Positions 1 to 34,950 of a stretch of DNA of 34,950 nucleotides are shown here, in pieces (the stretch's first letter is position 1; the number at the start of each line of letters is the position of its first letter). Position numbers and translations under genes: made by a program. The stretch is from a virus. The stretch is from positions 1 to 34,950 of the IMG/VR virus record IMGVR_UViG_3300044858_000527. The stretch is one strand, 5' to 3'. The notes under the pieces are model-generated. The model saw nothing but the letters and a program-made list of their open reading frames with translations, did not search any database and was not told the origin of the DNA.

Positions 1-1
1 A

Positions 2-103
2 TTAGTTGACCCAGCGTTCATTACTCCAGATCAATGGCATGACAATACAGCGCTGATTAAAAACTTCCCAGCAACTTTTGCGTTCACTATTAGGTTCGTC
101 TAA
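2..103 (+). CDS. C-terminal end of an upstream virion-module protein (5' partial)
   Basis: An open frame enters from the left edge and gives 33 residues ending in AFTIRFV before a TAA stop. That stop overlaps the next start as TAATG. Only the tail of the protein is present, so no family can be assigned. Its position directly before the lysis genes and in the same direction as the structural genes suggests a late, probably structural, gene, but that is inference. Confidence 0.55.
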   Translation, partial: LVDPAFITPDQWHDNTALIKNFPATFAFTIRFV

Positions 104-519
104 TGTTTCCATTACCAATTCTCATGTGGATCAAGATCGGTGCCGTTATTGCAGCGCTTGGTTTTGCATACTATAAAGGCTACAGCGGAGAGCATGATAA
201 GTTCGTTGCCTTCCAAGCACAAGTAGAAGCTCAAGGAAAGATCCAAGAAACCAAAAATGAATCTATTGTTAAACAACAAAACTTAGTAAGTAAAGGAATT
301 AAAAATGACTATGAAAGCAAGCTTGCTGCCGTTCGTAATTATTATGGCGGGTTGCAGCACTCCAGTACCAGTAGCGGTAAACTGCCCAGCCTTTCCAATC
401 CCGCCAGCGGAACTAATGAAACCGCCTCCTACTACCAGCTTGCTGAATCCTGTTCTGAAACCACCCTCCAAACCCTAGCATTACAGGAATGGATCTTGCA
501 ACAGGCGGGGATTAAGTAA
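103..519 (+). CDS. Rz: Rz-like inner-membrane spanin (i-spanin)
   Basis: This 138-residue protein has one N-terminal membrane segment (about residues 6-24, Ile/Ala/Gly-rich), a charged helical middle (about 28-75), and a C-terminal part with a Cys followed by TLQTLALQEWILQQ. That ending is typical of lambda Rz-type spanins. Spanins complete lysis by fusing inner and outer membranes, and Rz is the inner-membrane partner. The start overlaps the previous stop by TAATG, and the stop is adjacent to the next start at 520. A second reading frame inside the gene encodes the outer-membrane partner Rz1, which greatly strengthens the call. An alternative label would be a DUF2514-like lysis protein, meaning the same role. 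Confidence 0.85.
   Translation: MFPLPILMWIKIGAVIAALGFAYYKGYSGEHDKFVAFQAQVEAQGKIQETKNESIVKQQNLVSKGIKNDYESKLAAVRNYYGGLQHSSTSSGKLPSLSNPASGTNETASYYQLAESCSETTLQTLALQEWILQQAGIK
311..478 (+). CDS. Rz1: Rz1-like outer-membrane spanin lipoprotein, fully embedded in Rz
   Basis: Read in the +1 frame of Rz, this 55-residue ORF starts MKASLLPFVIIMAGCSTP. It has a Lys after Met, a short hydrophobic stretch and a MAGC lipobox with the Cys at residue 15. The mature part is proline-rich (PVPV, PAFPIPP, KPPP, LKPPSKP), the hallmark of Rz1 o-spanins. Processing would leave a lipoprotein of about 41 residues in the outer membrane that contacts the C-terminus of Rz across the periplasm. It lies wholly inside Rz, as in phage lambda. 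It is short enough for automatic gene callers to miss. The signal peptide, lipobox, proline content and location all agree. Confidence 0.88.
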   Translation: MKASLLPFVIIMAGCSTPVPVAVNCPAFPIPPAELMKPPPTTSLLNPVLKPPSKP

Positions 520-1128
520 ATGGCCGTAGTAGAACAAGGTAACGCTAAAGAAACGCTATTAGGCGTTTTAAACTATATTGATAGCCCATTTAAGTTGGGC
601 GTAGTTCTTTTGCTGGCGTTTTTAGGATTCTTTGGTTTCTTTATATATCAGCATCAGGATGTAATGATTGGTGCTTATGTAAAAAGTAAAGAAAGACCTA
701 CCATGAATGCTGATAGATTTGAACCAGCAGCAAGGTTGATATTGAAGTCTACTGGTGCAGAGATGGTAGTTATATTTCATGTAGACACCATTCTTGGAAG
801 GCGTGTAGTTGAGAGAGCGTTCCTTGCTGACGGCTCTAGATACAAAGACTTTGATGGTTACGATGTTGGTTTGTTTACTAAGAATGTTGCTAACAATAAT
901 GATGTGATTCGCTTAATGGCAAATGAGATTCCGTGTGGAGAATATGCTAAGGCACAGTCTGAAATAGGTCTTTGGTACAAGTCTTTAGGTGTTAACTACA
1001 CTTGCCGTATATCAGTTCCACCTGACCAGAATCAGTTTATTGGGCAAATTACAGTAGGTTGGAAAGAAAAGCCAGTTGATCCAGAAGCTATCTTGCCAAT
1101 AGCAGCAATAATGTTAAGTAGAAAATAA
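520..1128 (+). CDS. Single-pass membrane protein of the lysis cluster; candidate holin
   Basis: This 202-residue protein has a hydrophobic helix at about residues 25-43 (LGVVLLLAFLGFFGFFIY) followed by a soluble domain of about 150 residues with alternating strands and helices. The layout resembles a membrane-anchored sensor-type (GAF-like) domain, but I see no diagnostic motif. It lies between the spanins and the endolysin and overlaps the endolysin start by TAATG, the place where a holin is expected. Classical holins are smaller and usually have two or three membrane segments, so a one-pass protein with a large soluble part would be unusual. It could instead be a lysis regulator. The membrane topology is seen; the role is inferred from neighbours. 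Confidence 0.5.
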   Translation: MAVVEQGNAKETLLGVLNYIDSPFKLGVVLLLAFLGFFGFFIYQHQDVMIGAYVKSKERPTMNADRFEPAARLILKSTGAEMVVIFHVDTILGRRVVERAFLADGSRYKDFDGYDVGLFTKNVANNNDVIRLMANEIPCGEYAKAQSEIGLWYKSLGVNYTCRISVPPDQNQFIGQITVGWKEKPVDPEAILPIAAIMLSRK

Positions 1129-1721
1129 TGACAAACGAACAGCTACAAGAACTTGGTATTGATGCTAAGTGGTTGCAACCGCTGGAGGATACCTTTGCCA
1201 AATACGACATCAACACACCAGAGCGTCAAGCAGCGTTTATTGGTCAGTGCGCTCATGAATCTGGTAATTTTAAGACTCTTGAAGAAAACCTAAACTACAA
1301 GCCAGAAGCCCTAATGCGTGTTTGGCCTAGTCGATTTCCTGATCTAGCTATTGCTATGAAGTATGCACATAACCCTGAAATGATTGCCAACAAGGTATAT
1401 GGTGGGCGCATGGGTAATGGCGTAGAAGAAACGGGTGATGGCTGGAAGTACCACGGACGTGGATTAATCCAACTTACTGGAAAGGAAAATTATGCAAACT
1501 GCGGATCTGGTATTGGTGTGGATCTTCTCAGTAATCCTAGTCTGCTTAATACTCCTGAATATGCGGCTCTAAGTGCTGGCTGGTTCTGGAATAAGAAAGG
1601 CTTAAATGCCTTGGCAGATGCTGGGGATTTTGAGACAATAACAAAACGCATTAACGGTGGCACATTGGGGTTGGAAGACCGCAAAGCCAAGATTGCTAAA
1701 GCACTATCTGTACTAGGGTAA
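1128..1721 (+). CDS. Endolysin, glycoside hydrolase family 19 type
   Basis: The 197-residue protein matches the chitinase-like GH19 fold used by many phage endolysins to cut the glycan of peptidoglycan. CAHESGNF (residues 41-48) supplies the likely catalytic Glu44, and a second acidic pair follows at Glu52-Glu53. Further signatures are NKVYGGRMGN (about 88-97), the signature WKYHGRGLIQLTGKENY (about 106-122), and RINGG near the C-terminus. There is no signal peptide or membrane segment, so export would depend on a holin, which fits the preceding membrane protein. The length is normal for a single-domain GH19 endolysin. It starts inside the stop of the upstream gene (TAATG), so expression is likely coupled. 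Confidence 0.9.
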   Translation: MTNEQLQELGIDAKWLQPLEDTFAKYDINTPERQAAFIGQCAHESGNFKTLEENLNYKPEALMRVWPSRFPDLAIAMKYAHNPEMIANKVYGGRMGNGVEETGDGWKYHGRGLIQLTGKENYANCGSGIGVDLLSNPSLLNTPEYAALSAGWFWNKKGLNALADAGDFETITKRINGGTLGLEDRKAKIAKALSVLG

Positions 1722-1727
1722 ACCCTC

Positions 1728-3881
1728 ATGCCATTACAAAAAATACAACTACGACCAGGTCTAAACCGTGAAGGCACGGATTATAGCAACGAAGGCGGTT
1801 ACTTTGATGGGGATAAGATTCGTTTTCGTTCAGGCTTTCCAGAAAAGCTAGGTGGTTGGATTCGTTTAAGTGCTAGTAGATTTTTAGGTGTTGCTCGTTC
1901 TATTTGGAATTGGGCTACTTTGGCTGGATTTAACTATCTTGGTATCGGCACAAACCTTAAATTCTATGTTGAGTCTGGTGGCTTCTATTACGACATCACA
2001 CCTATTATTGGTAGAACAACCTATAACAATGCTATCTCTACAGGATTTACAACCTTAGTAGCTAACGTCACAATCAACACAACTACAATTTCGTTAACAA
2101 ACGCTGCTTATTTTGCACCGCAAGCTGGGGTAATGAAGATTGATAGCGAGCAGATTTACTATAATGCTATTACGGCAAACGTAGCTACAAACTGTATTCG
2201 TGGTTTTAACAACACAACTGCTGCAACCCATACTGCTGGCGCTAACATCGCAAGCGGGTACTTTCAGTTCTTTGATGCTAATAACGTTTCTAACACTAGA
2301 GACTTTTTAATCATGTCCAACTGCACAGCGGTTGGTGGTTTAACTGCAAACGTTCTTAACCAAGAACATCAAGTATTTGAATATGGAACAAGCTTTTGGT
2401 ATGCGCCAGCTTTAACTACAGCGGATACAAATCTTACTAATATTACCTTTACTACGTCGAAAGTAGATGCTGGTGGGGGCAATAACATTACTGTTGATTA
2501 CCTAGTTCCTGTAGGTCTAGATGTATTTACGTTCGGTAACGGTTGGGGCGCCGCTCCTTGGGGTTTCTACGGATGGGGTAATGCTGCACCGCAAACAGTA
2601 GGTTCACAACTTCGCTTATGGTCCGCAGATAATTATGGCGAGGATTTAGTATTTGCCCCTCGTGGCGGACAAATCTATTACTGGGATGCTGCTACAGGTG
2701 TACAGGTTAGAGGTCAATCTTTAGCGACGTTAGCTAACGTAGCTGTAGCTACTAGTGGACAGTGGGTTCCAAATGTAACAAATGAAGTGGTGTCTTCTGA
2801 TATTCAGCGTTTTGTTATTGCTATGGGCGCTAACTCCTACAACCCTGCAGACCCATTAACACCGTTTGATCCTATGTTGGTGCGTTGGTCTGACCAAGAA
2901 AATCCATTTCAATGGGAACCTGAGATTACTAATCAAGCTGGTGAGTTCCGTTTATCACACGGCTCTTACATCGTAACATCTATTTTCACCCGCCAAGAGA
3001 TTCTAGTATTAACAGATTCAACTTTGTACTCTATGCAGTATCTTGGGCCTCCCTATGTTTGGGGCTTTACCGTATTGATGGACAACATCTCAATTATGGG
3101 TCCAAATGCGCTGATAACCGTAAACAACGTTACATACTGGATGGGCGCAGATAAGTTCTATATGTATTCTGGTCGTGTAGAAACGCTGCCTTGTGCTTTG
3201 CGCCAGTTTGTTTTTGCCGATATTAATAAAGACCAATCATGGCAGGTAACTTGCGGAACTAATGAAGGCTTTAATGAAGTCTGGTGGTACTATTGTTCCG
3301 TAAATAGCACCGTGGTTGACAAGTATGTAATCTATAACTACTTAGACCGTGTTTGGTATTACGGCTCTTTAAACCGTACTTCTTGGTTAGATTCTGGTAT
3401 TAGGCAAAACCCTATGGGCGCATTCATTAACGGTGTTGATGAACTTGGAAACCCAACAGGAACTATTGTTTACCATGAGGTTGGTAACGATGACTCTTCT
3501 ACCGCAACGACAGTACCTATTGTTTCCTATGTTCAGTCTTCTGACTTTGACATTGGGGATGGGCATAACTTTGGTTATGTATGGAGAATGTTGCCCGACA
3601 TTAACTTTAACGGCTCAAACGTAAACCAGCCTACGGTTACTATGCAGTTACGCCCACGCCAGAACAGCGGTACAAGCTATAATACGTCAGATATAAACTC
3701 TGTTCAAAGTGCCAATAACTTTAGTACAGTTCCCGTATATACAATTCAAGAGTTTACAGGGCAGGTCTATACCCGCCTTCGTGGTCGTCAAATGGCTATG
3801 AAAATCTACTCTGATGGATTAGGGGTGTCTTGGCAGATGGGTACTCCACGTATTGATATTAGACCTGACGGACGACGTTAA
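1728..3881 (+). CDS. Large tail/portal-vertex structural protein, hub or DNA-stabilisation-like
   Basis: The protein has 717 residues. The N-terminus (RPGLNREGTDYSNEGGYFDG, then DKIRFRSGFPEKLGGW) is a pattern I associate with virion proteins of podovirus-like aquatic phages. Aromatic- and Gly-rich segments such as WGAAPWGFYGWGN (about residues 272-284), WSDQENPFQWEPE and TNEVVSSDIQRFV recur at intervals typical of beta-propeller or multi-sheet tail proteins. Phage P22 gp10, which plugs the portal after DNA packaging, is the closest functional analogue I can suggest, but this protein is larger and the match is by general character only. The stop overlaps the next start (TTAATGG). A virion role is well supported by context; the precise role is not. 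Confidence 0.55.
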   Translation: MPLQKIQLRPGLNREGTDYSNEGGYFDGDKIRFRSGFPEKLGGWIRLSASRFLGVARSIWNWATLAGFNYLGIGTNLKFYVESGGFYYDITPIIGRTTYNNAISTGFTTLVANVTINTTTISLTNAAYFAPQAGVMKIDSEQIYYNAITANVATNCIRGFNNTTAATHTAGANIASGYFQFFDANNVSNTRDFLIMSNCTAVGGLTANVLNQEHQVFEYGTSFWYAPALTTADTNLTNITFTTSKVDAGGGNNITVDYLVPVGLDVFTFGNGWGAAPWGFYGWGNAAPQTVGSQLRLWSADNYGEDLVFAPRGGQIYYWDAATGVQVRGQSLATLANVAVATSGQWVPNVTNEVVSSDIQRFVIAMGANSYNPADPLTPFDPMLVRWSDQENPFQWEPEITNQAGEFRLSHGSYIVTSIFTRQEILVLTDSTLYSMQYLGPPYVWGFTVLMDNISIMGPNALITVNNVTYWMGADKFYMYSGRVETLPCALRQFVFADINKDQSWQVTCGTNEGFNEVWWYYCSVNSTVVDKYVIYNYLDRVWYYGSLNRTSWLDSGIRQNPMGAFINGVDELGNPTGTIVYHEVGNDDSSTATTVPIVSYVQSSDFDIGDGHNFGYVWRMLPDINFNGSNVNQPTVTMQLRPRQNSGTSYNTSDINSVQSANNFSTVPVYTIQEFTGQVYTRLRGRQMAMKIYSDGLGVSWQMGTPRIDIRPDGRR

Positions 3882-4564
3882 TGGCAACTGAATTAAAATC
3901 AGGGGTATTAATACCACCAAAGGCACCCAATCTACCTATTGGCCCGGTAGACTACAGCCAGCAGTATCAAGATCAGCTTACCAACGTATTGCGTCTGTAC
4001 TTTAACCAACTTGATAACTTTGCATCAGGAGTTGGTGGTGCAAACGGGGGTTCATATTTAAACTTTCCATTTATTGCTGCGCAAGATAGTGCTGACCAAT
4101 ATGCAACGGCTAATAACACGGCAACAATAGTTTTATGGAATACTGCAAGCAACATTAGTGGGTTTACTTTAAACGCTAATAGCACAGCAACTGCCACAGT
4201 GTCAGGTATATATAAGATTACCTATAGTCTTCAGTTTGCTAATAACGATAACGCTCAGCACGATGCTACTGTTTGGCTGCGAGGAAATGGTTCCGATATA
4301 GCTAGTTCAGCTACTATTTTTACCACCCCAGCTCGTAAAAGCGCTAACGTTTCAGCTTTTGTTTGTGGCTATTCAGAAGTAGTATTTCCATTAAACGCTG
4401 GTGATAATGTAGGGCTATGGTGGGGAACAGCTCAAGCAGCTAATGCTACTACACGAGTTGGTATTTATATCCATGCTCAACCAGTAGAAACAACGCCCAT
4501 GGCGCACCCAGCAGTTCCCTCTGCAATTGGCTCTATAACCTTTGTATCGGCATTAACAACATGA
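3881..4564 (+). CDS. TNF/C1q-like jelly-roll fibre or decoration protein
   Basis: This 227-residue protein has an N-terminal segment with PVDYSQQYQDQLTNVLRLYFNQLDNF (split here at residues about 23-48), which would form a helix that docks on the virion. A C-terminal beta-rich domain (about 60-200) contains SGIYKITYSLQF, WLRGNG, VFPLNAGDNVGLWW and VGIYIHA. This strand order is that of C1q/TNF-like jelly-roll domains, often trimeric and found in phage tail fibres, receptor-binding tips and head decorations. No enzyme motif is present. It overlaps the upstream stop by one base and precedes the glycine-rich virion proteins. It is a candidate for host recognition, but decoration is equally possible. 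Confidence 0.6.
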   Translation: MATELKSGVLIPPKAPNLPIGPVDYSQQYQDQLTNVLRLYFNQLDNFASGVGGANGGSYLNFPFIAAQDSADQYATANNTATIVLWNTASNISGFTLNANSTATATVSGIYKITYSLQFANNDNAQHDATVWLRGNGSDIASSATIFTTPARKSANVSAFVCGYSEVVFPLNAGDNVGLWWGTAQAANATTRVGIYIHAQPVETTPMAHPAVPSAIGSITFVSALTT

Positions 4565-4598
4565 TAAACTCTAGTAAATCCGTCCTTAAAGGCTATAT

Positions 4599-6260
4599 AT
4601 GGGCATAGAATCGCTCCTTCAACAGAACACCCAAAATACTGATTCCAACGGAATTGGGGGCTTAGATCGGTACGATTTTATGAACAAGGGTATGTACCCT
4701 ATGAGTCAGCTTGACCGTAGCCAATACGCTACGCCAACTCAAATGCCATTAGGCGCCCAAGCCGCTATTGCAGATTATGACCCAGCGGTAAACCCGTTAA
4801 CTGGGCAACCTGTATCTAGATTTGCAGATGGTGGTATTGCGCATTTTGACGGCGAAACTGGTAGCCAAGTAGAAGAGCCAGCCGCATGGAATCCAGAATC
4901 AGGACAAGTTAAGTTACAAACGCTAGATCCAGAAGATCCATACGGTGGGATGAAAAGCGTTGATTACACGATCCCTACAGATCAGATCAAAAACTTTGCT
5001 CCTACATTAGATCCAGAAACTGGTAAACCTACTGGTGGTGGCGCTTATGCATTAAACGATGGCTCTACCATGCATATTGGAAGAGACGGAATTGTTCAGG
5101 CCGCTACGCCCGCAAGAAACGAATACACATTAAACAAAGATGGTTATTACCAGCCAACCGGTGCAGGACTAACTTGGAATGGCGGACTTAACCAGCTTAC
5201 CAAAAAGATTGGTGGCGTTGACGTTGTAGTTGACCCAATGTTTACTAAAGGCGGATACCAAGATGCTAAAGGTAATCTGCGTGTAGATGAGAATGGTGTA
5301 CCAATTCCTTTGCCTCCTAACTATTTAGATAGCGGATTTGGTCAAAGTGGTTTAGCTGACGCAGCTCCATACATTGTTGCTGGTACGATAGGCGCTGGTG
5401 CTGGTTTGGCTGCCTTGGGTGGTGGTTTAACTTATACTGGAGTGCCTGCTTCTCAAACTTTATTAGGTTCTTTGGGATCTGGAACATTGGGCAGTACTGC
5501 TGGAATATCTTCAGCAGACTTAGGCACTACGTCTTATATTGCTCCTTCTTCTTCTGTATCTAGTGGAGCTAGTGCTTTTCCTGGGGTGTCTACTGCAGAC
5601 TTAGGAACAACACCCTATATTGCCAATCAAGGCGCACCAATATATGACATGAGCGCTGCATATAACGGGCCATTAAATTATGCCAAAGAAAAAGCTGCTG
5701 CTGGTGGAATGGATACCTATCAAAAACTAATGGCGGGCAACCTTGCAATGAATGCTTTAGGTAGTGGTTCTGGTGGAGGCGGTAGTGCTGGCCCAACTAG
5801 CACAACCACTACTACAACAGCTCCACCACAACAGTATCCACAGCAACAACCACTTGTTATGTCACCTTATATGATGCCAACAAATACTAGTGGCTTAGCG
5901 TATAACCCAACGCTATATAGCTATAATACTCGCCGTGCAGCTCAAGGCGGTATGATGTATGAAAGAGGTGGCGGAATTTCTACGCTTGGTTCATACTCTG
6001 ATGGTGGCCGTCTATTGAAAGGCCCCGGCGATGGCATGTCTGATGGCATACCAGCCCGCATAGGACAAAAACAGCCAGCAGCATTGGCTGATGGAGAATT
6101 CGTGGTTCCAGCAGATGTAGTGAGTCATTTAGGTAATGGCTCTACAGACGCTGGCGCTAAGCAGTTGTACAAGATGATGGATCAGATTCGTCAAGCCCGT
6201 ACTGGACGCAAGAGTCAGGGTAAGAAAATCAATCCAAATAAATTTTTACCAAAGGATTAA
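4599..6260 (+). CDS. Glycine-rich virion protein with C-terminal FVVPADVV module
   Basis: The protein has 553 residues. It starts at ATG with AAGG six bases upstream. It has a low-complexity N-terminal half carrying FADGGIAHFDGE (residues 75-86), a Thr/Ser/Gly-rich middle with a Thr run, and a C-terminal module from GGRLLKGPGDGMSDGIPA through LADGEFVVPADVVSHLGNGST to the basic tail. The GPGDGMSDGIPA...DGEFVVPADVV pattern occurs in structural proteins of many tailed phages, where I know it as a conserved but poorly understood virion module. The GGI motif is shared with the next two proteins, suggesting common assembly or injection properties. An internal or ejection role is plausible; the biochemical function is unknown. 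Confidence 0.55.
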   Translation: MGIESLLQQNTQNTDSNGIGGLDRYDFMNKGMYPMSQLDRSQYATPTQMPLGAQAAIADYDPAVNPLTGQPVSRFADGGIAHFDGETGSQVEEPAAWNPESGQVKLQTLDPEDPYGGMKSVDYTIPTDQIKNFAPTLDPETGKPTGGGAYALNDGSTMHIGRDGIVQAATPARNEYTLNKDGYYQPTGAGLTWNGGLNQLTKKIGGVDVVVDPMFTKGGYQDAKGNLRVDENGVPIPLPPNYLDSGFGQSGLADAAPYIVAGTIGAGAGLAALGGGLTYTGVPASQTLLGSLGSGTLGSTAGISSADLGTTSYIAPSSSVSSGASAFPGVSTADLGTTPYIANQGAPIYDMSAAYNGPLNYAKEKAAAGGMDTYQKLMAGNLAMNALGSGSGGGGSAGPTSTTTTTTAPPQQYPQQQPLVMSPYMMPTNTSGLAYNPTLYSYNTRRAAQGGMMYERGGGISTLGSYSDGGRLLKGPGDGMSDGIPARIGQKQPAALADGEFVVPADVVSHLGNGSTDAGAKQLYKMMDQIRQARTGRKSQGKKINPNKFLPKD

Positions 6261-6263
6261 ATT

Positions 6264-7838
6264 ATGGGTATTTTAGACGGAATATTTGGCGCCAGTTCAC
6301 TGCCATCCAGCCCAACATCACAGGGGACGCAGACAACTACGCCGTCTATTCAACCTCAATTTCAACCGTACATCAGCAATTATTTAAATGCTACTCAGAA
6401 CCTTATCGCTAATCAGAAAACTCCTGAGCTATTAAATCAATCTTATGTTGGCGCTGCAGGTTTACAACTTCCTGGTGGATTTGCATCTGGTCAGGCGTTA
6501 GCAGAAGCTGGCGGTAAAGGCTCTCTAAGTACAGTTCCTTTTGCTTTAGATTACGGAAGACAAGGCGCTGAGTACGGCGCTCAAGGTGTTAAGTACGGTG
6601 ATACTGGTGCAGCAATGGGTACCGCAGCAAGTCGTGCTGGTGATATGTATGCACAGCAAGCTACTAGCCCAGAAGCCATGGCGCAATATATGTCGCCATA
6701 CATGAAAAATGTGGTTGACTATCAGAAACAACAAGCTATTCGTGATTACCAAATTCAAGCTCCACAAATGGCTGCACAAGCAGTTGGTTCTGGAGCATTT
6801 GGCGGCAATCGTTTAGCACTACAACAGTCAGAAGCTAATCGTGGTTTACAAAACCGCTTGGCTGGTATTGATGCTACAGGTCAGCAAACTGCATTTGAGC
6901 AAGCAAGACAAGCTCAGCAATTTGGATCACAGCTTGGACTTCAAGGTTTACAAGCTGGTATGCAAGGTCAACAAGTTGGTTTGGCTGGACTTGGTACCGC
7001 TATGCAAGGATCACAAGTTGGCTTACAAGGTGTTAGTGGCGCACAACAAGGTTACGCTGGAGCTACACAAGCTGGCGGTACATTAGGAAATATTGCTGCT
7101 CAACAAGCACAAGCTAGATTAGCGCAATTGCAATTACAAAACCAGTTTGGTATGCAACAACAAATGTTTCCGTACCAGCAACAGCAGATTGCACAGCAGA
7201 TGATGTCTAATCTGCCATTTACTAGTACCAGTCAAACTAGTCAAGGTTATCAAGCTCCTCCTAATGCAACTTCACAGTTAGCTGGTTTAGGTACCGCTGG
7301 TATGGGTGCCTACGGTTTGTACAAAATGTTTAAGGCCAAAGGTGGTGTTATTAAGGGTTATGCTGAAGGTGGTATAGCTGAAGGTATGGGTGGTATGGGT
7401 AGTGATATGGGTATGCAAGAATACCTAAGAAACAATCCTCAAGAAACTGGTGCTATACCTATGGGTGCAGGTCTTGCTGGATTAATGCCTAATAGAGATA
7501 TGGTTCAAGTTCCAATGACTGGCGCTATACCTATGGGTCAAATACCTCAACCAGGTACTCCTATGAGTGCTGGTATAGGTCCCGCATTTGGTGGTTCTAA
7601 CGAAGACTATGTAAATTCTCTTTATGCAAATATGCTAGGTAGAAAAGCTGATCAACGTGGCTATCAACATAATTTAGATCTATTAAATTCTGGTAGAGTT
7701 AGCGCACAAGATTTAGCTGGTGCATTCCGTAACTCAGCAGAAGGTCAAACAATGCCCAACAGGTTTCAAGTAATGGGCGCTGGTATGCCAGCAGCAAGTG
7801 GTCTAGCTGACATTCGCTTAAATCAATTGTTAGGTTAA
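6264..7838 (+). CDS. Gln/Gly/Ala-rich virion protein with DUF4214-like C-terminal domain
   Basis: This 524-residue protein is rich in Gln, Gly and Ala. Residues about 200-280 carry repeated GLQGLQAGMQGQQVGLAGLG-like units, suggesting a long repetitive or coiled structure. Around residues 357-372 it has KGGVIKGYAEGGIAEG, the motif shared with its neighbours. Near the C-terminus (about 444-496) NEDYVNSLYANMLGRKADQ, followed by LLNSGRVSAQDLAGAFRNSAEG, resembles a DUF4214 domain, a small helical module common in bacterial surface and S-layer-associated proteins. It follows the previous gene after three bases. A virion role is inferred from context. The DUF4214 similarity is by pattern and should be tested with a profile search. 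Confidence 0.55.
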   Translation: MGILDGIFGASSLPSSPTSQGTQTTTPSIQPQFQPYISNYLNATQNLIANQKTPELLNQSYVGAAGLQLPGGFASGQALAEAGGKGSLSTVPFALDYGRQGAEYGAQGVKYGDTGAAMGTAASRAGDMYAQQATSPEAMAQYMSPYMKNVVDYQKQQAIRDYQIQAPQMAAQAVGSGAFGGNRLALQQSEANRGLQNRLAGIDATGQQTAFEQARQAQQFGSQLGLQGLQAGMQGQQVGLAGLGTAMQGSQVGLQGVSGAQQGYAGATQAGGTLGNIAAQQAQARLAQLQLQNQFGMQQQMFPYQQQQIAQQMMSNLPFTSTSQTSQGYQAPPNATSQLAGLGTAGMGAYGLYKMFKAKGGVIKGYAEGGIAEGMGGMGSDMGMQEYLRNNPQETGAIPMGAGLAGLMPNRDMVQVPMTGAIPMGQIPQPGTPMSAGIGPAFGGSNEDYVNSLYANMLGRKADQRGYQHNLDLLNSGRVSAQDLAGAFRNSAEGQTMPNRFQVMGAGMPAASGLADIRLNQLLG

Positions 7839-7840
7839 GT

Positions 7841-9811
7841 ATGAACATTACACAATTATCAGAACAATTAAAAGATGTGCCTCAAGGTACGCTTGTTGGC
7901 TATGCAAAGAATCCTAATAGCGTAGTGCCTCAGTTCTTAGCTCTAGCTGAGATTCAGCGCCGTCAACAATTACAAGCTCCAGCTTCAGCTCCTACAGGAA
8001 CCGTTGCTGATGATGTGTTAGCACAAGCAGCGCCACAACCAATGGCACCACAACAAATGCCACAGATGCCTCCTCAACAAGTTGATCCTCGTATGTTGCA
8101 AGCTATGCAAGCACAGCAACTCCCAGAGAACCAGCCTGGTGTAACCCAGTTACCTTCAGGTATGCCACAAGGGATGGCTTCTGGCGGTATTGTTGCGTTT
8201 GCTAATGGTGGTGAGGCTGATGATGAAGATTATCAAGATTATTTAGATAAGCGTGAAACTGCAAAACGTAGAAGTGGTGTTGACGAAATCTATGCAATGC
8301 TTAAAAATCGTGTTGCTGGCGTATCTGATTCACTCACTTCTGGTGTTAAAGATGCCACTTCTGGCATGAGAGAAGCAACTGCTGGCATTCGTAATATCCT
8401 TCCTCAGTCTTATGAGCAAGCTAAAAAAGAAACCCAGCCTTCAACAAAGGTTGATGATAACCATGTAGAAGGATTCCTTTCTAAGCTTGAACATCTTGAG
8501 AGTCGTGGTAAGCATTTTGATGAAAAGGGCAAAATCCTAACATCTAAAAAAGGCGCAGAAGGCATTATGCAAGTGATGCCTAAGACTCAGATTGATCCTG
8601 GTTATGGAGTAACTCCAGCCCGTGATAAGAGTCCAGAAGAGTTAAAGCGTGTTGGCAGAGAGTACGGTCTTGCCATGTTAAATGAATTTAAGGATCCTCA
8701 AGTTGCTGCTATGGCTTACAACTGGGGTCCTGGTAATGTTAAGAAGTGGTTAGCATCAGATAAGACTTTACCGATTCCAAAAGAAACTTTGAAATATAAA
8801 TCTCATTTTGCTCAAGGTGGTATTGCTAAGCTTGCTGTTGGTGGCGTTCCATTAGACGATTATTATGCTTCTAATTACTACGAAGATGGACAGGGTTATG
8901 AACCTGCTGTTGTTAAGCCTCAGACATTCTCAATAGCTGACTATGATGCTGGTCAAGACATGGCAGACTTTGAAGGCTATTCTCGAAACCCATTGTTGGC
9001 TGCAACAAATAAACCAGTAAATGAATACGATGAGATGTTGCGCAAGCAAAGTGAAGCTATTGAAGAAAATAAAGCAGGTAGAAAACAAGATGCTTACCTT
9101 GCTTTAATGCAAGCTGGCTTTGGCATGATGGGCGGATCATCTCCATATGCGTTCCAAAACATTGGTCAAGGCGCTGCTGCTGGTGTTAATGCTTACGCTA
9201 ACCTATCTAAACAGCGTGGTTCTGAGTTAAATGCACTGCGTAAGATTCAATCTAGCTCTTTAGAAGGTAAGCAGTTGTATGAAGCTAAGAAAATTGCACA
9301 AGAGCAATTAACTGAATATAAGAAAGATGCCTTAGAAAAACTAAATGAATCTAAGAAAAATGCCTTAGAAAGCTTAGATTACACCAGAAAAGAAAGAATT
9401 AGACAGAATCAAGAGAAAATTGATAATGCCGCAGAAGTTGCTGCAGCAACCGCAGAAGCTAAGCGTCGTGGATTACTAGACGGCGCACTAAAGAATGCCG
9501 CTAATGATGATGACTATCAGGCTACAACAAAGATTCTTAAGGAACTTGAGTCTGTAAAACCAGATGATCCTAAGATCCAGTATTACAGGGATAAGTTAGA
9601 AGCTATTAGACAGTCTTATATTCAGACTTCTTTGAAGGGCGAATATGTCCCTCCAAAATTGCCTGTGTACATTCCTCCTGTTAAACCGCCAAGCAAAGGT
9701 GTCTTGCAAAGCATTAAGAATATCTTTAGTACTAGTCCCCCAGTTTCTCCTACAAAGGTACCGTCTTCTAGTACACTACAGTTCGATGCAAGCGGCAATT
9801 TAATTCAATAA
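7841..9811 (+). CDS. Internal virion protein with lytic transglycosylase (SLT) domain
   Basis: The protein has 656 residues. The N-terminal part is Pro/Gln-rich and carries ASGGIVAFANGGE (residues 113-125). Residues about 205-312 form a soluble lytic transglycosylase domain: catalytic Glu220 in KLEHLESRGKH, then GAEGIMQVMP (238-247) and MAYNWGPGNVKKW (291-303). Such domains in phage particles open a hole in peptidoglycan during DNA entry. A second GGI motif, FAQGGIAKLAVGG (323-335), follows, and the C-terminal half (about 460-560) is strongly charged and predicted coiled coil. The enzyme lies among structural genes rather than the lysis genes, which supports a virion-borne entry enzyme. The C-terminal region has no recognised family. 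Confidence 0.8.
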   Translation: MNITQLSEQLKDVPQGTLVGYAKNPNSVVPQFLALAEIQRRQQLQAPASAPTGTVADDVLAQAAPQPMAPQQMPQMPPQQVDPRMLQAMQAQQLPENQPGVTQLPSGMPQGMASGGIVAFANGGEADDEDYQDYLDKRETAKRRSGVDEIYAMLKNRVAGVSDSLTSGVKDATSGMREATAGIRNILPQSYEQAKKETQPSTKVDDNHVEGFLSKLEHLESRGKHFDEKGKILTSKKGAEGIMQVMPKTQIDPGYGVTPARDKSPEELKRVGREYGLAMLNEFKDPQVAAMAYNWGPGNVKKWLASDKTLPIPKETLKYKSHFAQGGIAKLAVGGVPLDDYYASNYYEDGQGYEPAVVKPQTFSIADYDAGQDMADFEGYSRNPLLAATNKPVNEYDEMLRKQSEAIEENKAGRKQDAYLALMQAGFGMMGGSSPYAFQNIGQGAAAGVNAYANLSKQRGSELNALRKIQSSSLEGKQLYEAKKIAQEQLTEYKKDALEKLNESKKNALESLDYTRKERIRQNQEKIDNAAEVAAATAEAKRRGLLDGALKNAANDDDYQATTKILKELESVKPDDPKIQYYRDKLEAIRQSYIQTSLKGEYVPPKLPVYIPPVKPPSKGVLQSIKNIFSTSPPVSPTKVPSSSTLQFDASGNLIQ

Positions 9812-9820
9812 AAGGTTACT

Positions 9821-12800
9821 ATGGCAATTGAAGCCAAATTGTTTGATGGGACTACCCTTGAGTTTCCAGACGGTACAGACCCATCAGTAATCCAAAGTAC
9901 TGCCAAACGCCTGACTTTTGAGAGGCAACAGCCTGAGCCGTCTGATGATCCTATGGCTGGCGTTCAGATGACTGGCATGTCCCCTAAAATTGATGTTCCT
10001 AAGCCAACGCTTTTAACGGGTACTACAGCCCCTAAAGACATCCTTCCTACAGGTGAGTACCTTCCTACTACTGATAATCCTCTACAGCGTGTTTATGACG
10101 CTTCTACGCCCCTCCAAAGAGAAGAACTAGCCGCTAAGGATCCACGCTTTAAGCCTATCCATGAGTTCTATCTTGCCCAAGATTTAATCACTAAGACCGA
10201 ACGCCCTGACCAGTTTTATAAACCCATGGTGCCGGCGGATACTTTTGACACCCGCCTAGAAGCCCGTAAAAGCTTCTTAATGGGACAAGGTTTGGCGCCC
10301 GACTTTGCTGAAGCTACGGCTAAACGTCAGGCTATGGCCGGTGCTGGCAAGATGACCCCTTATGGAGAAGTAAGAGAAGCCCCTCCTGAGTACGATATTG
10401 AGCGTGAATATCGCATGCGTCCAGAGATGACTGGTATTGAAGAGACTACCCAGTTCTTAAAGCGTTCTGGCGTTAAAGGTGGATCAGCTATTCTCAAGGG
10501 TGCTGGCGGTATCAATATGTTTGTTGGCGATGTATTGGGTTTAGATACAACCGATACCAAGAGAACGCTTGATAGCTTAAACCGCTATACACAAGCTATT
10601 GGTGTAGCACCATCCAAACCAGTTGCTATTTTTGAGAATGCAGTTGAGTCTATTGCTCAACAAATGCCCGCATTAATTGGCGGTGTAGTTACTGGATCGC
10701 AGATTCCTGTATTAGCTTCTATGTTTGCTCAGTCATTTGGTCAGACTTATGACGATAGTAAACGCATGGGCATGAATACTTCTGATGCTGCAATGCGTTC
10801 AAGCCTATATGCGGGCTTTGAAGTATTGGGTGAGAAATTTGGTTTAGGCGATACTCTTAAAGGTATCAAGGCGATTGCCCAAGATATTCCAACAAAAGAC
10901 TTATCTACATTCTTTGCTAAAGCTTTAGTAAAAGAAATACCTGGCGAACAGCTTACTTATGCTGGTCAGTTTGCTACAGACAAAGGCTTTGGAGTAAACC
11001 CTGAAGCTGGCATTAAAGAGTTTTTACAAGGATCTGCTGACACCTTAGTAGCTACAGTAGCGCAAGGTTCATTAATGATTGGCGGTGGTGCTGCTGCACA
11101 ACAAGCGATTAAGGCTATGGGCGCCGCTAAAAAGCCAGAAGAAGTCATTACTCCGCAGATGGAGCAAAAGCTAGAAAGAACTAGAGAAGAGCTAGGCGGC
11201 AAAAGAGAAGAGCCTGTTGCTCCAGAGGCTACGACTGTTGCTCCAGAAGCAACACCAGAGCTTACCTTACCTAAAACATACGATGAATACATCAACCAAA
11301 TTAAAACTGAAGGTCTTGATGTAAACGATCCAGAAACTGCGGCTGCTGCAAAGCAGTTCTGGGAAGAGAATCAAGCTATGTTCCAACAGAAGGAGCCAAC
11401 CCCTCCAGAGGTTGGGGAAACCACAGTTCCAGTAACACCAGAGTCTAAGGCTTTAGATAAACAAGCTATGTTAGCTGAGCTTCCAATAAACCCACAGACT
11501 GTTGTTAAAGAAGCCATTAAAAATCCATTTGGTCCAGCGGCACAAGTGTTAGATAATGTTGAACGTCCTGCAACTACAAGAGTAAATTTTTCATCGGATA
11601 TTCCAAATGAAAATTGGTTGCAAGAAAAACGCTTTCTTACTACAAAATATGGTTATAAACCATCTGGCGCTCCAAAGGTTTATGGTAGTTTAACGGGTAC
11701 TTTTAATAAAAATGTTTTATTGCCAGTAGATGTGCTTGCAACAATTTCTGGCGAAAATAACGAGCAAAGTAATATTCGTCAAGAAGATTTAGATTCCCTC
11801 AAGAAGGTAATGGGAGAAACTGGGAAGCTTCCTCAGACTGAGCGAGGAGATTATGCCCCATTTATTACTGTTGATCAAAATGGAACTCCATATATAAGCG
11901 AAGGCAATCATAGAATTATGGCTGCTAAAGCGCTTGGATTTAAATATCTTCCAGTTGAGATTCGTTACTTTAATGGTGGTGAACGTGAGCGTGGATTATT
12001 AAAACCAGAACTTGTTCAGCGTTTAGATCAAGAGGCTATTCAAAAAGGTTTTTCTCCAGATAATTATGCAACCACTCCAGAAGATAAATTATCCACAGAA
12101 AATATTAAACGCCCACAGATTGAGAATATTGAGCGCACTAGCGTTGTGCCAGCAGAGCTTTTAATCCGAACAGATCGTACTCCTTCATTACGCACAGAGA
12201 TTACTCGCCTTAAAAACTTGTTTGAAAAAGGTCGTATCTCATCTGATATTGTTGCCAACCAAATTAGCAGACTGTTAGAGGACACTAAGAAAGAAAGAAC
12301 AGAAGCTAAGCGTGAGCGTGGTGGCAATCTGATTCTAGAGAAGATGAATCGTGCTGTACGCAGAGGTGAGCTTGATCAACAGGCGGTAGACTTTGCTACT
12401 TGGTTTATAGGTAAAAACCCTAATGTTGCTGATGATATAGCTATCTCTATTAAGAAGGCTGGAGAGAATACCCCTTCTGCTACCTACAATAGCATGTCTC
12501 GCCTAATTACTTTATTTAAAGACTCTGGCAATAGTGAGTCTGCAGTACACGAAATTCTTCACCATTCAGAGCGCATGATGCCTGAAAAGGTTCAGATTGG
12601 TATTCGTAAGCTATGGCTCAAGCGGATGCTTAAGAACGCTGACAAAGCTAACAAAGGTGATGATGTAGCATTAAAAGATTACTTTAAAAATGTCATTGAC
12701 TTTCATTTATACGATGACATGAACGCCATGAGGGAAGCTAAAAAGGCGGTTTCTGATGGCTCTGTAGATTATAGTAACTATCAGTTCTTTAGCCCGTCTG

Positions 12801-15800
12801 AATTTTGGGCGGTTAATGCTACTGAGATTTCACAATCTCGCTTTGAAGGCGATAAGTCCTTTATGGGCAAGCTTAAGCAATGGCTTAGAGAGTTTGGAGA
12901 GAAGGCTAAGAGCCTGTTTGGTTTAGATTCTAATGCTCCTATCATTCGTGCTTTAGATAGCTTAGCCAAAGGTGACGGCAAGTTTAAGAGCCAACTAATG
13001 CTTACTCAAGGCCAACAGTTTGAGAATGTAAGACGTACATTTAAGGCTAAGAAGACAGGCCAAGAAGTTTCTCCTGAAGCTACTCCTGAACTGTACTCGT
13101 TCACAATGCCAGAACAAAAAGATTTTATGTTTGGGTATACGAAGGATGATGTTTTGTATCAATGGTTTGATCAGCAAATTGATACCAAGATGTTGCAAGA
13201 TGCTATTGAATCCAAAGGTAAGACGATTGATGATATGTTTAATGCATATCAAAAAGAAACTCTATACCACGGTAAAGTTGCAGCACAAGTTAAAGATTTC
13301 TTAAACGAAGAAGTTCTGCCTTTGGTTAAAGAGATGAACAAGCTTGGCATTCCATTAGAAAGTTTGGAAGAGTATCTACATATGCGTCACGCTGAAGAGC
13401 GTAACGACAAGATGAACGAGCGCAATATTGGTAACGCCAAGCTACTAGACCAAGGATCTGGCGTTCATACTGATAAAGCCAGAGAGTATTTAAAAAACTT
13501 ACCCAAAGAAAAAAGGGAACAGTTTGAAGCTTTGGCTGACAAAGTATATGCCATCATCAAGGAAACTCAGGATGTTCTGGTGCGTTCTGGCGCTGAAGAA
13601 GAAGATTTAATTAATACATGGCGTAAGACTTATAAAGACTATGTTCCTCTGTTTCGTGCTGATGATGACTTTGTTAGCCCTCCAGGTACACAAATGGGTT
13701 CTGGATTTAGGGTTCGTGGAAGCACAAACAAGCGGGCTACTGGTTCTACCAAAGAAGTGGTAAACGTTATTGGCAACATTATTTCTCAGCGTGAACGGGC
13801 TATTGTTCGTCAAGAGAAAATGAAAGTTGGTCATGCTTTATATGGTTTAGCAATCACCAATCCACAGCCAGACTTTTGGTATGCGTTTAATCCTGATGCT
13901 GTCAAGAGCAAGAAAGCTGCTAGACAAGAGCTAATAGATTTTGGCGTTCAAGATGTTGATGCCGTCATGAATTTGATTGACGCTCCTCGAACACCTTTTA
14001 TTGATAAAGAAACTGGCCAAGTTGGCTACAAACTATCTCCCCTGACATTGGCCCAAGATAACGCATTTCCGGTACGTATTAACGGAAAAGACCGTTACAT
14101 CTTCTTTAACCGCAATAATCCACAAGCAATGCGTATGGCACGAGCCATTAGTGGTTTAGACATTGATAAACTAGACGCAGCTACCACAGCTATCGGTGCA
14201 GTTTCTCATTGGATTGCTGCGGTCAATACCCAATACAACCCTGTGTTCGGTATGGTTAACTTAGTGCGTGACTCCGAAGGCGCTATGCTTAACTTGGCTT
14301 CAACAGAGTTAAAGGGTATGCAAAAAGCAGTAGCTAGCAAGATTCCTCCTTCCTTAAATACCATTAGAAAGGTATTAAAGGCTGAACGTAAGGGTATTCC
14401 CTTGGATGAAATGTTTAAAAAAGGTACACCAGAGTACGTAGATGCCATGCTCTTTAAGCAGTTTAGAGATGATGGCGGTCAAACTGGTTACAGAGACATG
14501 CTCATGCGCCGTAAGGAAGAAGAGCAGATAGTTGAGCAAGAGCTTAAGAAGTACTCTGACAACAAATTCAAGAAAGCTGGTCGTAGGATTGCTCAAGGCT
14601 TATCAGACTTTAATGATGTAATGGAAAACTCTGTTCGCTTTGCTGCATATAAAACTGCAATTGCCCCTAAGAGCGAAGGTGGTGCTGGTCTATCTAGGGA
14701 TAAGGGCGCTTATATTGCTAAAGAATTAACGGTTAATTTTGATCGCAAAGGAAGAATAGCTAAGCGTATTAACTCTTATTACGTCTTCTTTAACGCTGGC
14801 TTGCGTGGTACTGCTCGTATCTATGAGACTTTAACTTCTCCTGCTGGTAAGAAAATTATGACTGCAGGTGTTGGCATAGGAGTAATTCAAGCCGTTATGT
14901 TATCCGCATTTCCAGATGATGATCCTCCTGAGTTTATTCGTGCTAAGAACTTTGTAATTCCAACTGGTGGCAATAGAATTATTACTATTCCTTATCCACT
15001 TGGATATAACGTATTTCCAAGTATTGGGCGTATTGGCTCAGAGTTTATGTTTGGTGATCGCAAAGCTGGCTCAGCCTTAACAGGTATGGCTGGGGCTATA
15101 GTTGAAGCATTCAACCCATTAGGTGGTGGTGAGTTAGGTTATCGTACATTTGTGCCAACAGTGCTAAAGATTCCAGTCTCCGTTGCTGAGAACAAAGATA
15201 TGAACGCACGACCAATTTACAAACCAGATCGTGCAAGTGATCCTACCCCTGGCTATACACGTTCTAGCGAAAGAGCTAGCTCAATCAGCCAAGGTGTTTC
15301 TTATGCTTTAAATTATTTAACAAGTGGATTTGAAGAGAATACTAAAGGAAAGATTAGTCCTACTGCAGATGAGATTGATTACTACGCTGGTCAAGTAACC
15401 GGTGGTGTTGGTCGTGAGCTAGCTAAGACAAGAGATGTGGTTTACAACCTAATTAACGGTGAAGAAACTCCGTCTTATCGTATCCCATTACTTGGTCGTT
15501 TCTATGGTGATGTTGATACTAATTCAACTAAAGCACAGAGGTTCTTTAATAACGTTGTTGAAATGTCTCAGCACGAACACGAAATTAAAAATCGCAAAAA
15601 GTATGGTCAAGATTATTCTGAATACATTGAGAGGCATCCAGAAGCCGTGCTTTGGACAAGAGTTAATAGCGTAGAAAATCAAATCTCTAAATTAAGACAA
15701 GAACGCAGGGATTTAAAAGAGCGTGGTGCTGATGAGGAGTACATTAAAGCTAAGGCTGACCGCATTATTGAATTAATGGATAACATTAACGAGCAGATAT

Positions 15801-15817
15801 CTGAAGCTAAAAAATAG
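9821..15817 (+). CDS. Giant polyvalent virion protein with ParB-like, HExxH and LPD38-like regions
   Basis: The protein has 1998 residues. A short N-terminal module (LEFPDGTDPSVIQSTAKRL, residues 13-31) is common at the start of large virion proteins. A hydrophobic Gly/Ala-rich region lies at about 210-430. Residues about 590-740 resemble a ParB/sulfiredoxin-like fold, with EGNHR at 694-698 followed by IMAAKALGFKYLPVEIRY. At 910-914 there is HEILH, an HExxH zinc-metallopeptidase-type motif. The part from about 1430 to 1790 (VNTQYNPVFGMVNLVRDSEG, then FNAGLRGTARIYE and a hydrophobic helix near 1678-1697) resembles the LPD38 domain of phage polyvalent proteins. A charged coiled coil ends the protein. 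Such proteins are thought to be packaged and injected with DNA to act on the new host. Confidence 0.65.
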   Translation: MAIEAKLFDGTTLEFPDGTDPSVIQSTAKRLTFERQQPEPSDDPMAGVQMTGMSPKIDVPKPTLLTGTTAPKDILPTGEYLPTTDNPLQRVYDASTPLQREELAAKDPRFKPIHEFYLAQDLITKTERPDQFYKPMVPADTFDTRLEARKSFLMGQGLAPDFAEATAKRQAMAGAGKMTPYGEVREAPPEYDIEREYRMRPEMTGIEETTQFLKRSGVKGGSAILKGAGGINMFVGDVLGLDTTDTKRTLDSLNRYTQAIGVAPSKPVAIFENAVESIAQQMPALIGGVVTGSQIPVLASMFAQSFGQTYDDSKRMGMNTSDAAMRSSLYAGFEVLGEKFGLGDTLKGIKAIAQDIPTKDLSTFFAKALVKEIPGEQLTYAGQFATDKGFGVNPEAGIKEFLQGSADTLVATVAQGSLMIGGGAAAQQAIKAMGAAKKPEEVITPQMEQKLERTREELGGKREEPVAPEATTVAPEATPELTLPKTYDEYINQIKTEGLDVNDPETAAAAKQFWEENQAMFQQKEPTPPEVGETTVPVTPESKALDKQAMLAELPINPQTVVKEAIKNPFGPAAQVLDNVERPATTRVNFSSDIPNENWLQEKRFLTTKYGYKPSGAPKVYGSLTGTFNKNVLLPVDVLATISGENNEQSNIRQEDLDSLKKVMGETGKLPQTERGDYAPFITVDQNGTPYISEGNHRIMAAKALGFKYLPVEIRYFNGGERERGLLKPELVQRLDQEAIQKGFSPDNYATTPEDKLSTENIKRPQIENIERTSVVPAELLIRTDRTPSLRTEITRLKNLFEKGRISSDIVANQISRLLEDTKKERTEAKRERGGNLILEKMNRAVRRGELDQQAVDFATWFIGKNPNVADDIAISIKKAGENTPSATYNSMSRLITLFKDSGNSESAVHEILHHSERMMPEKVQIGIRKLWLKRMLKNADKANKGDDVALKDYFKNVIDFHLYDDMNAMREAKKAVSDGSVDYSNYQFFSPSEFWAVNATEISQSRFEGDKSFMGKLKQWLREFGEKAKSLFGLDSNAPIIRALDSLAKGDGKFKSQLMLTQGQQFENVRRTFKAKKTGQEVSPEATPELYSFTMPEQKDFMFGYTKDDVLYQWFDQQIDTKMLQDAIESKGKTIDDMFNAYQKETLYHGKVAAQVKDFLNEEVLPLVKEMNKLGIPLESLEEYLHMRHAEERNDKMNERNIGNAKLLDQGSGVHTDKAREYLKNLPKEKREQFEALADKVYAIIKETQDVLVRSGAEEEDLINTWRKTYKDYVPLFRADDDFVSPPGTQMGSGFRVRGSTNKRATGSTKEVVNVIGNIISQRERAIVRQEKMKVGHALYGLAITNPQPDFWYAFNPDAVKSKKAARQELIDFGVQDVDAVMNLIDAPRTPFIDKETGQVGYKLSPLTLAQDNAFPVRINGKDRYIFFNRNNPQAMRMARAISGLDIDKLDAATTAIGAVSHWIAAVNTQYNPVFGMVNLVRDSEGAMLNLASTELKGMQKAVASKIPPSLNTIRKVLKAERKGIPLDEMFKKGTPEYVDAMLFKQFRDDGGQTGYRDMLMRRKEEEQIVEQELKKYSDNKFKKAGRRIAQGLSDFNDVMENSVRFAAYKTAIAPKSEGGAGLSRDKGAYIAKELTVNFDRKGRIAKRINSYYVFFNAGLRGTARIYETLTSPAGKKIMTAGVGIGVIQAVMLSAFPDDDPPEFIRAKNFVIPTGGNRIITIPYPLGYNVFPSIGRIGSEFMFGDRKAGSALTGMAGAIVEAFNPLGGGELGYRTFVPTVLKIPVSVAENKDMNARPIYKPDRASDPTPGYTRSSERASSISQGVSYALNYLTSGFEENTKGKISPTADEIDYYAGQVTGGVGRELAKTRDVVYNLINGEETPSYRIPLLGRFYGDVDTNSTKAQRFFNNVVEMSQHEHEIKNRKKYGQDYSEYIERHPEAVLWTRVNSVENQISKLRQERRDLKERGADEEYIKAKADRIIELMDNINEQISEAKK

Positions 15818-15829
15818 GGACTTTCCCTA
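15815..15829 (+). terminator. Small hairpin overlapping the stop of the giant gene
   Basis: TAGGGA-CTT-TCCCTA is a perfect six-base stem with a three-base loop that includes the TAG stop codon. No clean T-run follows directly (ATTACTTGTATTTCC). It may weaken read-through into the next operon, but as an intrinsic terminator it is weak. Confidence 0.3.
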
Positions 15830-15834
15830 ATTAC

Positions 15835-15864
15835 TTGTATTTCCTTTTAAAATCAATGTAATAT
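15835..15864 (+). promoter_or_regulatory. Sigma70-type promoter for the metallophosphoesterase operon
   Basis: TTGTAT at 15835-15840 and TAATAT at 15859-15864 are separated by 18 bases. Each box matches four of six consensus positions or better. Transcription would start near 15871, leaving a short leader with the ribosome binding site AGAGG five bases before ATG 15897. The gap between the late genes and this operon and the hairpin just upstream fit a new transcription unit. Confidence 0.45.
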
Positions 15865-15896
15865 GCGGATAAGTTAATAAAACTAAAGAGGAAACT

Positions 15897-16859
15897 ATGT
15901 CTGGCTACTATTTAACCGATGATCAATTTATTGAAGAATGGATTAAGCTAGGAAGCCCACAGAAGTTTGCAGAAAAACATAAACTGTCCGTTCGATCTGT
16001 ATATAACCGACGACGAAGCGTTGAAGTAAGACGCAATATGGAATTACCTACGCATAACGATGCTAGAAGAAATAGCTTAACAAAGCTACAACAAACTCCC
16101 GGTCATGCAAGGCGTGGTATCAACATGGAAAAGGGTCGAGTAATAGTATTTTCAGACGCCCACTTCTGGCCTGATGATGTCAGCACATCTTATAAAGCGT
16201 TGCTGTTAATGATTAAAGAGTTTCGCCCTAAAGTGGTAGTGGCAAATGGAGATATGTTTGACGGTTCACAAGCTAGCCGTCATGCCCGTATTGGCTGGGA
16301 AAAGACCCCAACGGTTAAGGAAGAACTAGAGGCCTGTCAGGAAATGATGGCAGGCATTGAGAAGGCTGCCGTAGGAGCTGAGCTTATATGGACCCTTGGA
16401 AACCACGATGCCCGATTTGAGACCTTCCTATCAGCTCAGATGGGTACATATGAGGGAGTAGCAGGGTTTACCCTTAAAGACCACTTCCCTATGTGGAAGC
16501 CATGCTGGTCATATTTTGTCAATGAAGATACCTGTATTAAGCACCGCTGGAAGGGTGGATTTGGGGCTGGTCGAGCCAATACCGTTAATTCGGGCTGTAA
16601 CATGATTACAGGCCACACACACAATTTGGCTGTCCAACCCTTCACCGACTACAACGGAACCCGCTATGGGGTTCAAACGGGCTGCCTAGCGAACATTCAC
16701 GGGGAACAGTTCATGGCATATACCGAGGATAACCCTAAAGACTGGAGAGAGGGCTTTGCTCTGTTATCATTTGAGGAGGGCAGACTAATGTTGCCTGAGC
16801 TAATCCAAGTATGCGGAGAAGATTCTTTTGAATTTAGGGGATGCATTAACAAGGTATGA
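15897..16859 (+). CDS. Calcineurin-like metallophosphoesterase with N-terminal helix-turn-helix
   Basis: This 320-residue protein opens with a region of about 45 residues (FIEEWIKLGSPQKFAEKHKL then SVRSVYNRRR) that looks like a helix-turn-helix. The phosphoesterase domain has the full metal-binding set: SDAH (Asp87, His89), GDMFDG (Asp119, Asp122), GNHD (168-171) and TGHTHN (238-243). It should be a two-metal hydrolase of phosphomonoesters, phosphodiesters or nucleic acids; the substrate cannot be read from sequence. The HTH suggests that it acts on or near DNA. AGAGG lies five bases before the start. The last four bases overlap the next gene (ATGA). Confidence 0.8.
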   Translation: MSGYYLTDDQFIEEWIKLGSPQKFAEKHKLSVRSVYNRRRSVEVRRNMELPTHNDARRNSLTKLQQTPGHARRGINMEKGRVIVFSDAHFWPDDVSTSYKALLLMIKEFRPKVVVANGDMFDGSQASRHARIGWEKTPTVKEELEACQEMMAGIEKAAVGAELIWTLGNHDARFETFLSAQMGTYEGVAGFTLKDHFPMWKPCWSYFVNEDTCIKHRWKGGFGAGRANTVNSGCNMITGHTHNLAVQPFTDYNGTRYGVQTGCLANIHGEQFMAYTEDNPKDWREGFALLSFEEGRLMLPELIQVCGEDSFEFRGCINKV

Positions 16860-17203
16860 AACTAACGTCAGCAATCTTAAAGAACTTATATTGTGCAATC
16901 TATTGCATGAAGCCTTTTGATCGCTGGTCAATGCCCTTGCCTGAAGAAGTTCAATTTATAGTGGATCAAGACCCAGAGGTAATGGGTACTTATTTGTACG
17001 ATGATGGCGGTGATTTTGAACACGTCATTACCATTTCAACTAAAAAATGTGGTCATTTAGCAACAGTTATTCGGGTCTTATGTCACGAAGCCGTCCACAT
17101 GAGTAGGCATAAAACTAATCGCTGGTCTCACCACGACGCTGAGTTTAGGCGGCGCACCAAAGTCATATCTGATGAATTGGGCTTCGATCCGCTGGAGTTG
17201 TAA
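16856..17203 (+). CDS. Small HExxH zinc metallopeptidase-like protein
   Basis: In this 115-residue protein LCHEAVHMSRH (about residues 75-85) contains HEAVH at 77-81, the zinc and catalytic motif of gluzincin/SprT-like peptidases. It is followed by RWSHHDAEFRRR (89-100), whose His or Asp could give the third ligand. No signal peptide is present, so it would act in the cytoplasm or on newly made phage proteins. It is coupled to the metallophosphoesterase by ATGA. The size is near the minimum for such a domain. An inactive or structural relative is possible. The motif is seen; the activity is inferred. Confidence 0.6.
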   Translation: MKLTSAILKNLYCAIYCMKPFDRWSMPLPEEVQFIVDQDPEVMGTYLYDDGGDFEHVITISTKKCGHLATVIRVLCHEAVHMSRHKTNRWSHHDAEFRRRTKVISDELGFDPLEL

Positions 17204-17217
17204 TATATACTATCCAA

Positions 17218-17271
17218 TGGGAGGTTACGGCGTTCTCCTCTTTTCGCCTGCAACCCACGGTTGCCCTCCCA
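17218..17271. other. Three-way-junction structured element between convergent operons
   Basis: An outer stem TGGGAGG (17218-17224) pairs perfectly with CCTCCCA (17265-17271). Inside it are two perfect hairpins: GGCG/CGCC (17229-17232 with 17245-17248, loop TTCTCCTCTTTT) and GCAACC/GGTTGC (17250-17255 with 17259-17264, loop CAC). The element lies between the stop of the rightward metallopeptidase gene and the stop of the leftward HNH gene. It may end both transcripts, but neither strand has a strong U-run after the stem, so it may act as a stable 3' end or a regulatory RNA instead. Confidence 0.5.
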
Positions 17272-17277
17272 ACTTAT

Positions 17278-17580
17278 TCATTTAAAGAGTCTAGCAGCCT
17301 CATCCTTCTCGTGTAGTATTTTGGTCGTGGCCTCCAATAACTCAAGTTGGGTAATGGCATAAGCTTTCTCGAAGGCTTTAGCTCCAAGGCCGTGAACACC
17401 GGTATTGCCTCGGTGATGCTCTGGGCAGAGACCGATAACAGGGGCGTTATCTCGCTTACCTCCATACCGACGTATATGGTGTATCTCACAGGGGGTGGGT
17501 CCGTAACCAAGATGTTTGCAAAGTATGCAGCCGATGTCTGCAACACTCGAAAAATGTTTTCTTTCATCTTTTGTTGACAT
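17278..17580 (-). CDS. Ref-like HNH nuclease (recombination-associated)
   Basis: From ATG 17580 the protein has 100 residues. It has paired Cys (CILC, residues 18-21), CEIHHIRRYGGKRDNAP (31-47), LCPEHHRGN (51-59) and GVHGLGAKAFEKAY (61-74). The HNH fold with CEIHH...LCPEHH...VHGLG is that of the RecA-dependent nuclease Ref of phage P1 and related NinX/DUF968-type proteins, which cut DNA at recombination intermediates. A TTG start at 17610 is possible. ATG 17580, with GAAAG upstream and a 17-base overlap with the preceding gene, is more likely. It is the last gene of the leftward operon, downstream of ERF and the RecB-like nuclease. Confidence 0.75.
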   Translation of the reverse strand: MSTKDERKHFSSVADIGCILCKHLGYGPTPCEIHHIRRYGGKRDNAPVIGLCPEHHRGNTGVHGLGAKAFEKAYAITQLELLEATTKILHEKDEAARLFK

Positions 17581-17824
17581 CAACCATCTTTCGAATGCAT
17601 TCTCCAGCAATATCTATAGAAGTTAGTTTCTTGGGTTCTATTCTAAGTATAAATCCATCAGCTAAATGCCATCCTAAATTAGCGTCTTTAACAAGCATTC
17701 CAGCGTCCATTAAAGCCCGTGTATGGGCGCCTACAGAGGCTCGCCCTAAACCTACATTAATATCAACTGACATAACTCCTGGGTTCTTCGCTATGAATTC
17801 CAATATCAGTGTTCTCTTGTCCAT
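17564..17824 (-). CDS. Small winged-helix DNA-binding protein
   Basis: From ATG 17824 the protein has 86 residues. RTLILEFIAKNPGVMSVDI (about 4-22), then RASVGAHTRALMDAGMLVKD with a beta-wing WHLADGF, fits a winged helix-turn-helix. The likely role is DNA binding, perhaps as a repressor of this operon. ATG 17824 keeps the first helix intact but overlaps the upstream gene by 62 bases. A later ATG at 17773 has AGGAG very close to it and would remove helix 1. A GTG at 17878 would add unrelated residues. I chose 17824 for the complete domain. Confidence 0.6.
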   Translation of the reverse strand: MDKRTLILEFIAKNPGVMSVDINVGLGRASVGAHTRALMDAGMLVKDANLGWHLADGFILRIEPKKLTSIDIAGECIRKMVDVNKR

Positions 17825-17921
17825 AATAGAAGTAGTAGGATCCGTCTGGCAATATTTTGTACTGCGGTATAGACACACCAGCAGCTCTTAGCGCTAGTAT
17901 AACCTCTTCTACTTCATCCAT
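17763..17921 (-). CDS. Small acidic protein of unknown function (52 residues)
   Basis: This short ORF begins MDEVEEVILALRAAGVSIPQ and continues with KILPDGSYYFYYGQENTD. It has a very good ribosome binding site, AAAGGA, ending six bases before ATG 17921, inside the upstream microprotein gene. The aromatic strand PDGSYYFYY suggests a small alpha/beta fold. It resembles small acidic proteins of phage early regions, but I recognise no family. Its 3' end overlaps the winged-helix gene by 62 bases in another frame. Confidence 0.55.
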   Translation of the reverse strand: MDEVEEVILALRAAGVSIPQYKILPDGSYYFYYGQENTDIGIHSEEPRSYVS

Positions 17922-18079
17922 GGTCTGTTCCTTTTGGCTTGAGCGCAAAGCTTTTGTACTTCAATGGGATCCTGTTTTGATACCTCAGCACAGGCGTAAA
18001 CTGACGGCTCCACATGCGTGTTTAAAACCCACGCAAATAGAGCTATCAAGAATGCAGTGCAAAATAATAGTATGTTCAC
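17909..18079 (-). CDS. Single-pass membrane microprotein (56 residues)
   Basis: The ORF starts at GTG 18079, overlapping the upstream stop as GTGA, and runs to TAG 17909, overlapping the next gene by 13 bases. An N-terminal membrane helix (NILLFCTAFLIALFAWVLN, residues 2-20) is followed by VYACAEVSKQDPIEVQKLC and a basic end. The VYAC-x-EV...DP-x-(E/D)VQK-x-C pattern recalls small membrane proteins I have seen in aquatic phage genomes. The two Cys flanking the DPIEVQK segment could pair in the periplasm. It is likely an envelope-associated early protein; its function is unknown. Confidence 0.6.
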   Translation of the reverse strand: MNILLFCTAFLIALFAWVLNTHVEPSVYACAEVSKQDPIEVQKLCAQAKRNRPWMK

Positions 18080-18366
18080 ATGTAGTTCTTTTTACTTGTT
18101 GCCTGACGGAACATATCAAGCGGATATGACCTTAAATCACCATCATTCCATTGGATAAATACCCGCCCGCTTTCGGCTGCCCAACACCCTATCAGTGACT
18201 TGCCATTGCTGATATAAGTATAAGCAATAAAAGTGTTCGGAATACTAGTGCATTTTACATCCGTCAAAGCAATACTTCCACCGCCAGCGTTAACAGCCTC
18301 AGCTACTACGGCTGCGTTTACGTTTAGGGACAATGTCAACAATGCCACCAGTAACAATCTTTTCAT
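18076..18366 (-). CDS. Secreted (Sec signal) protein of unknown function
   Basis: This 96-residue protein has a clear signal peptide, MKRLLLVALLTLSLNVNAAV, with cleavage likely after NA or AA near residue 18-19. The mature part has two Cys (KCTSIPNTF, GCWAAESG) and a small beta-rich domain ending WNDGDLRSYPLDMF. GAGGAG lies upstream of ATG 18366. The start codon and whole signal peptide are encoded inside the 3' part of the upstream gene, a 68-base overlap. It probably acts in the periplasm. A phage-carried exported protein could alter the envelope or exclude other phages, but that is speculation. Confidence 0.65.
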   Translation of the reverse strand: MKRLLLVALLTLSLNVNAAVVAEAVNAGGGSIALTDVKCTSIPNTFIAYTYISNGKSLIGCWAAESGRVFIQWNDGDLRSYPLDMFRQATSKKNYM

Positions 18367-18484
18367 TTTCCAACTCCTCTATAAGTTCGTCTGCCAGTTT
18401 GACTGCTCCAGCGGGGTTTCCACAATTAACTAGCGCAAAACAAGAAGCTAAAAAACGCATGTATTCTTTGTCTTTATTTTCCAT
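18299..18484 (-). CDS. Small hypothetical protein (61 residues) with basic tail
   Basis: It starts at ATG 18484 with GGAG four bases upstream and overlaps the preceding gene by 11 bases. The core YMRFLASCFALVNCGNPAGA then VKLADELIEELENE is helical and resembles a common phage early-protein type. The final residues (PKRKRSRSS) are strongly basic and lie in the stretch shared with the secreted-protein gene. Function unknown; the charged tail could bind nucleic acid. Confidence 0.5.
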   Translation of the reverse strand: MENKDKEYMRFLASCFALVNCGNPAGAVKLADELIEELENEKIVTGGIVDIVPKRKRSRSS

Positions 18485-18761
18485 TTTGCTCCAGCATATT
18501 AATGCTCTCCACTAATATATCGCTTAGCCTGTCGTTGCCAATCAACAAAATAGAAGATTCTTTGGTATCACGAATTACCTTACAGGCATCTCGCAATCCC
18601 TTGTTATAACCACTATTAAATTGATCCATGCCTTCTAAGGCTACAATCAACGCATCTCTAATAAAAGAAGATGCCGTGCGGTCTGCCTTTGACATCTCTT
18701 TTAGTCTGGTGACATGCTCAATTGGTAAATACAAGCTATAGGGAACTAGTTTGCTTTCCAT
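18474..18761 (-). CDS. Ribbon-helix-helix-like DNA-binding protein
   Basis: In this 95-residue protein the N-terminus VPYSLYLPIEHVTRLKEMSK then TASSFIRDALIVALEG fits a ribbon-helix-helix (CopG/Arc) domain: one strand (about residues 5-12) followed by two helices. The rest is helical and may dimerise. It likely represses or tunes transcription in the early operon. GGAG lies eight bases before ATG. The operon therefore carries two small DNA-binding proteins (this one and the winged-helix protein) besides the sigma-like regulator. Confidence 0.6.
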   Translation of the reverse strand: MESKLVPYSLYLPIEHVTRLKEMSKADRTASSFIRDALIVALEGMDQFNSGYNKGLRDACKVIRDTKESSILLIGNDRLSDILVESINMLEQNGK

Positions 18762-19162
18762 GCTTTGAACTCCTCATTTAATCGCTCGAACATAGCTCTA
18801 GCTTTCATATTAGTTTTAATGTCTGCACGGGACTCTATGTTTAAATAAGCACATAACCAATCCTTTGCAGCCTCTTCGCTTCTCTCAAACAAGTAACCAT
18901 GCTCATGCAAGAAGTCCCAGAACTGGCGATCTCTGCAAATAATTCCAGCTACTTTGACAGCTTGGGATCCAGCAAAATCTTGACGATCCATTGGCTCCTC
19001 GTTGTCAGCAAGGCGAACCATAACCACCATGTACCTAGAGCCTACAAAGTCCCTTAGAATCTCATCAGGGCTTTCATCTGGATGGATGGCAAGCGTTAGT
19101 ACATGGCCGTCTTTAGTCTGCTTGAGAGCTACCTTCTTGGCTTCAAACTGACTGGTTTCCAT
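18746..19162 (-). CDS. Hypothetical phage protein (138 residues)
   Basis: The sequence begins METSQFEAKKVALKQTKDGH, with beta strands VLTLAIHP and YMVVMVRLADNEE. A middle segment GIICRDRQFWDFLHEHGYLF and a helical C-terminus follow, with ...EFKAWKAN at the end. Such proteins lie near single-strand annealing genes in several phages, but I cannot name a family or activity. The start follows the preceding TAA without a gap, and the end overlaps the ribbon-helix-helix gene by 16 bases. Confidence 0.5.
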   Translation of the reverse strand: METSQFEAKKVALKQTKDGHVLTLAIHPDESPDEILRDFVGSRYMVVMVRLADNEEPMDRQDFAGSQAVKVAGIICRDRQFWDFLHEHGYLFERSEEAAKDWLCAYLNIESRADIKTNMKARAMFERLNEEFKAWKAN

Positions 19163-19441
19163 TTATAGTTTTCCTGTAATCAAAAACTTTAAACGGTCAA
19201 CAAAAGTAAAACTAGAGTCAAGGCGGATAACTTTCTTAAAGTCCTCCACAACCTCCTTAAGAGATTCATTTTCTTTCATCTCAGTAGCCAATGCTTCTTG
19301 AAGTCGCTTAGCAAGTTTTTCCCAATCTGTTGGTGGTGGAACCCAGCCTTCACTACTAACTGTCTTGTTTTTAGATCCTGCTGGACGACCACGCTTTTTT
19401 TGAGTCTTAGCAATGACCGCTGTTTTTTTAGTTATGCCCAT
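19163..19441 (-). CDS. Small protein with AT-hook-like N-terminus and coiled coil
   Basis: The 92 residues begin with Lys-rich MGITKKTAVIAKTQKKRGRP, and RGRPAGSKNK around residues 17-26 resembles an AT-hook (core RGRP). After a Trp/Pro linker, residues about 40-75 form a charged helix likely to be a coiled coil (KLAKRLQEALATEMKENESL). It may coat AT-rich DNA or scaffold the recombination proteins encoded next to it. The AT-hook call rests on the core motif only. Confidence 0.5.
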   Translation of the reverse strand: MGITKKTAVIAKTQKKRGRPAGSKNKTVSSEGWVPPPTDWEKLAKRLQEALATEMKENESLKEVVEDFKKVIRLDSSFTFVDRLKFLITGKL

Positions 19442-19695
19442 GGATCTTTCTCCGTTGCAGATGTTGTAGGTTGATCTTTCTTAACATAAGTATCTACAGA
19501 TACAGAGATACCTTTCTTGCCGGATGCAAAGATCTTTTTCCATGCGGATAGCTTAATCTCTATCAAAGGCTCACCCTTATCCATCAATTCCTTGAGGTAG
19601 TCACGCTCGATCTTAATGTAACCATTCAAGTCGGGCGCCTTCTCAGAACGCTTCTCATCGACAAAAAACAACATACCTTTATTTGGATATTCCAT
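19432..19695 (-). CDS. Hypothetical protein of the recombination module, OB-fold-like
   Basis: The 87 residues begin EYPNKGMLFFVDEKRSEKAP, continue LNGYIKIERDYL and LIEIKLSAWKKIFASGKKG, and end in an acidic tail EKDPWA. The alternating strands and short acidic aromatic tail recall single-stranded DNA-binding proteins and DUF736-like proteins. Its place immediately downstream of ERF fits. This is a weak resemblance. AAGGAG lies upstream of the start. Confidence 0.45.
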   Translation of the reverse strand: MEYPNKGMLFFVDEKRSEKAPDLNGYIKIERDYLKELMDKGEPLIEIKLSAWKKIFASGKKGISVSVDTYVKKDQPTTSATEKDPWA

Positions 19696-19705
19696 TTACT
19701 TCTCC

Positions 19706-20416
19706 TTATTTAAAAGACTTCTTGGTTTTATTAAAACTTACTACTAATTCCCCGTAGAATGTCGGGTCTAATTCTTTAGCTCTATCAAATGTAGAGCGGT
19801 TTACTTTAAAAATGTTATCTACATCTTCTGGTTTAGATGCCAAAGCCAATAGAGTATCTGTCCCAGCCTGTAAAGACTCAAGCCATTGATCTGCTGTGCT
19901 TGTTTTGTCATTGATAACTTTCAATGTCCATTCACCTGGTAAGGCGACCTTCTCAGATAGCTTAATGCTTGGAACTACTGGTATAGATTTAGCAGTAGCC
20001 ACGGGAGTAACTACTGCGTCAGGCTTTTTTGCTGGCTCATCCTTGCCAGTAACTGCTTCAAGCTGGTCGTTTTCCACAATCTCAAAGGCGTTAACCCAGA
20101 GGTAGCGACGTAAGTACGTCTGAACGGCACCCAAATTCTGGACGTCATGGCAACCCTTTAATGCAGCAGATGACATAGGTGAAGTAAACATTACTGAAGT
20201 ACCGTCTTCTGTGTCATTGATCTGTAGGAAAGCCATGTTGTGGTCAAACGATACAACACCGCACAAACCTAATTCAGAGTTGATCCTTTGAATGGCTGGC
20301 AAGAAGTCTCCCAATTCAAAGTAATGGTAGCCAGCAAACTTGTTGTGACCAGACTTTTTTAAGGGCGTATTTTGCAATTTAATACGGGCTTCTTGTAACT
20401 TCTTATAAACACTCAT
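19706..20416 (-). CDS. erf: ERF-family single-strand annealing protein
   Basis: The 236-residue protein contains the ERF signature: LKKSGHNKFAGYHYFELGDF (about residues 19-38) and LGAVQTYLRRYLWVNAFEI (about 95-113). ERF proteins coat single-stranded DNA and anneal complementary strands during phage recombination and genome circularisation. The C-terminal part (about 125-236) is a linker plus a helical domain usually less conserved. The partner nuclease is the RecB/Cas4-like protein two genes upstream, as in typical SSAP/exonuclease pairs. It follows its upstream neighbour by an ATGA overlap. Confidence 0.88.
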   Translation of the reverse strand: MSVYKKLQEARIKLQNTPLKKSGHNKFAGYHYFELGDFLPAIQRINSELGLCGVVSFDHNMAFLQINDTEDGTSVMFTSPMSSAALKGCHDVQNLGAVQTYLRRYLWVNAFEIVENDQLEAVTGKDEPAKKPDAVVTPVATAKSIPVVPSIKLSEKVALPGEWTLKVINDKTSTADQWLESLQAGTDTLLALASKPEDVDNIFKVNRSTFDRAKELDPTFYGELVVSFNKTKKSFK

Positions 20417-20631
20417 TTCATTTCCTCTTTGGTTGCTACTTCTATTAACTTCTGTGTGTAATGCAATACCTTGCGTAGGTCATCAATGCCACCCTTAGAT
20501 CTCCAGCGAGAAATGTATTTCACAATGTTTCCCTCTAGGTACCCAAGGTCGTTAGCAACGATGTAATCCCATGGCTGGATTGCTTTATCTTTGTAATGCG
20601 TTCCACCAACTTGACCATCATTTGCGCTCAT
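20413..20631 (-). CDS. DUF3310-like small protein
   Basis: This 72-residue protein has GGTHYKDKAIQPWDYIVAND near the start and GNIVKYISRWRSKGGIDDL after it, then a helix DLRKVLHYTQKLIE. The GG(T/D)HY...IQPWD...GN(I/V)(V/I)KY(I/V)xR pattern defines DUF3310 (sometimes called SaV-like), widespread in phage early regions. It is often labelled nucleotide-kinase-like, but its function is not established. It overlaps ERF by ATGA and the gene above it by four bases. Confidence 0.8.
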   Translation of the reverse strand: MSANDGQVGGTHYKDKAIQPWDYIVANDLGYLEGNIVKYISRWRSKGGIDDLRKVLHYTQKLIEVATKEEMK

Positions 20632-20840
20632 AGACGAGTTACCTTATGTGATGGATGCAAAAGCCACTTCTTGCCCATATCTTTAATACACTTCTTAATA
20701 GCCTCTTCATTCCTTGCCCGCATTGCCTCGATCTCTGCATCGGACATACGACCATGATAGATAGAGTCGCTTACTGGATGCCAAATCTTAGACTGCCCAA
20801 TAAACTCACGCTCAAAAGCTTTTAACATTTGATCAAACAT
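20628..20840 (-). CDS. Small charged protein between nuclease and DUF3310
   Basis: The 70 residues begin MFDQMLKAFEREFIGQSKIW and contain a middle helix of Ala, Glu and Arg (SDAEIEAMRARNEEAIKK). No known domain is recognised. The start lies inside the last codons of the nuclease gene (eight-base overlap) and the stop overlaps DUF3310 by ATGA, so it is an integral part of the operon. Confidence 0.55.
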   Translation of the reverse strand: MFDQMLKAFEREFIGQSKIWHPVSDSIYHGRMSDAEIEAMRARNEEAIKKCIKDMGKKWLLHPSHKVTRL

Positions 20841-21714
20841 TTACTTTCTCCTTCAGGTAGGTTTGGTACTGATCACACCATTCGGCGACTGGGCAGAATG
20901 ACGAGCAACGAGTGCGGTCTCCTTGACGAATCTCCAATTGGTATTCTTTTCCAGCTTTTTCTAAAGCTATTTCGGCAGCCTCTAGTTCTTCATGAACTGA
21001 CTTTGCTCGTGATGCACCTTCTTTTTTTACTGCATACATCGTGGGTTTTTCCCACATCTGCTCAGGAGTACACAAAGGTAACTCCTCTCCAGCCTCAGCC
21101 GCAAATAAAGCTCCCGAATGTATATGTATAAGGTTGCGGATGAATGATTCTCTTTCTTCCATAGGCCACAAGTTGATGTTAATCACAGCAACTGGTGCCT
21201 CTGGGTATCCTTGACGGGTCTGTGCATCTCTGCGGTTCCAATCACGAATGATGGCTACGATATCTAGCTTAACTACAGGAGCCTCTTTAACACGCTCTAC
21301 AAGCCACGCATAGATGTTTAACTGTTGCTCCCATTCTATCTTCTCGTTCATTACAGACCACGCTCCTACGGTCTTGTAATCGCTGATCTCAATGCCATCC
21401 TCGACAACCTTTTGCAGGTCAATAGCGCCCGACAAATGCCAGCCATCAATCTCGGTGTGAAGGCGTTGTTCTACAATATGATTGGCGTCTTTGCCTTGCT
21501 CCAATACTGAGTGGATAGCGGTACCAAAAATAGACCACATCATCTCAGATACATCGGTCGTAATCTGTTCGTCATACTTCTTACGCAAAAGCACAATGCG
21601 TGGGCTATTAATCAACTCGGTAGCTGATAGGTGCGCTTTACCTTTGCTATAGGTAGGGCGATCCAAGACATTCATAAATGTCTGTGGAAGGTTATATTTA
21701 TTTGTTAGTATCAT
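20833..21714 (-). CDS. RecB/Cas4-like PD-(D/E)XK exonuclease with Cys cluster
   Basis: The protein has 293 residues. Nuclease motifs appear in order: GTAIHSVLE (64-72, His67), GAID (96-99, Asp99), ISDYKT (110-115, Asp112 and Lys114) and QQLNIYAW (130-137). Four Cys (215, 270, 274, 280; CSSFCPVAEWC at the end) could hold a metal or Fe-S cluster, as in Cas4/AddB nucleases, although here all four are C-terminal to the catalytic motifs. The likely role is resection of double-stranded ends to give single strands for ERF. It is coupled to its neighbours by overlapping start and stop codons. Confidence 0.82.
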   Translation of the reverse strand: MILTNKYNLPQTFMNVLDRPTYSKGKAHLSATELINSPRIVLLRKKYDEQITTDVSEMMWSIFGTAIHSVLEQGKDANHIVEQRLHTEIDGWHLSGAIDLQKVVEDGIEISDYKTVGAWSVMNEKIEWEQQLNIYAWLVERVKEAPVVKLDIVAIIRDWNRRDAQTRQGYPEAPVAVININLWPMEERESFIRNLIHIHSGALFAAEAGEELPLCTPEQMWEKPTMYAVKKEGASRAKSVHEELEAAEIALEKAGKEYQLEIRQGDRTRCSSFCPVAEWCDQYQTYLKEKVNV

Positions 21715-21869
21715 TTTTGTTTATCCAACCAAAACTTCAAATCAATCAACGCAATAATCAAGTCATTGCACTTGTCCCAAGAACCAGCAAAGTCACGCTG
21801 TTGCAATAATTTACTTAACTCTTTTTCACCGGCTTTAAGTTCAAGAATAGTTTCTGAATAGTCAATCAT
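21711..21869 (-). CDS. Small helical protein (52 residues)
   Basis: From ATG 21869 the sequence begins MIDYSETILELKAGEKELSK and ends FWLDKQK. It is mainly one or two charged helices. GGAAG lies five bases upstream, in the final codons of the Asn-rich secreted protein gene, whose TAA is one base before this ATG. Longer in-frame starts exist (ATG 21881, or further upstream to 21989), but they run through the neighbouring gene. The stop overlaps the nuclease start by ATGA. It may be an accessory of the nuclease; unproven. Confidence 0.5.
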   Translation of the reverse strand: MIDYSETILELKAGEKELSKLLQQRDFAGSWDKCNDLIIALIDLKFWLDKQK

Positions 21870-21870
21870 C

Positions 21871-22173
21871 TTATCTTCCATAAGGGACGTAGCCTTGGCG
21901 GTTACCTTGGTTGTCGTAATAGTTAACTGTTCCGCTAGGGCTTGGCACTGCATATCCCTGACGATTACCTTGGTTGTCGTAAACACCATTGTTTGAGTTG
22001 TAATTGTTTGGACTATTGTCCCAATTGCTTGGACTGTTATTCCAATTGTTAGAACTATTGTTGTAGTTGTACTGGCTGTTGTTCCAGTTATAGGGACTGT
22101 TGTCCCAGCTTGTTACTTGTGCGGAGGCTACTCCACCTAGCAACAGCAATGCTGCTAATAAACTCCTCTTCAT
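21871..22173 (-). CDS. Secreted Asn-rich repeat protein
   Basis: This 100-residue protein has a signal peptide (MKRSLLAALLLLGGVASAQ, cleavage after Ala18). The mature part is a run of short repeats with a five-to-seven-residue pattern of the type NWNNSP/NYNNSS, followed by two copies of YDNQGNRQGY. The composition is dominated by Asn, Tyr, Ser and Gly. I recall similar secreted Asn/Tyr repeat proteins in aquatic bacteria, so transfer from a host is plausible. Such repeats suggest a small beta-structured or adhesive surface polymer. GAGGAG lies upstream. No enzyme motif is visible. Confidence 0.65.
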   Translation of the reverse strand: MKRSLLAALLLLGGVASAQVTSWDNSPYNWNNSQYNYNNSSNNWNNSPSNWDNSPNNYNSNNGVYDNQGNRQGYAVPSPSGTVNYYDNQGNRQGYVPYGR

Positions 22174-22184
22174 GGCTTCTCCTC

Positions 22185-22331
22185 TTATTTAGTTGCCATC
22201 ATCCATAAGCCAACATTGGCTCCAGCGTATCCTAAGTAACATATAAACATTGCTACATTACCTTTGACTAACTGTTCTATTGCAATATACAGGTAAATTA
22301 AACCTGTTGCAATGATTAAATTACCACTCAT
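22185..22331 (-). CDS. Two-helix membrane microprotein (48 residues)
   Basis: The ORF begins MSGNLIIATGLIYLYIAIEQ and contains a second hydrophobic stretch, VAMFICYLGYAGANVGLWMM, before ATK. Both segments are long enough to span the membrane, giving a hairpin topology. AGGA lies eight bases before ATG 22331. Candidate roles include a holin-like or envelope-modifying protein, but lysis genes are elsewhere. It is short enough to be omitted by many gene callers. Confidence 0.55.
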   Translation of the reverse strand: MSGNLIIATGLIYLYIAIEQLVKGNVAMFICYLGYAGANVGLWMMATK

Positions 22332-22363
22332 AGGGTATGTCCTAGTATTTGTGTTGAAAAAAA

Positions 22364-22798
22364 TTAAGAAAGCTGTGCAAATTGAAAGCGTTTTTTAGGA
22401 ACATTATAAAAATATTCGCCTTCTTTAACATTGCAATTGGGGTTCTCAACTAAATCACAGTTAGTAATTTGATTGGTATTAATCCACAAAGCTTTAGTAA
22501 AGTTTTTATTAACTACAAAGTAGATTGTTGGCAAGTCGTTATCAAAGAGCTTTGCCTTGCGTTCTGGAATATGCACCGTTTCAAATGGGAACTCCCATCG
22601 AAATGACGGCCTTACTTCCACTTCCACATAAATCTTATTCTTACCATGTCTACTGCAAATAAGATCTACTTCATACTTTTTATAGTCTTGGGCATACAAA
22701 TCCCACTCCCGACTAAGAAACTTTTTAACAGCTTCTCGTCCAGGAGTGTCGTACTTGTCGCTGAGCGACTGATCGTAGGTTTTGTAGGCGCCAATCAT
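22364..22798 (-). CDS. Putative PD-(D/E)XK-like nuclease
   Basis: This 144-residue protein has helix REAVKKFLSREWDLYAQD (residues 21-38), then YEVDLIC (42-48, Asp45) and IYVEVEVRP (56-64, Glu59/Glu61). The arrangement of a conserved Asp followed by an ExE strand recalls the restriction-endonuclease-like core, with Arg or Glu in the place of the usual Lys. A small phage nuclease is plausible; an inactive fold or other role cannot be excluded. Its start overlaps the glycosyltransferase stop as TAATG. Confidence 0.5.
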   Translation of the reverse strand: MIGAYKTYDQSLSDKYDTPGREAVKKFLSREWDLYAQDYKKYEVDLICSRHGKNKIYVEVEVRPSFRWEFPFETVHIPERKAKLFDNDLPTIYFVVNKNFTKALWINTNQITNCDLVENPNCNVKEGEYFYNVPKKRFQFAQLS

Positions 22799-23598
22799 TA
22801 TGCACTTCTCGGCAATGTTCCTGAGAAGTTATATGAACCAGTATGACTAAAGCTTGCCCAAGGAGCGCACCATACTTTAAAGCCAGCTTCACGGGCTATC
22901 TTACAAAAATGATAGTCCTCTGACAATAGGCGGTTAGACTCTTCATCAATACTGGTTGCAAAGAACTCTTTAATAACTTTGACTTCACGAACAGTATCTA
23001 CGGCATGGTACATATCGTTAGTGTAACTAGGAACCCTATCATTTAGTCTATCAAACACTTCTCGTTTAATCAGCATAAATCCTGTTCCGCCATTAGCAAT
23101 CTCAATAGGTTCGTTGATGTTTCCTGTTGTGCTGGATATGCCTGATGGAAGATTAAGAACAAATGCGCCGGTGTGTTGGCTGAGTTGGTCTGGTGGAACT
23201 CCAGCTTTTACCGCCTCGGTTACTTGTACCCAGTTGATCTCTTTCTTTGGGTAGATGCCGCAGATGATGTCTTTATCTGCTTGTATCATGCGAGGGATGT
23301 CTTGTGGATTAAATCCAATGTCAGCATCAATAAACATTAAATGAGTAGCATCAGACTTTATAAAGTCATATGCCATACTGTTTCTTGCACGAGTAATCAA
23401 TGACTCGTTCATCATAAATGAGTAGTACATCTGAATGCGATTAGCGCCCATTACACCTACTGATTGCATAACTGCTGAAGCATACAGGCCAGTACACATA
23501 CCGCCGTACATCGGCGTAGCTACAAATAACTTAGCCAGCATCTGCGGTTGCTGTTGTTGTACAAATGGTGCAATTTTCTTATCATTTTTAAAGCTCAT
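22798..23598 (-). CDS. GT-A type glycosyltransferase (DxD motif)
   Basis: The 266-residue protein starts, after a Gln-rich stretch, with the strand KLFVATPMYGGMCTGLY (23-39), typical of GT-A nucleotide-sugar binding. HLMFIDADIGF (about 86-96) supplies the metal-binding DxD (DAD). GGTGFMLIKREVFDRL and SEDYHFCKIAREAGFKVW match later motifs of family-2-like transferases. It would transfer a sugar from an activated donor; acceptor unknown. It lies in a block with another glycosyltransferase, a GT10 enzyme, a methyltransferase and a radical SAM enzyme, suggesting glycan or surface modification. Confidence 0.75.
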   Translation of the reverse strand: MSFKNDKKIAPFVQQQQPQMLAKLFVATPMYGGMCTGLYASAVMQSVGVMGANRIQMYYSFMMNESLITRARNSMAYDFIKSDATHLMFIDADIGFNPQDIPRMIQADKDIICGIYPKKEINWVQVTEAVKAGVPPDQLSQHTGAFVLNLPSGISSTTGNINEPIEIANGGTGFMLIKREVFDRLNDRVPSYTNDMYHAVDTVREVKVIKEFFATSIDEESNRLLSEDYHFCKIAREAGFKVWCAPWASFSHTGSYNFSGTLPRSA

Positions 23599-23747
23599 TT
23601 TGATTCCTTCTTTTGGTCAATATATTGTTTAAGTATACTTAATATGCCAGCCTCAACTAAAACAGCCAGTCCTTCCTTATCAAAATTGACTATGGCATCT
23701 GCTGATCCGTCTTCATATTCTTTAATTACTTCTAATTTAATTTCCAT
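23595..23747 (-). CDS. Small acidic protein (50 residues)
   Basis: The ORF begins MEIKLEVIKEYEDGSADAIV and continues NFDKEGLAVLVEAGILSIL. It has a strand-helix pattern with many acidic residues, similar in character to small phage proteins of unknown function. AGAGAA lies five bases upstream of ATG 23747. The start overlaps the upstream stop by TAATG and the stop overlaps the glycosyltransferase start by ATGA. This interlocking on both sides supports a real gene. Confidence 0.6.
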   Translation of the reverse strand: MEIKLEVIKEYEDGSADAIVNFDKEGLAVLVEAGILSILKQYIDQKKESK

Positions 23748-23863
23748 TAGTGTTCTCTGTGATAGTAATGTGTTGGGTTATTTAACATTGATTGAATGGC
23801 TTGATCTACTGTATGGAACCAGGCTATATGCCAGCCGTCTTCCGTGTAGACCTTAAAGCTCAC
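23747..23863 (-). CDS. Microprotein (38 residues) in the glycosyltransferase cluster
   Basis: GTG 23863 overlaps the upstream glycosyltransferase stop (GTGA) and has GGAG six bases upstream. The peptide begins MSFKVYTEDGWHIAWFHTVD and ends HYYHREH. It is rich in aromatic and His residues. The stop overlaps the next ATG (TAATG). No family is recognised. The ribosome binding site and double overlap make it likely to be translated. Confidence 0.5.
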   Translation of the reverse strand: MSFKVYTEDGWHIAWFHTVDQAIQSMLNNPTHYYHREH

Positions 23864-24555
23864 TTCTTTCTCCACGGAAGTTCTTCACCATAAGCTTTTT
23901 TCATAGCTTCGTTGCCCTCTCTAAACATGCTAAGTAATCTTTCGGGCGCTCTGTAATTAACCGTAGCCTCTCCTGTGCATCCGAAGGCAGGCAAACCTGA
24001 TGCGGCAGCTTTATAGAACGGTCTGTCTGCGCCCCATTGACCGTAGAAACTATGTGCCACGTTAACCAAATAATCACGCCTAAAGCAATAGCAATTAGTA
24101 TCAACAAAGTTGAGTAGATGATCGTAAAACGTCGGGTATCTACCGAGTGATTCGCAATCATCATCAAGAACATATTGTCCTCGTTCATCACATATTCTCC
24201 TCAAGCTATAGGCCCACATTAGGTCTTTAGATTTAATTTTATTAATCATGGTTTCCACATGATTTGGTTCGAACCAATTATCCTCATCTAAAAACAGGAT
24301 GTAATCAGCGTTTACCATTAGTGGCATCGCCGCATAGACTCGGTGTCCATACCAACCGTTACCGCCTACGTTCTCAGGCAACACTATTGTTGTTGGAAAG
24401 TGTTCACCTTTTGCAATGTAGTTGTACTGTAATTCTGCGGTTCCCCCGTCTAAAACTAATAAATGCTCGGTTTCTATCGTTTGATTAGCAACACTTTCAA
24501 TCGCTTGATTTACAGTAGATTTCCCAGTAGTTGGGGTGATTACCATTACCCGCAT
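23860..24555 (-). CDS. Family 2 (GT-A) glycosyltransferase
   Basis: From ATG 24555 the protein has 231 residues: MRVMVITPTTGKSTVNQAIE, then IETEHLLVLDGG, VLPENVGGNGWYGHR and ADYILFLDEDNWFEPNHVE with the metal-binding DED. These are the order and spacing of GT2 enzymes. An upstream in-frame ATG at 24618 lies inside the lipoprotein gene and would add 21 unconvincing residues. A third ATG at 24546 overlaps the lipoprotein stop as TAATG and is also possible. The DED and ALP-like strand order support transferase activity; the donor and acceptor are unknown. It is probably part of the surface-modification cluster. Confidence 0.75.
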   Translation of the reverse strand: MRVMVITPTTGKSTVNQAIESVANQTIETEHLLVLDGGTAELQYNYIAKGEHFPTTIVLPENVGGNGWYGHRVYAAMPLMVNADYILFLDEDNWFEPNHVETMINKIKSKDLMWAYSLRRICDERGQYVLDDDCESLGRYPTFYDHLLNFVDTNCYCFRRDYLVNVAHSFYGQWGADRPFYKAAASGLPAFGCTGEATVNYRAPERLLSMFREGNEAMKKAYGEELPWRKK

Positions 24556-24686
24556 GTTCTTATGCACCTTTCCCCTGATTTTTGGTATACGCATCCACCC
24601 TTCATGACGTTGTCGCATGGCTCTACAGTTACCTCAGCTTTGCCACACCCAGCCAACAATAAAATCAATAATAAGTACTTAATCAT
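24546..24686 (-). CDS. Small lipoprotein (46 residues) between radical SAM and GT2 genes
   Basis: ATG 24686 overlaps the radical SAM stop (ATGA), and the TAA at the end overlaps an ATG of the glycosyltransferase gene. The product begins MIKYLLLILLLAGCGKAEVT, with a textbook lipobox LAGC (Cys13). After the anchor it carries four more Cys (EPC, GGC, ERC, TCG), suggesting two disulfides in a 30-residue mature lipoprotein. It would be exported and lipid-anchored in the envelope. This could be a superinfection-exclusion type lipoprotein, or possibly a substrate of the adjacent enzymes, but neither is shown. Confidence 0.68.
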   Translation of the reverse strand: MIKYLLLILLLAGCGKAEVTVEPCDNVMKGGCVYQKSGERCIRTCG

Positions 24687-25546
24687 ATTGCGGTCACATT
24701 CTCACAAGATTTGCAGATACTGCATTTAGAAAACTTAGGCTCTTCATTCATTTCAATTAGATCTAGTAAGGGTTTACCCTGAAAGATCTCTTCATAAGTT
24801 TGAGTTAATAAATTGCCGATAATATGCTTAAGGTTGTAATCCATGCAGCAAAGCACAACATCACCATTAGGTAGCAGCACGTTTCGATCATAGAAAGGGG
24901 TACTCCTACAGGTTAATGAGAAAGCATTCATGGGAGTAATACTGATGGCTTGACCGGCTACTTGCTCAGTATCCAAACTATCCGCCCGTGTATGTCCTTG
25001 CCAACCTGGAAGACGACCAATCATGGGCTGAAGCTCTGGATGCACTAGTCCTGAACTATCCATAGTCATTGCGCCAACGCCGCATGGAACATTGGTATGT
25101 GACATTACCGCAGCAGCGTGTTGCCATTCCTCGCTATTTTTCCAGCCCTTCATATTGCCATTGGCATCAGGAAGATGAAGCATAATGACATCTACTTGGT
25201 TGGGGTGGTCTTCTAAGACCTTACAGACTCGCTCAGGATCCGTCATTCCATAAAGAGTACTGTATATGGCAATGTTAAATCCCATGAATAGAACGGTCTC
25301 TAACATCTCCGTACAGTGGGGGTTAGCCCAAGGCTCAGACATCCCTGAGAAATCAATCCTAGTGTCTTTTGGTAGCTTTGAAAGGACTGTTACCAAGTCT
25401 CTAGGTTGCATATACTTTTCACTATCGCCGTAGCTATCCCGAAGATTCTCTTGCGGGCAAAAGGTACACATCAATGGACAGCCGATCATTGTCGTCAGTT
25501 CCATTACTGGGCCTTCAAAGTGTTTAATACCGTACTTCTCTTTCAT
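24683..25546 (-). CDS. Radical SAM enzyme with SPASM-like C-terminal domain
   Basis: The protein has 287 residues. CPLMCTFC (residues 23-30: Cys23, Cys27, Cys30) is the CxxxCxxC motif that binds the 4Fe-4S cluster and SAM. The region around FSGMSEPWANPHC (67-78) fits the GGE-like segment. The C-terminal part has LPNGDVVLCCMDYN (225-238) and CSICKSC (275-281), the Cys pattern of SPASM domains that carry auxiliary clusters. SPASM radical SAM enzymes modify peptides, proteins or small molecules. It is coupled to a methyltransferase upstream and a lipoprotein downstream. The family call is firm; the substrate is unknown. Confidence 0.88.
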   Translation of the reverse strand: MKEKYGIKHFEGPVMELTTMIGCPLMCTFCPQENLRDSYGDSEKYMQPRDLVTVLSKLPKDTRIDFSGMSEPWANPHCTEMLETVLFMGFNIAIYSTLYGMTDPERVCKVLEDHPNQVDVIMLHLPDANGNMKGWKNSEEWQHAAAVMSHTNVPCGVGAMTMDSSGLVHPELQPMIGRLPGWQGHTRADSLDTEQVAGQAISITPMNAFSLTCRSTPFYDRNVLLPNGDVVLCCMDYNLKHIIGNLLTQTYEEIFQGKPLLDLIEMNEEPKFSKCSICKSCENVTAI

Positions 25547-26265
25547 TTGTACATATCCTTTGGTAAAGGGCGGTCTGGTTTATCTAAGACATTAGGCATA
25601 TCTAATGGATGTGGAAACTCTGTACAAAATCCTGTAGCTGGAGACCTGTCTTTGCGCAAAAATGTCAGCTCAAATACCGTTGGCATTAGCAATCCATTAA
25701 CATCAATGAATTGACAGTTATTGTTTGGATGGTTATGAACTACATAAAAGTCTTGTAATAGTTTTTCAAAGAAAGTTTGAACTACACCCCAAGCAAGAGG
25801 GTTGTTAAACCAGTTCTGTACATCGTGTATTTCAATTGCCATAATCCTAAAGTTACACAATACTTCCGATGGTGTGCTTAATATCGTTACGTATTCTGCA
25901 CCCTCAATATCCATCTGAAGAATCAAGTCATCACCAGAATAGGCATTACTTAATACCCAATCCGATAGAGTCATGTAGCCCTCAGTATTGACTCCGTCTA
26001 AATACTTTTTTGTAAAGGATGCTACCTCTAATCCATTTGGCGGCCCATCTACTGATGCATCTGCAAGGTGAGACTTAATACCACGCTCAAGAAGATCTTT
26101 CTCAAAGCTGGCAGTTACATCAACGCCAGGCGAGAAACAGGCTGTAATGCCCTCTAAATCGTTTGGAATTAGATATCCGCCATCGTTGTTTCCGCCAATA
26201 CGTACCAGCTCAAAGTTTGTTTTAACTGGATAAAGGGACACCAATAGATCGTTTAATTGATTCAT
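25543..26265 (-). CDS. FkbM-type SAM-dependent methyltransferase
   Basis: The 240-residue protein has LVRIGGNNDGGYLIPND (20-36) at the N-terminus and LQMDIEGAEYVTILS (116-130), the conserved D-x-EG(A/S)E element of FkbM methyltransferases, followed by MAIEIHDVQNW. These enzymes methylate sugars or small metabolites, commonly in polysaccharide or glycolipid pathways. Its start overlaps the microprotein stop and its stop overlaps the radical SAM start by ATGA. It likely methylates a sugar or glycan made by the cluster. Confidence 0.8.
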   Translation of the reverse strand: MNQLNDLLVSLYPVKTNFELVRIGGNNDGGYLIPNDLEGITACFSPGVDVTASFEKDLLERGIKSHLADASVDGPPNGLEVASFTKKYLDGVNTEGYMTLSDWVLSNAYSGDDLILQMDIEGAEYVTILSTPSEVLCNFRIMAIEIHDVQNWFNNPLAWGVVQTFFEKLLQDFYVVHNHPNNNCQFIDVNGLLMPTVFELTFLRKDRSPATGFCTEFPHPLDMPNVLDKPDRPLPKDMYK

Positions 26266-26339
26266 TTATCTTGATTCTTTCTTAATGCCAATAAGATTTG
26301 TTTTAATAACTTCAGAACTTCCTCTTCAAACTGTGTCAT
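26262..26339 (-). CDS. Interlocked 25-residue microprotein candidate
   Basis: ATG 26339 overlaps the GT10 stop as TAATG, and the TGA overlaps the FkbM start as ATGA, so the ORF exactly fills the gap between two real genes. The peptide begins MTQFEEEVLKLLKQILLALR, an amphipathic helix, then KNQDK. A GGAG lies about nine bases upstream. It may be a translated coupling peptide or a regulatory microprotein. Small size limits confidence. Confidence 0.45.
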   Translation of the reverse strand: MTQFEEEVLKLLKQILLALRKNQDK

Positions 26340-27193
26340 TAAACTATGCTCCGCACAAAAGCAATTGCGTTATCAAGACTAGGCGCTTCCCAAAGGAGCG
26401 GTCTATTGTACATATCCTCATAGATCTCTTCGCTATCATCAATAGCTTGAATGGTTGTAAGAAACCAATCCATATCTTTAGTGTTCATGTAATTCAGATA
26501 AGCACCTTCATGGAAGTCGCAGTCAACCGACATGGTTCCGCTATAGATGGGTATAGTACAGCCCGCATAAGCGTCTAATAACTTCTCAGTTACATAGCCG
26601 TCATAGACTGAATTCTCAGGACATAGGCAGAACTTATAGTCCTTTAATACATCAAACTTAGATGAACGTAATGCACGGCCAAACATATTTCCATAGCCAT
26701 GTACGGGTTTATACTTAGATATAGAGTTGTACAAGTTAACCCTAAGACCCTCTGGATTGCCAGCAATCATGGCGCAAAACTCCTTTTTGGATTCCCAATC
26801 AAGTCTGCGTGGCAAAGTTAATGGACCAATCTCAATAAGCGGTTCGTATCCATGATTGTGTGCATTTGCTTTGCGTGGGGCCTGAACAAAACCATCCCAA
26901 GCTAGCCGAGCGTACCAAAGTGGAAGACGCTGGTTTCTGCCACCATAAGAATCCCAATCAAAAGAAAGGGAATGATCGTAGCCTAAAAAATTTGGTCTAA
27001 CATTTTCTCCAATGAATGCGAGTGTCTTTTTGGGATCAGTCTGAACATTTCCAAAAACAGAAGTAATAACAAGATCGGCACTATGAGGATCATTAGTATA
27101 AGTAATGTCCCCAAGACATGTACGAAAAAAGAAGGCAAAGAAGTCTCCATCAAACGCTCCCTCCCAAAAATTAACTACGCATAACTTTTTCAT
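26339..27193 (-). CDS. GT10-family (alpha-1,3-fucosyltransferase-like) glycosyltransferase
   Basis: The 284-residue protein shows the GT10 donor-site signature: YKFCLCPENS (186-195), GYVTEKLLDAYAGC (199-212) and IPIYSG (214-219). ...GENVRPNF (62-69) and the YARLAWDGF segment complete the fold. GT10 enzymes transfer fucose or related sugars from GDP-sugars onto glycans. In a phage this could decorate host lipopolysaccharide or virion proteins. It is coupled by ATGA to the gene upstream and TAATG to the microprotein downstream. Confidence 0.85.
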   Translation of the reverse strand: MKKLCVVNFWEGAFDGDFFAFFFRTCLGDITYTNDPHSADLVITSVFGNVQTDPKKTLAFIGENVRPNFLGYDHSLSFDWDSYGGRNQRLPLWYARLAWDGFVQAPRKANAHNHGYEPLIEIGPLTLPRRLDWESKKEFCAMIAGNPEGLRVNLYNSISKYKPVHGYGNMFGRALRSSKFDVLKDYKFCLCPENSVYDGYVTEKLLDAYAGCTIPIYSGTMSVDCDFHEGAYLNYMNTKDMDWFLTTIQAIDDSEEIYEDMYNRPLLWEAPSLDNAIAFVRSIV

Positions 27194-27465
27194 TTCTTTG
27201 CATCCTTGGTTAGCTTATGCTTAGCTATAACTGCCTCTAACTTACGAATGCATTCTTCTTGCGCACGGTTCTCGCTCATCAAGTGCGCTACTTCTGACTC
27301 TATTTCATCGCTGACTCTTGTAAGAGTATCTACTGCGCACCAGCAGGCACCGCTTTCTGCGTTATCTGTAATATTGGTAGCTACTAATTCCACTACCATT
27401 GCGGCGCTATGCACCTTGTAACCTAGTTCGCTAATCTTGTTAGCTCTCTCCCATATTGCATTCAT
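27190..27465 (-). CDS. Small coiled-coil protein (91 residues)
   Basis: From ATG 27465, with GAGGAG six bases upstream, the protein begins MNAIWERANKISELGYKVHS. It contains SGACWCAVDTL in the middle and a long charged helix at the end (SENRAQEECIRKLEAVIAKH). The strong ribosome binding site decides this start over an upstream one at 27552. The binding site itself lies within the preceding gene. No family assigned; a coiled-coil partner is likely. Confidence 0.55.
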   Translation of the reverse strand: MNAIWERANKISELGYKVHSAAMVVELVATNITDNAESGACWCAVDTLTRVSDEIESEVAHLMSENRAQEECIRKLEAVIAKHKLTKDAKK

Positions 27466-27619
27466 TTGCTTCTCCTCTTGGTTTAAAAATGTAGAACAAA
27501 TCGCCATTGTTCCTTTGGATAATTTTTCGTTGCTTATCTCTGTCGTCCACATAGTCTTTTAAGTAGTAAGTAATACTGTTATCAAGTTTAAAAAACTCTT
27601 CTCGTTTCTTGCCAGCCAT
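27440..27619 (-). CDS. Small basic protein (59 residues)
   Basis: From ATG 27619 the peptide begins MAGKKREEFFKLDNSITYYL and continues with a basic helix ...DYVDDRDKQRKII, then GDLFYIFKPRGE. AAAGG lies six bases before this ATG; an adjacent ATG at 27622 is nearly equivalent. It overlaps the upstream membrane microprotein stop. Function is unknown; the charge suggests nucleic-acid or membrane-surface binding. Confidence 0.5.
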   Translation of the reverse strand: MAGKKREEFFKLDNSITYYLKDYVDDRDKQRKIIQRNNGDLFYIFKPRGEANECNMGES

Positions 27620-27693
27620 CATCTGCCTTTCATAAATAGAAAGACTGCATAGCAAACCATGAATACAACCGCAGCAATAATTAGTTCAGTCAT
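27619..27693 (-). CDS. Transmembrane microprotein candidate (24 residues)
   Basis: The ORF runs from ATG 27693, one base after the upstream TGA, to TGA 27619, overlapping the next start as TGATG. The peptide is MTELIIAAVVFMVCYAVFLF plus MKGR, a single membrane helix ending in basic residues. No clear ribosome binding site is visible, so translation would depend on coupling. It has the same shape as other phage one-helix microproteins. Confidence 0.4.
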   Translation of the reverse strand: MTELIIAAVVFMVCYAVFLFMKGR

Positions 27694-27694
27694 A

Positions 27695-27886
27695 TCAATG
27701 GGATGTCGGTATGTTTTCAATCTCACGTTCAGCAAGCATGGCATCAGCCAGCTCATAAGCCCTCTTGGCAGCTACTTCATCCCAAGTCTTTCCGCTGGAT
27801 AAATCAAACTTCCAGTCACCGGAACACATGCCACTCATAACTTTGGCCGCAAAGTAATCCCGCAGTCTGCGTTGTCTATCTGTCAT
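27695..27886 (-). CDS. Small helical phage protein (63 residues)
   Basis: It begins [20 protein letters not shown], then [20 protein letters not shown]. The RDYFAAKxM...AxxAYxxADAML pattern is common among small early phage proteins of unknown role. It overlaps the sigma-like regulator by ATGA, so it is the second gene of the operon. Confidence 0.6.
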
Positions 27887-28488
27887 AAATCTTCCTCTAA
27901 GTATGGTTTTAAATAATCTGACCTACTTGGATGGCGCATTTTACGCAATGCCCTAGCTTCCAACTGACGAATTCTTTCCCTACCCACATCAAACATATCA
28001 CCAACTTGTTCCAATGTTTGTTCCTCTGCGTCAATTCCAAATCGTAATTGCAATATCTTCTTTTCTCTTGGAGGAAGAGTTTCTAATTTTTCATCAACAG
28101 CTTTTTTTACATCCAATAAATATTCTTCGCTGCTTTGTTTAACATCAAATCCAATTAAATCAGATGCATTCTTTCCAAGTGCCGCACGTAATTGGTATTG
28201 ATCTAGTTTTCCTTCTGCGCTGCTTGTTTTTAAACGCATGGTTAATTGTTCTTCTGTCCACAAATCCGTTGGACAGGCGCCTAAAACCTCCATAACCGCT
28301 TGTGCCAACTTTGAAAATTCTCCATCGTTGTTTATTGGACAGGCCCGCAGCCCAACTAGTGCTGTAACTTGTGTGTCCGTTAGACCAGCAGATCGAGCAA
28401 ACTCTGCTTGAGATTTGTAGCCAGCATCCTCAATCGCTGACAGTAACAAGTTATTCCTAACCGTTACTTTCACTCGATACTCTTTCAT
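27883..28488 (-). CDS. XRE-type HTH fused to sigma70 region 4
   Basis: From ATG 28488 the protein has 201 residues. Residues about 14-80 resemble an XRE/Cro-type helix-turn-helix ([20 protein letters not shown], then [12 protein letters not shown]). Residues 138-186 are a sigma70 region 4: [20 protein letters not shown], then [20 protein letters not shown] and LRKMRHPS. Regions 2 and 3 are missing, so it cannot be a complete sigma factor; it more likely binds near -35 elements or the RNA polymerase flap. The strong ribosome site GAGGAGAGG and the promoter at 28511-28539 fix the start, making this the first gene of the leftward operon. Confidence 0.75.
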
Positions 28489-28510
28489 ATACCTCTCCTC
28501 TTTTTTTAAG

Positions 28511-28539
28511 ACTATAATCACAGTTATGAATACAGTCAA
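28511..28539 (-). promoter_or_regulatory. Near-consensus sigma70 promoter of the leftward early operon
   Basis: On the minus strand TTGACT (28539-28534) and TATAGT (28516-28511) are separated by exactly 17 bases; each box matches five of six consensus positions. Transcription would start near 28504, only about 16 bases before ATG 28488, leaving just the GAGGAGAGG ribosome site in the leader. This is the strongest promoter seen in the window and should be read by host RNA polymerase immediately after infection. Confidence 0.75.
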
Positions 28540-28574
28540 TACATCGTACCCACTTTAATGCAATTTATTTATAA

Positions 28575-28973
28575 GTGATTACCCTAAAGCTACCTTATCC
28601 TTGTTCTGTTAACTCCTACTGGCTAACATCGGGCAAGAGGCGCTATATTTCTAAGCGGGGCATAGCCTTTAAAGCTGCAACAGCAGAGGCTTGTAATGGG
28701 ATAACTGGATTTGGAAGTGATCCAGTAGAGGTATCAATCGTGTTGTATCCACGAGACAAAAGACTTCTCGATATTGATAACATTTGTAAATGTATTTTAG
28801 ATTCGTTGCAAGGATATCTCTATGATGATGATCAACAGGTTTGGAAGCTGACCGTTGAGCGGGCTGAAAAGATTAAAGGCGGTGGTTGTGATGTAACCAT
28901 CAAGGAATACAGTAAGCATGGTTCTACTCTAACTGACCGCATGGCCAGTCTTATACAAGACTTAACCGATTAA
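28575..28973 (+). CDS. rusA: RusA-like Holliday junction resolvase
   Basis: The 132-residue protein has KLPYPCSVNSYWLTSGKRRY near the start, then LLDIDNICKCILDSLQG (64-80) and YDDDQQVWKL (83-92). The D-x-DN..K..LD.L......D(D)xxV arrangement is that of RusA endonucleases, with the conserved Asp residues that bind metal. RusA resolves four-way junctions made during recombination and replication. The start is GTG 28575 with no ribosome binding site. A six-codon ORF (ATG 28558) ends in the TGA that overlaps this start, so translation may be coupled or leaderless. It is divergent from the leftward operon. Confidence 0.85.
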   Translation: MITLKLPYPCSVNSYWLTSGKRRYISKRGIAFKAATAEACNGITGFGSDPVEVSIVLYPRDKRLLDIDNICKCILDSLQGYLYDDDQQVWKLTVERAEKIKGGGCDVTIKEYSKHGSTLTDRMASLIQDLTD

Positions 28974-28994
28974 GTGCGCTCTGCACTTTCATGC

Positions 28995-29049
28995 GGCATG
29001 ATGGCATGATGTCCTATTTTTGCATGACTTTTTATATAAATTTCATGCA
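28995..29049. repeat. GCATGA repeat cluster
   Basis: GGCATGAT occurs twice in tandem at 28995-29010. TGCATGA at 29021-29027 and its inverse TCATGCA at 29043-29049 form a perfect inverted repeat with a 15-base AT-rich spacer. Four copies of one hexamer in 55 bases, just after the resolvase gene, look like a protein binding array. Confidence 0.5.
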
Positions 29050-29083
29050 CTTACAAGCGTTTTTAAAATAGGTCACCTGTGTA

Positions 29084-29173
29084 ACAAAAAGTTTCCTGAT
29101 CGGGAATAATGTAAGAAAAAGTAGCATATATTACACAAAAATTCCCGAACGGGGCATTTTGTAAGTTTTAGTA
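29084..29173. repeat. Two imperfect direct repeats of about 40 bases, period about 50
   Basis: Both units share ACAAAAA, a CC...GA.CGGG segment, GTAAG and AGTA in the same order (29084-29123 and 29135-29173), with small indels between. Inside them CGGGAAT (29101-29107) and ATTCCCG (29141-29147) form an inverted repeat, and CCCGAACGGG (29144-29153) is a near-perfect palindrome. The conserved blocks would be read as binding sites repeated every five helical turns. Confidence 0.5.
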
Positions 29174-29179
29174 AAGGAT

Positions 29180-29281
29180 TCTTTAATAAGGCTTTAAGCT
29201 ATTTAAAGACTCTTTAATAAGTCATTAAGCTGTCTACAACAAAGTAAATACAAAACCAATAACAAAGTAAATGTCTACAAC
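29180..29281. repeat. Iteron-like AT-rich repeats
   Basis: TCTTTAATAAG-x-C-x-TTAAGCT occurs at 29180-29200 and 29211-29231, exactly 31 bases apart. Further on, ACAAAGTAAAT occurs at 29239-29249 and 29262-29272 and TGTCTACAAC at 29231-29240 and 29272-29281. The spacing resembles three helical turns for the first pair. Iterons of this kind mark replication origins in many phages and plasmids, but no initiator binding is shown. Confidence 0.5.
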
Positions 29282-29301
29282 TCTGTTGATATGTATACTT
29301 T

Positions 29302-29340
29302 TTGTCAATAAATGTACATATAGGTATCAATATGTATAGT
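29302..29340 (+). promoter_or_regulatory. Candidate promoter of a short terminated RNA
   Basis: TTGTCA (29302-29307), 17 bases, TATCAA (29325-29330) is one reading. TGTACA (29313-29318), 16 bases, TATAGT (29335-29340) is another. Either would begin an RNA near 29337-29347 that runs through the palindrome and hairpins to the terminator at 29458-29492. The AT-rich context makes chance matches likely. Confidence 0.35.
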
Positions 29341-29341
29341 T

Positions 29342-29365
29342 AATTAATACTTATAAGTATTAATT
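29342..29365. repeat. Perfect 24-base palindrome
   Basis: The half-site AATTAATACTTA (29342-29353) is followed directly by its exact reverse complement (29354-29365). It contains no spacer, so it suits a symmetric dimeric DNA-binding protein or cruciform extrusion better than an RNA hairpin. The next bases start another hairpin without a gap. Confidence 0.65.
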
Positions 29366-29386
29366 TAGGTTCCGTTTGGGAACCTA
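29366..29386. repeat. Eight-base inverted repeat (hairpin)
   Basis: TAGGTTCC (29366-29373), loop GTTTG, GGAACCTA (29379-29386) is a perfect stem. It is followed by GGGTAAACCC, a smaller dyad. No T-run follows, so it is more likely an operator or a structural RNA stem than a terminator. Confidence 0.55.
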
Positions 29387-29457
29387 GGGTAAACCCTTAT
29401 AACTATTAATACTGTATGGATGTACAGTTAGTATTACTTTTCCTCGGTAAGGTGTTT

Positions 29458-29492
29458 GGGGGTGGCATCACGGAGCCACCCCCATTTTTTTT
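29458..29492 (+). terminator. Strong rho-independent terminator
   Basis: GGGGGTGGC (29458-29466), loop ATCACGGA and GCCACCCCC (29475-29483) form a perfect nine-base GC-rich stem, followed after one A by eight T residues. This is the best intrinsic terminator in the window and isolates the promoter of the downstream microgene from transcription on its left. Confidence 0.92.
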
Positions 29493-29497
29493 GCATC

Positions 29498-29539
29498 TGG
29501 TAAATTTACCACATAGGTGTATAATTGTTGCAATGCAAC
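29498..29539 (+). promoter_or_regulatory. Promoter with perfect -10 flanked by two operator-like dyads
   Basis: TATAAT lies at 29520-29525. A perfect palindrome TGGTAAATTTACCA (29498-29511) covers the -35 area, which has no good -35 box, and a second dyad GTTGCA-A-TGCAAC (29527-29539) covers the expected start site near 29532. A weak -35 with a flanking operator suggests activation or repression by a dimeric protein. GGAG at 29551-29554 serves the gene at 29561. Confidence 0.6.
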
Positions 29540-29560
29540 ATAAACCAATAGGAGATAACC

Positions 29561-29668
29561 ATGTTTGATTTTGATAAGCAAGTTAAAGAAGTAACCACAC
29601 AAGTTAAGAAGTACAACGATATGTGGATCAACTGGACTATCACAGTTCTAGAGCAGCTCAAGAAGTAA
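29561..29668 (+). CDS. Stand-alone 35-residue amphipathic microprotein
   Basis: The peptide begins MFDFDKQVKEVTTQVKKYND and ends MWINWTITVLEQLKK. It has GGAG six bases upstream, its own TATAAT promoter and its own terminator, so it forms a complete one-gene unit. The predicted structure is one long amphipathic helix with aromatic residues, slightly reminiscent of phasin-like proteins, but this is only a resemblance. The heavy control around so short a gene argues for a real and important function, perhaps regulatory or host-directed. Confidence 0.7.
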   Translation: MFDFDKQVKEVTTQVKKYNDMWINWTITVLEQLKK

Positions 29669-29679
29669 TGGCGTAAGCC

Positions 29680-29713
29680 AAGGGGTGAGAAGAAACTTCT
29701 TGCCCCTTTTTAT
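29680..29713 (+). terminator. Rho-independent terminator after the microgene
   Basis: AAGGGG (29680-29685) pairs with CCCCTT (29703-29708). AGAAG/CTTCT continues the stem across two G-T wobble pairs, with loop AAA, giving about 13 base pairs. A T-rich tract follows (29707-29713). It cleanly ends transcription of the 35-residue gene. Confidence 0.9.
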
Positions 29714-29716
29714 TTG

Positions 29717-29725
29717 TGGTATAGT
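29717..29725 (+). promoter_or_regulatory. Extended -10 promoter candidate for the rightward operon
   Basis: TGGTATAGT contains TG, one base, then TATAGT (29720-29725), the extended -10 pattern that can work without a good -35. Transcription would start near 29732 and produce a leader of nearly 400 bases before the gene at 30117. It lies directly after the terminator, which fits a separate unit. Confidence 0.45.
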
Positions 29726-29745
29726 TTTACTAACAGAAGGAAACT

Positions 29746-29808
29746 TTGGACGGTTTCTTTATGTTACAATCACGACCAAAGCCCTATACACATGGGGTCT
29801 ACGCCTAG
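29746..29808 (+). CDS. Possible leader peptide (20 residues)
   Basis: TTG 29746 has AGAAGG five bases upstream and opens a short frame reading (M)DGFFMLQSRPKPYTHGVYA to TAG 29808. Its last codons overlap the first strand (29794-29802) of the leader hairpin, so a ribosome finishing this peptide would block that strand. The TTG start and tiny size make it uncertain; it is listed because position and spacing fit attenuation. Confidence 0.3.
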   Translation: MDGFFMLQSRPKPYTHGVYA

Positions 29809-29889
29809 TTTTCTTATGCTTAGTTGGTCGGTGATAAACATAAGAGAATGTCCAAATGTAGACTCCAGTTGTATGGGGTTTTTTCTTTT
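29794..29889 (+). promoter_or_regulatory. Attenuator-like leader with mutually exclusive hairpins
   Basis: Strand 1, GGGGTCTAC (29794-29802), can pair over nine positions with strand 2, GTAGACTCC (29858-29866), enclosing a perfect seven-base stem TCTTATG/CATAAGA (29812-29818 with 29839-29845). Strand 2 can instead pair with strand 3, GGGGTTT (29875-29881), through AGACTCC (29860-29866), giving a hairpin directly followed by a T-rich tract (TTTCTTTT). The first structure would prevent the second. The arrangement is that of a transcription attenuator ahead of the replication operon. Confidence 0.5.
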
Positions 29890-30116
29890 GTGGTTTATCC
29901 TGGACGGCAGAGAAACACCAGCGGGATAGATACAAGCGCTACTGGGGAAGTAGATGTAAGAGCGCAATATCGGTGGCGAAGCTTAGTGCCGATTCTACGA
30001 ACGACTGGCGAGTGCTGTGGCTCCGAAAGGTAACAGTTAAAGGCGCACTGCTAGGGCGTAGTGCGTCCACCAAAAGGTAACATGGGCTTACGTAAGAAAG
30101 CAATAGAAAGAGAGCA
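29890..30116 (+). other. GC-richer structured leader region without a recognisable gene
   Basis: I see no convincing coding frame here. Successive stems are present: TATCC-TGG/CCA-GGATA (29896-29928), CTACT/AGTAG with loop GGGGA (29939-29953) inside GCG/CGC, ATCGG/CCGAT (29969-29993), and GGCGCACT/AGTGCG-T-CC (30042-30068). AAAGGTAACA occurs twice, at 30026-30035 and 30073-30082, on either side of the last hairpin. The region looks more GC-rich than its surroundings and may be a structured 5' leader or ncRNA. Short frames that cross it have no ribosome binding site. Confidence 0.45.
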
Positions 30117-30302
30117 ATGGATTTACGAGAAGAAATAAAAAAGCAAGCTGGGGTAATCCCCGATGCGGTACAAAGAGGATCGGTGCAAACTACGATCAGG
30201 TGGAAAGAAAGAGCAATGAACGCTCTAAGAACTGCCAATAACCCTAAAGCAACCGAGCGAGAGCTAAAGACAGCCTTCGCTGAACTAATGAGGAATGTAT
30301 GA
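30117..30302 (+). CDS. Small helical protein (61 residues) ahead of the ParB-like gene
   Basis: It begins MDLREEIKKQAGVIPDAVQR and continues with a basic helix ...TTIRWKERAMNALRTAN, then ATERELKTAFAELMRNV. GAGAG lies upstream of ATG, and the stop overlaps the ParB-like start as ATGA. It is helical and charged and may be a partner of the ParB-like protein; no family is known to me. Confidence 0.55.
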   Translation: MDLREEIKKQAGVIPDAVQRGSVQTTIRWKERAMNALRTANNPKATERELKTAFAELMRNV

Positions 30303-31099
30303 AACTATCAGAAATTACACTTGACCCCGAACTGCAATCCCGTGAAACACTAAACCAGGACACGATCCATGATTATTCCGAGAAGATCAGAGAGGGAGTC
30401 AAATTCCCAGCCCTTAAGGTATACCGAGTTGGATCTCGCTATTATCTCGTTGATGGATGGCACCGCTACTTTGCTTATAAAAAGGCTGGCATAGTTGATG
30501 TAGAAGTCATTATTGTTGATGGCACAAAGCGTGATGCTCTGCTGGCGTCAACTGGTGTTAACAAAGATCACGGTCTGCCACCAACTCGTGCTGATAGACG
30601 CCGTGCAGTATTAAAATTACTGGACGACATGGAATGGTCTTTATGGAGTAACCGTGAGATCGCTGTTCAAACTGGCGTAACCCATCCAACCGTGATGGCT
30701 ATTCGTGAGTCTTTAGGTAAGCCACAACCTGAAGCAATTAAGTTTGAAAGAAACGGAAAAGAGTTTGAGCAGAAAGTAAAATACAAAGATGAACAACCAA
30801 CCGTACCGGCACCTGCCCCTGAAGAGGACAAACTCCATGAGCTGGCAACTGAAATTCAAGCCTTGGCTGAGGAGAACGAACGGCTCGAAGCCAGAGTTGC
30901 GGTCGCTGCTATGGAAGGTACGGCTACAGAGAAGGGGGCTGCTCAGGCTATCATTGAGGAGCTTCAAGCTACGGTTAAGAATCAAGAAATTGCAATCCGT
31001 TCATTAACCATTAGCCGTGATACTTTCCAAAACAAATGCTCTGAATTAATGAAGCAAGTTACTTACTGGAAAAAGCAAGCACAAAAAATGGCAGCGTAA
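30299..31099 (+). CDS. ParB/sulfiredoxin-fold protein with HTH and coiled coil
   Basis: The 266-residue protein opens with a ParB-like N-terminal domain (about 1-75): KLSEITLDPELQSRETLN, then YYLVDGWHRYFAYKKAG (48-64) where the DG(x)HR box is the conserved core. An HTH follows (about 115-137, WSNREIAVQTGVTHPTVMAI). The C-terminal third (about 178-260) is a long coiled coil rich in Glu and Leu. In phages such proteins act in partition, transcription or as nucleases or adaptors; which applies is unclear. Confidence 0.75.
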   Translation: MKLSEITLDPELQSRETLNQDTIHDYSEKIREGVKFPALKVYRVGSRYYLVDGWHRYFAYKKAGIVDVEVIIVDGTKRDALLASTGVNKDHGLPPTRADRRRAVLKLLDDMEWSLWSNREIAVQTGVTHPTVMAIRESLGKPQPEAIKFERNGKEFEQKVKYKDEQPTVPAPAPEEDKLHELATEIQALAEENERLEARVAVAAMEGTATEKGAAQAIIEELQATVKNQEIAIRSLTISRDTFQNKCSELMKQVTYWKKQAQKMAA

Positions 31100-31118
31100 A
31101 TAGGGGTATTCCTCTATT
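31099..31118 (+). terminator. Hairpin at the ParB-like stop codon
   Basis: AATAGGGG-TATT-CCTCTATT forms eight pairs including one wobble and overlaps the TAA stop. It is followed by A residues rather than T, so it is not a classical intrinsic terminator on this strand. It may stabilise the 3' end or reduce read-through into the helicase leader. Confidence 0.35.
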
Positions 31119-31280
31119 AAAAAGTTGTCATAAAAGCATTAAAGTTTACATGGGGTGAACGCAACACAGTCGGCTCGGCGACTTTAAATAGCCTGTATCT
31201 TTATAAAGATTAAAGACTTCACATAGTTGTTAGTAACCCCACCCGAATGCAAGCGGTTTCTTGCTAGAACAGGAGCATAA
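31119..31280 (+). promoter_or_regulatory. Structured 5' leader of the helicase gene
   Basis: TTGTCA (31125-31130) could be a -35 box with a weak -10. TGGGGT (31151-31156) and ACCCCA (31236-31241) pair perfectly and enclose AGTCG/CGACT (31168-31183) and the perfect palindrome ATCTTTATAAAGAT (31197-31210). A further stem GCAAG/CTTGC (31249-31264) ends just before the ribosome site AGGAG. The pattern suggests a regulated untranslated leader, either a riboswitch-like element or protein binding sites. Confidence 0.45.
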
Positions 31281-32771
31281 GTGTTAGAACTGCGTGAGCA
31301 TCAATTAGAAGTTGTTCAAAAGATTAAAGAGGGATTTGAGCAAGGCCACACACGGCAATTGCTTTACGCACCAACAGGATTTGGTAAGACAGAAGTAGCA
31401 ATGTCTATCATGAAGACTGTTTCAGAAGATTATAAAAAGACAGCGATGGTATTAGATCGCATTGTCTTAATAGATCAAACCAGTATGCGTCTATCCAAGT
31501 ATGGTATTGAGCATGGAGTCATGCAAGCCAAGCATTGGAGAGAACGTCCACACGAAAGAATTCAGATCTGCTCTGCGCAAACGCTAGAGCGTAGATCATC
31601 ATTTCCTGATATTGAGTTGCTCATCATTGACGAGTGTCATATCGCTCGTACAAAAACTACTGAATTTATCAAGAACAACCCACATATCAGAGTCATTGGA
31701 TTGACCGCAACTCCTTTTACTAAGGGGCTTGGAGACATATACACCCATGTTGTGGGCGCCACACCTACTGGTGACTTGATTGAAAAAGGCTGGCTTACTA
31801 AACTGCGTGTCTTTATTGCTAAAGAAATTGATATGACGGGTGTTACTAAGATGGCTGGTGAGTGGTCTGCCAATGATACGACCAAGCGTGGTATGCAAAT
31901 CACAGGCGATATTGTTGATGAATGGGAAAAGAAAACGCATGAAGTCTTTGGTGGCCCACGCAAGACAATTGTATTTTGTTCTGGCGTAGAGCATGGGCGA
32001 GACTTGGTAGAACAGTTTGCAGCACATGGTTATAACTTTGTTTCTATTTCCTATAAAGAAGAGGATGAGTTTAAAAGAGAGGCTATTGAAGACTTCTCTC
32101 GCCCAGACACGCAGATTCATGGACTAATTGCTACCGATATTCTTACCCGTGGATTTGATGTTTCCGATGTCATGATTGGTATATCAGCCCGTCCATTCTC
32201 TAAGTCTTTTTCATCCCATGTCCAGCAACTTGGTCGTGTGATGCGTCCACACGAAGGTAAAGAGTTTGCATTATGGCTAGACCATTCTGGTAACTTCCTG
32301 CGTTTTCGTGAGGATTGGGATCAACTATATACCGAAGGCGTTCAGACTCTAGAGGAAGGCGGATCAGAGAAAGCTAAGAGAGAGCCAACCGAGAAAGAAA
32401 AGAAAGAAGCTAAGTGTCCAGCTTGTGCTGAGTTATGGATCTCTACGACTAATGCTTGCCATGCTTGCGGTCATGTCAGACCAAGCAGAAGCATGATTGA
32501 CAGTGTGGCTGGTCAGCTTGAAGAATTAGAGGCAGCCAATCGTAAGTTACATAAATCAAACACAGAATTCTATGCAGAACTTATGTATTACGGGCGCCTT
32601 AAAGGTTATAAGGATGGATGGGCAGCTTATAAATACAAAGAAAAGTTTTCGGTGTTTCCAGGTGGATTGCATGTTGATCCTAAACCACCAACACCAGAGA
32701 CATTACGCTGGATTAAAAGCCGGTTTATTGCATACGGTAAGAGCAAAGCACAACAAGGAGCAACGGTATGA
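31281..32771 (+). CDS. SF2 DEAD/DEAH-type helicase with C-terminal zinc-ribbon
   Basis: From GTG 31281 (AGGAG five bases upstream) the protein has 496 residues. Helicase motifs appear in order: LREHQLEVV (Q-like), APTGFGKT (30-37, Walker A), IIDECH (115-120), GLTATP (140-145), ATDILTRGFDV and QQLGRVMRPHEG (about 314-325). Near residue 379-397 a CPAC...CHACG cluster would bind zinc. This architecture is that of Res/UvsW/RecQ-side helicases that unwind branched DNA in replication or repair. The last 90 residues (GYKDGWAAYKYKEKF, etc.) are less conserved. Confidence 0.85.
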   Translation: MLELREHQLEVVQKIKEGFEQGHTRQLLYAPTGFGKTEVAMSIMKTVSEDYKKTAMVLDRIVLIDQTSMRLSKYGIEHGVMQAKHWRERPHERIQICSAQTLERRSSFPDIELLIIDECHIARTKTTEFIKNNPHIRVIGLTATPFTKGLGDIYTHVVGATPTGDLIEKGWLTKLRVFIAKEIDMTGVTKMAGEWSANDTTKRGMQITGDIVDEWEKKTHEVFGGPRKTIVFCSGVEHGRDLVEQFAAHGYNFVSISYKEEDEFKREAIEDFSRPDTQIHGLIATDILTRGFDVSDVMIGISARPFSKSFSSHVQQLGRVMRPHEGKEFALWLDHSGNFLRFREDWDQLYTEGVQTLEEGGSEKAKREPTEKEKKEAKCPACAELWISTTNACHACGHVRPSRSMIDSVAGQLEELEAANRKLHKSNTEFYAELMYYGRLKGYKDGWAAYKYKEKFSVFPGGLHVDPKPPTPETLRWIKSRFIAYGKSKAQQGATV

Positions 32772-32944
32772 TAGAAAAGACACCATATGATGACTACGCT
32801 ATGACACAACAAGAAGTAGCTGATGCCTTGGGCATGAGCAGAGGTAATGTTGGAGCAATTGAATTAAAAGCAAAGCAAAAACTTAAGAGAGAATTAGAGA
32901 AGCGTGGCTTTAAAGTAGAAGACTTTATAGGAGCAATGATATGA
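32768..32944 (+). CDS. Small sigma-region-4-like HTH protein (58 residues)
   Basis: It starts inside the helicase stop (ATGA). After MIEKTPYDDYAM, the segment TQQEVADALGMSRGNVGAIE then LKAKQKLKRELEKRG has the spacing of a sigma70 region 4 (helix-turn-helix ending with xxxIExKAxxKLKR). There is nothing else in the protein, so it would be a stand-alone region-4 domain. It is too short for gene lists with a 60-residue cutoff. It could modulate the -35 contact of host RNA polymerase. The stop overlaps the next ATG as ATGA. Confidence 0.7.
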   Translation: MIEKTPYDDYAMTQQEVADALGMSRGNVGAIELKAKQKLKRELEKRGFKVEDFIGAMI

Positions 32945-33102
32945 GAGACGGTGGCAAGGGTGATAAACAACGTCCATTAACAATTCCAACAGAAAAGTTT
33001 GATATGAACTGGGACAAAATTTTTGGAGGAAAAAAGTTTAAATCGGATAAATGGGAGTTCGATGAGAAAACATCAACATTGACACCCAAGGAAAAGAAAT
33101 GA
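32941..33102 (+). CDS. Small phage protein of the RPLxIP...FDxNWDxIF type (53 residues)
   Basis: It begins MRDGGKGDKQRPLTIPTEKF and continues DMNWDKIFGGKKFKSDKWEF. The (G)DKQRPL..P.E.F..NWD.IFG pattern is shared by short proteins in many phage replication regions; function unknown. It overlaps its neighbours on both sides by ATGA, so it is certainly part of the operon. Confidence 0.65.
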   Translation: MRDGGKGDKQRPLTIPTEKFDMNWDKIFGGKKFKSDKWEFDEKTSTLTPKEKK

Positions 33103-34412
33103 ATTACTTATCCGTGTGTTCAGGAGTTGAGGCAGCCACGGTAGCATGGCATGACCTTGGTTTCAATCCGATAGCCTTCTCCGAGATAGAGAAGTTCCCA
33201 TCGGAAGTATTAGCGCATCACTACCCAAGCGTTCCAAATATGGGCGATATGACTAAGTATAAAGAATGGAATTTAAATGAACCAATTAACCTTTTGGTCG
33301 GAGGAACTCCGTGTCAATCCTTTTCAGTTGCAGGACTTCGTAAAGGGCTTGAAGATCCACGGGGTAACCTTGCCCTTACCTATGTTGGAATTCTTGACAA
33401 GTTTAGACCCAAGTGGTGCGTATGGGAAAACGTGCCAGGTGTCCTCAGTAGCAATGGAGGACGGGACTTTGGTTCCTTCCTCGGGGCGTTGGTCGAACTC
33501 GGGTATGGGTTCAGCTATCGGGTGCTTGACGCTCAATACTTCGGAGTACCCCAAAGACGTAGACGTGTCTTTGTTGTTGGATGTCTTGGAGACTGGGAAT
33601 CTCCCGCAAAAGTTTTATTTGAGTCCTCTTGCTTGCGCAGGGATACTCCGCCGAGCAGAGAAAAGAGGAAAGAAGTTACCCCATTTACTCCAAGCAGCTT
33701 TGGAGGCTACGGCGAAGGAGTTGGCACCATCAGAGCAAATGGTGGAGATCTTGGAGGAGGATCAGAAACCTTAGTAACCTTTGATCGTCAATCTACTGGT
33801 GAGTATGGAACTCAAGATGTAGCCAGCACCATTGCAGCCCGTGATTACAAGAGCGCATCTGATCTGATAGCTAAAGTATATGAAACTCACCCAGCCGATA
33901 GTCGTGTAAAAGAGATGGGCGATGTATCTCAGACAGTTACATCACGCTGGGGTACAGGTGGTGGCAACATTCCGCTCGTGCAAAATATTAAAGCATATAG
34001 TTTACGTGAAGATGCTAAGGCCAATAACTTTAGTGCTACCCCACTATATGTAACTCCAGCATTACAAGCTTTGCGCCCATCAGTGCAGTCTCATCATGCT
34101 CAGACTTTTGTGGCCCAAGAATCTGTTGCGCCTACGCTGACCGCAAGTAATGATCCTAGTCGTTCACCACAATCTACCGAAGTTACAAACCAAGTGGCAG
34201 CAGTATTTGCCTCAACCATGGCAGTTCGCCGTCTTACCCCTGTTGAATGCGAAAGGTTACAGGGATTCCCAGATGGTTACACAAACATTCCTTGGCGTGG
34301 TAAAGACGAGTCGCCGGATGGTCAAAGATACAAAGCAATGGGTAATAGCATGGCAGTTCCCGTTATGAAATGGATTGGTAAACGTATTGCGGAGGTAGAG
34401 AATGAGCTTTGA
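33099..34412 (+). CDS. dcm: DNA cytosine-5 methyltransferase
   Basis: The 437-residue protein has the C5 methyltransferase motifs: LSVCSGVEAATVAW (4-17, motif I), GGTPCQSFSVAG (68-79, motif IV with catalytic Cys72), ENVPGV (110-115, motif VI), QRRRRVFVVG (152-161, motif VIII) and a C-terminal AMGNSMAVPVMKW (about 414-426, motif X). LTPVECERLQGFPDGY (about 380-395) is the motif IX region. The middle (about 190-370) is a long target-recognition area. No restriction enzyme is nearby, so it probably protects phage DNA from host restriction. Confidence 0.9.
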   Translation: MNYLSVCSGVEAATVAWHDLGFNPIAFSEIEKFPSEVLAHHYPSVPNMGDMTKYKEWNLNEPINLLVGGTPCQSFSVAGLRKGLEDPRGNLALTYVGILDKFRPKWCVWENVPGVLSSNGGRDFGSFLGALVELGYGFSYRVLDAQYFGVPQRRRRVFVVGCLGDWESPAKVLFESSCLRRDTPPSREKRKEVTPFTPSSFGGYGEGVGTIRANGGDLGGGSETLVTFDRQSTGEYGTQDVASTIAARDYKSASDLIAKVYETHPADSRVKEMGDVSQTVTSRWGTGGGNIPLVQNIKAYSLREDAKANNFSATPLYVTPALQALRPSVQSHHAQTFVAQESVAPTLTASNDPSRSPQSTEVTNQVAAVFASTMAVRRLTPVECERLQGFPDGYTNIPWRGKDESPDGQRYKAMGNSMAVPVMKWIGKRIAEVENEL

Positions 34413-34950
34413 ATCTTTTGCATACCAACATGGGTTGATCATTGATAGCTTGGTTCACGATCGCTGGACTCGTGTACCTACAGTAGATAAGCCTAATAAA
34501 AAGAATGGTTCTTATATCTATCATGGAGATCATGGGGCGGTTAAGAACTGGGCAGTGCATGAGAAAGCTATCTTTTGGAGTGGCAACTATGTTCCTGAAG
34601 CGGAGTATCGGGAGCGTGTAAAGAAATCTAACAAAGACTTGCTTGCTAAACAGAACGAGGCATCCGGTAAGGCATCTTGGATTCTTGACCGTTGCGTAAA
34701 AGCAACACATCCATATTTAGTTAACAAGGGATTCGCAGATGTCAAAGACTTGGTATGGAATAACCTTCTTGTTATACCTATGCGCATAGAAGGGCGTTTG
34801 GTTGGTTGTCAGTTAATAGATCCACAAGGTTCCAAAAGGTTCCTTTCTGGTCAGCGCACCAAAGGTGCATCGTGCGAGATCAACAACAAAGGACGCATCA
34901 TTCTTGTGGAAGGCTACGCCACCGCCTTGTCCATCAGGAAGGCTCTTAAA
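34402..34950 (+). CDS. Toprim DNA primase-like protein, 3' truncated by the window end
   Basis: ATG 34402 lies inside the last codons of the methyltransferase gene (11-base overlap) and has GGAGG six bases upstream. 183 residues are visible with no stop. GYIYHGDHGAVKNW-like text near residues 37-51 and VIPMRIEGRLVGCQLIDP (about 125-142) lead to IILVEGYATALSI (about 166-178), where the E in VEGYATAL is the Toprim catalytic Glu. This layout is that of phage primases with Toprim-type active sites. The zinc and helicase parts, if any, are outside the window. Confidence 0.75.
   Translation, partial: MSFESFAYQHGLIIDSLVHDRWTRVPTVDKPNKKNGSYIYHGDHGAVKNWAVHEKAIFWSGNYVPEAEYRERVKKSNKDLLAKQNEASGKASWILDRCVKATHPYLVNKGFADVKDLVWNNLLVIPMRIEGRLVGCQLIDPQGSKRFLSGQRTKGASCEINNKGRIILVEGYATALSIRKALK

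What the first reader, a model, noticed from the sequence alone, without database searches (positions are those of the whole stretch)
9821..15817. Polyvalent ~2000-residue virion protein with ParB-like and HExxH elements
One protein combines an N-terminal virion module, a ParB-like domain with EGNHR, an HEILH zinc-peptidase motif and an LPD38-like end. A packaged multi-domain effector delivered with DNA could process host or phage proteins at entry.
Basis: partly seen in the sequence, partly recalled or inferred. Interest (0 to 1): 0.6.

Follow-up and report, generated by a model that had tools for sequence, protein, structure and literature searches.

The report
Phage entry protein with swappable protease
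A giant phage protein, probably packed in the virus particle and injected with the DNA, carries a ParB-like domain and a metal-protease domain in front of a large conserved carrier end, and in related phages the protease is repeatedly swapped for a different one in the same place.

Summary
The 1998-residue ORF at 9821-15817 is real. H910, E911, H914 and EGNHR 694-698 lie exactly where stated; LPD38 lies at 1700-1890. The "N-terminal virion module" was not recognised by any library.

It is a phage polyvalent protein (class of Iyer et al. 2017): N-terminal region, cargo slot (ParB/sulfiredoxin-fold domain), zincin-like domain (HExxH plus E994), then an ~890-residue mostly helical module that contains LPD38.

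New here: among relatives found by that module alone, 36 of 45 with enough upstream sequence carry HExx(x)H within 600 residues upstream (0.96 expected in shuffles). A held-out set from bacterial genomes gives 18 of 23 (0.61 expected). The zincins fall into seven sequence families that replace one another in place (at least 21 changes on a tree). In two near-identical phages the protein ends are 92-94% identical while the middle, protease included, is unrelated.

Most likely the zincin cleaves its own polyprotein to free the cargo; a host-cleaving effector remains possible. The ParB domain is not the DdrB type. The layout matches N4 virion RNA polymerase, but homology of the C-terminal parts was not established.

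Known kind, new variant.

The parts
9821..15817 (+). polyvalent protein gene, 1998 aa plus stop
9821..11140 (+). N-terminal region, residues 1-440; no recognised domain; one hydrophobic stretch from residue 285 (Kyte-Doolittle 1.52); conserved in L011
11573..12082 (+). ParB/sulfiredoxin-fold domain (cargo slot), residues 585-754
   Evidence: replaced by ART-PolyVal in L012
11900..11914 (+). EGNHR, residues 694-698
   Evidence: E, G, N and R kept in 5 of 5 sequences, H in 4 of 5
12158..13030 (+). zincin-like metallopeptidase domain (family z0 of this report), residues 780-1070
12548..12562 (+). HEILH, residues 910-914 (predicted zinc ligands H910, H914; general base E911)
12800..12802 (+). E994 of PSEFWAVNA, predicted third zinc ligand
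   Evidence: invariant
13031..13144 (+). junction between zincin and carrier module, residues 1071-1108, with KTGQEVSPE
   Evidence: related motif at the edge of the module in relatives
13145..15814 (+). conserved, mostly helical C-terminal module, residues 1109-1998
14918..15490 (+). LPD38 (PF18857), residues 1700-1890
7841..9811 (+). neighbour: 656-aa protein with SLT transglycosylase domain
1728..3881 (+). neighbour: virion structural protein (phrog_3287)

Best explanation
It is a polyvalent phage protein made with the late genes, packaged in the head and ejected ahead of or with the DNA. The ~890-residue C-terminal module is the constant carrier part that holds the protein in the virion or ejection machinery. 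The zincin directly in front of it cuts the polypeptide in cis, so that the cargo, here a ParB/sulfiredoxin-fold domain predicted to bind nucleotides or DNA, is freed during maturation or just after entry. Shown here: the architecture, conservation of the catalytic residues, the fixed place of a zincin beside the module, and replacement of zincin and cargo in place. Taken from relatives in print: presence in the virion. Inferred, not shown: packaging, ejection, the cleavage itself and the action of the ParB-like domain.
For: Zincin placement: 36 of 45 module-found proteins with 600 or more residues upstream have HExx(x)H within 600 residues upstream; shuffles average 0.96 (largest value 4 in 200 shuffles); 0 of 45 in the first 600 residues of the module. 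Held-out bacterial-genome loci: 18 of 23, shuffles 0.61, largest 4. Seven zincin families with at least 21 changes among 62 labelled rows of an 82-row module tree. L037 and L121: ends 94% and 92.5% identical, middle unrelated, HEILHH against HELIH. In a separate branch the module is its own gene, with HExxH in another gene upstream, as expected if fusion followed by cleavage and separate genes are equivalent. L012 has ART-PolyVal in the ParB slot. JC1 gp69 is in virions. P1 DdrB is reported as processed before packaging (PMC5512222 section 8).
Against: No cleavage was observed. N4 virion RNA polymerase, with the same layout, is packaged uncut (PMC5512222). No cleavage site was found: the junction motif is also kept where the module stands alone, so it need not be a cut site. 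9 of 45 and 5 of 23 proteins lack HExx(x)H within 600 residues, though several have one further upstream. The beta sheet of a zincin was not recovered in the model.
Confidence: 0.5

Rival explanations
1. The zincin is an injected effector that cleaves host proteins; different families are kept because they hit different targets in an arms race.
For: Repeated replacement of the zincin family and of the neighbouring cargo fits diversification against hosts; Iyer et al. list host targeting as one possibility.
Against: The slot next to the module holds an HExx(x)H motif in 36 of 45 and 18 of 23 proteins, while the cargo slot upstream takes unrelated enzymes; a purely host-directed domain would be expected to be lost or moved as freely as other cargo.
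Confidence: 0.3
2. The zincin-like domain is mainly structural: it helps packaging, folding or inhibition of the cargo and need not cut anything, as may hold for the C1 part of N4 virion RNA polymerase.
For: N4 RNA polymerase is packaged uncut although the region with its HExxH domain is needed for packaging; [quoted passage not shown]
Against: 0 of 153 zincin-domain matches over 110 residues lack HExx(x)H (the profiles were built around that motif, so biased); H910, E911, H914 and E994 are invariant.
Confidence: 0.15
3. The protein is not in the virion but acts late in the producing cell, for example in assembly.
For: No proteomic data on this uncultured virus were found or looked for here.
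Against: Virion mass spectrometry of JC1 gp69; gene order beside structural and transglycosylase genes.
Confidence: 0.05

Closest known systems
Polyvalent proteins of phages and conjugative elements (Iyer et al. 2017, PMC5512222)
   Same: Several unrelated domains in one polypeptide, LPD38, zincin-like peptidase, ParB/Srx-fold domain, late-gene context
   Different: Its ParB-like domain is not the DdrB type; zincin family z0 has no Pfam or NCBIfam match; the fixed slot and in-place replacement of zincins were not in the passages that I read
N4 virion RNA polymerase gp50 (PMC12633501)
   Same: Layout N-terminal region, cargo, HExxH domain, ~1000-residue mostly helical end without solved relatives
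   Different: Cargo is an RNA polymerase; homology of the helical ends not established (profile match 3.7%, score 34.4; reversed controls 22.7 and 25.1 with the broadened alignment)
DarB-like proteins of Lessievirus JC1 (gp69) and of Pavtokvirus PEp14
   Same: JC1 shares the C-terminal module (25% identity) and is in virions; PEp14, Pavtok and Stean share the zincin family (33-35% identity)
   Different: 4500-4900 residues with methylase and helicase parts as annotated; PEp14's C-terminal end is only remotely related (profile match 88.9%)
MetMV AZF89913.1 (Methanosarcina virus)
   Same: C-terminal module, 37% identity over 890 residues
   Different: 3002 residues, a different zincin family (HELTH, z1)
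P1 DdrB
   Same: ParB-like domain and HExxH domain in one head protein
   Different: No detectable match of either the ParB domain (0.5%) or the zincin (4.9%) by profile comparison with the single P1 sequence

Membership tests
Phage polyvalent protein | Several domains of disparate activity in one polypeptide | tested here: met
   LPD38, ParB/Srx fold, HExxH...E domain
Phage polyvalent protein | Encoded beside virion genes | tested here: met
Phage polyvalent protein | Packaged in the virion and delivered | not testable with these tools
   uncultured virus; support only from JC1 gp69 in print
LPD38 proteins | PF18857 above its curated cut-off | tested here: met
   105.4 bits against cut-off 27
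ParB/sulfiredoxin superfamily | alpha+beta fold of ParB/Srx with the motif Arg | tested here: met
   SbnI E 0.038, probability 1.00; Srx Z 7.1, ParB Z 6.9, and the first 26 rows nearly all from this superfamily; no E-value below 0.001, so fold level only
DdrB-like ParB (PF18763) | Profile match to DdrB-ParB | tested here: not met
   no Pfam match; profile comparison 0.6%, while a true member (L103 domain) scores 97.7% against P1 DdrB
Zincin metallopeptidase | HExxH plus a downstream Glu ligand, conserved | tested here: met
   H910, E911, H914, E994 in 83 of 83 (biased set); HExxH in 10 of 10 of the unbiased set
Zincin metallopeptidase | Zincin fold (sheet plus two helices) | tested here: inconclusive
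   both helices modelled with high confidence, no strands; ParB part filled the search lists. Remote match of z0 to the AHELGH family z3: 82.8% over 139 columns, reversed controls at most 4.3%
N4-type virion RNA polymerase | RNA polymerase domain | tested here: not met
   no such domain in Pfam at E up to 1 or PHROGs at E up to 0.01
N4-type virion RNA polymerase | C2-type helical end | tested here: inconclusive
DarB (P1) antirestriction protein | N-6 methylase and helicase parts | tested here: not met
   no such domain

The most novel reading that the evidence does not exclude
A zincin plus the ~890-residue helical module is a general ejectable chassis of short-tailed phages, homologous to the C1-C2 end of N4 virion RNA polymerase, and any cargo (RNA polymerase, ParB, ART, methylase) can be placed on it; the protease is replaceable as long as some protease stays.
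Probability: 0.3. Interest if true: 0.8.

Novelty: new variant of a known kind. Interest (0 to 1): 0.5.

Why it matters
It turns a loose idea (polyvalent proteins often carry a peptidase) into a positional rule that can be tested: a protease of almost any zincin family sits beside the conserved end. It gives a ready natural experiment (two near-identical phages with different proteases and cargo between near-identical ends). If the end is a general delivery chassis, it would explain how phages exchange injected enzymes.

Tried and rejected
Rejected: DdrB-type ParB. Direct sequence relatives in the PDB: none for the whole protein and only chance-level rows for the profile, apart from weak SbnI rows (E 1.3-1.5) over the ParB part. 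Solved relatives of the C-terminal module: none retrieved, only helical hairpins; that absence is not proof of a new fold.

Tried without result: close-relative search with the zincin alone; megablast of window 1-25000 against phages; NCBIfam. A short N-terminal motif profile gave 34 domain rows, 28 in module proteins and 6 elsewhere, the latter weak, so it says little about a 'virion module'. The junction motif as a cleavage site: the regular expression fitted 27 of 80 against 8.3 in shuffles, but the motif persists in stand-alone modules, so not adopted. First ParB alignment was made with wrong segments by my own script error and was replaced; first MSA A3 misplaced row L094 and was replaced by A5. 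N4 homology: not significant.

Dropped before counting: 18 of 83 unique module proteins had under 600 residues upstream; the 45 are those from the module scan; 17 more came from the scan whose pattern contains HEILHH (16 of 17, biased) and 3 others (3 of 3). In one search, of 34 loci 7 had short upstream parts and 4 lacked the module start. Near-duplicate contigs remain in the 45 (for example L114, L119, L120). In one search one GHEGRHR-type match was skipped as ParB-like; rows are linked at E 1e-3.

Full report
OBSERVATION. The window is a virus record of 34950 bases. One open frame, 9821-15817 on +, encodes 1998 residues. HEILH at 910-914 and EGNHR at 694-698 are exact; each pattern is expected about 0.009 times in a protein of this composition. 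Pfam finds only LPD38 at 1700-1890 above its cut-off (E 5.3e-30). PHROG families of unknown function match the stretch from about 1110 to 1972 (phrog_14770 E 3.9e-166; phrog_616; phrog_10691), and a ParB-like PHROG matches 631-719 weakly. No library recognises residues 1-560 convincingly.

SURROUNDINGS. Upstream on the same strand lie a weak Rz-like match (E 0.0034), an endolysin, a virion structural protein and a 656-residue protein with a transglycosylase domain; downstream a metallophosphoesterase. The minus-strand block holds an Erf-like annealing protein and an exonuclease. This is the late-gene setting described for phage polyvalent proteins (PMC5512222, passages).

RELATIVES. In named phages the C-terminal module is widespread (145 records at E 1e-5 for the whole protein, none covering 80% of it); the zincin region is found in 5 Erwinia phage records only, and the ParB-like region in Dolichospermum phage Dfl-JY45 only. 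Profile searches of viral contigs gave 80 loci each (of 119 and 274 confirmed candidates) for the zincin and the module. L011 is related over the whole length (58.8%); L012 is related from residue about 529 to the end.

PARB-LIKE DOMAIN. Aligned in five proteins; E, G, N and R of EGNHR are kept in 5 of 5, H in 4 of 5. The model of residues 575-1095 has mean pLDDT 77.7, about 90 over this domain. The best solved matches are SbnI (E 0.038, probability 1.00), sulfiredoxin (Z 7.1, 80 residues, 2.5 A), ParB (Z 6.9, 77 residues, 2.7 A), Noc, serine kinase and Osa. It is not DdrB-like: profile comparison 0.6%, against 97.7% for a true member. In L012 an ADP-ribosyltransferase domain (ART-PolyVal, E 4.3e-27) fills the same slot between similar linkers.

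ZINCIN-LIKE DOMAIN. H910, E911, H914 and E994 are invariant in 83 of 83 aligned members; many were fetched by a HEILHH pattern. The unbiased figure is 10 of 10 same-family domains in proteins fetched by the C-terminal module, all with HExxH. The HExxH helix and the Glu helix are modelled with high confidence, but strands are missing and the preceding stretch has low confidence. Profile comparison with an AHELGH family reaches 82.8% over 139 columns, including the Glu motif; reversed controls give at most 4.3%.

THE POSITIONAL RULE. Of 45 module-fetched proteins with at least 600 residues upstream, 36 have HExx(x)H within 600 residues before the module; 0.96 expected from shuffles (largest 4); 0 of 45 within the first 600 residues of the module; 7 of 23 at 600-1200 and 0 of 14 at 1200-1800 upstream. 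In a held-out set from bacterial and archaeal genome contigs the figure is 18 of 23 (0.61 expected, largest 4; 1 of 23 inside the module). The upstream segments form seven families by sequence linkage at E 1e-3. On a tree of 82 modules, 62 labelled, at least 21 changes of family are needed (quick method, some long branches). Sister pairs with different zincins include L037/L121, L003/L001, L027/L118 and L132/L060. L037 and L121 are near-identical phages (aligned DNA pieces 83-96% identical); their proteins match at 94% over residues 1-573 and at 92.5% over the C-terminal end, while the middle with the zincin is unrelated. In a branch with L126, L116, L133 and L149 the module is a separate gene, and HExxH lies in another gene upstream.

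C-TERMINAL MODULE. About 890 residues, mean pLDDT 80.9, pTM 0.77, mostly helical. No solved relative was retrieved, but many predicted viral proteins match over the whole length (71 at E 0.001 or better, several named as LPD38 or polyvalent proteins). LPD38 is therefore only one part of a larger unit. Among 24 aligned full-length proteins (the window protein included), Pfam finds LPD38 in 24, ART-PolyVal in 5, ddrB-ParB in 3 and SLT in 1.

MECHANISM. Presence in the virion rests on a relative: JC1 gp69 was found with 51 unique peptides (PMC9144972, passages). A conserved end with a protease usually near it, the protease family being free to change, fits a shared task such as self-processing better than one fixed host target. 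This is inference. P1 DdrB is reported as cut before packaging, N4 polymerase is not (PMC5512222 section 8); P1 virion proteomics lists DdrB in the head (PMC9024508, passages). Iyer et al. already proposed self-processing and, as alternatives, host targeting.

COMPARISON WITH N4. N4 polymerase consists of an N-terminal domain, polymerase, C1 (2124-2375, HExxH) and C2 (2376-3500, mostly helical, no structural relative) (PMC12633501, passages). The layout is the same. Profile comparison of the module with an alignment of N4 C2 and 29 relatives gave 0.4% with the first alignment (score 24.7, reversed control 25.9) and 3.7% (score 34.4, 89 columns) with the broadened one, the same place in both directions; reversed controls of the latter scored 22.7 and 25.1. 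Suggestive, not established.

NOVELTY. Searches for LPD38, zincin, polyvalent, PLxRFG, ejection and Bcep22 terms listed no paper that, by title or abstract start, describes this positional rule; only four papers were opened, in part. The library lacks most subscription papers, so prior description cannot be excluded.

Noticed in passing
window 30299-31096 (+): A second, separate ParB-like protein (weak ParB_N, motif DGWHR, helix-turn-helix) beside a helicase and a C5 cytosine methyltransferase.
   Followed up: no
window 27883-28539 (-): Small protein with sigma-70 region 4 (E 8e-19), possibly a phage sigma factor.
   Followed up: no
L126, L116, L133, L149: The C-terminal module is a separate gene; an HExxH protein of 800 to 2300 residues is encoded upstream.
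   Followed up: partly
L037 7556-13582 and L121 7139-12640: Near-identical phages whose polyvalent proteins differ mainly in the middle, protease included.
   Followed up: yes
L005 (MetMV), L220, L224: The module occurs in a Methanosarcina virus record and in contigs binned as archaea (Nitrosotalea, Methanoperedens); binning errors not excluded.
   Followed up: no
window 13031-13144 and relatives: Short motif of the type RNIFGQPAPLxxW at the N-terminal edge of the module, kept also in stand-alone modules.
   Followed up: partly
L111, L112, L134: GHEGRHR motif, perhaps another ParB-like domain, between zincin and module.
   Followed up: no
L008 7653-11207: Dolichospermum phage Dfl-JY45 protein joins the same ParB-like domain (EGNTR) to a different HExxxH motif, HEVVAH.
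   Followed up: partly

Follow-up and report, generated by a model that had tools for sequence, protein, structure and literature searches.

Comparative sequence evidence for a three-way-junction RNA with an invariant UCCUCU loop at an operon end of uncultured freshwater-type phages

On comparative sequence evidence, positions 17218-17271 on the rightward (+) strand of the viral DNA analysed here (the window, 34,950 nucleotides in full) carry a genuine conserved structured RNA, which belongs to an uncatalogued RNA family in a group of uncultured freshwater-type phages. The element is a perfect three-way junction in which every pair is Watson-Crick. It consists of an outer stem (P1), a hairpin with a large pyrimidine loop (P2), and a short-looped hairpin (P3), with the parts laid out as follows:

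17218-17271, + strand: whole three-way-junction RNA element (fold; covariation in 16 distinct relatives; covariance-model matches in 25 records)
17218-17224, + strand: 5' strand of P1, TGGGAGG, pairing with 17265-17271 (fold and two-sided changes)
17225-17228, + strand: junction strand J12, UUAC; in other types AGC after a U-G pair
17229-17248, + strand: hairpin P2 with a 12-nt loop; stem GGCG (17229-17232) / CGCC (17245-17248) (fold and relatives)
17233-17244, + strand: 12-nt pyrimidine loop of P2, TTCTCCTCTTTT, unpaired in the fold
17236-17241, + strand: invariant core UCCUCU within the P2 loop (comparison of 16 distinct sequences)
17250-17264, + strand: hairpin P3, GCAACC (17250-17255) / GGTTGC (17259-17264), with loop CAC (fold and relatives)
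17265-17271, + strand: 3' strand of P1, CCTCCCA (fold and relatives)

Fold, covariation and strand

The minimum-free-energy structure of positions 17200-17290 is exactly the three-way junction (-23.9 kcal/mol, z -2.66), and it agrees in sequence and coordinates with the perfect outer stem and both hairpins proposed in a first-pass annotation of the window. Shuffled versions of this segment fold as well in 4 of 200 cases, and equally stable 53-mers occur at only 13 sampled positions in the window (13,960 strands). The comparison with relatives is decisive for the reality of the element. Among 16 distinct sequences, 12 of the 17 pairs have changed on both sides and 96.7% of the pair cells hold a standard pair, counts that lean towards the structure since a model of it guided the alignment, although the exchanges are still readable directly in the sequences. 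None of 500 shuffles reached that number of two-sided changes, and slid controls gave 0-1. In relatives, P1 reads GGGGG(A)U/G(U)CCCCC, with pairs changed on both sides; P2 takes the forms GGUGUA/UGCGCC, GGCGUA/UGCGUC, GAUUGUA/UGCAAUC, GGCAAU/AUUGCC and GGUUA/UGGCC; and P3 is found as GACC/GGUC, GUCC/GGAC and GUCU/AGAC. The covariation for which the first-pass annotation had proposed to look is therefore strong. An alternative pairing between the 5' strand of P1 and the loop (GGGGUA/UACUCC) suits some sequences but, on inspection, not those of L035, L111 and L054, and it is not conserved.

The same pair cells indicate the strand. G-U cells outnumber A-C cells by 38 to 2, and standard pairing falls to 83.3% when the leftward strand is read, so the RNA is assigned to the rightward strand and a leftward-strand RNA is disfavoured by the G-U bias.

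The P2 loop has an invariant core. In each of the 16 distinct sequences the UCCUC columns read the same and are followed by U, despite loop lengths of 5-12 nt and differing closing pairs, which argues for recognition of the sequence rather than for a constraint on loop architecture. The P3 loop, by contrast, varies at two of its three positions, while the junction AGC is near-invariant on variable stems. Stems kept over a drifting loop, the pattern that the first-pass annotation had named as speaking against its reading, are thus not what the relatives display, as UCCUCU is conserved while the stems covary.

Genomic place and distribution

The element sits at the convergent junction of a rightward and a leftward operon, 14 nt after the stop of the former's last gene and 2 nt from the end of a leftward gene:

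16856-17203, + strand: SprT-like gene, last of the rightward operon (open reading frame list; Pfam PF10263 just below the cut-off)
17274-17567, - strand: leftward HNH gene, RecA-dependent nuclease family (PF16786, 39.9 bits)

In relatives, the element keeps its position after the SprT-like gene while the leftward families differ. At least five mutually unrelated families end -5 to +6 nt from it, among them the RecA-dependent nuclease, an HNH protein resembling YbcO/DUF968 that stays below the Pfam cut-offs, PAPS-reductase-like proteins, a 162-aa protein without assignment, and other small proteins. One locus (L024) has an additional gene, called HNH-type from its sequence and not by profile, between SprT and an element that is still present. 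This gene lies at L024:3348-3848, and the leader upstream of it (AAAGCCCCTAGGAATTAC...) is conserved among L024, L091 and L097, the latter two having their upstream sequence in common with L024. Ordinary hairpin terminators take the element's position in L008, L020, L021 and L046, many relatives have nothing there, and the element's presence, mapped on the poorly resolved SprT tree, is patchy, with 13 changes. A different conserved block, GAGAGG...CCTCTC, was observed at the SprT/convergent junction of L006 (3360-3432) and likewise of L023 and L047; it carries GAAAA and pyrimidine stretches, and the L006 and L047 versions fold only weakly better than shuffles.

Searching with the SprT-like protein returned 80 viral loci, 14 of which have a three-way junction of this kind at the corresponding position or close to it, and further carriers came from scanning the collection of viral records with patterns. 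A covariance model derived from the 16 distinct sequences finds exactly one copy per record in 25 related viral records (window included; several are fragments), which speaks against a multi-copy or dispersed mobile element, and it finds no element in 23 other related records. More distant SprT relatives contributed no additional elements, isolate phages gave no convincing match, and the main-type pattern, run over bacterial and archaeal genomes totalling 257 billion bases, produced only three matches, none of which folds. Across the 4227 families of Rfam 15, no covariance model matches the element near its gathering score; with E up to 5, the window element drew one chance match on the other strand (11.5 bits), and the element of L025 drew none.

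Over the whole window, the only Rfam match at gathering score is RF02932, Betaproteobacteria-1 RNA, which lies away from the element at 29893-30013 on the + strand (88.5 bits). A search for this family in 22 viral records, the window among them, recovered it from 10, whereas 14 control genomes gave none; the match suggests a betaproteobacterial host and a family that is often phage-borne.

Operon-end function and candidate partners of the loop

The reading that we prefer, and to which we give about even credence, is that the element, a three-way junction of ~50 nt, belongs to the 3' untranslated end of the rightward mRNA and serves as a 3'-end module with an exposed recognition loop. Transcription through the element, its function at the 3' end and the nature of its loop partner are what we infer, and the rightward operon is probably expressed late, judging from its structural genes. 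The fixed place after the SprT-like gene and the persistence of the element in L024 despite the HNH insertion favour a 3'-end module, and the ordinary terminators occupying the same spot in four loci point to a 3'-end role there. The function is dispensable, for the spot is empty in many relatives. On the preferred reading, the compact stack of P1 and P3 would fix or protect the mRNA 3' end and keep down read-through into the leftward operon, and the loop would act as a sequence-specific docking site for an RNA purine tract or for a protein. A plain 3'-end role does not alone explain the invariant loop.

An ordinary U-tract intrinsic terminator was considered and rejected, since no T-run follows the element (its tail in the window is AACTTATTC) and the terminator scan is silent there. 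Tails after the element in relatives hold two to five T in eight positions, interrupted, among the matches listed. Textbook terminators do occur elsewhere in this phage, near 29457-29493 (T8 tail) and near 29679-29715 (T5 tail). The stretch at 29330-29493 (+ strand) is non-coding, ends in a very strong terminator (GGGGGUGGC...GCCACCCCC, then T8; z -3.05), and is a candidate phage small RNA.

If the loop docks on RNA, a candidate partner, weakly supported, is a ribosome site within the same operon:

15885-15899, + strand: ribosome site AAAGAGGA plus ATG of the metallophosphoesterase gene (15897-16859) in the same rightward operon; candidate loop partner (weak)

Pairing of the loop with this Shine-Dalgarno site in the same mRNA, tuning translation of the phosphoesterase, is possible, if on the unlikely side. 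Co-transcribed antisense RNAs of other phages offer a precedent, and in most of the carriers examined, across loop types, the site contains eight bases complementary to the loop. The loop and site sequences pair as CUCCUCUG with CAGAGGAG, UCCUCUUU with AAAGAGGA, and UUCCUCUG with CAGAGGGA or CAGGGGAA, the last two with one G-U each. When all ribosome sites of a phage were ranked against its own loop, the phosphoesterase site came first by duplex energy in 9 of 13 carriers, five of these nine being short records with fewer than 25 genes; L127 was left out, its contig beginning inside that gene. However, the site ranks only in the top 10% in the window, the G020 sequence breaks one internal pair, the non-carriers N027 and N025 also rank high, and few independent lineages are represented. 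Swapped loops moreover fit almost as well, so covariation between loop and site is not demonstrated. In a comparative ranking of all ribosome sites, the best-ranking cluster was that of gene 18366, which was set aside because, on inspection, an overlapping reading frame upstream seems to constrain the sequence of its site. A broader proposal would see in the element a new kind of 3'-UTR RNA in phages, an operon-end three-way junction whose conserved UCCUCU loop would pair, within its own mRNA, with the ribosome site of one of the last genes and thereby couple the 3' end to that gene's translation; we judge this rather unlikely.

Another unlikely reading is that an RNA-binding protein, of the phage or of the host, contacts the element at UCCUCU and, for example, protects the mRNA. 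The sequence-invariant single-stranded loop and the near-invariant junction AGC, on variable stems, speak for it.

The first-pass annotation went further and had the loop silence leftward mRNAs in trans. Its picture of a three-way-junction RNA on the rightward strand with a conserved, unpaired loop is borne out; the silencing is not. The 10-11 base matches on which it built are real, with AAAAGAGGAGA lying 5 bases before the ATG at 28488 and AAGAGGAGAA 3-4 bases before the ATGs at 27465 and 22173, and these three ribosome sites are, the element itself aside, the only matches of at least 10 bases to AAAAGAGGAGAA in the window. The predicted duplexes between loop and leaders reach -14.8 to -16.1 kcal/mol, and only 8-9 of 2000 shuffled loops matched the leaders as well, a null that ignores how any pyrimidine loop with a CUCC/CCUC core fits purine-rich Shine-Dalgarno sites. 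In the carrier G003 (loci L206-L208), the ribosome site AACAAAAGAGGAGAAATGAATG of another gene even matches the loop complement perfectly over 12 bases. Silencing is nevertheless unsupported because the leftward sites do not follow the presence of the element. The 28488 and 27465 sites are identical in G025 and G044, where the model finds no element, while in the carrier G002 the 27465 site is lost, being replaced by AAAGGAGCGAGAAG, and the carrier G015 has a 22173 homologue without a matching site. AGAGGAG is not enriched either, occurring in 3.7% of 404 ribosome sites in carriers and 3.8% of 475 in non-carriers, and the loop flanks needed for a 10-11 base match are confined to the window type of the element (window, L001/L005, L002/L030 and L003). 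Targets conserved together with the RNA, the mark of a trans-acting anti-Shine-Dalgarno small RNA, were thus not seen, and no promoter-like site was found just upstream of the element in the window. A trans-acting silencer of the leftward (early) mRNAs at 28488, 27465 and 22173 is accordingly very improbable.

Hardly credible is a role mainly as DNA-level homology for swapping leftward cassettes, for although unrelated leftward genes end flush with the element and its presence on the SprT tree is patchy, homology would keep sequence and not base pairing, and covariation with strand-specific G-U pairs points to selection on RNA.

Likeness to known systems and meaning for phage biology

The 3'-end module preferred here resembles several known systems in part. 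Small RNAs of the 'cuckoo' type use anti-Shine-Dalgarno pyrimidine loops complementary to purine-rich ribosome sites. The element likewise exposes a pyrimidine loop, but its core is UCCUCU where theirs is CCUCCC, and it occurs as a single copy at the 3' end of a phage operon. T4-type phages harbour mobile regulatory cassettes of promoter and stem-loop, conserved hairpin-bearing intergenic blocks where neighbouring genes are exchanged. The element is similarly a hairpin-bearing intergenic block with exchanged neighbour genes, but it is present once per record at a fixed place and is not dispersed. With intrinsic terminators it has in common the position at convergent operon ends, as in L008, L020, L021 and L046, while its branched structure, conserved loop, lack of a T-run and lack of a scan match set it apart. 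In the c4 antisense RNA of phages P1 and P7, the fold exposes, probably in loops, sequences complementary to the surroundings of a ribosome-binding site (PMC12197685). The element is likewise a phage RNA whose loop could offer a complementary sequence; here, however, pairing with a ribosome site is a weak candidate only, and the element lies at an operon 3' end.

For uncultured freshwater-type phages, the element adds a well-supported, uncatalogued family of structured RNA, and the comparison of relatives separates this real structure from a guess on antisense targets that had been made from a single sequence. Should the loop prove to pair with a ribosome site in its operon, the element would be a simple phage model of control through the 3'-UTR.
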